A stretch of 46,819 nucleotides of DNA, taken from assembly GCF_900112595.1 (NCBI RefSeq), contig NZ_FOMI01000006.1, positions 1 to 46,819 of the forward strand, in the 5' to 3' direction. The DNA comes from Algibacter pectinivorans (lineage in GTDB: Bacteria > Bacteroidota > Bacteroidia > Flavobacteriales > Flavobacteriaceae). A model generated the notes under the pieces. That model had not been told where the DNA came from. It worked only from the letters and a program-made list of their open reading frames with translations, and did no database searches. Position 1 is the stretch's first letter. Each line of letters opens with the position of its first letter. The position numbers and the translations under genes are program-made. This document shows positions 1 to 46,819 of this stretch, piece by piece.

Positions 1-1
1 T

Positions 2-349
2 ATGTTAGTATTTCTAAAAGCCGGAGGTTTACAAGGTGGAGGTGTTAATTTTGATGCTAAAATTAGAAGAAACTCAACCGATATGGAGGATGTTTTCTAC
101 GCACACATTGGTGGAGCAGATACTTTTGCTAGAGCTTTATTAATTGCCGATAAAATTATAACAAATTCTCCTTACGATACATTAAGAACAGAACGCTACA
201 GCTCATTCGATTCAGGAAAAGGAAAAGATTTCGAAAACGGAAAATTAGGTTTACAAGACTTGTACAAACTAGCTCAGGAAAATGGCGAGTTAAAACTACA
301 AAGTGGTAAACAAGAGTTGTTCGAGAATATTATTAATCAGTATATTTAA
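2..349 (+). CDS. xylA: Xylose isomerase, C-terminal part (5' end outside window)
   Basis: The 115 residues match the C-terminal end of xylose isomerase, which interconverts D-xylose and D-xylulose in the cytoplasm. The segment GGVNFDAKIRRNS is the family's conserved metal-site region near the C terminus, followed by the helix with HIGGADTFARALLIADKI. The family is normally about 440 residues, so roughly three quarters lies upstream of the window and the internal ATG at position 2 is not the true start. A strong hairpin terminator follows at 377-417, so the gene probably ends its own transcript and is separate from the uronate operon. Confidence 0.9.
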   Translation: MLVFLKAGGLQGGGVNFDAKIRRNSTDMEDVFYAHIGGADTFARALLIADKIITNSPYDTLRTERYSSFDSGKGKDFENGKLGLQDLYKLAQENGELKLQSGKQELFENIINQYI

Positions 350-376
350 TCGTACAAATTAGTATATAAATTTTAA

Positions 377-417
377 GCCTCTTCAAAAACTAATTTTTGA
401 AGAGGCCTTTTTTTTTA
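377..417 (+). terminator. Rho-independent terminator of xylA
   Basis: A perfect 13-bp stem (GCCTCTTCAAAAA paired with its complement) with a 4-nt loop is followed by a run of T. It lies just after the xylA stop. The opposite strand lacks a good T run, so it mainly serves the plus strand. Confidence 0.85.
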
Positions 418-486
418 TCTAATCAGATAAAAAAAGATTGTTTATCGGTACTAATTGAGTCTAGTTCGGTGTTATAAGACTTTATA

Positions 487-1557
487 CTATTTATCAACGA
501 TATTAAACTCATGTCGTTCGTTGTACTTTACGTTTTCCTTAATTAGTATATCAATAGGAACATAATGTTTAGGGTTCAAAATTTCATTTTTAAGCAAGTA
601 CTCCGTTAAAAGTCGTATAGCTTCATAACCTTGATCAAAAGGTTTTTGAGATATTAAAAAGGATACCTTATCATGTTGTAAGCATGCTATGTTTTGCGGT
701 GTATTATCAAAGCCAATACATTCTAATTGGTTTAAATAGTCTTGTTCCATACAATCTACCACAATATAAATTCTACTCGAAGGAACAAAAACACCTTTGA
801 TTTCGGGGTGTCTTTTTAAATATGAGTTAATTTTTTCTCTGGTTTCGTTAGAGCTATCTAAGTTCTCAATTTTTAAAGTTTGAGTTGTGGAGTTTAAATT
901 GTTTTTAATAAAAAAATCATTAAAGCCCTTAATTCTATTAGATACTGCGTTGTTTTTTGTAATATTATGTCTGGCCTGTATAATTAAAAATGCATCGGGT
1001 TTGGGTAAGCTTAAATGCATAAGTTTACCGGCAATATAGCCAGCTTTATAGGAGTCTTGTCCCACAAACGCAATATTGTTAAAACCGTCAATATCTATGT
1101 TAACAAAAAGATACGGGATGTTAAGGGATTCTAATTGATTTACAATCTTTTTGGTTTCTGTCGAAAAATTAGGAACCATTATTACAGCAGTTGGGTTAGT
1201 TTCAAGTAAGGCATTAAAAGTGTTTAAATACGAGTTTGGGTCGTATTGATTGTAGCCAAAATTAGTGACTTGAACACCAAAACTTTTTACATCTTCTGCG
1301 CCTTTTAAAATACCTAAATGAGGAGACTTCCAAAATAAATCTAAATCATTATGTTCAGGAATTAAAGTAGCAATAACATATTTGTTTTTCATTGCTAGTG
1401 CACTTGCAATGGGATTTACGGTAAAGTTATGATGCTTTAATATTTTTTTAATTCTAGCTTCTGTTTTTTTAGATACTCCACCTCGATTGTGTAACACTCT
1501 GTCTACCGTCCCTTCAGATACTTGGGCTTCTTTGGCGATATCTTTAATTGTAATCAT
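487..1557 (-). CDS. LacI-family transcriptional regulator
   Basis: A 356-residue LacI/GalR repressor. An N-terminal helix-turn-helix (about residues 3-22, TIKDIAKEAQVSEGTVDRVL) is followed by the hinge region (about 45-60) and a periplasmic-binding-protein-like sugar domain. The usual TVSRVL of the recognition helix reads TVDRVL here. It is transcribed away from the hexuronate operon, with a 189-bp intergenic region holding two GTGTGC-type palindromes and a 10-bp inverted repeat. By position it is the likely repressor of the uronate operon, with a uronate or pathway intermediate as inducer. The effector is inferred, and control of xylA is an alternative. Confidence 0.9.
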   Translation of the reverse strand: MITIKDIAKEAQVSEGTVDRVLHNRGGVSKKTEARIKKILKHHNFTVNPIASALAMKNKYVIATLIPEHNDLDLFWKSPHLGILKGAEDVKSFGVQVTNFGYNQYDPNSYLNTFNALLETNPTAVIMVPNFSTETKKIVNQLESLNIPYLFVNIDIDGFNNIAFVGQDSYKAGYIAGKLMHLSLPKPDAFLIIQARHNITKNNAVSNRIKGFNDFFIKNNLNSTTQTLKIENLDSSNETREKINSYLKRHPEIKGVFVPSSRIYIVVDCMEQDYLNQLECIGFDNTPQNIACLQHDKVSFLISQKPFDQGYEAIRLLTEYLLKNEILNPKHYVPIDILIKENVKYNERHEFNIVDK

Positions 1558-1586
1558 ATAAAAAATATTAATGGCTCTACTTTTTC

Positions 1587-1619
1587 AATTACAAAATTGA
1601 ATAATAACGTTTTGTAATT
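1587..1619. promoter_or_regulatory. Perfect 10-bp inverted repeat upstream of the LacI-type gene
   Basis: AATTACAAAA at 1587-1596 and TTTTGTAATT at 1610-1619 are exact reverse complements separated by 13 nt. The repeat sits 30 bp in front of the regulator's start codon. It differs from the GTGTGC palindromes, so it may bind another factor or carry regulator promoter elements. Function is inferred from position only. Confidence 0.4.
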
Positions 1620-1648
1620 TTAAGCAATTTAGGTATAAAATTTAATAT

Positions 1649-1682
1649 TTTGTGTGCGCACACTATTTTTTTGTTATATTTG
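1649..1682 (+). promoter_or_regulatory. Promoter of the hexuronate operon
   Basis: A Bacteroidota-type promoter: TTTG at 1649-1652, 22 nt of spacing, and TATATTTG at 1675-1682, an exact match to TAnnTTTG. Transcription would begin near 1689, about 58 nt before the first gene. Both operator-like palindromes touch or adjoin these boxes. Confidence 0.6.
1652..1663. promoter_or_regulatory. Operator-like palindrome 1 (GTGTGCGCACAC)
   Basis: A perfect 12-bp palindrome with a central CG, the symmetry expected of LacI-family operators. It starts on the last base of the -33 box and extends into the spacer. It is the best candidate for binding by the divergent LacI-type protein. Confidence 0.55.
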
Positions 1683-1683
1683 T

Positions 1684-1695
1684 GTGTGCGTACAC
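1684..1695. promoter_or_regulatory. Operator-like palindrome 2 (GTGTGCGTACAC)
   Basis: The same motif as palindrome 1 with one symmetry mismatch, starting 32 bp further on, about three helical turns. It covers the predicted transcription start. A dimer at each site on the same DNA face would block the promoter. Confidence 0.5.
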
Positions 1696-1746
1696 GAAAA
1701 CAATTAGGTTTTTACGTTGTAAAGCTTTAATAAATACAAGAAAATA

Positions 1747-2574
1747 ATGAGTAAAGTAGTAGTTTTAACAGGTGCAGGAGGTGTTTTATGTAGTACTTTG
1801 GCCAAAGCTTTAGCTAAAGAAGGACACAAAATTGCAGTTTTAGATTTAAGAAAAGAAGCAGCAGATGAAGTTGCTAACGAAATTAATAACGCTGGCGGAA
1901 CTGCTATTGGAGTTGCTGCTAATGTTTTAGAAAAGGAGTCTTTAGAGTTGGCTAAAACAGAAGTTAATAATAAATTGGGGGCTTGCGATATTTTAGTTAA
2001 TGGAGCAGGAGGTAACCATCCTTTGGGTACAACAAGTAACCCGCACTTATTAGCTAAAGATCTTGAGGATACTACCGAAGGTTTTAAAACTTTTTTTGAT
2101 TTAGATCCTTCCGGAATTCAATTCGTATTTAATTTAAATTTTATTGGTACACTATTACCAACGCAAATTTTTGCTAAAGATATGGTAGGCAAAAAAGGAT
2201 GTAGTATTTTAAATATCTCGTCTATGAATGCCTTTACGCCATTAACAAAAATACCGGCATACAGTGGTGCAAAAGCGGCGGTTTCTAATTTTACACAATG
2301 GTTAGCTGTACATTTTAGTAAAGTGGGTATTCGTGTAAATGCATTGGCCCCTGGGTTTTTCTTAACCGACCAAAACAGAAGCTTATTAACCGAAAGCGAT
2401 GGTAGTTTAACACCGCGCGGAAATCAAATTATAGACCAAACGCCTATGGGTAAGTTTGGCGAGCCTGAAGACCTAGTAGGAACGACATTATGGTTATGTG
2501 GCGAAGGGTCGGCCTTTGTAACGGGAGTTGTAGTGCCAATTGATGGCGGATTTAGTGCTTATAGCGGCGTTTAA
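1747..2574 (+). CDS. SDR oxidoreductase, probable D-fructuronate reductase (D-mannonate-forming)
   Basis: A 275-residue short-chain dehydrogenase. The N-terminal nucleotide site is TGAGGVLCSTLA (residues 8-19), VNGAGG replaces the usual NNAG near 84-89, and the catalytic set is Ser158/159, Tyr172 and Lys176 (YSGAK). SDRs of this type stand next to uxuA and uxaC in many Bacteroidota and probably reduce D-fructuronate to D-mannonate with NAD(P)H, replacing the unrelated UxuB of E. coli. It is the first gene of the operon and lies 18 bp before uxuA. The SDR family is certain; the substrate is inferred from its neighbours. Confidence 0.8.
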   Translation: MSKVVVLTGAGGVLCSTLAKALAKEGHKIAVLDLRKEAADEVANEINNAGGTAIGVAANVLEKESLELAKTEVNNKLGACDILVNGAGGNHPLGTTSNPHLLAKDLEDTTEGFKTFFDLDPSGIQFVFNLNFIGTLLPTQIFAKDMVGKKGCSILNISSMNAFTPLTKIPAYSGAKAAVSNFTQWLAVHFSKVGIRVNALAPGFFLTDQNRSLLTESDGSLTPRGNQIIDQTPMGKFGEPEDLVGTTLWLCGEGSAFVTGVVVPIDGGFSAYSGV

Positions 2575-2592
2575 TATTTTTAATTTTTTTTT

Positions 2593-3768
2593 ATGGAACA
2601 GACATGGAGATGGTACGGACCAAATGATCCCGTATCCTTATCAGATATAAAACAGTCAGGTGCAACAGGTGTTGTTTCTGCATTACATCATATTCCCAAC
2701 GGCGAGGTTTGGACAATTGATGAAATTCAAAAAAGAAAAAACACAATTGAAGGTGTTGGATTAACATGGAGTGTTGTTGAAAGTATTCCGGTACACGAAA
2801 ACATTAAAACACGTTCTGGTAATTTTCAAAAATATATTGAAACCTATAAACAAAGTATAGCAAATTTAGCACAATGCGGTATTACTATTGTGTGTTATAA
2901 TTTTATGCCGGTTTTAGATTGGACACGAACCGATTTAAGTTTTCAAGTTGAAGATGGCTCTAAAGCATTACGTTTTGATGTTATAGCTTTTGCCGCCTTC
3001 GAACTTTTTTTACTAAAACGTCCAGGAGCAGAACAAAGCTATACTAAAGCGCAACAAAAGGCAGCAAAGGTTTATATTGATAAGCTTTCAGAAGCGGATC
3101 AAAAACAACTTGTAAATAATATTATAGCAGGCTTGCCAGGAGCCGAAGAGGGTTATACGTTAGAGCAATTTCAAACTATTTTAGATACCTATAAAAATAT
3201 CGATGCTACGGCGTTGCGTAATAATTTGGTGTCTTTCTTAAAAGAAATTATTCCTGTGGCGTCTCAAAATCAAGTCTTAATGTGTATTCATCCAGACGAT
3301 CCACCATATCCTATTTTAGGATTGCCACGAGTAGTAAGTACAGAGGCCGATTATGCGCATTTATTTGAAAATGTTCCAGACCGTGCCAATGGTATTACAT
3401 TCTGTACAGGCTCTTTAGGTGTAAGAGAAGATAATAATCTTGTTCAAATTTTTAAACGCTTTGCAGATAGAGCACATTTCCTGCACTTAAGAAGCACTAA
3501 GCGCGATGACGCTGGTAATTTTTACGAGGCAAATCATTTAGATGGCGATGTAGATATGTATAGCGTTGTTAAAGCTATTTTAGAAGAAGAAAAAAGACGC
3601 AAAGCGTCAGGTTATGCAGATATTGCTATTCCTGTAAGGCCAGATCACGGTCATCAAATGCTTGATGATTTAAATAAAAAAACAAACCCAGGTTATTCCG
3701 GGATAGGTAGGCTAAGAGGATTAGCAGAACTACGTGGTTTAGAATATGGGATAAAGCAAACTATATAA
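2593..3768 (+). CDS. uxuA: Mannonate dehydratase
   Basis: At 391 residues it has the usual length for UxuA, which dehydrates D-mannonate to 2-keto-3-deoxy-D-gluconate in the cytoplasm with a divalent metal. Family segments are present in order: HHIPNGEVW near the start, [15 protein letters not shown] in the middle, [29 protein letters not shown], and the C-terminal [10 protein letters not shown] with [16 protein letters not shown]. The His, Cys and Asp residues of these segments form the metal and substrate site in the family. It sits between the SDR reductase that should make its substrate and kduI. Confidence 0.95.
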
Positions 3769-3788
3769 TAAACAAACAACAACTTATC

Positions 3789-4631
3789 ATGAAAACAAGT
3801 TACGAAACGCGCTACGCGTCCAGTCCAAAAGCAGTAAAAAAATACGACACACAGGAGCTAAGAGAAGAGTTTTTAATTGAAAACTTAATGCAGGAAGATC
3901 AATTAGTTTTGGTTTACACACATTATGATAGATATATGGCAGGTTCTGCGGTGCCTGTTGCAGGTCCAATAGCTTTAGAGACTATAGATCCTTTAAAATC
4001 TTCTTACTTTTTAGAAAGAAGAGAAATAGGTGTTATTAATGTAGGTGGCGATGGTACGGTTGAAGTTGATGGAGAAGAATTTCAATTAACTTTAAAAGAT
4101 GCGTTATACATTGGTAGCGGAAAAAAAGATGTGATCTTTAAAAGTAATGACAAAAATAATCCAGCAAAGTTTTATTTAAACTCAGCGCCAGCACATACTA
4201 GCTTACCAACAAAAAAGGTAAGTAAAGCAGATGCTAATAAAATAGAATTAGGATCGTTAGAAACAGCTAATCACCGTACAGTAAATCAACAAATTATTGG
4301 TGGTATAGTAGAAACTTGTCAGCTTCAAATGGGAATGACCGAGTTAAAAACAGGAAGTGTTTGGAACACCATGCCAGCACACGTACACGATCGTAGAATG
4401 GAAATTTACTATTATTTAGATATTCCTCAAGATCAGGCTGTTTGCCATTTTATGGGCGAGCCTCAAGAAACGCGTCATATCTGGATGCAAAATCACCAAG
4501 CAGTAATTTCTCCACCATGGTCTATCCATTCGGGTTCAGGAACTTCAAATTACACCTTTATTTGGGGAATGGCAGGAGAGAATTTAGATTATGGTGATAT
4601 GGATGTTGCTAAAATAACCGAATTAAGATAA
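3789..4631 (+). CDS. kduI: 5-dehydro-4-deoxy-D-glucuronate isomerase
   Basis: A 280-residue cupin-type isomerase that converts 5-keto-4-deoxyuronate, the rearranged product of unsaturated uronates from polysaccharide lyases, into 2,5-diketo-3-deoxygluconate. The metal site is visible as His198, His200, Glu205 (PAHVHDRRMEIYYY) and His247 (PPWSIHSG). The N-terminal YETRYASSP and C-terminal FIWGMAGEN are typical of KduI. It is followed after 3 bp by kduD, its pathway partner. Its presence indicates growth on lyase-cleaved uronic-acid polymers such as pectin, alginate or ulvan. Confidence 0.96.
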   Translation: MKTSYETRYASSPKAVKKYDTQELREEFLIENLMQEDQLVLVYTHYDRYMAGSAVPVAGPIALETIDPLKSSYFLERREIGVINVGGDGTVEVDGEEFQLTLKDALYIGSGKKDVIFKSNDKNNPAKFYLNSAPAHTSLPTKKVSKADANKIELGSLETANHRTVNQQIIGGIVETCQLQMGMTELKTGSVWNTMPAHVHDRRMEIYYYLDIPQDQAVCHFMGEPQETRHIWMQNHQAVISPPWSIHSGSGTSNYTFIWGMAGENLDYGDMDVAKITELR

Positions 4632-4634
4632 GCT

Positions 4635-5429
4635 ATGAGTACATCGTTATTTGATATAAAAGGAAAAAATGCTTTAGTAACCGGAAGTACCCATGGTTTG
4701 GGAATGGCTATGGCCAGAGGTTTAGGTTTAGCAGGTGCAACGGTAATCGTTAATGGTAATTCTTCGCAAGAAAAAATCGATAACGCTGTTGCGGAATATA
4801 AAAAAGAAGGTATAAACGCTGTTGGTTATAAATTTAATGTAGCTAATGAAGACGAGGTTATTGCAGCAGTTGCAAAAATTGAAGCAGAAGTAGGTCAAAT
4901 TGATATCTTAATTAACAATGCCGGTATTATAAAGCGTACACCATTAATAGAAATGGAAGTGGCCGATTTTAAACAAGTTATTGATATCGATTTGGTAAGT
5001 CCGTTTATAGTTTCTAAGCATGTTGTAAAAGGTATGATTGCTAGAAAAGAAGGTAAGGTTATTAATATTTGCTCTATGATGAGCGAATTGGGTAGAAATA
5101 GTGTTGGGGCTTATGCAGCAGCAAAAGGCGGACTAAAAATGTTAACCCAAAATATGGCAACAGAATGGGCAAAACATAATATCCAGGTTAATGGTATAGG
5201 TCCAGGATATTTTGCAACATCGCAAACAGCACCAATTCGTGTTGAAGGTCATCCTTTTAACGATTTTATAGTAAACAGAACTCCTGCAGCTAAGTGGGGA
5301 GATCCTAACGATTTAGCTGGTGCAGCCATATTTTTGTCGGCTAAAGCAAGCGATTTTGTTAACGGACATATTTTATACGTAGATGGCGGTATATTGGCAA
5401 CAATAGGTAAACCATCAAACGAAGATTAG
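4635..5429 (+). CDS. kduD: 2-dehydro-3-deoxy-D-gluconate 5-dehydrogenase (SDR)
   Basis: A 264-residue SDR. The cofactor loop TGSTHGLG (17-24), NNAG (94-97), catalytic Ser147, Tyr160 and Lys164 and the C-terminal YVDGG are all present. KduD reduces 2,5-diketo-3-deoxygluconate to KDG, following KduI. The start codon comes 3 bp after the kduI stop, which suggests coupled translation. It is only distantly similar to the first SDR of the operon, so the two are not a recent duplication. Confidence 0.94.
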   Translation: MSTSLFDIKGKNALVTGSTHGLGMAMARGLGLAGATVIVNGNSSQEKIDNAVAEYKKEGINAVGYKFNVANEDEVIAAVAKIEAEVGQIDILINNAGIIKRTPLIEMEVADFKQVIDIDLVSPFIVSKHVVKGMIARKEGKVINICSMMSELGRNSVGAYAAAKGGLKMLTQNMATEWAKHNIQVNGIGPGYFATSQTAPIRVEGHPFNDFIVNRTPAAKWGDPNDLAGAAIFLSAKASDFVNGHILYVDGGILATIGKPSNED

Positions 5430-5520
5430 TAAATACTGCGCCTAATTCATGCCTTTAATTAAGTTAAAAGCTGGGTTATGCGCTTTACCTTTTACTCGTA
5501 AAACATTAAAAACTAAACAA

Positions 5521-6702
5521 ATGAAAAACATACTATTTTGTGCTTTATTAACTGGGGCTTTTTTAACTCAAGGCTGTAAGGAAGAAGCATCAGGACATAC
5601 GGTAACTGTTAAAAATGTATTGGAAGTGTCCCGTTCAAATGAAACGGTAGAGATTAAAAAATCAGATTTAACGTTAAAAGAAGGCGAAAGCTTCGATAAC
5701 TTAGCGGTTCAAGATGTAACAACTAAAGCTATTTTAGTCTCTCAATTTGTAGATGAAGATCAAGATGGTAAGGCCGATGTGCTTTTATTTCAACCAAAAA
5801 TAGAAGCTAAATCAGAAAAACAATTTAATTTAGTTTCGGCTAAAGGTACCACGGCTCAAGAAGTAACCGAGTTTTGTTATTCTCGATTTGTTCCAGAAAG
5901 AACAGATGATTATGCTTGGGAAAACAATAAAGTAGCCTTTAGAACTTATGGTCCAGTTGCTCAAAAAATGGTTGAGAACGGCACCAAAGGAGGAACACTA
6001 TCCAGTGGTATTGATGGCTGGTTAAAAAAAGTAGAATATCCCATTATTAATAAGTGGTATGCTAAAAACGATAAAGCACCGGGTGCTTATCATTTACCGT
6101 CGCCAGAAGGTTTAGATAATTTTCATGTTGGTGTAAGTCGCGGTATTGGAGGAACAGCGGTAAAAAGCGATTCAACGTATTATGTTTCTAAAAATTTTAC
6201 TAATTGGAAAACTATTACAACAGGACCAATTAGAACAAGTTTTATTTTAGATTATGCCGACTGGGATGCTAACGGAAATATGATTTCTGAAAAGAAACAC
6301 ATTTCTTTAGATTACGGTAGTAATTTAACTAAATACGAAATAGAGGTTGGTGGTACAAATTCTATTTATTCAGGTTTAACCTTACATGAAAATGACGGTG
6401 TGCCAACAGAAAATGTAAACGAAGGATGGATATCCTATTGGGAGCCTCATGGCGATTCAGAGCTTGGTACTGCGGTAGTGGTGCCTCATGGAAATATGAT
6501 GTCTTCGGAGTATTTTGTTACAAGTTTAAAAGATCAAAGTAATTTATACGCTCAAATAAAAGTAAACCAAGAAAAAGCTGTTTTCTATTCAGGTTTTGGA
6601 TGGAAAGAAGCCAATGAGTTTACTACAAAAGAATCTTGGGAAAATTACATTAAAGATTTTACCTTAAAAATTAATAACCCTTTAGAAGTATCCGTACACT
6701 AG
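5521..6702 (+). CDS. DUF4861 family lipoprotein of the uronate operon
   Basis: A 393-residue secreted lipoprotein of the DUF4861 type. I place the start at 5521 because MKNILFCALLTGAFLTQGC is a clean lipoprotein signal with Cys19 after Gly18, and an A-rich leader (AAACTAAACAA) precedes it. An in-frame ATG at 5449 would add 24 residues and spoil the signal. The mature part is rich in aromatic and charged segments such as FCYSRFVPERTDDYAWENN, YHLPSPEG, GGTNSIYSG and VFYSGFGWKEANEF. No catalytic function is established to my knowledge. Lying between kduD and uxaC, it probably acts on or binds uronate oligosaccharides outside the inner membrane. Confidence 0.8.
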   Translation: MKNILFCALLTGAFLTQGCKEEASGHTVTVKNVLEVSRSNETVEIKKSDLTLKEGESFDNLAVQDVTTKAILVSQFVDEDQDGKADVLLFQPKIEAKSEKQFNLVSAKGTTAQEVTEFCYSRFVPERTDDYAWENNKVAFRTYGPVAQKMVENGTKGGTLSSGIDGWLKKVEYPIINKWYAKNDKAPGAYHLPSPEGLDNFHVGVSRGIGGTAVKSDSTYYVSKNFTNWKTITTGPIRTSFILDYADWDANGNMISEKKHISLDYGSNLTKYEIEVGGTNSIYSGLTLHENDGVPTENVNEGWISYWEPHGDSELGTAVVVPHGNMMSSEYFVTSLKDQSNLYAQIKVNQEKAVFYSGFGWKEANEFTTKESWENYIKDFTLKINNPLEVSVH

Positions 6703-6711
6703 AAATTTGTT

Positions 6712-8118
6712 ATGAGTTTAAAACCTTTTATTACAGAAAATTTTTTATTACAGTCCGAAGTTGCTCAAGTTCTATACCATGATTATGCCAAAGATTTACC
6801 AATAATTGATTATCATAATCATCTATCTCCAAAAGATATAGCTGAAGAGTTACCGGTAAACAACATTACCAAAGCTTGGTTGCAAGGCGACCATTATAAA
6901 TGGCGTGGTATGCGAGCAAATGGTATTGAGGAAAAGTATATAACGGGTGCTAGTACTTCGGAAAAAGAAAAGTTTTTAAAATGGGCAGAAACAGTGCCTT
7001 ATACGTTAAGGAATCCGTTGTTTCATTGGACGCATTTAGAGTTAAAGGCCTATTTTGGTATTAATGAGCTTTTAAGTCCTAAAACAGCCAATGGTATTTA
7101 CGAAAAAGCAAATGCCATTCTAGAAAATAAAACCCCAGCCCAATTATTAGAAGATATGAAGGTTGAAGTGGTTTGTACAACAGACGACCCAACGGACAAT
7201 TTAACTTATCATAAGCAAATAGCAGAAAACGATAATATTTCAACCAAAGTATTGCCAACCTTTAGAGCAGATGCTTTGTTTTTTATAAATAAAGATAACT
7301 TTTTAAGCTATTTACAAAATCTAGAAGCTAGTGCCAATTTAAAAATAACTACATTAAATGATTTCTTAAGCGTTTTAGATACGCGAATAGAATTTTTTAA
7401 TAATCATGGGTGTCGCTTATCCGATTTTGGTGTAGGTGAAGCGCTTACTATGGTAGATTATAATGAAGCCGAAGTTTCCAAGATATTTACTAAAAAATTA
7501 AATGGAAGTAACCTAAGCGATAACGAGGTTAATAAATATCGTTCGTTTTTGTTTATTTACTTAGGTAAAAAATACCACGAATACGATTGGATACAACAAT
7601 ATCATTTAGGACCTATTCGAAATAATAATTCATTACTTCTAGATCAAGTTGGACTAGATGCTGGTGTAGATTCTATTGGCGATTTTCCAATGGCCGAGTT
7701 TATGTCTAAATTATTCGATACACTAAATGCAACCAATCAATTAGCAAAAACCATTACCTATAATTTAAACCCATCGCAAAACGAAGTGTTTGCTACCATG
7801 ATGGGGAACTTTCAAAATTCGGATGCGCCAGGGAAAATGCAATGGGGCTCTGGTTGGTGGTTTTTAGACCAAAAGGACGGTATGGAAAAACAGCTTAATA
7901 CCTTGTCAAACATGGGCTTATTAAGTCGTTTTGTAGGTATGTTAACCGATAGTAGAAGTTTCTTATCCTTTCCTAGACACGATTATTTTAGACGAATTTT
8001 ATGTAATCTTCTTGCCGAAGATGTTAACAATGGCTTGGTGCCAAACGACATAGAATTTCTAGGAAAAATGGTTCAAGATATTTGTTATAATAATGCAGTA
8101 AACTACTTTAAATTTTAA
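6712..8118 (+). CDS. uxaC: Glucuronate (uronate) isomerase
   Basis: A 468-residue amidohydrolase-fold isomerase that converts D-glucuronate to D-fructuronate and galacturonate to tagaturonate. The metal-binding HxH is at His35/His37 (DYHNHLSP). Later family segments are CTTDDPTD, FPMAEFMSKL, MQWGSGWWFLDQKDGME and LLSRFVGMLTDSRSFLS with the C-terminal RHDYFRRILC. Length is normal. Because uxuA is present but no altronate genes (uxaA, uxaB) are seen, the glucuronate branch is the more likely in vivo use. It starts 9 bp after the DUF4861 gene. Confidence 0.95.
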   Translation: MSLKPFITENFLLQSEVAQVLYHDYAKDLPIIDYHNHLSPKDIAEELPVNNITKAWLQGDHYKWRGMRANGIEEKYITGASTSEKEKFLKWAETVPYTLRNPLFHWTHLELKAYFGINELLSPKTANGIYEKANAILENKTPAQLLEDMKVEVVCTTDDPTDNLTYHKQIAENDNISTKVLPTFRADALFFINKDNFLSYLQNLEASANLKITTLNDFLSVLDTRIEFFNNHGCRLSDFGVGEALTMVDYNEAEVSKIFTKKLNGSNLSDNEVNKYRSFLFIYLGKKYHEYDWIQQYHLGPIRNNNSLLLDQVGLDAGVDSIGDFPMAEFMSKLFDTLNATNQLAKTITYNLNPSQNEVFATMMGNFQNSDAPGKMQWGSGWWFLDQKDGMEKQLNTLSNMGLLSRFVGMLTDSRSFLSFPRHDYFRRILCNLLAEDVNNGLVPNDIEFLGKMVQDICYNNAVNYFKF

Positions 8119-8164
8119 ATACTGAACTAAACTAAATTAAACTTGAAAAAACACCACCACAATT

Positions 8165-9139
8165 ATGATGAATAGAATGTTTTATTGCCTATTACTGGTG
8201 TTTCTTTTTACAAGCTGTAAGAGGAATAGCGATGTAAAAGTTATGTATCTAGCACATACCTTACCGCAATCGCACCCAGTTCATAAAGGAATCTTAGAGT
8301 TTAAAAGAGCTCTAGCCGAAAAGTCCGGAGGAAAAATGGATATCAAGATTTTTCCAGATGGCCAATTAGGTTCCGAACGAGAAACGCTCGAGTTATTGCA
8401 AATTGGAAGCGTAGCCGTTACTAAAGTGAGTGCAGCGACCTTATCTAATTTTGTACCCGAATATCATATTCTAGGAATTCCTTATTTATTTAGAGATAAG
8501 CAACACCAATTTGATGTTTTAGAAGGTGAGGTAGGGAAATCTATTTTAGAAAAAGGAAGTAAATTTTGGTTACGCGGCTTGTGTTATTATGATGCAGGAA
8601 GCAGAAGCTTTTATACCTCAAATAAACCCATACGTACTCCCGATGATTTAAAAGGTCTTAAAATTAGAGTCATGAATAACCAAATGGCTATTAATATGGT
8701 AAACTCTTTAGGTGGTTCGCCAACGCCTATGGCTTATGGCGAACTATATACGGCTATCCAACAGGGTGTGGTTGATGGTGCAGAAAACAATCCGCCTTCG
8801 TTTGTGTCGTCAAATCATTATGAGGTAAGTAAGTATTATACTCTAGACCAGCACTCATCGGTTCCAGATGTATTATTAATTGGTACAAAATATTGGGAAA
8901 GTTTAACCGAAGAAGAAAAAGTTTGGGTACAAGAAGCGGCCAATATATCGAGTCAAGCTCAAAAGAAATTTTGGAGTGAATCTGTTGAAGAATCTATGGC
9001 TGTTGCTAAGGCTGCTGGGGTAGAAATTATTATTCCGGAGAAATCCTTATTTCAAGAAAAGTCTAAACCTGTTTTAGAAGCTTTTCAAAAGGAACACCCA
9101 AACATGGACAATTTAATTAACAAAATTAAAAATCAGTAA
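8165..9139 (+). CDS. dctP: TRAP transporter substrate-binding lipoprotein, DctP family
   Basis: A 324-residue DctP-type binding protein. The N terminus MMNRMFYCLLLVFLFTSC is a lipoprotein signal (Cys18), so the protein should be anchored to a membrane and not free in the periplasm. Family landmarks are FPDGQLGSERETLE, the ligand-carboxylate arginine in KIRVM (Arg168), GGSPTPMAYGELYTAIQQGVVDGAENN and the C-terminal helix. With the two membrane genes that follow it forms a complete TRAP importer driven by a sodium gradient. The operon context suggests a hexuronate or unsaturated uronate as ligand. Confidence 0.92.
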   Translation: MMNRMFYCLLLVFLFTSCKRNSDVKVMYLAHTLPQSHPVHKGILEFKRALAEKSGGKMDIKIFPDGQLGSERETLELLQIGSVAVTKVSAATLSNFVPEYHILGIPYLFRDKQHQFDVLEGEVGKSILEKGSKFWLRGLCYYDAGSRSFYTSNKPIRTPDDLKGLKIRVMNNQMAINMVNSLGGSPTPMAYGELYTAIQQGVVDGAENNPPSFVSSNHYEVSKYYTLDQHSSVPDVLLIGTKYWESLTEEEKVWVQEAANISSQAQKKFWSESVEESMAVAKAAGVEIIIPEKSLFQEKSKPVLEAFQKEHPNMDNLINKIKNQ

Positions 9140-9141
9140 TT

Positions 9142-9633
9142 ATGAAAGCCGTAGATGTTCTTTTTAATAAAGTATGTAGAGTCATGGAGATTATCCTAGT
9201 TGCTATTTTTGGGTTGTTAGTTTTAGATGTTTTAGGACAAGTATTTTCTAGATATGTTCTAAATACATCATTTGCCTTTACAGAGGAGCTCGCAAGATTC
9301 TCATTAATTTGGTTGTCTATTTTAGGAGCAGCCTACCTTAATGCTAAAAGACAGCATTTATCAATGGATTTTCTGTATCAAAAGTTTTCCGTAAGTGGTC
9401 GGAAAAAAGCATTGTATTTTATAGAAGTATGTATCTTTCTATTTGCCTTAGTAGTTATGGTAATAGGTGGGTTTAATTTAGTGTATACTACATTGCATTT
9501 AGGTCAGTTATCAGGAACTTTAAGGATTCCATTAGGTTATATTTATGCTATTTTACCTATGAGTGGTTTACTTATTATGTGGTTTTCAGTGTATCACATT
9601 TCAAAAATTAATGCTAACAAAATAACCGAATAG
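9142..9633 (+). CDS. dctQ: TRAP transporter small membrane subunit, DctQ family
   Basis: 163 residues with four predicted membrane helices (about 14-36, 47-66, 88-110 and 130-152). RYVLNTSFAFTEELARFSLIWLSILGAAY is the family signature around helices 1-2. DctQ pairs with DctM in the inner membrane. It starts 2 bp after dctP and stops 2 bp before dctM. Confidence 0.9.
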   Translation: MKAVDVLFNKVCRVMEIILVAIFGLLVLDVLGQVFSRYVLNTSFAFTEELARFSLIWLSILGAAYLNAKRQHLSMDFLYQKFSVSGRKKALYFIEVCIFLFALVVMVIGGFNLVYTTLHLGQLSGTLRIPLGYIYAILPMSGLLIMWFSVYHISKINANKITE

Positions 9634-9635
9634 AC

Positions 9636-10940
9636 ATGAGTGTAGAAGTAATAAGTATTATCGTTTTATTTGCAAGTTTTTTTACGTTATTAATGTTAAA
9701 AGTACCGGTAGCTTATAGCATTGGTATTTCAACCACATTAAGTTTACTACTTAATATTGATAAATTACCAGGATTAACCACTATTGCACAACGAATGACC
9801 ACCGGTATTGATAGTTTCGCACTATTAGCCATACCGTTTTTTGTATTGGCAGGCGAAATTATGAAACGTGGTGGTATTGCTAATCGCCTTATCAATTTTG
9901 CTAAATCTTTAGTGGCAAGTTTACCAGGAGGTTTAGCTTATGTAAATGTATTAGCTTCCATGTTGTTTGGAGCTATTTCGGGTTCGGCTATTGCAGCAAC
10001 ATCTGCCATAGGTAGTATTATGACTGATAGAATGGAAGACGAAGGATATCCAAGAGAATTTAGTGCCTCGGTTAATATCACTTCGGCAACAACAGGTTTG
10101 CTAATTCCACCTAGTAATATTTTAATTGTATATGCATTGGCTAGTGGCGGAACCGCCTCGGTAGCTGCCTTATTTATTGCTGGTTATTTACCAGGTATTT
10201 TACTAGGGCTTGCCATTATGGCGTACATAGCTTTTGTAGCTATAACTAGAAAATTTTCTAAGGGTAGTCGTGCACCTATATCTTTAATATGGACCTATTT
10301 TAGAAAGGCATTTTTTAGTCTTTTATTATTGGTTATTGTTGTTGGTGGTATTGTAGCTGGAGTTTTTACAGCAACCGAAGCGTCTGCAATTGCGGTGTTG
10401 TATGCTGCAGTATTAGCACTTGTTTATGGAGACGTTAGTACAAAGGATTTTCCAGATATATTATTAACCAGTGCTAAAACAACAGCTGTAGTAATGTTTT
10501 TAATATGTACATCTATGGCGATGTCTTGGTTGTTTTCTTTCGAAGGTATTCCTGAGCTTATAAGTGGCTTTTTATTGGAGCAATTCAGTAATAAAATAGT
10601 TATATTTTTAGTAATAAATATTGTATTATTAATTATTGGAACCTTTATGGATATGACGCCAGCGGTATTAATATTTACACCTATTTTCTTACCTGTGGTA
10701 GTGGCTTTAGGTATGGATCCTGTTCACTTTGGTATTGTATTGGTATTAAATTTATGTATTGGTTTATGTACGCCTCCTGTGGGAACGATACTCTTTGTGG
10801 GTAGTGGTGTTGCTAATGTATCCGTTACGCAGGTAGTTAAGCCTTTATTGCCATTTTTGCTTATCATGGTAATAGTATTATTACTTATAACTTACATTCC
10901 GGCAATATCCATGTATTTACCAGGTTTATTTGAACTTTAA
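9636..10940 (+). CDS. dctM: TRAP transporter large membrane subunit, DctM family
   Basis: 434 residues with about 12 membrane segments. Family landmarks include AIPFFVLAGEIMKRGGIANRL, MLFGAISGSAIAATSAIGSIM, TSATTGLLIPPSNILIVYA and the second inverted half with GTFMDMTPAVLIFTPIFLPV and NLCIGLCTPPVGTILFVG. It moves the substrate delivered by DctP across the inner membrane with sodium co-transport. It is the last gene of the operon; no strong terminator hairpin is evident in the 239-bp gap that follows. Confidence 0.93.
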   Translation: MSVEVISIIVLFASFFTLLMLKVPVAYSIGISTTLSLLLNIDKLPGLTTIAQRMTTGIDSFALLAIPFFVLAGEIMKRGGIANRLINFAKSLVASLPGGLAYVNVLASMLFGAISGSAIAATSAIGSIMTDRMEDEGYPREFSASVNITSATTGLLIPPSNILIVYALASGGTASVAALFIAGYLPGILLGLAIMAYIAFVAITRKFSKGSRAPISLIWTYFRKAFFSLLLLVIVVGGIVAGVFTATEASAIAVLYAAVLALVYGDVSTKDFPDILLTSAKTTAVVMFLICTSMAMSWLFSFEGIPELISGFLLEQFSNKIVIFLVINIVLLIIGTFMDMTPAVLIFTPIFLPVVVALGMDPVHFGIVLVLNLCIGLCTPPVGTILFVGSGVANVSVTQVVKPLLPFLLIMVIVLLLITYIPAISMYLPGLFEL

Positions 10941-11148
10941 AGCTGTTTTTTAGTTTAACTTGTTTTATAGAGGCTTACTATGTGGTTTAAAGGTCTAATA
11001 GGTAGCGCTAAACTATTAAATTTTGTTTGTTTTTAGAGGTAACAAAAGAATATTAAAAATAAGAAGCATGTTGATTTTTTAATAATGAAGAGTTATGTTG
11101 TTATAGAAACTGTTGATAACTTAACTGTAAGGTTTCAATCAAAAATTC

Positions 11149-11156
11149 TACTTTTG
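11149..11156 (+). promoter_or_regulatory. Promoter -7 box of trxB
   Basis: TACTTTTG exactly matches TAnnTTTG and lies 23 bp before the trxB start codon. No convincing -33 box is seen at the expected distance, so the call rests on the -7 element alone. Confidence 0.45.
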
Positions 11157-11179
11157 TACTACTAAAATTAATAGGAATT

Positions 11180-12160
11180 ATGTCTGATACAATAGAAAAA
11201 GTTAAATGTTTAATTATAGGTTCTGGACCAGCGGGTTATACAGCCGCAATTTATGCAGCAAGAGCCAATATGAACCCTGTTTTATACCAAGGTACACAAC
11301 CAGGAGGGCAATTAACAACTACTAATGAGGTTGAAAACTTTCCTGGATATCCAGAAGGTGTTACGGGTCCGGAAATGATGATGCAATTACAAGCGCAAGC
11401 ACAACGTTTTGAAGCAGATATTCGTGATGGCTGGGTAACAAAAGTAGATTTTTCTGTTGATGTGCATAAGGTGTGGGTTAATGAAGAGAAAGAAATTCAT
11501 TGTGATACGGTTATTATTTCAACCGGAGCATCTGCAAAATATTTAGGATTAGATTCTGAGCAGAAATATTTAAAATTAGGAGGAGGCGTTTCAGCATGTG
11601 CTGTATGTGATGGCTTCTTTTACCGAAACCAAGAAGTTGTTATTGTTGGAGCGGGCGATTCGGCTTGTGAAGAAGCCCATTACTTATCTAAACTTTGTAA
11701 AAAGGTAACTATGTTAGTTCGTAGAGATGAGTTTAGAGCTTCAAAAATTATGGCGACTCGTGTTAAAAACACCGAAAATATAGAAATCTTATTTAACACT
11801 GAAACCGATGAGGTTTTAGGTGATGGACAAGTAGTAACAGGTGTTCGTGTGGTTAATAATAAAACTAACGAAAAACACGATATTGAAGCTACAGGGTTTT
11901 TTGTAGCTATTGGCCATAAACCAAACACAGATATTTTTAAAGGCTATTTAGAGTTAGATGAAACGGGATATATTATAAATACTCCAGGAACATCTAAAAC
12001 AAATGTTGAAGGCGTTTTTGTATCTGGTGATGCGGCAGACCATGTGTATAGACAGGCAATTACAGCAGCCGGTACAGGTTGTATGGCAGCTTTAGATGCA
12101 GAACGTTATTTAGCTGCTAAAGATTCTACATTCGAGGTATCTACATCTAGTTATAACTAA
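11180..12160 (+). CDS. trxB: Thioredoxin-disulfide reductase
   Basis: A 326-residue flavoprotein that passes electrons from NADPH to thioredoxin. The FAD site is GSGPAGYTAAIYAARA (14-29), the redox-active pair is Cys140/Cys143 in CAVCDG (E. coli has CATCDG), the NADPH site is GAGDSACEE (157-165), and the C-terminal FAD segment is GVFVSGDAADHVYRQAITAA. Length is normal. It has its own promoter box and a following terminator, so it is probably monocistronic and unrelated to the uronate operon. Confidence 0.96.
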   Translation: MSDTIEKVKCLIIGSGPAGYTAAIYAARANMNPVLYQGTQPGGQLTTTNEVENFPGYPEGVTGPEMMMQLQAQAQRFEADIRDGWVTKVDFSVDVHKVWVNEEKEIHCDTVIISTGASAKYLGLDSEQKYLKLGGGVSACAVCDGFFYRNQEVVIVGAGDSACEEAHYLSKLCKKVTMLVRRDEFRASKIMATRVKNTENIEILFNTETDEVLGDGQVVTGVRVVNNKTNEKHDIEATGFFVAIGHKPNTDIFKGYLELDETGYIINTPGTSKTNVEGVFVSGDAADHVYRQAITAAGTGCMAALDAERYLAAKDSTFEVSTSSYN

Positions 12161-12185
12161 CTATTAGTAGTTTGCAAAAATTTTA

Positions 12186-12213
12186 AGCCGGAGCATTTGC
12201 TTCGGCTTTTTTT
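12186..12213 (+). terminator. Rho-independent terminator of trxB
   Basis: A 9-bp stem (AGCCGGAGC / GCTTCGGCT with one G-T pair), loop ATTT, then a run of T. It lies 26 bp after the trxB stop. Confidence 0.8.
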
Positions 12214-12259
12214 GTTTTGTAATTATTTTAAAAAATACGTTCTTTGGTATTGTTTTAAA

Positions 12260-12334
12260 CGGGATGTGGCGCAGTCCGGTTAGCGTACACGGCTGGGGGC
12301 CGTGTGGTCGCAGGTTCAAATCCTGTCATCCCGA
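12260..12334 (+). tRNA. tRNA-Pro (anticodon GGG)
   Basis: A 75-nt cloverleaf can be drawn in full. The acceptor stem is CGGGATG/CATCCCG, the D stem GCGC/GCGT, the anticodon stem CACGG/CCGTG with loop CTGGGGG (anticodon GGG), and the T arm GCAGG-TTCAAAT-CCTGT. The discriminator base is A. The 3' CCA is not encoded, since the gene is followed by CAAAA. It reads CCC, and CCU by wobble. Confidence 0.95.
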
Positions 12335-12344
12335 CAAAATGGTA

Positions 12345-12382
12345 TTAGCTATCTAATTTTTAATTTAAGTTAGGGTAGCTAA
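12345..12382. repeat. Inverted repeat after tRNA-Pro
   Basis: TTAGCTATCTAA and the near-complement of it in TTAGGGTAGCTAA face each other across about 13 nt. It may act as a processing or termination hairpin for the tRNA transcript; no strong T run follows. Confidence 0.3.
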
Positions 12383-12559
12383 TTATTTGTTTCGACTATA
12401 AGCTATTTTTCCAGAAAATAATTATTAAGACGCGGTAACAAGGCGTGCGAAGCATTTCTTAGATGAGTAGACATGGTAGCTTTAATGGCGTTTTGAATTT
12501 GTTTTGGGCTTGCAGCAGCAAATTATACTTTGCCTGTTTTATTCTAGAATAAATGGCTT

Positions 12560-13396
12560 TTATTTAACCTTCTTTTGAAGTTTTGATGTATCAGCAAGCT
12601 TGTTAATAATAATTTTAGGATTCTGATATAAATAAATAGAACTCGCTCCAGAGGCCTCAATAGTAATATCGTCTAGAACTTCTAGGTGTACATCGCTACT
12701 TATATTACAAATGACTTCGCAAGTGTTTATTGTAAAGTTTTTTCCGTTAAACGCAGTATTATTATCTAGTTCTGCTTTAACTGTTTTACTAGAACCCTCA
12801 ATGTTTGCTGTGGCACGTTGATATAAATTTGTTGTAAAAACCGAGGTGTTAATTAAGGCATCAATCTTGCTGTTGCCGCTCATAGAAAGTAAACAGTTTT
12901 CGCTAGTTAAATTTAACTTCACTTTAGATTTGTCATCCATATCAATCGAAAAAACATTCGATTCTATAGTTAATCCTACTTTTGATGAACCTCTTGTTTT
13001 TAAAGATCCATTTTCAATATCCATTGTAGCTAGCGATAGTATTTCGGCATCATCAGTCGTTTCAATGTGTTTTAAAACGTCATTATAAGTGACTTTAATG
13101 TTTAGCCTCTTTTTTGATGTTATTCGTGCTTTTTTATTAAAGGTAAGTACACTATCAATAACTTTAAAATCAATATAGTCATGCAGGTTTTCATCTGTTT
13201 CAATTTCAACAAATGGGTTAGCATCATAAATAATTTCAACTTCAAAGTCTTCATCTAAAATAATAGTATGGAACGCTTCAATATTGGTTTGTTGTATTGT
13301 TACAATTCTATTGCCCTTAACTTTCTCTGTACTTTGCGCTTTACAAAGGGTAATAGATAGTAAGCTTAAAAAAAATATGGAAAGAATGTTTTTCAT
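12560..13396 (-). CDS. DUF2807 (head GIN) domain protein, secreted
   Basis: 278 residues with a signal peptide (MKNILSIFFLSLLSITLCKA, then QS). The rest is a string of short beta strands typical of DUF2807, the 'auto-transporter adhesin head GIN' domain: IEAFHTIILDEDFEVEIIYD, then VEIETDENLHDYIDFKV and repeated turns with D/S/G. Family members are predicted beta-helical envelope proteins of unknown function. It stands behind a second DUF2807 gene and a PadR/PspC pair on the same strand, so a role in envelope stress is possible but inferred. The mature protein appears periplasmic or surface exposed. Confidence 0.75.
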   Translation of the reverse strand: MKNILSIFFLSLLSITLCKAQSTEKVKGNRIVTIQQTNIEAFHTIILDEDFEVEIIYDANPFVEIETDENLHDYIDFKVIDSVLTFNKKARITSKKRLNIKVTYNDVLKHIETTDDAEILSLATMDIENGSLKTRGSSKVGLTIESNVFSIDMDDKSKVKLNLTSENCLLSMSGNSKIDALINTSVFTTNLYQRATANIEGSSKTVKAELDNNTAFNGKNFTINTCEVICNISSDVHLEVLDDITIEASGASSIYLYQNPKIIINKLADTSKLQKKVK

Positions 13397-13483
13397 TTTT
13401 AAACGAATTAATTGTTTTTTTGTTGCGCTCTATACTTATTAGACAATAACAGGTAAAATAAGTCACTATCAAATATAAAACAA

Positions 13484-13521
13484 AAACCATCTCAATCCTT
13501 TAAAAAAGACCAAGATGGTTT
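13484..13521 (-). terminator. Probable terminator of the DUF2807 lipoprotein gene
   Basis: Read on the minus strand, AAACCATCT and AGATGGTTT form a 9-bp stem around a 20-nt loop, followed by TTGTTTTA. It lies 23 bp after the stop codon of the gene at 13544-14272. The loop is long, so strength is uncertain. Confidence 0.45.
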
Positions 13522-13543
13522 AAACAATGGTTGGTTTGATTGG

Positions 13544-14272
13544 TTATTTTTGTTTTACACTGCCTGCCGAACTATCACTTTTATTGACTGTTTTTGGGTT
13601 GCCATAGTAGTTTATATCGCCACCACTTGTAGCTCTAGCTGTTAATTCTTTTGATGTGTTTACGGTAATATCTGCGCCACTAGTTGCTTTTACTTCGCTA
13701 GATTCTGCCATTAAATCGGCTGCTTTAATATCGCTTCCGCTGGTAGCTTCAGCAAGTAATTTAACCGTTTTTCCAGAGAGTCTTAAATCACTGCCGCTGG
13801 TGGATTTGCAATTTAAAACCGATGTATTTACATCAAGCGTCATATCACTTCCGCTAGTTGTTTTTAAATCTAAGCGCTCAACATGTATGGTATTTGTGGA
13901 ATACACATCGCTACCACTAGTAGCTGTAATGCTCGATATATTTTTAAAGCTTATATGTACTTTTTTGGCTTTGGCTCTACCTATGTTTTCTTGGGTATGA
14001 ATTTTTAAAACACCATTTTCAACCTCGGTTAAAATAATGTCGTGTAAGTTAGAATCGGCTTCAATGCTTATACTTTCAATATCGTTTTGCGTTACATAAA
14101 CATCTAAACCTTCGGTAGCCTTAATGGCGGTAAACGATTCGGTAATTCTGCGGTCTTGAGATATAATATCTCCGTTTCCGCGAACACCAGTGTTGTAATT
14201 CATATCGAAATTACACGAAAAAAGGGTTAAACTTAATACGGTGGCAACAATGAATTTGATTAATGTGGTCAT
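13544..14272 (-). CDS. DUF2807 lipoprotein with TSGSD repeats
   Basis: 242 residues. MTTLIKFIVATVLSLTLFSC is a lipoprotein signal (Cys20). The head GIN domain begins with RRITESFTAIKATEGLDVYVTQ. From about residue 112 a short motif recurs at 17-22 residue intervals as TSGSDVY, TSGSDMT, TSGSDLR, TSGSDIK, TSGADIT and TSGGDIN, which fits rungs of a right-handed beta helix with a stacked Ser/Asp ladder. The C terminus is Ser/Lys rich. It probably lies on the envelope. It is related in design to the neighbouring DUF2807 protein but carries a much clearer repeat. Confidence 0.78.
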   Translation of the reverse strand: MTTLIKFIVATVLSLTLFSCNFDMNYNTGVRGNGDIISQDRRITESFTAIKATEGLDVYVTQNDIESISIEADSNLHDIILTEVENGVLKIHTQENIGRAKAKKVHISFKNISSITATSGSDVYSTNTIHVERLDLKTTSGSDMTLDVNTSVLNCKSTSGSDLRLSGKTVKLLAEATSGSDIKAADLMAESSEVKATSGADITVNTSKELTARATSGGDINYYGNPKTVNKSDSSAGSVKQK

Positions 14273-14425
14273 GACGGTTCGTTTTTTGATTGATGATTAA
14301 CTGTTGTACAAATATCTTTCTAAATAGCTTTAATTAGAAACTTAAATATCTGAATTGTCGATTTTTATTGATGAACTGTTAGGTAAACTCATCCCAACAT
14401 GATATCGGGATTTTTGTTTTAATAT

Positions 14426-16213
14426 TTAATCTTCTGCGTCTATTTCTACACCTTCGGCATTTATGTTTAGGTTTACGTCCTCAGATTCGGCCTTAATACC
14501 ATTTTTATCTATTTTTAAATGGCCTTCGTTGGAATGAATTTCAATACCATCGTCATTTATTTTAACACTAGGTGTATTCACTTTAATTTTAATATTTTCC
14601 TCTGGGCAGTCTAAACATTCAGCATCTTCAAACATAATTTTCATGTAATGATTGGTATCATCTCTGGAAATTATATTGCCATCATACGTGCGGTAATCCA
14701 AATGCCCTTTGGCGCTATTATTAAAATATGTTACTGCGCTTTCTGGTAAATAAAGCACAACATCAACCTCTTGGTCGCTAAATTTATTATCTGGATGTGT
14801 GGTTAAGTACGAGTCCAGCAACAAAGTGTTGTTTTTAAAATCGAAATTATAATTAATGTTTTTTGCACGCTCAATAGCGCTATCATAATCTCTACCATCG
14901 GCTTTTTTTCTAATAGCTACTCTAGCCAACGAGTCTGTAGTCGATTTTACAATAATATCAATATCGGCAGAATATAGTACCTTATCACCATTGTCGTTAT
15001 AGGCTAGTTTAAAATTATCATGACGCCCATAATCCGAATTAAAATTATCGTTGTTCACCATTTTTATGGTAAGTGTATCTTTTGCGGTAATTGGAAGCTC
15101 GGTTTTTTCGGTGTAGCTCTCCTCGTAGGCATGTTCGCTAGCTTGTCTTACACCAAAAATAATAAGTGCTATAATCGAGATAATCCATAAACCAAGTAAC
15201 GAAAATTTAGCAAGGTTACCAATGGATTTCAAGTTGTTTATTAAAATCTTTAGTCCTAAATAGAATAAGAAAAAGAAAGGAATTCCAACGGCAAAAAAGG
15301 CACATAAAGACACTAACCAAATTGGGGTTTCACCGGTATTAGCAATTTCTACAAGGTCTAGGCCAGGTATATGAATTACATCGGCAATACCAACAGAAAA
15401 TAAGGCTACAATAAGTGCAATTAAGGTGGCAGCACTAGTTATAATTAGCAACACGCCAATAAATTTTGAGAACACCTTAAAGAAAAACATAATAATGTCG
15501 CCTATGGTTTCAAAAAAAGATCTAGAAGACGATTTTATAGAATTCCCTGTTTTCTTAACATCTATATTCTTAGCCGCGTTCGATACCGAGTCGGATACGT
15601 TTTTGGCCACATCACCAACGGTTTCAGTTACGGTTTCAAAGCCGTCTTTAATTTTTTTTTCAATGTTACTAATGTTAACAGGCTCGCCCGTCATCATTAT
15701 TTTCTCGGCAGTAGTTTTAGCTTCTGGGACTAAAATCCAAAGTAAAATATAAAGTAAAATACCGGTACCTGCACCAAAAATTAAAAGGATCCATGCTAAT
15801 CTAATCCATATAGCATCAACACCAAAATAGTGCGATAACCCAGACGATACGCCACCCACATAAGAGTTGTCTGTATCTCTAAAAAGCTTTCTAGAAGTGG
15901 CAGATTTTGTTCTGTAACTGGCCTGTGGCTCATCCTCAAAAATCTCGTCGTCCACCAAGTAATCTTCAGGTTGTCCCATTACCGAAATCACTTCATCTAC
16001 CTCGGTAATTCTAATAACTTGCTTGTCGTTTTGCACACGCTCATTAAAAAGTTCGGCAATACGCGCTTCAATATCGGCTATAATTTCAGACCGCCCTTGC
16101 GTGTCCGTAAACGAACGTTTTATAGCCTCCAGATAGCGTTGCAATTTTAAGTACGCATCTTCATCTATATGAAAAAATATACCTGCTAAATTTATGTTGA
16201 CTGTTTTATTCAT
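14426..16213 (-). CDS. PspC-domain multi-membrane-segment protein
   Basis: 595 residues. The N-terminal 90 residues form a cytoplasmic region found before PspC in Bacteroidota (NLAGIFFHIDEDAYLKLQRYL...IADIEARIAELFNERV). The PspC domain is at about 107-165 (KLFRDTDNSYVGGVSSGLSHYFGVDAIWIRL plus a membrane helix). More membrane helices follow near 245-275, 295-325 and 335-360, then a long extracytoplasmic beta-rich tail ending in repeats such as KINDDGIEIHSNEGHLKIDKNGIKAE. Its start overlaps the padR stop (ATGA), so the two are translationally coupled. The likely role is sensing or answering envelope stress, by analogy with PspC. Confidence 0.82.
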   Translation of the reverse strand: MNKTVNINLAGIFFHIDEDAYLKLQRYLEAIKRSFTDTQGRSEIIADIEARIAELFNERVQNDKQVIRITEVDEVISVMGQPEDYLVDDEIFEDEPQASYRTKSATSRKLFRDTDNSYVGGVSSGLSHYFGVDAIWIRLAWILLIFGAGTGILLYILLWILVPEAKTTAEKIMMTGEPVNISNIEKKIKDGFETVTETVGDVAKNVSDSVSNAAKNIDVKKTGNSIKSSSRSFFETIGDIIMFFFKVFSKFIGVLLIITSAATLIALIVALFSVGIADVIHIPGLDLVEIANTGETPIWLVSLCAFFAVGIPFFFLFYLGLKILINNLKSIGNLAKFSLLGLWIISIIALIIFGVRQASEHAYEESYTEKTELPITAKDTLTIKMVNNDNFNSDYGRHDNFKLAYNDNGDKVLYSADIDIIVKSTTDSLARVAIRKKADGRDYDSAIERAKNINYNFDFKNNTLLLDSYLTTHPDNKFSDQEVDVVLYLPESAVTYFNNSAKGHLDYRTYDGNIISRDDTNHYMKIMFEDAECLDCPEENIKIKVNTPSVKINDDGIEIHSNEGHLKIDKNGIKAESEDVNLNINAEGVEIDAED

Positions 16214-16551
16214 TTCTTTGGTGTTTTTTGGCTTGTTACTATAGTTACTGCGTTGTGTAATTCACTCCAAGTGGTATCTAGTTCCTTTAAAAATAATTTT
16301 CCGGTTTCGGTTAAACCGTAATACTTTCTTGGTGGTCCAGAGGTCGATTCTTCCCATCTGTAATTTAAAAGTCCTGCGTTTTTAAGTCGGGTAAGCAAAG
16401 GGTAAATGGTCCCTTCAACCACCAGCAACTTGGCATCTTTTAAGGTGCTTAAAATTTCTGCTACATAAGCATCGTCGTCTTTTAAGACCGATAGTATGCA
16501 GAATTCCAAAACCCCTTTACGCATTTGTGCTTTTGTGTTTTCTATCTTCAT
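16210..16551 (-). CDS. PadR-family transcriptional regulator
   Basis: 113 residues of winged-helix DNA-binding protein. MRKGVLEFCILSVLKDDDAYVAEI and the wing segment EGTIYPLLTRLKNAGLLNYRWEES...GPPRKYYGLTETGK are standard PadR features. It is the short type (PadR subfamily 2), which lacks the long C-terminal dimer domain. The 4-bp overlap with the PspC gene makes it the first gene of that operon and the likely autorepressor. The ligand is unknown. Confidence 0.92.
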   Translation of the reverse strand: MKIENTKAQMRKGVLEFCILSVLKDDDAYVAEILSTLKDAKLLVVEGTIYPLLTRLKNAGLLNYRWEESTSGPPRKYYGLTETGKLFLKELDTTWSELHNAVTIVTSQKTPKK

Positions 16552-16631
16552 GTTCTAAGGCGTTTTAATGTTGTGAAACTGTTCATTTTTTGATTGATTT
16601 GATTGATTGTGTATTGATGAAATTTTATTTT

Positions 16632-16674
16632 GTCACTTCGAGTAGTTTCGATTTTTATCGAAATTGTATCGAGC
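16632..16674. repeat. Short palindromic repeat element (TTTCGAT hairpin)
   Basis: GTCACTTCGAGTAG leads into a perfect hairpin, TTTCGAT (16646-16652), TTTT loop, ATCGAAA (16657-16663), ending in TGTATCGAGC. Elements of this appearance are frequent between genes in Flavobacteriaceae. It does not encode protein. Confidence 0.55.
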
Positions 16675-16678
16675 TTTT

Positions 16679-16812
16679 GGGCGCCTGCCTGCCGGCAGGC
16701 AGGTTACCACACCCTTCGACTACGCTCAGGACAGGGGGTCGGGCTTTCCGTTACAAGTCCTCGCACCTCCTGCGTCGGGCTGTGGGCTTTCCACTGCAAT
16801 CCCTAACGCGGG
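16679..16812 (+). repeat. Dispersed intergenic repeat, copy A, with two nested palindromes
   Basis: Compared with copy B (36031-36131), this copy starts GGGCG and continues TTACCACAC, but a perfect 20-bp palindrome (CCTGCCTGCCGGCAGGCAGG, 16684-16703) is inserted between the two. A second insert (16713-16735, core CCTTCGACTACGCTCAGG) separates TTACCACAC from GGGTCGGGCTTTC. It ends in CAATCCCTAACGCGGG, as copies B and C do. It is more GC rich than its surroundings. Confidence 0.7.
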
Positions 16813-16872
16813 TTAGTCCGTAGTTTTGGCTGCTCTGTTGTATTCATGGTTTTCTTTTTAAGGTTTCAGTTT

Positions 16873-16890
16873 CCCCTCTAAAAAGAGGGG
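16873..16890. repeat. CCCCTCT hairpin repeat
   Basis: CCCCTCT, AAAA loop, AGAGGGG is a perfect 7-bp hairpin followed by GTTAAGGGGTGTG. It lies 13 bp beyond the stop of the DUF4870 gene. The T run needed for a minus-strand terminator is missing, so I call it a repeat. Confidence 0.45.
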
Positions 16891-16903
16891 GTTAAGGGGT
16901 GTG

Positions 16904-17395
16904 TTATTTTAAAAAATTAATAGTAAACGGGTATTTATACACCTCGCCATCTCTAGCCTTTAAGCTAGCTACAATTATTAAGGCCAATTCAATAATAAAA
17001 CCAATTACTGCTAGAGCACCTAAAGCGCCACCAATGTATAGTAGAGGCGAAGGCTTACCAATAGTAATACGGAAACTCTCAAAGGCACTAAAATCTATAA
17101 AATCGATACCACTAAAAATTTTAAAAACAAAAAACGGAATGGTTAAGGTGCCTAAAATAATAGCGTACAAAAACACGCTTAACTGAAAATTAATAACCGC
17201 TTTCCCGTTTCTATCTATAAATTCCGATTTGTCCTTATTCACACTCCATAAAAGAATAGGGCCAATAAAATTCCCAAACGGAATAAAGAACCTACTAAAC
17301 GTAGATAAATGAATAATAGTGGCTATGTTTTTTTGATGATTGTCTAACATGATTTTTTTCGATTGATTTAAAACATATAATAGTTTCTTATGCAA
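16904..17395 (-). CDS. DUF4870 membrane protein
   Basis: 163 residues with three to four membrane helices and the DUF4870 layout. The N-terminal NIATIIHLSTFSRFFIPFGNFIGPILLW is followed by the conserved RNGKAVINFQLSVFLY, then two helices. The C terminus reads ASLKARDGEVYKYPFTINFLK, the standard family ending. Function of the family is unknown. The gene shares its strand with padR-pspC but is separated from them by the repeat region. Confidence 0.85.
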   Translation of the reverse strand: MHKKLLYVLNQSKKIMLDNHQKNIATIIHLSTFSRFFIPFGNFIGPILLWSVNKDKSEFIDRNGKAVINFQLSVFLYAIILGTLTIPFFVFKIFSGIDFIDFSAFESFRITIGKPSPLLYIGGALGALAVIGFIIELALIIVASLKARDGEVYKYPFTINFLK

Positions 17396-17509
17396 ATATA
17401 TATCTAAAAGAAGGTACTTTGTTACGCATAGTACTAAAAATTAACATAACATTAACATTTATAGATGCCATTTATTTTCATAACTTCGTAAAAATTTAAA
17501 ACTAAAATA

Positions 17510-17965
17510 ATGGCATTAACACCAAAGAAATTAAATACTTACACCATGTTCAAGCTGCCATCGGCATACCTTTGTGGCGTAAGAACAAGACATATAGATA
17601 CCGAAAAATGTATAGTAGGTGTTAAATTTAAATGGATAAACCAAAACCCATTTAAGTCTATGTTTTGGGCTGTACAAGGTATGGCAGCTGAGTTTTCTAC
17701 TGGTGCAATAATGATAAGTAAAATTCAAGACTCTGGTAAACGCATTTCTATGTTAGTAACATCCAATAAAGCCACATTTACTAAAAAAGCATTAGGTAAA
17801 ATAACATTTACTTGTACAGATGGTAAGGCTGTAGACGACGTATTAAAAAAAGCGATAGAAACTGGCGAAGGACAAACCCTTTGGATGGAATCTGTTGGTG
17901 TTAACGAAGAAGGTGTAGTGGTATCAACCTTTGGTTTTGAGTGGAGTGTAAAATTAAAGAGTTAA
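17510..17965 (+). CDS. DUF4442 (hotdog-fold thioesterase-like) protein
   Basis: 151 residues without a signal peptide or membrane segment. FKLPSAYLCGVRTRHIDTEKCIVGVKFKWINQNPFKSMFWAVQGMAAEFSTG matches the DUF4442 pattern, whose members are predicted hotdog-fold proteins related to acyl-CoA thioesterases. The substrate is unknown. A possible promoter, TTTA-N19-TAACTTCG (17458-17488), lies upstream with one mismatch in each box. A 119-bp gap separates it from the AIM24-like gene. Confidence 0.75.
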   Translation: MALTPKKLNTYTMFKLPSAYLCGVRTRHIDTEKCIVGVKFKWINQNPFKSMFWAVQGMAAEFSTGAIMISKIQDSGKRISMLVTSNKATFTKKALGKITFTCTDGKAVDDVLKKAIETGEGQTLWMESVGVNEEGVVVSTFGFEWSVKLKS

Positions 17966-18084
17966 GTCGTTTGCCGTAAAGTCGTAAAGTTGATTTACAA
18001 CTAAACAATAAATAGTAAATAAAAATTGTAACAAAACCCAAAACAAATCAACATATAAGCGAATCAACAAAAAAACCTAACAAA

Positions 18085-18885
18085 ATGACTTCACACGAAA
18101 TAGACTATCGCATCTACGGCGAAGAAATGCAATACGTAGAAATTGAACTGGACCCACAAGAAGGCGTTGTAGCCGAAGCTGGAAGTTTTATGATGATGGA
18201 CGATGGTATTAAAATGGAAACCATTTTTGGCGATGGTTCGCAAAACGATACAGGGTTTTTAGGTAAAATATTAGGTGCCGGAAAACGAATTTTAACAGGA
18301 GAAAGTTTGTTTATGACAGCTTTTTATAACGATTTAGTCGGTAAACGTAATGTATCCTTTGCATCACCATATCCAGGAAAAATAATCCCAATAGATTTAT
18401 CGCGTTTTGGCGGCAAATTTATTTGTCAAAAAGATGCCTTTTTATGTGCTGCTAAGGGGGTAAGCGTAGGTATTGAGTTTTCTAAAAAACTAGGACGAGG
18501 ACTTTTTGGAGGCGAAGGCTTTATTATGCAAAAATTAGAAGGCGATGGTATGGCATTTGTTCATGCTGGTGGTACCATGGCTATGAAAGAACTTAAAGCA
18601 GGCGAAATATTACGTGTAGATACTGGCTGCATTGTAGGTTTCGATCAAACGGTAGATTACGATATCGAGTTTATTGGAGGTATTAAAAACACCGTTTTTG
18701 GAGGCGAAGGTTTGTTTTTTGCTAAACTTCAAGGTCCTGGTACCGTATATATTCAATCCTTACCGTTTAGTAGGTTGGCGGGTCGTGTGTTGGCATCGGC
18801 ACCTAGAGCAGGAGGAAAGAGTAAAGGCGAAGGAAGTGTGCTTGGAGGTCTTGGTGATTTGCTTGATGGCGATAATAGATTTTAA
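18085..18885 (+). CDS. TIGR00266/AIM24-like protein
   Basis: 266 residues of the AIM24 (TIGR00266) family. Characteristic segments are [25 protein letters not shown] near the start, [16 protein letters not shown]-like beta strands with [34 protein letters not shown] and the C-terminal [21 protein letters not shown]. The fold is a trimer-like beta sandwich; bacterial function is unknown. The tail is Gly/Lys rich. A terminator at 18914 ends the transcript. Confidence 0.88.
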
Positions 18886-18913
18886 ACTTATAAAAAATAA
18901 GATTTTTGTTAAA

Positions 18914-18940
18914 GGCTGCACCATTTGATGCAGTCTTTTT
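18914..18940 (+). terminator. Rho-independent terminator after the AIM24-like gene
   Basis: GGCTGCA and TGCAGTC form a 7-bp stem (one G-T pair) around an 8-nt loop, followed by TTTTTATATTTT. Confidence 0.7.
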
Positions 18941-18982
18941 ATATTTTAGCATGTATTATATTTATACCTTAACCCTAAGACC

Positions 18983-20566
18983 TTGCGTTTAAAATTCCTA
19001 TTTAACCTATTATTTTTATCCGTTTATTTATTTGGTATTCCTGGTATTTCTCAAAATAATCATGAGGGTCCAAATTTAAAATATATTGATTCGGCAAATA
19101 ATATAATCGATAAAAACCCTAATAAAGCAGCTTTATTTTTAGATTCAATTGCGCTACCCCTAAACCAAAACATTAAAGGGCATCTTGCCTGTTATTACGA
19201 GCTAAAAGTTTTAATTAACGATAAAAATAACGAAACCGTAAAACGGTATCAAAATAGCATTTTGGCATTAAAATATGCAGAGCTTGAAAAAAATTATGAT
19301 GTGGCAGGTTGGGCTTCATTAGAGCTTTTTTATAACTCTTATATCGTAAAAAAAGATACTAGTGCATATAAGTATCTAGCAAAAGCCGAAAAGTTTTATA
19401 AACTTGCCAATAACGAGCCTGGGATTGTTGAAGTTACCCAAATGAAAGCGCTAGAAGCTCTAGGAGAAAAAAAATATACCCAAAGTAATGCGATATTATT
19501 AAATAATTTAGAACGTTATAAAAGTATTAAAGATGATGCTTACTACCATATGTATGCTTTATTTTTATTAACTACCAATTATCTAGATTTAAATAATTTA
19601 AATGCTGCACATAAACACTTTAAAAGCTTAAAGGCCTTAAAAGATAATCCTACTATTCAACCTAATTTGCATAAACGGCATTTAGCAACAGCATATGGCA
19701 GCTTAGGTGAATTTCATTTTAGTAAAAAGGCTATCGATTCAACATTGTTTTACTTGTCTAAATCTGATGAGGTTAGAGATGGAATGAACGATAATGATAA
19801 AAGAAATTATTATAACCTATATATTGATTATTACGATTATAAAGGAGACTTTAAGGCTAAAAATAGCTATGTAGATTCTTTAAGAATTTTAGAAAATGAG
19901 GTGTTGAAAAAAACGATGAATGCCAGCTTGCTTATTGGCGATTCATTAATGCAAGCTGAAACTGAATTAGGTAAAGAGCGCAAGTGGAAAAACATTAATA
20001 AACTATGGATTATAGTTTTAATCATTGTTGTGCTAGTCGTATTGTTTTTTTATATTATTAAACATAAACGCGCCTTAAAAATGGAGGATAGTTATGCAAA
20101 AAATAAGGACGAGTTTAGTTATTTAAAATCCAATCATGAAAAGCTTAAATTAAAAGTTCATGGTTTGGAAGAATATATAAGCGATGTAAAAAAGGAAATT
20201 AAGACTATTTCTTCTATTGATGGAGGTCAAAACCAGCAATATAAAGTCAAGGAGTTATTTAAAAACTTACATGTTAATGCGCCACTTCTTTTGGATAAAA
20301 ACGAGGATCATTTAAAATTGGTAAATGAACTTAATATTGAGTTTTTTACAAAAATTAAAAAGAATTATCCTCAATTAGTAGATTCCGAAATTATAATATG
20401 CTATTATTTATTTGTAGGTTTTAAAAGTAAAGAGATCGCTGTGTTTTTAAAATCCACTACGCGTGCCGTTGAAGGTAAGCGTTATCGTATTTCTAAAAAA
20501 ATGAATCTTCAGGAAACCGAATACACTTTGGTAGATTTTCTTCAAAACGAATTTAAAAACATATAA
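18983..20566 (+). CDS. TPR-containing membrane-anchored regulator with C-terminal HTH
   Basis: 527 residues starting at TTG (18983), chosen because it gives a complete signal sequence (RLKFLFNLLFLSVYLFGIPGIS). Residues about 30-310 are helical pairs with TPR character. One membrane helix follows near 341-361 (LWIIVLIIVVLVVLFFYII), then a coiled coil (about 370-410). The cytoplasmic end (464-527) holds a LuxR/FixJ-like helix-turn-helix: SEIIICYYLFVGFKSKEIAVFLKSTTRAVEGKRYRISKKM. The layout suits a periplasmic sensor coupled directly to DNA binding, as seen in many Bacteroidota. The target is unknown; the T9SS-exported protein next door is one candidate. Confidence 0.8.
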   Translation: MRLKFLFNLLFLSVYLFGIPGISQNNHEGPNLKYIDSANNIIDKNPNKAALFLDSIALPLNQNIKGHLACYYELKVLINDKNNETVKRYQNSILALKYAELEKNYDVAGWASLELFYNSYIVKKDTSAYKYLAKAEKFYKLANNEPGIVEVTQMKALEALGEKKYTQSNAILLNNLERYKSIKDDAYYHMYALFLLTTNYLDLNNLNAAHKHFKSLKALKDNPTIQPNLHKRHLATAYGSLGEFHFSKKAIDSTLFYLSKSDEVRDGMNDNDKRNYYNLYIDYYDYKGDFKAKNSYVDSLRILENEVLKKTMNASLLIGDSLMQAETELGKERKWKNINKLWIIVLIIVVLVVLFFYIIKHKRALKMEDSYAKNKDEFSYLKSNHEKLKLKVHGLEEYISDVKKEIKTISSIDGGQNQQYKVKELFKNLHVNAPLLLDKNEDHLKLVNELNIEFFTKIKKNYPQLVDSEIIICYYLFVGFKSKEIAVFLKSTTRAVEGKRYRISKKMNLQETEYTLVDFLQNEFKNI

Positions 20567-20759
20567 CCTAAGCTTTTTATTAGCCACATTTAATTTTTCA
20601 CCTTTAAACTTAATGTGTGTAGTGGGTGTGTAGTGTTTTATAGCACTTGTTTTATAAGGTTTTTGATATTTGTTGTGTTGTAAAAACCGCTACTCTAAAC
20701 CTAGTTTAGTTGATGCAGAAATAGCACAATAATCTATCTTAAATTTAATTAAATAAAAA

Positions 20760-23429
20760 ATGAAAAAAATCTACGCAATTTTATTTACGGTGTTTTTCTC
20801 TGTTTTATCTTTTGGGCAAAACGATAAAAGCTGGAGTAAAAAAGGAACGAGTAAAAAGGAAACTTTTTACAATGTTCAAGCAAAATTTAACAAATACTGG
20901 GAAAACAAAACGCCAGCAAAAGGACAAGGTTATAATATTTTTAAACGTTGGGAGAAAAAGGTAGCCGATAAGGTGTATCCATCGGGGGATTTGTCATTAC
21001 TTTCATCCAACTATGCTAATTACATAGAATGGTCGCAAAAAAATAAAGCTTTAAACAAAACAAGTGCGAAGTCTAATGCTTCAAGCTGGTCTACTTTAAA
21101 TGGTAATTCGGTAGCGTCGGGCTACGATACAGGTTCTGGTAGATTATCATTTATAACCTTCGACCCTATAGATGCCTCCACGTTTTATGTTGGCGCTCCA
21201 GATGGTGGCTTATGGAAAACTACAGATGGCGGTAATAACTGGACAACGAATACCGATTTTTTAAGTGTTATAGGTTGTTCTGGGTTGGTAATACACCCAA
21301 CAAACACATCTACCATGTATTTAGCAACAGGAGATAGAGGTGGAGATAGAAGAAGTATAGGTGTACTAAAAACCACAGATGGTGGTGCTACATGGAATCC
21401 TACAGGCTTAACTTGGACTGCGGCCGATAATTACAGAATTACAAAAATTGTTATGGACCCCAATACACCAAATACCATGATGGTAGCAACCGATGGTGGT
21501 GTATATAGAACTACCGATGGGTGGGCAACCCATACATTAACCACTAATGTAGAAGCGTTTTATGATATTGAATTTAAACCAGGAGCAGCCGTTGGAAATT
21601 CCAATACCGTTTATGCGGCTAGCGTTTATAACGATTCCGAAGGTTATATTTATAAATCGACCGATAATGGTGTAACCTGGAGTATTGCTTCGGGTATTCC
21701 AACAACCGATGTAAGTCGAATTGAAATGGCTGTATCGGCTGCAAACGTAAATGTGGTTTACGCCATTGCAGGAAACCTAGAACGTGGCTTAAGGGGTGTT
21801 TATAAATCGACCGATAGTGGATCTAATTTTTCATTGGTGTACCACACAACAGCTACAACTCCTAATATTTTACATGCTAGTGATAATCCACCTTCAGCAC
21901 CAACTCCAGGTTGGAATGGCGGACAAGCAGACCATGATTTGGCAATTGCAGTATCTCCATTGGATGCCAACTTAGTAACCATAGGTGGTATAAACCAGTG
22001 GCAATCTACAAATGGTGGCACCAGTTGGGAAAGAATAACGTATTGGTTGGGTGTAAAAGATGGTTACCCTGGGTCTCAATACCCATCAACTGAAACGAAA
22101 CCATATATCCATGCAGATATTCAATATATTGCGTATTCTCCGCACGATGATACTACTTTATATACAACTTGCGATGGAGGAATATCAAAAGGGATTTCAA
22201 ACGGACAATCGGCATGGGAAGATATTACCAATAACATAGCAGTTGGTCAGCAAACAAATATTGCACTTTCTGCTACAGACCCAAATAAATATTTTGCAGG
22301 TTTACAAGATATAGGCTCTATTATGGCAACTAGCGCAGGTATGTGGTCTGTTTTAAGTGGTGGTGATGGTGAAGATGGTTTTATAGATCGTACGGATGAT
22401 AATATCATTATTTCATCTACAACAAATGGGCAGTTTTACCGCACAAGTTATGGTGTGGTATCGTATTTTCCATCAACAAATGGCGAGTGGTTTAGCCCCA
22501 TTCATCAAGATCCAGTTGAAGCAGATTGGGTTTATTTAGGCGGAAGACCAGCATTATATAAAAGTACCGATATGCTAACTAAACCAAATGGCGATTCGGC
22601 TCCAAATTGGACGGCCTTAGGCACGCCTGCTGCTGGTAAAAATATTTTACGTTTTGAAATTGCACCAAGCAATAATAAAGTTATGTATGCCATTACAGAA
22701 AATAAACTTTCAAAATCTACAGATGCTGGAGTGAACTGGACAGATGTAACAGGTACTTTACCTGTTGGGGCGGCATCACTAAAAAACTTAGCTATATCCA
22801 ATGCTAACCCTAACGAGGTATGGGTTGTGTTTTCTGGATATAACGCGTCTAGTAAAGTATTTAAAACAAATAATGGCGGAACCTCATGGACAGATGTTTA
22901 CTCTAGTACACTGCCAAACTTACCTATAAATACTATTGTACATCTTAAAAATAGTACCCAAAATGGGGTGTTTATAGGAGCCGATATTGGAGTGTATTAT
23001 ATTGATGATTCTCAAACGGCGTGGACAGAAGAAGCCACCAACTTACCTAGAAACGCAGTTCAAGATTTAGAGGTGTTTTACACATCGCCTACAAGCGCAA
23101 AGTTAAGAGCTGCTACTTATGGTAGAGGTTCATGGGAAACAACTATAGACTTTACTACTTTAGAAGTTAATGAAAACACTATGTTAGCTTCTGAAGCCCC
23201 CAGGTTTCATCCAAATCCTGTAAAACAAGGGTTTGTAAATGTGAAGTTGAACAACCCAAACTCAAAATTCGATTTCGAAATTTATAACAACATTGGCCAA
23301 AAGGTATCTTCTGGAACAATTGACCGTAACAATACTGTTATCGACCTAAAAAATAACACTAGTGGATTCTATTTTATAAAGGTGAAAAATGAGAATAAAG
23401 TGTACAGTCAGAAAATAATAATTGAGTAG
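20760..23429 (+). CDS. Secreted Asp-box/sortilin-like repeat protein with T9SS type A sorting domain
   Basis: 889 residues. A signal peptide (MKKIYAILFTVFFSVLSFGQ) is followed by beta-propeller repeats with Asp-box motifs: TDGGNNWT, TDGGATWN, TDNGVTWS, TDSGSNF, TNGGTSWE, TDAGVNWT and TNNGGTSWT. This is the VPS10/sortilin or BNR-type propeller, often annotated as glycosyl hydrolase. The last 75 residues (HPNPVKQGFVNVKL...SGFYFIKVKNENKVYSQKIIIE) form a T9SS type A sorting domain, so the protein leaves the cell by type IX secretion and is attached or released at the surface. I see no confirmed catalytic residues, so enzymatic activity is open. Confidence 0.88.
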   Translation: MKKIYAILFTVFFSVLSFGQNDKSWSKKGTSKKETFYNVQAKFNKYWENKTPAKGQGYNIFKRWEKKVADKVYPSGDLSLLSSNYANYIEWSQKNKALNKTSAKSNASSWSTLNGNSVASGYDTGSGRLSFITFDPIDASTFYVGAPDGGLWKTTDGGNNWTTNTDFLSVIGCSGLVIHPTNTSTMYLATGDRGGDRRSIGVLKTTDGGATWNPTGLTWTAADNYRITKIVMDPNTPNTMMVATDGGVYRTTDGWATHTLTTNVEAFYDIEFKPGAAVGNSNTVYAASVYNDSEGYIYKSTDNGVTWSIASGIPTTDVSRIEMAVSAANVNVVYAIAGNLERGLRGVYKSTDSGSNFSLVYHTTATTPNILHASDNPPSAPTPGWNGGQADHDLAIAVSPLDANLVTIGGINQWQSTNGGTSWERITYWLGVKDGYPGSQYPSTETKPYIHADIQYIAYSPHDDTTLYTTCDGGISKGISNGQSAWEDITNNIAVGQQTNIALSATDPNKYFAGLQDIGSIMATSAGMWSVLSGGDGEDGFIDRTDDNIIISSTTNGQFYRTSYGVVSYFPSTNGEWFSPIHQDPVEADWVYLGGRPALYKSTDMLTKPNGDSAPNWTALGTPAAGKNILRFEIAPSNNKVMYAITENKLSKSTDAGVNWTDVTGTLPVGAASLKNLAISNANPNEVWVVFSGYNASSKVFKTNNGGTSWTDVYSSTLPNLPINTIVHLKNSTQNGVFIGADIGVYYIDDSQTAWTEEATNLPRNAVQDLEVFYTSPTSAKLRAATYGRGSWETTIDFTTLEVNENTMLASEAPRFHPNPVKQGFVNVKLNNPNSKFDFEIYNNIGQKVSSGTIDRNNTVIDLKNNTSGFYFIKVKNENKVYSQKIIIE

Positions 23430-23739
23430 AAAGCAAATTGAATTAAGCGGTAATAGGGTTTAATTGAATTTGATTAATAGCTTTTTCCTCATTAAACCAA
23501 TCCTGTATAGTTCGCTATGCAGGATTTTTATAATAAAGCTAATCACTTATCTAGACTAATGTTTTAGTTTAAGCGTTTATTGTGTTTTAGAACTTAATGT
23601 AAAGTTTGCATGGTATTTATGTTAATATTACTTAAAATTATAGAATTTGATTATTTTTTTAGTAAATTTAGACATCAAAAAAATATAGCCTATAAAACAA
23701 ATTTACCTATCATTTTAACCTAAAAACCCAGTAAAGATC
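23430..23739. other. 310-bp gene-free gap
   Basis: It contains the UUCG-loop terminator of the preceding gene (23499-23530) and the AT-rich leader of the next gene. I see no small gene, repeat or recognised promoter in the remainder. Confidence 0.6.
23499..23530 (+). terminator. Rho-independent terminator with TTCG tetraloop
   Basis: AATCCTGTATAG and CTATGCAGGATT pair over 12 positions (one G-T) around the stable loop TTCG, followed by TTTTAT. It ends the transcript of the T9SS protein gene. Confidence 0.88.
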
Positions 23740-23937
23740 ATGGCAAGAGCAATGCTAGATTACACCAAAACGATACTTAATAAAGTTAGTTTTGATGCGT
23801 CGTTGTTTTGCAAAGAAGTACAAAAGGCATTAAATAGATTGTTGCCTTATGAGATTGAAGAGCTTAAAATTTATATTCATTCTCTGGTATTGCAAAACCC
23901 AGAATTAAATCAATGTATGGTTTTATTAGACCATTAA
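23740..23937 (+). CDS. Small hypothetical protein (65 aa)
   Basis: 65 residues without a signal peptide or membrane helix. MARAMLDYTKTILNKVSFDASLFCKEVQKALNRL is followed by LPYEIEELKIYIHSLVLQNPEL, so it is all helical by appearance. It is probably a real gene: it has an A-rich leader (CAGTAAAGATC), normal base composition and its own strong terminator. I recall similar small proteins in Flavobacteriaceae but know of no function. Confidence 0.65.
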   Translation: MARAMLDYTKTILNKVSFDASLFCKEVQKALNRLLPYEIEELKIYIHSLVLQNPELNQCMVLLDH

Positions 23938-23942
23938 TTTAT

Positions 23943-23970
23943 AAAGCGACCAAACGGTCGCTTTTTTTTT
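23943..23970 (+). terminator. Rho-independent terminator of the 65-aa gene
   Basis: AAAGCGACC, loop AAAC, GGTCGCTTT and a run of nine T. It begins 6 bp after the stop codon. Confidence 0.85.
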
Positions 23971-24126
23971 GGATAAGTTGCATTGGTGCATCAAAATTAT
24001 GTAAATGGATTTTAAACCAAAAAACAGAATCTTATTGTAAGTGATTAAAACTATAAGATTTAAGGTAGAAAAGTGTTAAAGTTTTACATTAAGCCTAATT
24101 TTTATTATTAAATAATTTAATCTTTT

Positions 24127-24134
24127 TACATTTG
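24127..24134 (+). promoter_or_regulatory. Promoter -7 box of the MbnP/MbnH-like cluster
   Basis: TACATTTG exactly matches TAnnTTTG and lies 20 bp before the first start codon. TTTA at 24101-24104 is a weak -33 candidate at a spacing of 22. Confidence 0.5.
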
Positions 24135-24154
24135 TACTAACTATAATAGTTATT

Positions 24155-24532
24155 TTGAAAAGGACTTTAGTTTTTATATTACTTATAGCTTTTGTTATAA
24201 AGCCAATATATAACCTTGGTTATTTAGCATATTACGAAATAAATGTGGAATATATTACCGAAATGTTCTGTGTAAATAAAGAAAAAGTGGAACTTGCTTG
24301 TAATGGTAAATGTCATTTATCTCAACAATTACAAACGGATACAAACTCGCAAGAAGATAATAAAACTTTAGTCTTGTTAAACGAATATTTGTTTGGTTTA
24401 TACTTTCAAGAATACGAAAACTTCAAATATAAGGAAGTCAAAATCTCTTTAAATAAAAAAGTAAATTCATTATGTAATAACAGTTATGCCTATCTCTACG
24501 AGCATAACCATTTTCGCCCACCTATGGTGTAA
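24155..24532 (+). CDS. Small membrane-anchored protein with Cys motif, MbnP-cluster associated
   Basis: 125 residues. The TTG at 24155 is the only start that keeps the whole N-terminal helix (RTLVFILLIAFVIKPIYNLGYLAYY). Three cysteines follow in FCVNKEKVELACNGKCHL (Cys39, Cys49, Cys53), a C-x9-C-x3-C pattern that could bind a metal, with a nearby His54. The C terminus is tyrosine and asparagine rich and ends in HNHFRPPMV. It stands first in a cluster with MbnP- and MauG-like genes. Function is unknown; metal handling is inferred from the cysteines and neighbours. Confidence 0.72.
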   Translation: MKRTLVFILLIAFVIKPIYNLGYLAYYEINVEYITEMFCVNKEKVELACNGKCHLSQQLQTDTNSQEDNKTLVLLNEYLFGLYFQEYENFKYKEVKISLNKKVNSLCNNSYAYLYEHNHFRPPMV

Positions 24533-24655
24533 ATTGATTTCTTAAAACAGGCTAGCCAGCCTTAAACATTATTATTAAAAATCAATATTTTAACAATTTA
24601 GCAGCCGTCATTAAATTAAAGACGATTGGGCTGTTATAACTTTATACCATAATTA

Positions 24656-25456
24656 ATGAAAATTTTAAAATATACATTAGGACTTTTATTATCTATATTT
24701 ATTGCTTCTTGTTCATCAGACGACCATGATACGATGGAGGATTTAACAGGACAAACAGGTAGTTTAATACTTAAATTCGATAACGGAATAGGCAATCAAG
24801 ACTTTATTTTTGGTACAACATATACCAATTTTAAAGGTGAAACATATCAACTAGAAACTTTAAAATACTTAATATCTAATGTAAGGTTAACAGATAACCA
24901 AGGTAACACTTACACATACCCAGAAGAGGAAAATATTTTTATTGTAAGTGAAGCAAATGGAAATGCTGCAGGCGAAATATATATTACTTTAAACAATATA
25001 GATGCAGCAAATTATACACATGTTACCTTTGGAATTGGAGTAGATCAAGAGCGCTATGCCTCAGGAGCAGATGGTCAAGGCGATTTTTTAACCACCGCAC
25101 AAGATGAAGGCATGATGTGGTCTTGGGCAACTGGATATAGATTTATGCGACTAGATGGAACTTATTCATCGCCAACCAAAACTAATGCCGCATTAAATAT
25201 ACATATGGGTAGCGTTGGTACTTCTGTAGACAACTACAAAGAAACTACTTTAGCTTTTCCAAACGAGGTGTTGGTAAGAGAAGCTAAAGAGCCCTCTGTA
25301 CATATTAAAGCAGATATAGCTCAGGTTTTCGATGGCTTAACCTCTGTGAGTTTCGATGCTGGTTATGCCCAAGTACATACCGATGAAATTACAACCGGAG
25401 TTATAGCAACAAACATGAGTGGTATATTTTCTGTACACCACGTACATAACGACTAA
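24656..25456 (+). CDS. MbnP-like lipoprotein
   Basis: 266 residues. Lipoprotein signal MKILKYTLGLLLSIFIASC (Cys19). The mature part has the MbnP pattern: GSLILKFDNGIG, then TYQLETLKYLISNVRLTD, HVTFGIGVDQE and the key segment MMWSWATGYRFMRLDG, ending with IFSVHHVHND. The only two tryptophans are Trp155 and Trp157, inside the segment where MbnP of methanotrophs has a Trp that MbnH oxidises to kynurenine. MbnP/MbnH proteins are linked with copper. The di-haem gene follows after 125 bp. Kynurenine formation here is an inference. Confidence 0.85.
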   Translation: MKILKYTLGLLLSIFIASCSSDDHDTMEDLTGQTGSLILKFDNGIGNQDFIFGTTYTNFKGETYQLETLKYLISNVRLTDNQGNTYTYPEEENIFIVSEANGNAAGEIYITLNNIDAANYTHVTFGIGVDQERYASGADGQGDFLTTAQDEGMMWSWATGYRFMRLDGTYSSPTKTNAALNIHMGSVGTSVDNYKETTLAFPNEVLVREAKEPSVHIKADIAQVFDGLTSVSFDAGYAQVHTDEITTGVIATNMSGIFSVHHVHND

Positions 25457-25469
25457 TTTATTACAGGCT

Positions 25470-25514
25470 AGTTTCCTCGATAACTAATATCGAGGAAACT
25501 TATTTGTTTTTACA
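25470..25514 (+). terminator. Strong hairpin between the mbnP- and mauG-like genes
   Basis: AGTTTCCTCGAT and ATCGAGGAAACT form a perfect 12-bp stem with a 7-nt loop, followed by TATTTGTTTTT. It is a terminator or an attenuator that would lower expression of the haem enzyme relative to MbnP. Confidence 0.65.
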
Positions 25515-25581
25515 AATAAATAAATGTCTTTTTTAATACCAAAGCACCAGTTATTAGGTCTTTGGTTTAACGTTTATTAAA

Positions 25582-26628
25582 ATGAAAAAATTAGTTTTTA
25601 TAATACTAGTAGCTCTTTATGTAATGTCCTGTTCTAAATCATCTTATACCAATGATTATGTACCTGTTTACCTAAATGTAGAGCAACCAGATAATTTCCC
25701 GGAAATAGTTTATAATTTAGATGCTAATCCAGTAACACAAGCTGGTTTCGAACTAGGTAAAAAGTTGTTTTACGATGGTAAATTATCGGCAAACGATGCT
25801 ATTCCTTGTGCGTTTTGTCATGAGCAAGCCTTCGCTTTTACCCATCATGAGCATACGGTAAGCCATGGCGTTAACGGAGGTATTGGTACGCGTAATGCAC
25901 AACCCATGCAAAATTTAGCCTATCAATCTGAGTTTATGTGGGATGGTGCGGCAACACATTTGGATTTTCAACCAATTATTCCTTTAACGAGCGAGGTTGA
26001 AATGGGGGAAACCTTAGGTAACGTATTAAATAAGCTTAATGCCGATACGTATTATAGAAAGCAGTTTCCAAAAGCCTTTGAAGATGGCGAAATAAATAGC
26101 GAAAATTTATTAAAGGCGCTTTCGCAATTTATGGTTATGATGGTTTCCTCTAATTCAAAATATGATAAATACGTACGTAACGAAGACGGAGGCGAACTAA
26201 CCGAAATTGAATTAAATGGTTTAAATAATTTTAAAAATAAATGTGCAACTTGTCATGCTACCGATTTGTTTACAGATCATAGTTATCGTAACAATGGTTT
26301 GTCAATAAATCCAAAACTAAATGATAAAGGGCGTTATAATATTTTTGAAAACCCCAAGGATTTATACAAATTTAAGGTGCCAAGTTTGCGCAACGTAGCG
26401 CTATCATTACCATACATGCATGATGGTCGTTTTTCTAGTCTAGAAGCTGTTTTAAATTTTTACGATTCAGGTATGACCGATAATGGTAATGTAGATGAAC
26501 TATTTAAAAGAGAAGATGGTACTTTAGGAATTACACTCTCCACCTACGAAAAAGAAAGCATAATTGCATTTCTTTATACTTTAACAGATAACGAATTTTT
26601 AACAGATGAAAGATTCTCAGAATTTTAA
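25582..26628 (+). CDS. MbnH/MauG-like di-haem cytochrome c peroxidase family lipoprotein
   Basis: 348 residues with a lipoprotein-like signal (Cys17 in LYVMSC). Two c-type haem sites are present: CAFCH (76-80) and CATCH (221-225). Family segments are GKKLFYDGKLSANDAIPCAFCH, GTRNAQPMQNLAY, FKVPSLRNVALSLPYMHDGRFSSLEAVLNFY. Such proteins include CcpA peroxidases, MauG and MbnH; the gene order with MbnP favours the MbnH group, which uses a high-valent haem to oxidise tryptophan on MbnP. Activity is not shown by sequence. Its 3' end overlaps the next gene by 23 bp. Confidence 0.9.
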   Translation: MKKLVFIILVALYVMSCSKSSYTNDYVPVYLNVEQPDNFPEIVYNLDANPVTQAGFELGKKLFYDGKLSANDAIPCAFCHEQAFAFTHHEHTVSHGVNGGIGTRNAQPMQNLAYQSEFMWDGAATHLDFQPIIPLTSEVEMGETLGNVLNKLNADTYYRKQFPKAFEDGEINSENLLKALSQFMVMMVSSNSKYDKYVRNEDGGELTEIELNGLNNFKNKCATCHATDLFTDHSYRNNGLSINPKLNDKGRYNIFENPKDLYKFKVPSLRNVALSLPYMHDGRFSSLEAVLNFYDSGMTDNGNVDELFKREDGTLGITLSTYEKESIIAFLYTLTDNEFLTDERFSEF

Positions 26629-27610
26629 CAAAATAAGCCTATTTGTAATTGCTTTTATAATGAATATTCATGCTATTAAGGCTACCGAAATAGACCCGCC
26701 GTTTGATACCTATAAGCATGTTTTTGAGCCTTTTGGAGTAACGTGCGATTTGTGTGGGTGTTCTACAAGTTCTGGAAGCTTTGGTTTTGGCACGCTTAGT
26801 AATTCTAATTTTGTTGGTATTCGTTATATCTATCAAAGTTTTGAGTCTAAAGACGGTATTTTTTCTAATTCCCCAACAACTAAAGAAACTTTTAATACGT
26901 ATCAATTATGGGCGCAATTACCTATTAACGATGTTTTTTATTTAAGTTTAAATGTACCTTATCAAGATTTAAACAGAGCATATGAAAATGGGTATAAAGA
27001 GAATTTAAATGGCTTAGGAGATAGTAGTATAATGGGGTGGTATAAATTGCAATTTTATAAAAAAGAAAGTGACTCTTTAACTTTTAGTACAGAACGTATG
27101 GCATCTGGACACTCATTACAATTTGGCGTTGGTGTAAAACTGCCAACCGGTAAGTTTGAAGAAGCATTGGCAGATAATGTTAATCCTGGTTTTCAGGTTG
27201 GTACAGGCAGTGTTGATGGTGTTTTTGCTATTGGATATAATTATGGAAGTAATAAGTTTGGCGTTAATACGTTAATGACATATTACTTAAAAGGTGAAAA
27301 TAAAAACGATTATCAATTTGGAAATCAGTTTAGCTATTCGACAAATTTTTTCACTGCATTTTCAAAAAAAAATTATAATATTATGCCATTTATAGGTTTT
27401 TCGGGAGATGTTTATGATAAAATTACGCAATACAACGAAACCTTGGCCGATACCGATGGAAAGATATTAAGCGGTACAATAGGTTCTGAGGTTGCTATCG
27501 AGAAATTTATTTTTGGAACTAATTACACATTACCTTTAAGTCAAAATTTATTTGGCGGTAATGTGAAATCTAAAAACCGCTTTTCAATTTATGTAAACTT
27601 TGCATTATAA
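26606..27610 (+). CDS. Outer-membrane-like beta protein with CDLCGC motif
   Basis: 334 residues. I keep the start at 26606, overlapping the haem-enzyme gene by 23 bp, because it gives a full signal (KISLFVIAFIMNIHAIKA); the ATG at 26660 would cut into it. Mature residues begin with EIDPPFDTYKHVFEPFGVTCDLCGCSTSSG, holding a CxxCxC cluster, and then a series of amphipathic strands (FVGIRYIYQSF, FYLSLNVPYQDL, LQFGVGVKLPTGKF) that end in FSIYVNFAL, an aromatic C terminus usual for outer-membrane barrels. It is the last gene of the cluster. Transport or receptor function is inferred. Confidence 0.75.
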   Translation: MKDSQNFNKISLFVIAFIMNIHAIKATEIDPPFDTYKHVFEPFGVTCDLCGCSTSSGSFGFGTLSNSNFVGIRYIYQSFESKDGIFSNSPTTKETFNTYQLWAQLPINDVFYLSLNVPYQDLNRAYENGYKENLNGLGDSSIMGWYKLQFYKKESDSLTFSTERMASGHSLQFGVGVKLPTGKFEEALADNVNPGFQVGTGSVDGVFAIGYNYGSNKFGVNTLMTYYLKGENKNDYQFGNQFSYSTNFFTAFSKKNYNIMPFIGFSGDVYDKITQYNETLADTDGKILSGTIGSEVAIEKFIFGTNYTLPLSQNLFGGNVKSKNRFSIYVNFAL

Positions 27611-27649
27611 TGTATTAGTTGTATAATAAAAAACAAGTAAGCCTATAGC

Positions 27650-27695
27650 AAAAAAAGATTCGCAATTAATTAGTGTTATTGTGAATCTTTTTTTT
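27650..27695. terminator. Bidirectional terminator
   Basis: AAAAAGATTCGCAAT and ATTGTGAATCTTTTT pair over about 15 positions around an 11-nt loop. A runs on the left and T runs on the right make it usable from both strands. It separates the beta-protein gene (plus) from oxyR (minus). Confidence 0.8.
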
Positions 27696-27724
27696 GCTTT
27701 ATAAGAAATGGTAATTAGAATATT

Positions 27725-28663
27725 TTACTTAGGCAAGGGGCTAATAATTTTTACATTCTGAAAAGCAATCGCGCCACGTACCACTCCCGAAATAACATCT
27801 TGTAAGGCTTCAATAATTTGCATTTTTAAGCCGCTTTTGTGGTAAATTAAGCTGACTTCTCGTGCTGGTGTTGGCTCATTAAAGTAACGTAGATTTTCTT
27901 TTTCTTTTTCGCTAATTTCTAAGGTATGTAAATAGGGAAGCAGCGTCATGCCTAGTCCTTCGTTAGAGAGACGTATTAAGGTCTCTATACTTCCACTTTC
28001 TAATTGAAAAGTTTCTTCGGTTTGGCTTTTAAATACTTTACATAGGTTTATTACGCCATCTCTAAAACAGTGGCCATCTTCTAACAATAACATATCATCT
28101 ACATCTAAGTCTGCAATATCTATAGTTTTATTTTTATGTAGACGATGGTTTTTAGGTATATAATTTACAAAAGGTTCAAAATATAGTACGCGTTCTTTTA
28201 TATTTTCGTCTTCCAAAGGTGTTGCGGCAATCGCAGCATCTAAATGGCCATCTTTAATTCGCGCCATAATTTCTTCGGTTGTTAATTCTTCAATTTTAAG
28301 CTTTACTTTAGGGTGCTTTTTAATAAAGTTTCTTAAAAACATGGGCAGAAGTGTAGGCATAACCGTAGGTATAATACCTATTTTAAATTCACCACCTATA
28401 AACCCTTTTTGCTGATCTACAATATCTTGAATTCGGTAAGATTCATTAACAATATTTCTAGCTTGCGTTACTATTTTTTTTCCAACATCTGTGAGCTCTA
28501 TAGGTTTTTTGCTTCGGTCGAAAATTAAAACATCCAGTTGGTCTTCAAGCTTTTGAATTTGCATACTTAACGTAGGTTGTGTAACAAAGCATTTTTCGGC
28601 AGCTTTAGTAAAGTTTTGATTTTCGGCAACAGCCAAAACATAGTACAATTGGGTAATAGTCAT
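27725..28663 (-). CDS. oxyR: Hydrogen peroxide-sensing LysR-family activator OxyR
   Basis: 312 residues from the ATG at 28663. An in-frame TTG at 28672 adds three residues and is less likely. The N-terminal LysR helix-turn-helix is TITQLYYVLAVAENQNFTKAAEKCFVTQPTLS. In the sensor domain EDGHCFRDGVINLC holds Cys199 and Cys208, the same positions and spacing as the redox pair of E. coli OxyR. It is divergent from dps, with a 17-bp palindrome in the 102 bp between the starts. It should activate dps and other peroxide genes upon disulfide formation. Confidence 0.93.
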   Translation of the reverse strand: MTITQLYYVLAVAENQNFTKAAEKCFVTQPTLSMQIQKLEDQLDVLIFDRSKKPIELTDVGKKIVTQARNIVNESYRIQDIVDQQKGFIGGEFKIGIIPTVMPTLLPMFLRNFIKKHPKVKLKIEELTTEEIMARIKDGHLDAAIAATPLEDENIKERVLYFEPFVNYIPKNHRLHKNKTIDIADLDVDDMLLLEDGHCFRDGVINLCKVFKSQTEETFQLESGSIETLIRLSNEGLGMTLLPYLHTLEISEKEKENLRYFNEPTPAREVSLIYHKSGLKMQIIEALQDVISGVVRGAIAFQNVKIISPLPK

Positions 28664-28698
28664 TGGTATCAATTTAGGCTATAAAAATATAAAAAGTA

Positions 28699-28715
28699 TC
28701 AATAAAACTTATTGA
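28699..28715. promoter_or_regulatory. Palindrome between oxyR and dps (candidate OxyR site)
   Basis: TCAATAA (28699-28705), AAC, TTATTGA (28709-28715) is perfectly symmetrical. It covers the -33 TTG of the dps promoter. The position suits a LysR-type activator contacting RNA polymerase; the binding protein is inferred. Confidence 0.45.
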
Positions 28716-28743
28716 AATAGCTGTTAATTATAAATTAAATTTG
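28712..28743 (+). promoter_or_regulatory. Promoter of dps
   Basis: TTG at 28712-28714, 21 nt of spacing, and TAAATTTG at 28736-28743, an exact TAnnTTTG match. The start codon is 22 bp downstream. Confidence 0.55.
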
Positions 28744-28765
28744 TTGTAAGAAAATAACAAAGATT

Positions 28766-29248
28766 ATGACAACATTAAATAGTATTGGTTTAGATAGTGG
28801 CAAGACAAAGGCTCTAGCTGAAGATTTAAATAGCTTATTGGCTAACTTCCAAATTTATTATCAGAATTTAAGAGGGATTCACTGGAATATAAAAGGAAAA
28901 CGATTTTTTGATTTACACGTTAAATTTGAGGAGTTGTACACCGATGCAAATATGAAAGTAGATGAAATTGCCGAACGTATATTAACTTTAGGAGAAACGC
29001 CTTTACATACTTTCGAAGATTATTCGGCCAAGGCAAGAGTTCCGGTAGGAAAAAATATTTCGGAAGATGAAAAAGCCGTGCGATTAATAGTAGAATCGCT
29101 AACAGAACTTTTAAGTATTGAAAGAGCTATTTTAGATAAAGCAGGAGAAGCGAACGACGAAGGAACAAACTCTATGATGAGTGATTTTATTACCGAGCAA
29201 GAAAAAACTGTTTGGATGATGAAAGCTTGGTTAAATGAAACCGTCTAA
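28766..29248 (+). CDS. dps: Dps-family DNA-protecting ferritin-like protein
   Basis: 160 residues, the normal size. The ferroxidase ligands that sit between subunits are all present with the E. coli spacing: His39, His51, Asp66 and Glu70. RGIHWNIKGKRFFDLH is the family signature. Dps forms a 12-mer that stores iron and consumes peroxide, and often coats DNA. It is divergent from oxyR, a classical regulatory pairing in Bacteroidota. The N terminus is short and not Lys rich, so DNA binding may be weak. Confidence 0.96.
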   Translation: MTTLNSIGLDSGKTKALAEDLNSLLANFQIYYQNLRGIHWNIKGKRFFDLHVKFEELYTDANMKVDEIAERILTLGETPLHTFEDYSAKARVPVGKNISEDEKAVRLIVESLTELLSIERAILDKAGEANDEGTNSMMSDFITEQEKTVWMMKAWLNETV

Positions 29249-29294
29249 CTATATAGTTGGTTTTTACAATTTACAACTTTGATTACTAGCTATT

Positions 29295-29324
29295 AAAGCG
29301 ATCTTATTTTAAGGTCGCTTTTTT
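29295..29324 (+). terminator. Rho-independent terminator of dps
   Basis: AAAGCGATCTT, loop ATTTT, AAGGTCGCTTT (one T-G pair) and a T run. It lies 46 bp after the dps stop. Confidence 0.75.
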
Positions 29325-29375
29325 ATAAAAAATGGCAATAATTTGTATTATTAATTAACAGTTTTTTAAAATTTA

Positions 29376-29765
29376 TTAAAAACCGCTTTCTGCAATTATA
29401 ACATTTTGAAATGTAGGTGCGTTTTCGGTAATTTTTCCTATGCCTTTTTTATTGATTTTTAAAGTCACATCTTTAGTTGTTGTAAATAAAAGCACAGACC
29501 AAAAATGGGTTTTAAGGTAGGGTTTTAAAAACGTGAAAGCTTCATCTAATGTAAGTTCGCTTTCCTCATCCTCTGTATCTCTAGATTGGTAACGTAATTT
29601 TACTAAAACTTTTAGGTCTTTACCGGAAGACAATGGTCTAACAAATATGTTTTTTAAGTTAGGTTTGCCAATGGTTTTAGCCAAGGTTAATTTGGCAAAA
29701 CGACCTTCTTGGTAACTTTCTTTTACTTGTTCCCAGAATTCAATAAAGGTTTCTTGATATGGCAT
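29376..29765 (-). CDS. Hypothetical cytoplasmic protein (129 aa), end of the SpoIIM-DUF58 operon
   Basis: 129 residues with no signal or membrane segment; mixed alpha/beta (FIEFWEQVKESYQEGRFAKLTLAKTIGK, then LKNIFVRPLS, DLKVLVKLRYQ and TLKINKKG). I do not recognise a domain. It starts 55 bp after the DUF58 gene on the same strand and is probably co-transcribed. Highly acidic stretch DTEDEESE near residue 80. No function is suggested beyond its place in this operon. Confidence 0.65.
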   Translation of the reverse strand: MPYQETFIEFWEQVKESYQEGRFAKLTLAKTIGKPNLKNIFVRPLSSGKDLKVLVKLRYQSRDTEDEESELTLDEAFTFLKPYLKTHFWSVLLFTTTKDVTLKINKKGIGKITENAPTFQNVIIAESGF

Positions 29766-29820
29766 AAACTAAGGTTTAATAAAATATTGTTTTGAAGCCT
29801 CAAAAATAGCATTAAATATT

Positions 29821-31152
29821 TTATAATAAACCACGAGCCTTAATTTCTAAATATTTATTAATGGTGTCTATGGTTAAATTTTCTGGAGTGGTTAAAATGG
29901 AATAAATGCCATATTTTTTTAACTCGGTTACAATAAGGCGTTTTTCGAAGGCAAATTTTTCGGCAATAACCTTATCGTAAACTTGCTCGATAGTTTCGGC
30001 TTTGTTGTTTATTAGGTTATTAAGTTCGGTGTTTTTAAAAAACACAACCACTAATAAATGATTTTTTGAAATGGCTTTTAAGTAGGGTAGTTGACGCTCT
30101 AAACCATCTAAAGTTTCAAAATTGGTGTACATTAAAATAAGACTGCGTTGGGTAATATGGCGTTTTATACTCGCGTACAAGCGGCTAAAATCGCTTTCAA
30201 AAAAATCGGTTTTTACGTTGTAAAGCGCTTCTAGTATGAGTTGCATTTGCGAACTACGCCTCTCGGCAACTACAACATTTTCAATACGTTTAGAGAACGA
30301 CAACATACCGGCCTTATCATGCTTTTTTAAAACCACATTGCTCATTACTAAGGTCGCATTAATGGCATAATCTAGAAGACTTAAGCCGTTAAAAGGCATT
30401 TTCATAATACGGCCTTTGTCGATAATGGAATAAACGGGTTGCGATTTTTCGTCTTGAAACTGATTTACCATTAGCTGGTTTTTCTTGGCCGTAGCTTTCC
30501 AGTTAATGGTGCGTAAATCGTCGCCTAAAACGTAATCTTTAATTTGCTCGAACTCCATAGAATGCCCCAAACGGCGTACTTTTTTTAAGCCATATTCTAA
30601 CGCGTTTTTATTGATGTTTAAAAGCTCGAACTTTTTTAACTGCTTAAAGCTTGGGTAGGTTGGTACCATGGTACCGCCATTAAAAGTGAAGCGTTTAGCC
30701 ACTAAATTTAAAACAGATGATGCATAAACATTTAAATCGCCAAAATAATATTCGCCGCGTTCGGTTGGTTTTAAATGATACTGAATGCTTCTTGTTTTAC
30801 GAGAAGTTACAGATTCTTTAATTTTAAAATCTCTTATTTGAAATTGCTCGGGCACTTCATCTATAACTTCAAGATAAATGGTAAACGGGTAATTGTTAGT
30901 AATATCAATATGAATTTGGTTTTTATCGCCATTTGAAAATTTATCAGGTAGATTTCTTGTAGCATCAATTTTATGTTTACCCATGAAAACAATTAGAAAA
31001 TCTACGATAAAAAGTAGGATTAAAACTAAAATAGATAGTTGCGCAACATTAAACAACACAGGAATAAAATAACTTAAGGCAAACAAAACCACAATGGCAA
31101 TGCCAGTATAGAAAAAACGCGGTTGTATGTAGAAGGGTTTGAAAAGTTTCAA
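29821..31152 (-). CDS. DUF58 domain protein
   Basis: 443 residues. Two N-terminal membrane helices (about 11-29 and 35-55) precede a soluble part with DUF58 near 195-290: GLKKVRRLGHSMEFEQIKDYVLGDDLRTINWKATAKKNQLMVNQFQDEKSQPVYSIIDKGRIM. DUF58 proteins carry a degenerate von Willebrand A-like fold and nearly always pair with MoxR ATPases. Here the MoxR gene is 57 bp upstream. Role in the membrane module is unknown. Confidence 0.9.
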   Translation of the reverse strand: MKLFKPFYIQPRFFYTGIAIVVLFALSYFIPVLFNVAQLSILVLILLFIVDFLIVFMGKHKIDATRNLPDKFSNGDKNQIHIDITNNYPFTIYLEVIDEVPEQFQIRDFKIKESVTSRKTRSIQYHLKPTERGEYYFGDLNVYASSVLNLVAKRFTFNGGTMVPTYPSFKQLKKFELLNINKNALEYGLKKVRRLGHSMEFEQIKDYVLGDDLRTINWKATAKKNQLMVNQFQDEKSQPVYSIIDKGRIMKMPFNGLSLLDYAINATLVMSNVVLKKHDKAGMLSFSKRIENVVVAERRSSQMQLILEALYNVKTDFFESDFSRLYASIKRHITQRSLILMYTNFETLDGLERQLPYLKAISKNHLLVVVFFKNTELNNLINNKAETIEQVYDKVIAEKFAFEKRLIVTELKKYGIYSILTTPENLTIDTINKYLEIKARGLL

Positions 31153-31209
31153 AGTTGTTAGTTGTTACGTTTTAGTAAGACTGAAAACTGCGATTGCCAC
31201 TGAACACTA

Positions 31210-32280
31210 TTAACGCGGTATCTCAACCGTTTCAATAATTTGCTTAATAATTTGTTTGCTAGAAACGCCTTCCATTTCGCGCTCTGGCGTTACAATAACT
31301 CTGTGATGTAAAACAGGAATGGCGGCACGTTTAATATCCTCTGGTGTAACAAAGTCTCTGCCGCTCATGGCTGCAAATGCTTTGCTCGATTTTAAAATGG
31401 CTATAGATGCTCTAGGGGAAGCACCTAAATACAAAAACTGATTGCTTCGTGTGGCTACAATGAGTTGTGCAATGTATTTTAGTAAATGCGTTTCAACCAA
31501 AACTTGAGATACTAAATTTTGATATTCTGTTATTTGATTAGCCGTTAAAAAAGATTCTATTTTATCGGTTTTAACATCATCTCTTAAGGCGTGCTCGCGC
31601 GATAAAATTTCAATTTCCTCTTCTAAATTAGGATAGTCAACATCTATTTTAAATAAAAAACGATCTAGTTGAGCTTCGGGTAATCTATAAGTACCTTCCT
31701 GTTCTACTGGGTTTTGTGTTGCTAAAACCATAAAAGGCGAATCTAAATTAAATTTATTACCATCAATAGTAATTTGCTGCTCTTCCATAACCTCAAATAA
31801 GGCGGCTTGAGTTTTTGCAGGTGCTCTATTAATTTCGTCAATAAGAATCATGTTAGAGAAAATAGGACCTTTTTTAAATTCGAATTCCGAATCTTTAAGG
31901 TTAAAAACCGAAGTTCCTAAAATATCACTTGGCATTAAATCTGGCGTAAATTGTATTCTGCTAAACCCAACGCTTAAAGACTTTGCTAATAATTTGGCTG
32001 TTACCGTTTTTGCAACACCAGGAACACCTTCTATAAGTGCGTGTCCTTTGGCTAGTAACGATGCAATAAGCATATCTACCATATCTTTTTGGCCAACTAT
32101 AATTTTACCCACCTCTAGCTTTATTTTTTCAACACTTTCTTGAAGCTCCGATAAATCTAAGCGGTTTTTAAATGTTAAATCTTCGTTAGTGTTCAACGCA
32201 CTACTATCAATGGATGATAATGCATCTTCTGGCTGAATTGGTGTATTTTGTGGTTCTAATTGTTCGTTATTCTCGTCCAT
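31210..32280 (-). CDS. moxR: MoxR-family AAA+ ATPase
   Basis: 356 residues. A 50-residue acidic N-terminal extension precedes the AAA core. Walker A is GVPGVAKT (85-92), Walker B is MILIDEINRAPAKTQAALFEVMEE (144 onward), sensor 1 is LATQNPVEQEGTYRLPEAQLDRF. The C-terminal lid has GASPRASIAILKSSKAFAAMSGRDFVTPEDI. MoxR ATPases act as chaperone-like remodellers of DUF58 or VWA partners. DUF4350 precedes it by 2 bp and DUF58 follows. Confidence 0.94.
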   Translation of the reverse strand: MDENNEQLEPQNTPIQPEDALSSIDSSALNTNEDLTFKNRLDLSELQESVEKIKLEVGKIIVGQKDMVDMLIASLLAKGHALIEGVPGVAKTVTAKLLAKSLSVGFSRIQFTPDLMPSDILGTSVFNLKDSEFEFKKGPIFSNMILIDEINRAPAKTQAALFEVMEEQQITIDGNKFNLDSPFMVLATQNPVEQEGTYRLPEAQLDRFLFKIDVDYPNLEEEIEILSREHALRDDVKTDKIESFLTANQITEYQNLVSQVLVETHLLKYIAQLIVATRSNQFLYLGASPRASIAILKSSKAFAAMSGRDFVTPEDIKRAAIPVLHHRVIVTPEREMEGVSSKQIIKQIIETVEIPR

Positions 32281-32282
32281 AA

Positions 32283-33488
32283 TTATTTGGTGTAAAATGC
32301 TTCAATATGTCTGTTGAGCTTTATTAAATTTTCTTCAAAAAACTCATTTTTAGATCGCATTAAATTAATATAGTTTACCAGCTTTTTAATGTCGTCTAAT
32401 TTTTTTCCGGTTTTAGTAGCTAGTTTTTCGGTGAATTGCTCGTCTAAAACATCGGTGTTTAAATTTAAATCGCGACGAATTTTTTCTAAAAAGTACGTTA
32501 TTTTTTTATCGATTAAATTTTTGTGGTCTTTAGTGTCAAAGTATAAATTGGATACCGTTTTAACAAAGGCTACCGTCGTGTTTTGCAACGGTTTAACTAT
32601 TTTAATAATACGCTGTCTCCGTTTTGCGTTAAAAATCATAAACAATATACCAAATACGATAGCCGTAAACCACGCCCATCTAAAGGATAATTGCTCTAAA
32701 AACCAACCCAGATTCGATTCCTGCTCAACATCGCCATCGTAACCTGTTTGTATTTTGGTGTAGGAATCGAAATAGACGTTATTATCTGGTAAATAGGATA
32801 GTGCACCTTCAATATATTGGTAGCGGTCTTCTTTTAAAAGATGATAATTGGTAAATATTTTAGGCTCTAAATGCAAATAAATAGTGCCATCCCCAAAGGG
32901 CACCTGTAAAAAGTTAGGGTGCTTGTAATCTATTTTAGAAAATCCTAACACGGAGTGATTTATAGAATCGAAATCGGAAAAATATTGATCGCTTACATTT
33001 CTATCGAGCGTTATCGCCGGTATGTTTAAGTGTTTTAAGGATAAAAATGAAATGCTATCTTTTTCGTTGTCAATGTATTTAACACTAACCTCTAGGGTGT
33101 CGTGAAGTTTTTGAGGGAAGTAATAATCCGAAAGAAACAGGGTGTTACCGGCATCAACAAAACTTAGTAACTCATCAATAGAGTCGTCTTCTAAATAATC
33201 AGAATTTCCAATAATAATATAGTTTCCTTGGGCTACATGTTCGCCATAGCCATCTTCAGAATTGGCACTTAAGTAACTCGATGGCTGGTGGTAAACTGTT
33301 CTTACTTTGTAATCTTTAAATAGTTTAGGAAGCTCTTTGTAAAGTACGCTAACACCGTAGGGTTTGTTGCTTTTTTCATCGAAAGACTCTTCCCAATCCA
33401 CCACTTTGGTACGTTTTACACCAATAACAACCGATGCTGTAATAATTAGCACCACGATAATAAGTATAACAGGCAATGTCTTTTTCAT
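32283..33488 (-). CDS. DUF4350 domain membrane protein
   Basis: 401 residues. An N-terminal helix (KKTLPVILIIVVLIITASVVIGV) anchors an extracytoplasmic DUF4350 region (about 40-220: KPYGVSVLYKELPKLF, GNYIIIGNSDYLEDDSIDELLSFVDAGNTLFLSDYYF). A second membrane helix near 272-290 (WAWFTAIVFGILFMIF) leads to a basic cytoplasmic tail. Family members stand in MoxR/DUF58 operons. It shares one base with the DUF4129 gene upstream. Function unknown. Confidence 0.85.
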   Translation of the reverse strand: MKKTLPVILIIVVLIITASVVIGVKRTKVVDWEESFDEKSNKPYGVSVLYKELPKLFKDYKVRTVYHQPSSYLSANSEDGYGEHVAQGNYIIIGNSDYLEDDSIDELLSFVDAGNTLFLSDYYFPQKLHDTLEVSVKYIDNEKDSISFLSLKHLNIPAITLDRNVSDQYFSDFDSINHSVLGFSKIDYKHPNFLQVPFGDGTIYLHLEPKIFTNYHLLKEDRYQYIEGALSYLPDNNVYFDSYTKIQTGYDGDVEQESNLGWFLEQLSFRWAWFTAIVFGILFMIFNAKRRQRIIKIVKPLQNTTVAFVKTVSNLYFDTKDHKNLIDKKITYFLEKIRRDLNLNTDVLDEQFTEKLATKTGKKLDDIKKLVNYINLMRSKNEFFEENLIKLNRHIEAFYTK

Positions 33489-34210
33489 TAATTTACCTGT
33501 TTTAAAAAGTTAGAAAAATTTCCTTTAGCCTTATTGTATTTGTCTAGGTTTAGCGGGAATTCGCCATACCAAATGTAATTGTACAAATACGAGGTGTACT
33601 CAAAATCTTTGCTAAAAGGTTGGTTGCTTACCTCGTTTAAATATTCGTTGTTAGTTTTATCGTCTTCAAATTTTATGTGGTTTTTTAGGCTTAGTGTTTT
33701 TAAAACTAATAGGTAATAATACCGAATAGCTAAACGGTAATCCTTTTCGTTTTCAGCATGTTTAATTAAGGTGTTAATATCGGCGTTTTCAATATTTTCG
33801 GCCGTTATTTCGCTGTAGGTATTAATGGCTTTATTTCGGTTTGATGTAAATAAACCAGTTCCACCTTCGTTAAGTAAAATGTAAACTAAAAATATTACAG
33901 CAAGCGCAATGGCTAAGTAAAACAACCAAGAAAGCGGCCCCAGATTTAAGCTAAAAGTATTTGTGTTATTTTGTTCTTCTCTTTTTACTTCGCCGTTTTT
34001 ATAATCTTCATATTTGCCAGAGCCTGTTGGTGTTTTCGAGACTATTTCATCCCCTTCGTAATTATATTTACTACGAGTGTAACGGGATTTAAAGTCTTCA
34101 TCAAAAGTTCTTATTTGTTGTGGTGTTTGTATTGGTAGTGCATACAAAGGTTTAAACACACAGGCTACAAGACATAAAAAAAGAAAGATATGTAGGTGCT
34201 TTGTTTTCAA
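33488..34210 (-). CDS. DUF4129 domain protein
   Basis: 240 residues. A signal peptide or anchor (LHIFLFLCLVACVFKPLYA) is followed by a short extracytoplasmic part, one membrane helix (about 93-112, LSWLFYLAIALAVIFLVYIL) and a cytoplasmic helical DUF4129 domain with NADINTLIKHAENEKDYRLAIRYYYLLVLKTL and the ending YLYNYIWYGEFPLNLDKYNKAKGNF. It overlaps SpoIIM by 4 bp and DUF4350 by 1 bp, so translation is coupled along the operon. Confidence 0.85.
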   Translation of the reverse strand: MKTKHLHIFLFLCLVACVFKPLYALPIQTPQQIRTFDEDFKSRYTRSKYNYEGDEIVSKTPTGSGKYEDYKNGEVKREEQNNTNTFSLNLGPLSWLFYLAIALAVIFLVYILLNEGGTGLFTSNRNKAINTYSEITAENIENADINTLIKHAENEKDYRLAIRYYYLLVLKTLSLKNHIKFEDDKTNNEYLNEVSNQPFSKDFEYTSYLYNYIWYGEFPLNLDKYNKAKGNFSNFLKQVN

Positions 34211-35196
34211 ATATGCGAAAGACTTAAATTGGGGGTTGTAGTAATTTGTTTTTGTATTTTAAACGGATAAATTAAATAGTAATAACTAATAATACTAAGC
34301 GTAATTAAAATAATAGCAACCGATAACCAATGCGGCATAATGTTAGAGTAGCGGGTAATAAATCCCTCTAAAAAACCAGCAGCAAAAGTAAAAGGAAAGG
34401 TGCTAATTAAAATTTTAATACCAGTTTTGGCTCCCAGTTTAAAAGAAGTGTATCTAGAATGTGTTGCCGGAAATAAAATACTTGCACCCAAAATTAAACC
34501 TGCAGCACACTCAATTACAATTGCAAAAATTTCCATGGCGCCATGTATCCATATACCTCGAACACTTTCCCAAAGCACACCTTTATCGTAAAAGAAATAT
34601 TGGAAGGAGCCTAACATAATGCAGTTTTTAAACATAATATAAAGGGTACCAATGCCTAAAAATACGCCTAAAACAAAGGCGATAATGCCAACTCTTAAAT
34701 TGTTTATGGTTATGCCAATAAAACTGCCCCAATTGCTCCCACTTTTATATACCGCTACAGGATCGCCGGCTTCAATATTTTCTAACGACATATTTACATA
34801 GTTATCACCCAAAACGGAACGTACAAATTCCCCATCGTTGGCAGCCGAAATAGCTCCAATAAAGGTAAATACAGAAAAAATAATAAAAGCGATGTAAATA
34901 AATTTTCGGTATTGGTAGCAAATTAAAGGCACCTCGGTTTTCCAAAACTCAATAATTCTATTGGTATCTGTACTTTTTGTTTTGTAAATTTTCTGATAAG
35001 CGTTTGCCGATAGCTGATTTAAATACGCAATAACCTTACTTTTAGGGTAGTAGGTTTGTGCGTAAGCCAAATCGTTAATAACATGAATGTATTGCGAAGC
35101 CAATTCATCGGGATTGTCAAAATCATTATTAACGATTGCTTTTTCGAAACTCAACCATTTTTCCTTATTTTGCTTGATAAATGCAACTTCTCTCAT
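34207..35196 (-). CDS. SpoIIM-family (DUF95) membrane protein
   Basis: 329 residues with about six membrane helices after a 95-residue cytoplasmic part (REVAFIKQNKEKWLSFEKAIVN...DELASQYIHVINDLAYAQTYYP). The SpoIIM core includes NNLRVGIIAFVLGVFLGIGTLYIMFKNCIMLGSF and IWIHGAMEIFAIVIECAAGLILGASILFP. In spore formers the family aids peptidoglycan turnover; this organism is not one, and the gene belongs with RDD, MoxR and DUF58 genes. It is the first gene of the minus-strand operon, and its start is 24 bp from that of the divergent RDD gene. Confidence 0.9.
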   Translation of the reverse strand: MREVAFIKQNKEKWLSFEKAIVNNDFDNPDELASQYIHVINDLAYAQTYYPKSKVIAYLNQLSANAYQKIYKTKSTDTNRIIEFWKTEVPLICYQYRKFIYIAFIIFSVFTFIGAISAANDGEFVRSVLGDNYVNMSLENIEAGDPVAVYKSGSNWGSFIGITINNLRVGIIAFVLGVFLGIGTLYIMFKNCIMLGSFQYFFYDKGVLWESVRGIWIHGAMEIFAIVIECAAGLILGASILFPATHSRYTSFKLGAKTGIKILISTFPFTFAAGFLEGFITRYSNIMPHWLSVAIILITLSIISYYYLIYPFKIQKQITTTPNLSLSHI

Positions 35197-35220
35197 ATAT
35201 TTGATAAATTAAAATATAAA

Positions 35221-35940
35221 ATGTCAGAGTTACAAATTAACACGACTCAAAATGTAAAAATAACGTTCAATGCCGCAGGAGCTGGCGAGCGTTTATTAGC
35301 TTTTGTAATAGATACGGCTATTAAAATTGGCTATATGTTGGTTTTAAATTGGACTTTTGGAGCCTTCGATAATATGGATCAATGGTCGCAAATAGCCATA
35401 AATACCGTGCTTAGTTTCCCTGTAATGCTCTATACTTTGGTGTTAGAGTCTGTTTTGCAAGGCCAGACCATTGGCAAGCGCATATTAAAAATAAGAGTCG
35501 TAAAAATAGATGGGTATCAAGCCTCATTTTCAGATTACGTAGTACGCTGGTTTTTTAGAATTGTAGATGTTTATATTTTCGGACTCGGTTTTTTCGTTAT
35601 GCTTTTTAATAAAAAGGGGCAACGTATAGGCGATATGGCTGCCGGAACAGCAGTAATAGCATTAAAAAACAATGTAAATATTAGTCATACTATTCTCGAA
35701 AATTTAAAAGATAATTACAAGCCTACGTACCCCAACGTAATTAAATTGTCCGATAACGACGCCCGAATAATAAAAGAAACCTTTCAGGTAGCCCGAGTTG
35801 CTCGCGATTATCAAACGCTAATTAAATTACGTCAAAAAATTATAGAAGTAGTAGGTATAAAAACTGTAATCCAGAGCAACGACGTTGAGTTTATCGATGT
35901 TATTTTAAAGGATTATAGTTTTTATACTCAGAGCATGTAG
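35221..35940 (+). CDS. RDD-family membrane protein
   Basis: 239 residues from the ATG at 35221. A longer in-frame opening to 35056 would overlap the SpoIIM gene by 140 bp and has no signal. The RDD region has AAGAGERLLAFVIDTAIKIGYMLVL (Arg and Asp of the family name), LVLESVLQGQTIGKRILKIRVVKIDGYQASFSDYVVRWFFRIVD and FNKKGQRIGDMAAGT. Three membrane helices are predicted. The C-terminal 70 residues are a soluble helical extension. It is divergent from the SpoIIM operon and probably works with it. Confidence 0.88.
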   Translation: MSELQINTTQNVKITFNAAGAGERLLAFVIDTAIKIGYMLVLNWTFGAFDNMDQWSQIAINTVLSFPVMLYTLVLESVLQGQTIGKRILKIRVVKIDGYQASFSDYVVRWFFRIVDVYIFGLGFFVMLFNKKGQRIGDMAAGTAVIALKNNVNISHTILENLKDNYKPTYPNVIKLSDNDARIIKETFQVARVARDYQTLIKLRQKIIEVVGIKTVIQSNDVEFIDVILKDYSFYTQSM

Positions 35941-36030
35941 TTAGTGAACTACTTTTTTTTAAAGTGTCCGAATCACGCATCCCGAGCATAGTCTCCGGAT
36001 CTAATAATAAGAATACTAAATTCATTTTTA

Positions 36031-36131
36031 GGGCGTTACCACACGGGTCGGGCTTTCGTCAGTCGCTTTTTTGTGTTGCATATGTGCAACAACACAAAAA
36101 GAGCTTCAACAAATGCCTCAATCCCTAACGC
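36031..36131 (+). repeat. Dispersed intergenic repeat, copy B
   Basis: It begins GGGCGTTACCACAC, continues GGGTCGGGCTTTC and ends TCAATCCCTAACGC, ends shared with copy A (16679-16812) and, reversed, copy C (44341-44494). Its centre is a long hairpin (36065-36104) around TTGCATATGTGCAA with arms of A/T runs. It lacks the two palindromic inserts of copy A, so it may be close to the undisturbed form. It occupies most of the gap between the RDD gene and the TRIC-type gene. Confidence 0.65.
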
Positions 36132-36192
36132 AAACAGTAACTATAATTAATATTTTTAAGTAGAAATAAAATTTTACATCTCATACAAATAA

Positions 36193-36801
36193 ATGTTTTA
36201 TACCATAGATATTTTAGGAACTATAGCTTTTGCTATTTCGGGCGTGTTAATAGCTATTAATAAGCGTATGGACTTATTTGGTATTCTTATTATTGCCTTT
36301 GTTACGGCAGTAGGAGGTGGTACATTACGCGATTTGCTCATTGGAAACACGCCTGTTGGTTGGATGAAAGACATTACATATACTTATGTTATTTTAGGGG
36401 CTTCGGTGTTTGCCATTCTGTTAAGAAGTAAAATTAATTATTTAAGAACCTCTCTGTTTTTGTTTGATACTATTGGTATAGGTTTATACACTGTTGTGGG
36501 TATAGAAAAAGGTCTTAACTCAGAGTTGCACCCTATAATTTGTATTGCTTTAGGGACCATGACAGCTAGTTTTGGAGGTGTAATTCGCGATATACTTTGT
36601 AATGAAATACCTGTAATTTTTAGAAAGGAAATTTATGCCACAGCCTGTATTTTGGGAGGTGTTACGTATTTTGCGTTGCGCGAATTTCCAATACAATACA
36701 ATTATGTTTTTGTTATTGCCGGAATTGTAGTTATCGTAACAAGGCTGCTGGCCGTTAAATTTAAAATAGCATTGCCTAGAATTTATTCCGATAAAGTGTG
36801 A
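36193..36801 (+). CDS. TRIC/YicG-type cation channel family protein
   Basis: 202 residues with about seven membrane helices arranged as two repeats. The repeats carry FAISGVLIAINKRMDLFGILIIAFVTAVGGGTLRDLLIG and GIGLYTVVGIEKGLN...GTMTASFGGVIRDILCNEIPVIFR; the GGGTLRD and GGVIRD motifs are characteristic of prokaryotic TRIC channels (UPF0126). These are trimeric potassium-permeable pores. No operon partner is evident. Confidence 0.92.
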   Translation: MFYTIDILGTIAFAISGVLIAINKRMDLFGILIIAFVTAVGGGTLRDLLIGNTPVGWMKDITYTYVILGASVFAILLRSKINYLRTSLFLFDTIGIGLYTVVGIEKGLNSELHPIICIALGTMTASFGGVIRDILCNEIPVIFRKEIYATACILGGVTYFALREFPIQYNYVFVIAGIVVIVTRLLAVKFKIALPRIYSDKV

Positions 36802-36910
36802 TTGTTTAGTAGTGCTTTTAGCAAAATTAAATAACAAATGTTAGGTATCTCCAATCTTTCAACCTCACACTTCAAACTATCATCTCCCGTCTTCGGTCTT
36901 CACCCTTCCC

Positions 36911-37615
36911 TCAATCAATAATTTCCACTTTTTTAATATAAATGTTTTGTGCTGGCCAATCGCCATCGTCGGTTTCAACGGCTGCAATTTTATCAACCAC
37001 ATTCATACCACGGGTAACGTGTCCAAAAATAGTGTAATCGCCGTCTAAAAAGTGAGCGCCCCCTTTTTGGCATACAATAAAAAACTCGTAAGGCGAGGCT
37101 AGTTTATGTGGGTTTCTAATATCGCTACTAGGCATAGAAATAACACCACGGTCGTGTTTAAAACCACGTTTAGTGTCTGGTGGTAGCAAGTATTTTCCAA
37201 TATAGCCACGCTTTCTAGCCGTTTTAACATCGTCGCTATTTCCGCCTTGAATCATAAAATTATCTATAACTCTATAAAACTGCGTGTCGTTAAAATAGCC
37301 TTGTTTTGTTAGCCAAATAAAATTAGACCTATGAAACTTGGTTTCGTTGTATAACAGGATATCAATCTCTCCAAAACCTGTTGTTAGCCGTACTTTATTT
37401 TCTTTATGGTGTTTATCGTACTCCAAAAAGAACTCCATAGCACTTCTAGAATTTAACTTAGGAAATTCGCGCTCTGGTTCTTGGTTTGTATCTTTTTCAA
37501 CGGTTTTCTTAATTGGTTTTTCAACCTCGGTTTTAGGTGTATTTTTCTTTTTAGTTTGTTTATCTTCACAATTCAGAAAAAAAGCAAAAAAACAGAAAAA
37601 TAATACGGCGCGCAT
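36911..37615 (-). CDS. Cyclophilin-type peptidyl-prolyl isomerase, lipoprotein
   Basis: 234 residues. Lipoprotein signal with Cys16 (FFAFFLNC), then a Lys/Glu-rich linker to about residue 50, then the cyclophilin domain (about 75-232): GFGEIDILLYNETKFHRSNFIWLTKQGYFNDTQFYRVIDNFMIQGG, RGVISMPSS, YEFFIVCQKGGAHFLDGDYTIFGHVTRGMNVVDKIA. The FHR and FMIQGG motifs are the usual active-site landmarks; the common Gln/Ala segment is modified. It probably helps fold envelope proteins. Only 5 bp separate its start codon from that of the divergent NUDIX gene. Confidence 0.92.
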   Translation of the reverse strand: MRAVLFFCFFAFFLNCEDKQTKKKNTPKTEVEKPIKKTVEKDTNQEPEREFPKLNSRSAMEFFLEYDKHHKENKVRLTTGFGEIDILLYNETKFHRSNFIWLTKQGYFNDTQFYRVIDNFMIQGGNSDDVKTARKRGYIGKYLLPPDTKRGFKHDRGVISMPSSDIRNPHKLASPYEFFIVCQKGGAHFLDGDYTIFGHVTRGMNVVDKIAAVETDDGDWPAQNIYIKKVEIID

Positions 37616-37620
37616 AGACT

Positions 37621-38262
37621 ATGAGGTTTGAAGAATTTTTAAAATCAGTTTCAAAAATAAAAAATATACCGCTACCAGCCGAAGCTTCTCACTTTAAAAT
37701 GGTGCCGGAGTTTAGGCAGGAGGTTTTAAAAGAACAAGGAAAAGCAATTAAAAAGGCTAAACAAGCGGGGGTATTGGCTTTATTTTATCCTGATAAATTC
37801 GAAAATACTAAATTCGTTTTAATATTAAGAAACACCTACAAAGGTGTGCATTCGGCTCAAATAGCATTTCCTGGAGGTAAATTAGAAAAGGAAGATGCAA
37901 CATTGCAAGATACAGCTTTAAGGGAAGCGCTCGAGGAGGTTGGTGTACCCACTGAAACTGTTAAAATTGTAAAGAAAATATCTCAGGTATATATTCCACC
38001 AAGTAATTTTTATGTGCATCCTTTTATTGGAATTACCACAAACACACCGCAATTTGTTAAGCAAGACGACGAAGTTGAGGCTGTAATAGAGGTGGATTTA
38101 GAACATTTTTTAGATGAGCGCGCATTAGTGTTAAAAAAAGTAAAGACCTCTTATAGTGTTGAAGTAGAGGTGCCTGCTTTTAAATTAAACGATTATATAG
38201 TTTGGGGCGCAACCGCCATGATGCTTAGTGAAATTAAAGACTTGCTAAAACAACTTTTCTAG
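37621..38262 (+). CDS. NUDIX CoA pyrophosphatase
   Basis: 213 residues of the NudL/CoA pyrophosphatase group, which splits coenzyme A into 4'-phosphopantetheine and 3',5'-ADP. LILRNTYKGVHSAQIAFPGGKLEKEDATLQDTALREALEEVGV contains both the NuCoA motif and the Nudix box (REALEEVG). N terminus FEEFLKSVSKIKNIPLPAEASHFKM is usual for Flavobacteriaceae homologues and supports this start. It is divergent from the peptidyl-prolyl isomerase with a gap of 5 bp. Confidence 0.92.
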   Translation: MRFEEFLKSVSKIKNIPLPAEASHFKMVPEFRQEVLKEQGKAIKKAKQAGVLALFYPDKFENTKFVLILRNTYKGVHSAQIAFPGGKLEKEDATLQDTALREALEEVGVPTETVKIVKKISQVYIPPSNFYVHPFIGITTNTPQFVKQDDEVEAVIEVDLEHFLDERALVLKKVKTSYSVEVEVPAFKLNDYIVWGATAMMLSEIKDLLKQLF

Positions 38263-38276
38263 TATTCTAGTTTTAT

Positions 38277-38284
38277 TACATTTG
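38277..38284 (+). promoter_or_regulatory. Promoter -7 box of the acyltransferase gene
   Basis: TACATTTG matches TAnnTTTG exactly and lies 56 bp before the start codon. The -33 element is not clear. Confidence 0.4.
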
Positions 38285-38340
38285 CACACAGAATATTATT
38301 TAATTTAAGTAACTTACTAACAAAACCTGAAGCAAGATTT

Positions 38341-39138
38341 ATGGGATTATTTAAAAAAAATCCATTCGGACATATATTGTTTTTAAAGAAATGGCTTATT
38401 CGAATCTTTGGCGCTTTAACACACAGGCGTTTTAGAGGATTTAATGAGTTGCAAATCGAAGGGTCTGAAATTATTAAAGATTTACCAGATTCTAATGTTT
38501 TGTTTATTTCAAACCATCAAACGTATTTTGCCGATGTTGTATCTATGTTTCATGTATTTAACGCAAGTTTAAGCGGTCGTACAGACTCCATTAAAAATTT
38601 GGGTTATATCTGGAATCCTAAATTAAATATTTATTACGTTGCTGCTAAAGAAACCATGAAAGCAGGGTTATTGCCTAAAATATTGGCTTATATGGGGTCT
38701 ATAAGTATTGAGCGCACATGGCGATCTGAAGGTAAAGACGTAAAACGCCAGGTAAAAATGAGCGATATTTCTAATATAGGAAAAGCGCTTGATGATGGTT
38801 GGGTTATCACGTTTCCGCAAGGTACAACCACACCGTTTAAGCCAGTAAGAAAAGGTACTGCTCATATTATTAAAAAATACCAACCTATTGTAGTTCCTAT
38901 AGTTATTGATGGTTTTAGAAGGTCTTTTGATAAAAAAGGGTTGCGAATTAAAAAGAAAAACATCCTACAATCTTTTGAAATTAAGAAGCCTCTAGAAATT
39001 GACTATGAGAATGAATCTTTTGATGATATTGTAAAAAAAATAGAATACGCTATAGAGCAACATCCTTCATTTTTAAAGGTGATTTCAAAAAAAGAATTGG
39101 AAGCGCTAGACGAACTAAATAAAAAAAGAGAGTGGTAA
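38341..39138 (+). CDS. PlsC-like lysophospholipid acyltransferase
   Basis: 265 residues. The acyltransferase core includes LFISNHQTYFADV with His59 and Asp65 and the substrate-side motif ITFPQGTTTPFKPVRKGTAHI. In classical PlsC the first motif is NHxxxxD; here five residues separate His and Asp. The second motif FPQGTTTP stands for FPEGTRS. There is a hydrophobic stretch near the N terminus but no clear signal. It probably transfers an acyl chain to a lysophospholipid or related lipid; the exact acceptor is unknown. Confidence 0.85.
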   Translation: MGLFKKNPFGHILFLKKWLIRIFGALTHRRFRGFNELQIEGSEIIKDLPDSNVLFISNHQTYFADVVSMFHVFNASLSGRTDSIKNLGYIWNPKLNIYYVAAKETMKAGLLPKILAYMGSISIERTWRSEGKDVKRQVKMSDISNIGKALDDGWVITFPQGTTTPFKPVRKGTAHIIKKYQPIVVPIVIDGFRRSFDKKGLRIKKKNILQSFEIKKPLEIDYENESFDDIVKKIEYAIEQHPSFLKVISKKELEALDELNKKREW

Positions 39139-39178
39139 AACATTAAATTGTTAATGTTTTTTATTTCTGGATGCCTAC

Positions 39179-41322
39179 ATGCCTAAAGCTACAATTAATA
39201 CACCCTTATTCGATACTCTAAAAACCTATTTTGGTTACGATAGTTTTAGGTTAAATCAGCAACAAATTGTTGAGTCGGTTTTAAATAAAAAAGACTGTTT
39301 GGTTATTATGCCAACAGGAGGTGGTAAATCCATTTGTTTTCAGCTTCCGGCACTTATGTTTAAAGGGGTAACTATTGTTATATCTCCTTTAATTGCTTTA
39401 ATGAAAGATCAAGTAGATGGTTTACTAGCCAATGGAATTGCTGCATCTTATTTTAATAGTAGTCAATCTTCAGAAGAACAAGCCCAAATTATAGAACGTG
39501 TTATTACGGGGAGTTTAAAATTACTTTATGTCGCTCCAGAAAGTCTTGCAGGTCTTCAAAATATTTTAAATGAAACGTATGTAAGTGTGTGGCTATCGAT
39601 GAGGCGCACTGTATATCCTCATGGGGGCATGATTTTAGACCATCATATCAGCAGTTAGGTTTTTTAAAATCTACACTTCCTAATACACCATTTATAGCAT
39701 TAACAGCTACTGCCGATAAGGCAACCCGCGATGATATTAAAAAACAACTACGTATTGAACATGCACAGCAATATATATCATCTTTCGACAGGCAAAATAT
39801 AGCTCTAGAAGTACGAGTAGCTAACGATAGAATTGCGCAAATTGTCAAGTTTATAAAAAGTAGGCCTAATCAATCTGGAATTATATATTGTTTAAGTCGT
39901 AAAACAACCGAGCAATTATCTAAAAAATTAAAAACCAATGGCATTCCTGCCGAAGCTTATCATGCGGGTTTAAATTTTGAAAAGCGAAGTAAAATACAAG
40001 AGTCTTTTGTTTACGATAAAACTCAAATTGTCTGCGCAACCGTAGCTTTCGGCATGGGTATTGATAAATCGAATGTGCGTTGGGTAGTGCATTATAATAT
40101 GCCTAAAAACATAGAAGGCTACTATCAAGAAATAGGTCGTGGTGGGCGAGATGGTTTAAAGGCTCATGCCTTATTATTTCATAGCTATGCCGATGTTATT
40201 CAATTGCGAAATTTTGCTAGTGGCGCTGCCAACGAAGAGGTTCAGATCGCTAAGCTAGACCGCATGAAACAGTTTGCCGAAGCTACAACATGCCGGCGTA
40301 AAATTCTTTTAAGTTACTTTGGCGAATTATTAGCCGAAAATTGTGGCAATTGCGATGTTTGTAATAACCCGCCACAGTTTTTTGATGGGACTATAATTGC
40401 TCAAAAAATACTTTCGGCAATCTATAGGTTAAAAGAAAAAGAAGCTATGGGTATGATTATCGATGTGCTTCGAGGGTCACAAAATGCAGCTGTTATAGAA
40501 AAAGGGTATCAAAACATTAGGACCTTTGGTATTGGTAAGGAGATTTCATGGAAACATTGGCAACATCTAATTATTCAGCTTATAAATCAGGGATTTTGTG
40601 AAATTGCCTTCCATAAAAACAATGCCTTGCAGTTAACCCAGTTTTCAAAAAATGTGTTATTTGATGGAGCCAAAGTGGCCTTAACAAAACCTGTTGAAAT
40701 TCCAGAACTTATAGCAACGGCCAAAAAAGGCAAGAAAACTAGAACAAAACAGGCTAAGCCTAAGTTAAGACAGAAAAAGAGCGATGATAGCTTGTTTGAG
40801 CGTTTACGATTATTGCGTTATAAAATTGCACAAGAAGAAGATATACCTGCTTATTTGGTGTTTAGTGATGCCACATTAAAAGAAATAGAGCGCGAACGTC
40901 CGTTAAGCGATGCCGATTTTTTAAATATTAGTGGAGTAGGGCAACGAAAATTAGAGGTCTATGGTGATGAGTTTATAGCAGAAATCACCCGCTTTTTGGG
41001 GTCTAAAATAAAGAAGCCTAAAAAGCGAGATACCACATTGGTAACTTACGATTTATATAAATTAGGACGTTCCATTGAAGAGATTTCTACAGAGCGGAAA
41101 CTTGCTACAACAACCGTTTACTCGCATATTGCTAAATTGTATAGTTCTGGTAAGGCTATAAATATTTTCGATTTTGTTTCTAAAAGCGAAGTTGAAGCCG
41201 TTAAAAAGGCTAAAGAAAAATTAGATAACCCTAAAGCTTTAAGACCTTATTTTGAATACTTTAATGAAGACTTAGATTATTTTAAAATTAGATTAGCCTT
41301 AAGTGTTATTGAAAAGGTTTAG
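39179..41322 (+). pseudogene. recQ: RecQ-type DNA helicase interrupted by a frameshift
   Basis: Two overlapping frames together make one RecQ of about 714 residues. The first (39179-39658) has the nucleotide site MPTGGGKS and motif Ia, the second (39589-41322) starts with [15 protein letters not shown] (motif II) and continues through [13 protein letters not shown] and [10 protein letters not shown]. After that come the zinc-site cysteines ([19 protein letters not shown]), an HRDC domain (about 540-610) and a C-terminal HTH. One base is missing near 39585-39591: GTAAGTGTGTGGCT would read V-S-V-V-A if one G were added. Everything else is intact, so a sequencing error or a very recent mutation are both possible. 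Confidence 0.85.
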
Positions 41323-41411
41323 GTTTTATTTTGGTTAATAACTCCTAACAATTCTCCTTTAAAATCGGCGCTAAAAGTTATATTTTGCACCTTTCATTAA
41401 AAAAAATATAC

Positions 41412-43703
41412 GTGAAAGTCTGTATAGCCGAAAAACCAAGTGTTGCCCGCGAAATTGCTACTGTATTAGGAGCAAATACCAAGCGCGATGGCTATTATGA
41501 AGGTAATGGCTATGCGGTTACTTACACTTTTGGACATTTATGTACCTTAAAAGAACCCGTAGATTATAAACCCTATTGGAAAAGTTGGGATTTAAATAAT
41601 TTACCCATGCTTCCTGAAAAGTTTGAAGTTAAAGTGTCTTCAAATTCTGGGATAAAAAAGCAATTTAATATTGTAAAAAGTTTATTTGACAAGGCAGAAC
41701 TTGTAATAAATTGCGGGGATGCGGGACAAGAAGGAGAGCTTATTCAGCGTTGGGTAATGAGTGAGGCTAATTATAAAGGCGAAGTAAAACGTCTTTGGAT
41801 TTCATCCTTAACTACCGAAGCTATAAAAGAAGGTTTTGATAATTTAAAACCTTCTGAAGATTACGATAATTTATACTATGCAGGCTTTTCCAGATCTATT
41901 GGCGATTGGCTTTTGGGTATTAACGCCACTAGGTTATACACTGTAAAACATGGCGGGTACAAGCAAGTGCTATCGGTTGGTCGTGTGCAAACACCTACTT
42001 TAGCCATGGTTGTTAACCGGTTTAAGGAAATTGAAAATTTTAAACCGCAACCTTATTGGGAGTTGCAAACCCTGTATAGAGAAACTTTGTTTAGCTATGA
42101 AGACGGACGTTTTCTTAAAAAAGAAGATGGCGAAGCTTTAGCAAGTAAGGTAAAAGAAAGCGATTTTGAAATTAAATCGATTAGCAAAAAGAAAGGAAAA
42201 GAATACGCACCAAAATTATTCGATTTAACAGGATTGCAAGTGTATTGTAATACCAAATTTGGCTTTTCGGCCGATGAAACTTTAAAGATTGTACAAGCTT
42301 TGTACGAGCGTAAGGTGGTTACTTACCCAAGAGTAGATACCACGTTTTTACCAAGTGACGTGTACCCGAAGGTGTCTGGAATTCTTCAAAAGTTAACTAA
42401 TTACTCAAAGTTGACCCAACCATTATTGGGAAAAAAAATAAAGAAATCATCTCGTATTTTTAATGATAAAAAAGTAACCGATCACCATGCTATTATTCCA
42501 ACGGGTATGCAAACGAACTTGCAATACAACCAACAACAAGTTTACGATATTATTGTAAAACGTTTTATTGCCGTGTTTTATGATGATTGTATCGTGTCCA
42601 ACACAACAGTTTTAGGACATGCGGCTAAAGTGGTTTTTAAAACTACAGGAAAAGAAATTATAGAAAAAGGCTGGCGTATTGTTTTTGAAGATCCCGATAA
42701 AAAACAAAAGGAATCGGGCATTTTACCAACGTTTGAAAAAGGTGAAAAAGGGCCACACGAGCCCTCCTTTTTAGAAAAGGAAACCAAGCCGCCAAACCAA
42801 TTTACCGAGGCCTCTTTATTACGAGCTATGGAAACTGCTGGTAAACAGGTGGACGATGAGGAGTTACGCGATTTAATGAAGGAAAACGGTATTGGTAGAC
42901 CATCTACACGTGCTAATATTATTGAAACACTTTTTAGAAGAAAATATATAAAGCGTAATAAAAAGCAGGTGTTGCCTACTATAACAGGTATTCAGTTGAT
43001 TGATACTATTAAAAATGATTTGTTAAAATCGGCAGAATTAACAGGCTCTTGGGAGAAACAATTAAAAGATATTGAAAAGGGCGAATATAGTGCTGGCGCT
43101 TTTATAAAAAATATGAAGCGTATGGTTGATGCTTTGGTTTATGAAGTACGCAGCGAAACAAAACGCGCCAACATATCTTACGCTACAACAGTTAAAAAGC
43201 GAGAGGCCAAGGTTGAAGCCAAAAAGAGTGCGGGCATTACGGCTGAAAGTTGCCCAAAATGTAAGCAAGGTAAAATTATTAAAGGTAAAACAGCCTATGG
43301 TTGTACTGCTTATAAATCGGGCTGTAATTTTGTAATGCCTTTTAACTTTTTAGATAAAAAAATATCTGAAAAACAGTTTTTAAGGTTACTTACAAAAGGA
43401 TCTACGGTTAATTTAAAAGGTTTTAAAACAGATGCAGGTGCGGTTGAAGGTTTAGTGCGTTTTGATGAAAATTATAAGCTAAAGTTAGAACCTAAACAGG
43501 CTAAGGTGAAAGCTAAACCAAATGAGTTAGCTTGCCCTAAATGTAAAACAGGAACCGTTATTAAAGGGAAAACAGCTTATGGCTGTAGCGCTTATAAATC
43601 GGGTTGCGATTTTAAAGTTACTTTTGATGCTGTTAGAGCGAAAATGAACGGACAAACACCAACTAAAGCGCTTGTGCATAGTATTTTGAATGGAAGCGTA
43701 TAA
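41412..43703 (+). CDS. topB: DNA topoisomerase III
   Basis: 763 residues from GTG at 41412, chosen because KVCIAEKPSVAREIA is the usual first strand of the TOPRIM domain; a TTG at 41385 would add nine residues. TOPRIM acidic motif NCGDAGQEGELIQRW is present, the catalytic tyrosine is in VVTYPRVDT, and GIGRPSTRANIIETLFRRKYI follows. Two C-terminal zinc-ribbon-like repeats (CPKCKQGKIIKGKTAYGC and CPKCKTGTVIKGKTAYGC) close the protein. It decatenates DNA and typically works with RecQ, whose broken gene is just upstream. Its end overlaps the next gene by 14 bp. Confidence 0.95.
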   Translation: MKVCIAEKPSVAREIATVLGANTKRDGYYEGNGYAVTYTFGHLCTLKEPVDYKPYWKSWDLNNLPMLPEKFEVKVSSNSGIKKQFNIVKSLFDKAELVINCGDAGQEGELIQRWVMSEANYKGEVKRLWISSLTTEAIKEGFDNLKPSEDYDNLYYAGFSRSIGDWLLGINATRLYTVKHGGYKQVLSVGRVQTPTLAMVVNRFKEIENFKPQPYWELQTLYRETLFSYEDGRFLKKEDGEALASKVKESDFEIKSISKKKGKEYAPKLFDLTGLQVYCNTKFGFSADETLKIVQALYERKVVTYPRVDTTFLPSDVYPKVSGILQKLTNYSKLTQPLLGKKIKKSSRIFNDKKVTDHHAIIPTGMQTNLQYNQQQVYDIIVKRFIAVFYDDCIVSNTTVLGHAAKVVFKTTGKEIIEKGWRIVFEDPDKKQKESGILPTFEKGEKGPHEPSFLEKETKPPNQFTEASLLRAMETAGKQVDDEELRDLMKENGIGRPSTRANIIETLFRRKYIKRNKKQVLPTITGIQLIDTIKNDLLKSAELTGSWEKQLKDIEKGEYSAGAFIKNMKRMVDALVYEVRSETKRANISYATTVKKREAKVEAKKSAGITAESCPKCKQGKIIKGKTAYGCTAYKSGCNFVMPFNFLDKKISEKQFLRLLTKGSTVNLKGFKTDAGAVEGLVRFDENYKLKLEPKQAKVKAKPNELACPKCKTGTVIKGKTAYGCSAYKSGCDFKVTFDAVRAKMNGQTPTKALVHSILNGSV

Positions 43704-44280
43704 AACTGAGCATAGGCATTTTATAATCTTTAAGCCCTTTGGGTATTTAAGTCAGTTTGCGAGTAACGACTCCAAACAGCAATCGAAAAAATTTTTAGGA
43801 CGTTTACATGATTTTCCGGAAGGAATTATGGCGATTGGTAGGTTGGACGAAGCTTCGGAAGGTTTGTTGCTACTCACAACCAATGGTAAAATGAGTGCGC
43901 ATATTAACAGCCAGAAGGTTGATAAGGAATATTACGCTCAGGTTGATGGCGATATTACCGAGGCTGCTATTGCCCAATTACAAACAGGTGTAGATATTCG
44001 GGTAGAAGGTGAGATGTATAGCACAAAGCCGTGTAAAGCTTTTAAACTAGAATCTATTCCTGTGTTACCTAAACGTGCTAAAAAGATACGAGATGACAGA
44101 CATGGACCAACCAGTTGGGTGTCTATAACTTTAAACGAAGGTAAATTTAGGCAGGTTAGAAAAATGACTTCGGTGGTTGGTTTTCCTACGTTGCGATTAG
44201 TTCGAGTTAGAGTAGGAGGTATTCATATAAATACTATGGATGCTGGTGAGGTTATTGAGGTTACCGAGTTTGACTTGTGA
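43690..44280 (+). CDS. rluE: RsuA/RluE-type pseudouridine synthase
   Basis: 196 residues. The motif AIGRLDEASEGLLLLTTNG carries the catalytic Asp53. FIIFKPFGYLSQFASND is typical of RluE, which modifies U2457 of 23S rRNA in E. coli, and the C-terminal LNEGKFRQVRKMTSVVGFPTLRLVRVRVGGI is the family ending. There is no S4 domain, as in RluE. It overlaps topB by 14 bp, so it is read from the same transcript. Confidence 0.9.
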   Translation: MEAYKTEHRHFIIFKPFGYLSQFASNDSKQQSKKFLGRLHDFPEGIMAIGRLDEASEGLLLLTTNGKMSAHINSQKVDKEYYAQVDGDITEAAIAQLQTGVDIRVEGEMYSTKPCKAFKLESIPVLPKRAKKIRDDRHGPTSWVSITLNEGKFRQVRKMTSVVGFPTLRLVRVRVGGIHINTMDAGEVIEVTEFDL

Positions 44281-44340
44281 AATTTCAAGTGTAGCGGAAC
44301 TACTGAAGCTATACGTATATTCTAGATAAAAGGAGATTTA

Positions 44341-44494
44341 CCCGCGTTATGGATTGTAGTGGAAGGCCCACAGCACGATGAAGGAGGTACGAGTATTTGT
44401 AGTCTTTCGACCTTGCTCAAGACTGGCTCCAAGCCCGAACGCCTGTCCTGAGTGAAGTCGAAGGGTGTGGTAACCTGCCGGCAAGTAGCATCCC
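44341..44494 (-). repeat. Dispersed intergenic repeat, copy C
   Basis: On the minus strand it reads TGCCGGCAGGTTACCACAC, then CCTTCGACTTCACTCAGGAC, GTTCGGGCTT, a variable centre, and CTGTGGGCCTTCCACTACAATCC with ATAACGCGGG. This is the order of copy A with about 25 extra bases in the centre. A 75-codon frame (44347-44574) is only translated repeat. It fills the gap between rluE and the membrane-protein gene. Confidence 0.7.
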
Positions 44495-44501
44495 AAATAC
44501 T

Positions 44502-45143
44502 TTAAGATTCTAACTTTTTTAACTCTTTGTAATTGTGGTTTAAACGCTTTAAAAGAATACCATAAATAAGCCAATAAAATAATAGTAATACTCCAATTAC
44601 AATGCCTATTACAACTAAGGTTACCATAAAAATAACTGCGTAAAATTTAAATACTTCGCCGTTTGCCGAGGCTAATTCTAACTGGCTTGAAAATTCGGGA
44701 TTATGATTAAAGTTATAAAAAACCCCAATAAAAGCGCCAATAAAAAGCGATGCCAGGTTGAAAATAACGTACTGTTTTACGGTTCTTCTAGTTTTTAAGA
44801 TATTCTCCATTAGGGTTTTGGAGCTATCGGTAGTCGAGATGTTTTTGTAGTTTTTATAAAATAAATAGAAAAAATAGATTAATACCGCATAACTTATTAC
44901 AGTTATTGGAATTAATATATGGTTTATGTTTAATTCGTCTATTTTATTAGCATATACACTTCCTTTAAATGCAAATGAAATGGATAACCAAAACCCGAAT
45001 TCTAGCAGACTGATTATAAATATCCATTTTACAATGGAGGACGATTTCTTTAAAATCATCTTGTATATATCATTATAGGAAAGCTTAGGGTAATTGTTGT
45101 TCCCCTTATTCCAGTCTTTTTTTAATAAATCTAATTCATCCAT
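44502..45143 (-). CDS. Membrane protein downstream of ECF sigma factor
   Basis: 213 residues. A 35-residue cytoplasmic N terminus (MDELDLLKKDWNKGNNNYPKLSY) precedes four membrane helices (about 39-60, 73-97, 123-146 and 173-200) and a charged C terminus (LKRLNHNYKELKKLES). It starts 4 bp after the sigma-factor stop. Genes in this place often encode anti-sigma factors, but no known anti-sigma domain is recognised, so the role is inferred. Confidence 0.75.
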   Translation of the reverse strand: MDELDLLKKDWNKGNNNYPKLSYNDIYKMILKKSSSIVKWIFIISLLEFGFWLSISFAFKGSVYANKIDELNINHILIPITVISYAVLIYFFYLFYKNYKNISTTDSSKTLMENILKTRRTVKQYVIFNLASLFIGAFIGVFYNFNHNPEFSSQLELASANGEVFKFYAVIFMVTLVVIGIVIGVLLLFYWLIYGILLKRLNHNYKELKKLES

Positions 45144-45147
45144 AATG

Positions 45148-45642
45148 TTACGGATTTAATATGGCTTTAAGTTTCGTTTTAATTCTATTCATTTTTACTC
45201 GTGCATTTACGGAACTTATACCAAGTGTTTCACTAATTTCTTTATAGTCTTTGTCTTCTAAATACAGAAAGACCAAGGCTTTTTCAATATCGTTTAGTTG
45301 ATGTACTGCTTTATATAGGGTTTTTAACTGTTGTTCTTCGGTATCATCATAATCTTCTGCCTTAATTTTAAATTCTACACCTGCGTAATCTTGTGTATTA
45401 ATGGTACGTTTAGATTTCCGGTAGAGCGTTATTGCTGTGTTTAACCCTACGCGATACATCCAGGTACTAAATTTTGCATCGCCCCTAAATTTTGGGTATG
45501 CGCGCCAAAGTTGTATGGTTATTTCTTGAAATAAATCGTTATGTGCGTCGTAATTATTAGTGTACAAACGGCAAACTTTGTGCACAATATTTTGATGCTT
45601 TTCTAACAACTCTACAAAACTATGTTCTAGCTCTTTATTCAA
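45148..45642 (-). CDS. ECF-type RNA polymerase sigma factor
   Basis: 164 residues. Sigma-70 region 2 is at about 16-80 (IVHKVCRLYTNNYDAHNDLFQEITIQLWRAYPKFRGDAKFSTWMYRVGLNTAITLYRK) and region 4 at about 105-158 (LNDIEKALVFLYLEDKDYKEISETLGISSVNARVKMNRIKTKL). It lacks region 3, as ECF factors do. The next gene, 4 bp on, encodes a membrane protein that may control it. The stretch upstream has TTTTTG and TAAGTTTT, a near match to the housekeeping promoter, when read on the minus strand. Confidence 0.92.
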   Translation of the reverse strand: MNKELEHSFVELLEKHQNIVHKVCRLYTNNYDAHNDLFQEITIQLWRAYPKFRGDAKFSTWMYRVGLNTAITLYRKSKRTINTQDYAGVEFKIKAEDYDDTEEQQLKTLYKAVHQLNDIEKALVFLYLEDKDYKEISETLGISSVNARVKMNRIKTKLKAILNP

Positions 45643-45762
45643 TGGTGTGGTTTAGTTACTTTATAAGTAGTTTAAAACTTAAAATTGTTACAAGTAAACA
45701 AAAATTAATTTTACGATTAGTGTTTTTTTATAAATATTGATTTTGAAGTTAGCCTAATTGAT

Positions 45763-45805
45763 AGAAAAAAAATAGCCGTTTAAAACGTTAATTGTTTTAA
45801 ACGGC
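45763..45805 (-). terminator. Rho-independent terminator of the coiled-coil protein gene
   Basis: GCCGTTTAAAAC (45775-45786) and GTTTTAAACGGC (45794-45805) form a perfect 12-bp stem with a 7-nt loop. Read on the minus strand it is followed by TATTTTTTTTC. It lies 54 bp after the stop of the partial gene. Confidence 0.85.
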
Positions 45806-45859
45806 TTGATTTTTATTGTGTTAAGTTTTACAGGCAAATACCAGACTAGAAATAAAAAC

Positions 45860-46819
45860 TTAATCGATACACTTTAATTTATCCATAAAAAATTCTTTAT
45901 ACTCTATAAAATTAATGTCTTTTGTGCCTTTCGTACCTCTTAAAACAATAGATTTAATTGGCGAACTTTTTAGAACGCTTTTTTGATCGTTAGTTAAAAT
46001 GGCTTTAAAATGGAATACATCACCACATTCTATATCCCAAGAATGATAGAACGTTACTGTACGATTATTTTCTAAGGTTATTTTTAAACTAGAACGCTGA
46101 TTTGGTAGGTAAGACGCGCAACCTAAGTCTTCGGATAAATTAAAAAACACATTTGATTTAACACCTTGTTGGTATAATTCGGCTGTTAATTTATTCGATA
46201 TACTATATTCCTCAGTTCTTTTGGTGGTTATGTTATAGAATCTATCATAATCATTAATTTGATAATGACACTCATTTCTATATTTCATTCTTTCGGCTAA
46301 AGCCATGGCTTCTGCATTCATTTCTTCTTCTGGTTGAGCATTCAAGGCATTTTGAGCTAAAGCAGTAGTTCTTCTTAAAGCTTCAAGTTCTTTTCTTTCC
46401 TTTTCTATTATTTTTGCAATAGAATCATTTTGTTTCTTTAATTCAATTAGTTTTTGAGCTTCTTTTTTTCTTGCTTTCGCAATAGAGTCGTTTATGTTTG
46501 CTTGTTTAATTTGTTGACTTATCACTGCACGTTCTGCTTTTATAGCAGATTCTCTACGTTTTTTAATCTCTAGCACCTTTTTAGATTCAAGTTTTGTCGT
46601 CGCTTTATCTTCGGCTTCTTTTTGCTTTTGAAATTCTAGTTTTCGTTTAGCTTCAAGTGCCGCTTTTTCTTCAGCTTCTTTTTGCTTTTGAAATTCTAGT
46701 TTTCGTTTAGCTTCAAGTGCCGCTTTTTCTTCAGCTTCTTTTTGCTTTTGAAGTTCTAGCTTTCGTTTAGCTTCCAGTGCTGCTTTTTCTTCGGCTTCTT
46801 TTTGCTTTTGAAGTTCTAG
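45860..46819 (-). CDS. Coiled-coil protein with 20-residue tandem repeats, N-terminal part outside window
   Basis: The frame is open from the stop at 45860 to the window edge, 320 codons, so the GTG at 46576 is not the true start and the gene continues beyond the window. The window-side N terminus is repeats of KLEFQKQKEAEEKAALEAKR type (period 60 bp), then more charged helix (KKQNDSIAKIIEKERKELEAL). The last 145 residues form a globular beta-rich domain: NECHYQINDYDRFYNITTKRTEEYSISNKL...IVLRGTKGTKDINFIEYKEFFMDKLKCID. I do not recognise this domain. Whether the protein is secreted cannot be judged from this part. Confidence 0.8.
   Translation of the reverse strand, partial: LELQKQKEAEEKAALEAKRKLELQKQKEAEEKAALEAKRKLEFQKQKEAEEKAALEAKRKLEFQKQKEAEDKATTKLESKKVLEIKKRRESAIKAERAVISQQIKQANINDSIAKARKKEAQKLIELKKQNDSIAKIIEKERKELEALRRTTALAQNALNAQPEEEMNAEAMALAERMKYRNECHYQINDYDRFYNITTKRTEEYSISNKLTAELYQQGVKSNVFFNLSEDLGCASYLPNQRSSLKITLENNRTVTFYHSWDIECGDVFHFKAILTNDQKSVLKSSPIKSIVLRGTKGTKDINFIEYKEFFMDKLKCID
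46616..46819 (-). repeat. 60-bp in-frame tandem repeats
   Basis: The 60 bases at 46621-46680 and 46681-46740 are identical, 46741-46800 differs at a few positions, and 46801-46819 begins another copy. Each encodes 20 residues of Glu/Lys/Ala-rich coiled coil. The copy number beyond the window is unknown. Confidence 0.9.

Follow-up and report, generated by a model that had tools for sequence, protein, structure and literature searches.

A putative copper-sensing leader peptide at the head of an MbnP/MbnH operon in Algibacter pectinivorans and its Bacteroidota relatives

The window analysed here is a 46,819-nucleotide stretch of Algibacter pectinivorans DNA. The initial annotation had described positions 24155-27610 as a locus of four genes, and four ORFs are indeed present there, all on the + strand. 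These are a 125-aa ORF with a TTG start (24155-24532), referred to below as the leader, whose product we propose to be a CruR/CutF-like copper-sensing arrest peptide; mbnP (24656-25456, 266 aa); mbnH (25582-26628, 348 aa); and a gene for a predicted outer-membrane beta-barrel channel (26606-27610, 334 aa).

The product of the second ORF is an MbnP-family lipoprotein. It matches the Pfam MbnP profile PF20243 with an E-value of 8.3e-46 (156.7 bits against a gathering cut-off of 27), its AlphaFold model has a pLDDT of 90.8, and the top six Foldseek matches are all MbnP 7l6g (E from 8e-9 to 1.5e-7, the next match being at 0.027). A profile search against the PDB recovered 7l6g weakly (E 0.031); a single-sequence PDB search gave chance matches only. 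The MbnP equivalog model TIGR04052 matches 35 of 39 aligned MbnPs at E <= 0.001, and the window protein scores 57.5 with it, below the cut-off of 140. The protein was said to contain only two Trp, both in the segment expected for MbnP. Its only Trp residues are W155 and W157, which form a WxW segment placed opposite W-N-W of the solved protein in the weak profile match (E 0.031); W155 is invariant in 39/39 aligned MbnPs, while W157 is missing in two. A single Cys, C19, lies at the lipobox. The C-terminus reads HHVHND, and a C-terminal H-[VIL]-H was found in all 37 leader-adjacent MbnPs and in none of 21 others; these counts depend on the choice of pattern, a narrower one covering 20/37.

The third ORF encodes a di-haem c enzyme of the MbnH/MauG type. 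It matches CCP_MauG (PF03150) at E 5.3e-53 (180.1 bits against 25.6), carries two CxxCH motifs starting at residues 76 and 221, and has MbnH 6e1c as its best PDB match (E 2.5e-38, with residues 32-347 of 348 aligned). The MbnH equivalog cut-off of TIGR04039 was missed (223.7 bits against 362.85). The profiles, the fold of MbnP, the 6e1c match and the adjacency of the two genes thus bear out the MbnP and MbnH assignments of the initial annotation. It had also listed a CDLCGC protein and a barrel-like protein, and both descriptions apply to the fourth ORF. CDLCGC lies near the N-terminus, at residues 47-52, within a low-confidence stretch of the AlphaFold model (residues 26-61 below 50, overall pLDDT 82.7). 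Foldseek matched the model to FapF 5o67 (E 1.3e-11) and to the COG4313 channel 4rl8 (E 1.8e-10), which predicts an outer-membrane beta-barrel channel.

The four genes belong together beyond chance, as had been expected of them. Their order is repeated in 36/60 MbnP loci, where mbnH adjoins mbnP in 58/60. Of 80 leader loci in records with a title, 31 also show this order. The 60 MbnP loci comprise 59 fetched regions, which span 60 of 74 search places (13 weaker places and the window itself being left out), and a second copy in the Algibacter pectinivorans genome. The MNIO family, reported as missing, gave 0 matches to PF05114 in the Algibacter pectinivorans assembly at E <= 0.01. A search for RNA families in 23400-28800 gave nothing beyond mir-15 matches below threshold; these fall on both strands of 27633-27712, a stretch flanked by convergent genes, and we took them as chance.

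The leader has no Pfam family at E <= 1. It contains an N-terminal hydrophobic segment, a Cys motif C39-x9-C49-x3-C53 with a His after C53, a fourth Cys (C107), and a C-terminus FRPPMV-stop in which Pro-Pro is P122-P123 of 125. Among 38 leaders picked for alignment C39, C49, C53, P122 and P123 are invariant. Pro-Pro is followed by ten residues or fewer in 109 of 113 leaders, from loci fetched by a full-length leader profile or by MbnP, compared with 6/846 other ORFs used as controls; three of the remaining four leaders have 13-17 residues after Pro-Pro and one is a truncated 54-aa ORF. The count of 109/113 was unchanged when these loci were examined with a profile built from the N-terminal half only. 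Leaders found by a scan of contigs for the Cys pattern had Pro-Pro near the end in 78/80, these being the best 80 of 585 matches in a ranking by the full query; the 'exact' Cys count used the stricter pattern C-x-N-x7-C-x-G-x-C. The distance from the last Cys to Pro-Pro is 62-73 residues (median 68, n=109), although the sequence between them varies. All 16 Pro-Pro codon pairs occur among the leaders, which argues that selection acts on the protein. By hydropathy alone, a 17-aa segment scoring at least 1.6 precedes the Cys motif in 104/113 leaders; in 112/113 the downstream gene shares the strand of the leader. The compared loci include related species and are not independent; a further set of 60 loci, distinct from the 60 MbnP loci above, was hand-picked from a search list, with one locus from the window's own genome and one (L127) repeating another (L064).

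TAnnTTTG is the consensus of the Bacteroidota -7 promoter element. It occurs within 120 nt upstream of 52/104 leaders, compared with 3/101 gaps between leader and next gene. In the window a sequence match, TACATTTG, lies at 24127-24134 on the + strand, 20 nt upstream of the leader start. Leaders also head other operons: the second leader of the Algibacter pectinivorans genome precedes a TonB receptor and PepSY_TM, and where the first downstream gene was neither mbnP nor mbnH it had a TonB receptor plug in 26 of 42 cases, YtkA in four and SCO1 in one.

The 123-nt RNA between leader and mbnP (24533-24655, +) folds with a z-score of -1.8. Folds of the window and of its nearest relative, Algibacter lectus L183, place one stem right after the leader stop and a separate hairpin about 20 nt upstream of the mbnP start. 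In the relatives a stop-anchored stem reaches close to mbnP in 35/73 gaps, where 9.8 were expected (sd 2.9), compared with 14/150 control gaps, where 23.2 were expected; the window itself is without the form that spans from the leader stop to near mbnP. Overall folding energy was discarded as a sign of a riboregulator, the median z being -2.0 for leader gaps (n=87) and -2.1 for other gaps (n=179; p 0.84). Between mbnP and mbnH the window has a hairpin of 13 pairs followed by a T-rich stretch (25470-25500, +). mbnP-mbnH gaps of 30-125 nt have z below -2 in 32/37, against 33/119 other same-strand gaps; in 8/37 leader-adjacent loci the gap is shorter than 30 nt. Three features were first noticed in examples and then tested: the stem anchored at the leader stop, the hairpin between mbnP and mbnH, and the H-x-H tail of MbnP.

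The leader was compared with two described systems. CruR of Bordetella, a DUF2946 protein, is presented in passages of PMC9426467 as a small copper-sensing leader ORF with a Cys motif and a C-terminal Pro-Pro, placed first in a copper operon that also encodes a TonB receptor and PepSY_TM; expression of this import operon is maximal when copper is limiting, and MbnPH-like genes are mentioned in some CruR-type operons. The family of the window leader shares this architecture and differs in its Bacteroidota hosts, in having C-x9-C-x3-C rather than CXXC, in a family ending that is mostly [HRK]-P-P rather than RAPP, and in the distance from Cys to Pro-Pro, about 68 residues compared with 45. Membership of DUF2946 (PF11162) was rejected: no match was found among 38 leaders at E <= 0.1, and the profile matched in 0/21 related genomes at E <= 0.01. 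CutF of Rhodobacter, in the passages of PMC9973294 consulted, is an exported leader with CxxxC, a Pro-rich C-terminus and an intergenic stem-loop ahead of the regulated gene. In contrast to the window leader, which precedes mbnP, it governs a multicopper oxidase whose expression copper enhances, and its Pro-rich end is not a strong stall on its own. The CutF-like proteins listed there include some from Bacteroidota, and three of the filters given (a length below 150 aa, Pro-Pro no more than 15 residues from the end, a same-strand gene within 1000 nt) take in the leader, with 125 aa, P122-P123 of 125, and 123 nt to mbnP. A further filter there asks for a signal peptide, on which the hydropathy count above bears.

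The MbnP/MbnH pair resembles that of Methylosinus trichosporium (7l6g, 6e1c) in gene pairing, fold, WxW segment and two haem motifs. The differences lie in the MNIO family, without a match in the window assembly, in the added leader and channel, in the H-[VIL]-H tail that goes with an adjacent leader, and in the absence from the window MbnP, with its single Cys, of the 'four-Cys motif' in the 7l6g record name. CorA/CorB and MopE/SACCP of methanotrophs likewise pair a copper-repressed surface copper protein carrying kynurenine with a di-haem partner, as outlined in parts of PMC3912023; the 2013 survey, in its relevant passages, sees no marked sequence similarity of MbnP to MopE or CorA (PMC3621798). 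The predicted channel resembles FapF and COG4313 channels in its barrel fold and differs by the N-terminal CDxCGC of its family and its linkage to the leader.

Because its architecture is that of CruR and CutF, we propose that the leader is a copper-responsive arrest peptide. The initial annotation had read the locus as a stand-alone surface metal system; its MbnP/MbnH assignments, the missing MNIO gene and the co-occurrence of the four genes are upheld. The role of the C-x9-C-x3-C protein changes: it most likely serves as a leader that regulates the operon, and not as a part of the surface machinery that handles metal. With genes 2 and 3 as MbnP and MbnH, and leaving the polarity free, we consider this reading probable. 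Leader, mbnP, mbnH and channel would form a single copper-regulated operon. The leader would be translated and its hydrophobic segment would enter the Sec translocon; Arg/Lys/His-Pro-Pro, a few codons ahead of the stop, would slow or arrest the ribosome near the end of translation. The Cys motif, some 68 residues back, would then be just clear of the ribosome tunnel and translocon and could meet copper. The staying or leaving of this ribosome would determine if the RNA near the leader stop opens, and thereby mbnP expression. In the likelier polarity, with scarce copper the stall would hold and the operon be on; with copper present the stall would be released and the operon be off. MbnP would be exported as a lipoprotein, and MbnH would oxidise a conserved Trp, either W155 or W157 (of which W155 never varies), to kynurenine and so complete a copper-binding site. 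This step is argued from homology, with both TIGR cut-offs missed. The channel may help copper or a copper complex to cross the outer membrane. Against the leader reading, the window protein ends in F-R-P-P and not R-A-P-P, and Pro-Pro by itself may be a weak stall.

The direction of the switch is uncertain because CutF and CruR have opposite polarities. Within the arrest-peptide reading, it is possible, if rather unlikely, that the stall is induced by copper and switches MbnP/MbnH on as a guard against copper excess: the C-x3-C spacing of the leader resembles CutF, which, as described in passages of PMC9973294, needs co-translational export and raises expression with copper. The opposite direction is the likelier since the same leader family heads import-type TonB-receptor/PepSY_TM operons, of which that in Bordetella is maximal under copper limitation (PMC9426467, in part); the functionally similar CorA is copper-repressed, according to parts of PMC3912023.

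Gene 1 might instead yield a small functional protein of the periplasm or inner membrane, which binds copper, passes it to MbnP or MbnH and uses its Pro-Pro end for membrane anchoring or partner contact. Its hydrophobic segment, plausible thiolate site and family setting among copper-type genes would suit such a role, which we nevertheless regard as unlikely: the region from Cys to Pro-Pro keeps its length as its sequence varies, Pro-Pro sits at the stop, and the next gene is almost always on the same strand. More improbable still is a reading in which the third ORF encodes an ordinary di-haem cytochrome c peroxidase and the MbnP lipoprotein acts as a metal or redox partner without being modified. 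Bacterial cytochrome c peroxidases do rank close behind 6e1c in the PDB search, and the TIGR04039 result is what this would predict; 6e1c is nonetheless the best solved relative over nearly the whole protein, mbnH keeps its place beside mbnP, and W155 never varies.

The 2013 survey had already found MbnP/MbnH pairs far outside methanobactin producers (PMC3621798, in part), and a stand-alone pair is therefore not new in itself. Publications also record CruR-type operons that contain MbnPH genes, and CutF-like proteins from Bacteroidota. Among the literature matches listed, taken as titles, abstract openings and passages, no description was found of a Bacteroidota operon in which a leader of this kind precedes MbnP/MbnH. 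The arrest-peptide reading can be widened to a family, widespread in Bacteroidota, of periplasm-facing copper-sensing arrest peptides without a DUF2946 match, in which the Cys-Pro-Pro distance of about 68 residues would act as a ruler over tunnel and translocon. One branch would tie sensing to a kynurenine copper site (MbnP/MbnH with its branch-specific His-x-His tail) and a channel, and a second RNA hairpin would fix how much substrate is made relative to enzyme. We hold this combined proposal to be evenly balanced between right and wrong.

To our knowledge, little has been described of how Bacteroidota acquire copper. If the proposal is true, a short ORF outside the known families would be the copper switch for TonB receptor/PepSY_TM and MbnP/MbnH/channel operons across much of the phylum, and would be a handle for locating copper genes via their first gene. 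The leader would also allow a direct test of the role of MbnP/MbnH outside methanotrophs, and would offer a naturally occurring ruler of length for nascent chains that sense in the periplasm.

The four ORFs of the span 24155-27610, all on the plus strand, encode proteins of 125, 266, 348 and 334 aa: a leader (24155-24532), MbnP (24656-25456), MbnH (25582-26628) and a channel (26606-27610). A terminator-like hairpin (23943-23964) lies 3′ of the gene preceding the operon, and a TACATTTG box (24127-24134) stands 20 nt 5′ of the leader start; the leader of Algibacter lectus is also preceded by a TACATTTG box. TAnnTTTG, the Bacteroidota -7 promoter consensus, was found within 120 nt 5′ of the leader in 52 of 104 cases and in 3 of 101 gaps 3′ of it; its density in the 120 nt 5′ of leaders was 4.3 per kb versus 0.72 per kb in whole loci. 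This distribution supports a putative promoter ahead of the leader, with no separate one for the gene that follows. The operon is directly adjoined by divergent genes, presumably for a LysR-type regulator (27725-28672, minus strand) and a Dps-like protein (28766-29248, plus strand). The interval 20760-23429 encodes a sortilin/Vps10-like repeat protein of 889 aa that carries a type IX secretion tail.

No Pfam family fits the leader. Analysis of 113 distinct leaders identified C-x-N-x7-C-x-G-x-C in 101 and Pro-Pro inside the final 12 residues in 109; of the other four, three have 13-17 residues past Pro-Pro and one is a truncated ORF. Such a Pro-Pro was present in 6 of 846 control ORFs of the same loci (5/258 among those of at most 200 aa). 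Of the 109 leaders, 89 have H, R or K directly in front of it, and all 16 codon pairs are used for it. A profile of the N-terminal half, applied to the same loci, likewise gave 109 of 113 with Pro-Pro, and 72 of 76 for leaders outside the alignment. Scanning by Cys pattern, with the best 80 of 585 matches considered, gave 78 with Pro-Pro at the end and two with 12 and 15 residues past it; among the named matches in this set the leader of A. lectus DSM 15365 is closest (79% identity). The distance from the last Cys to Pro-Pro is 62-73 residues (median 68) and equals 68 in the window, a length which would bridge ribosome tunnel and translocon. Partial relatives covering 57-58% of the query, annotated as hypothetical proteins, are present on Spirosoma/Hymenobacter plasmids NZ_CP089541.1, NZ_CP094670.1 and NZ_CP095063.1.

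The leader stop was frequently associated with a stem, scored when five or more of the nine bases beginning at the stop paired within the final 34 bases of the leader-mbnP fragment, a stretch that extends through the mbnP start codon. It was observed in 35 of 73 leader-mbnP gaps versus 9.8 (sd 2.9) in shuffles, in 12 of 37 gaps between leader and another gene (6.1 expected) and in 14 of 150 control gaps (23.2 expected). The sequence varies while pairing is kept: TAAGTTT pairs with AAACTTA, TAAAATTT with AAATTTTA and TAATTTTA with TAAAATTA. A ribosome held at Pro-Pro two codons 5′ of the stop would sit over the 5′ arm. In the window a stem from just past the stop pairs inside the gap and a second hairpin lies nearer mbnP; A. 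lectus has a similar two-hairpin form. The overall folding energy of leader gaps is not out of the ordinary.

ORF 2 passes the Pfam MbnP profile (E 8.3e-46), falls below the TIGR04052 equivalog cut-off and lacks the four-Cys motif, since it has one Cys. With its AlphaFold model (pLDDT 90.8), Foldseek places 1-6 were all MbnP 7l6g (E 8e-9 to 1.5e-7), the next match having E 0.027. The WSW segment was aligned to W-N-W of 7l6g by a weak profile match (E 0.031). All 39 aligned MbnPs have W155, and W157 is absent from two, including the MbnP of the second MbnP/MbnH pair in the same genome (L091 4091-5907, on C12), where W-N-V replaces W-x-W. ORF 3 belongs to the CCP_MauG enzymes and carries two CxxCH motifs; its top solved relative, ranking above peroxidases, is 6e1c ('Di-heme enzyme'), which we take to be Methylosinus MbnH. 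An alignment of 20 enzymes shows no variation at W120 and E140 and almost none at M279, and 6e1c has W, E and M at the matching positions. By homology, therefore, Trp-to-kynurenine conversion would be the expected reaction on MbnP. ORF 4 was modelled as a beta-barrel (Foldseek: FapF, E 1.3e-11; COG4313 channel 4rl8, E 1.8e-10) with CDLCGC in the low-confidence N-terminal part; all 34 homologues compared have C47, D48 and C50, and nearly all have C52.

At E ≤ 1e-10, 70 of the 299 genomes in the taxonomic family carry MbnP relatives. The initial annotation treated the four genes as one system, and they do co-occur: leader, mbnP, mbnH and channel are adjacent in 36 of 60 MbnP loci. Two more have the adjacent leader and mbnH with the channel out of reach; in L060 a second mbnPH pair sits between, and the leader in L079 is a 54-aa truncated ORF. 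Seven loci have a more distant upstream leader, 13, including the second copy in the same genome, have an mbnPH pair with no leader or channel found nearby, and two have no partner. The MbnP C-terminus carries H-[VIL]-H in 37/37 loci with adjacent leader (the 36 plus L060), 0/13 without leader and 0/8 with far leader (L079 counted here). In six of the seven far-leader loci (L075, L076, L080-L083) the order is leader, 305-309 aa protein, 661-678 aa protein, mbnP, mbnH, with an extra 171 aa ORF between leader and mbnP in L076. Of two shorter proteins scanned, one was YtkA-like above the Pfam cut-off (L082) and one below (L080); a Pfam scan of one 661-678 aa ORF gave no match. L060 has tandem MbnP/MbnH pairs and two leaders, and double leaders also occur in L057, L058, L059 and L084. 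In L058 (4928-6011) mbnH is split across two overlapping frames, possibly by frameshift or sequencing error.

The leader itself (E ≤ 1e-6) is present in 100 of 296 genomes of the phylum, with mbnP in the same stretch in 18 of 60 leader loci read. For the best 80 of 585 matches, the next gene is mbnP in 32 (mbnH and channel following in 31), a protein above 600 aa in 29 (in 24 of these a protein of 390-429 or 450-459 aa comes next), the channel in eight, a second leader in two and other in nine. First genes other than mbnP/mbnH comprised TonB receptor plug (26/42), YtkA-like (four) and SCO1 (one), and 30 second genes comprised PepSY_TM (six), SCO1 (two) and a mixed remainder. By their predicted families these genes point to copper. 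The one other leader of the same genome (L123, C12:324000-336000) heads a TonB receptor and PepSY_TM.

A hairpin of 13 pairs (25470-25500) lies between mbnP and mbnH. Most relatives that have a leader and a sufficiently long gap keep a hairpin there, of unrelated sequence: gaps of 30-125 nt gave z < -2 in 32 of 37 (median -5.3), control gaps in 33 of 119 (median -0.8). Counted against its generality are 8 of 37 leader-adjacent loci whose gaps, below 30 nt, could hardly hold a hairpin or not at all, and the 13 leaderless pairs, whose genes overlap or lie no more than 9 nt apart. The hairpin may set the MbnP:MbnH ratio, MbnP exceeding MbnH.

MbnP/MbnH outside methanobactin operons (PMC3621798), CruR-type operons carrying MbnPH-like genes (PMC9426467), a final CutF-like list with 19% Bacteroidota before normalising (PMC9973294) and CorA, a copper-repressed kynurenine copper protein (PMC3912023), have been reported; every single element of the system is therefore already known. 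The literature search found no description of the combination, the leader family or the tight Cys to Pro-Pro spacing. The second-leader layout is that of Bordetella cruR-crtA-crpH, whose expression is maximal under copper limitation (PMC13038864). The proposed sequence of events between stalling and copper release is drawn by analogy from CruR, for which arrest has been demonstrated in vitro (PMC12992588), and from CutF, a second precedent (PMC9973294). CruR has 45 residues from Cys to Pro-Pro and a dispensable signal peptide, whereas the window leader has 68; CutF requires export. By this comparison, periplasmic copper sensing by the leader would be more likely.
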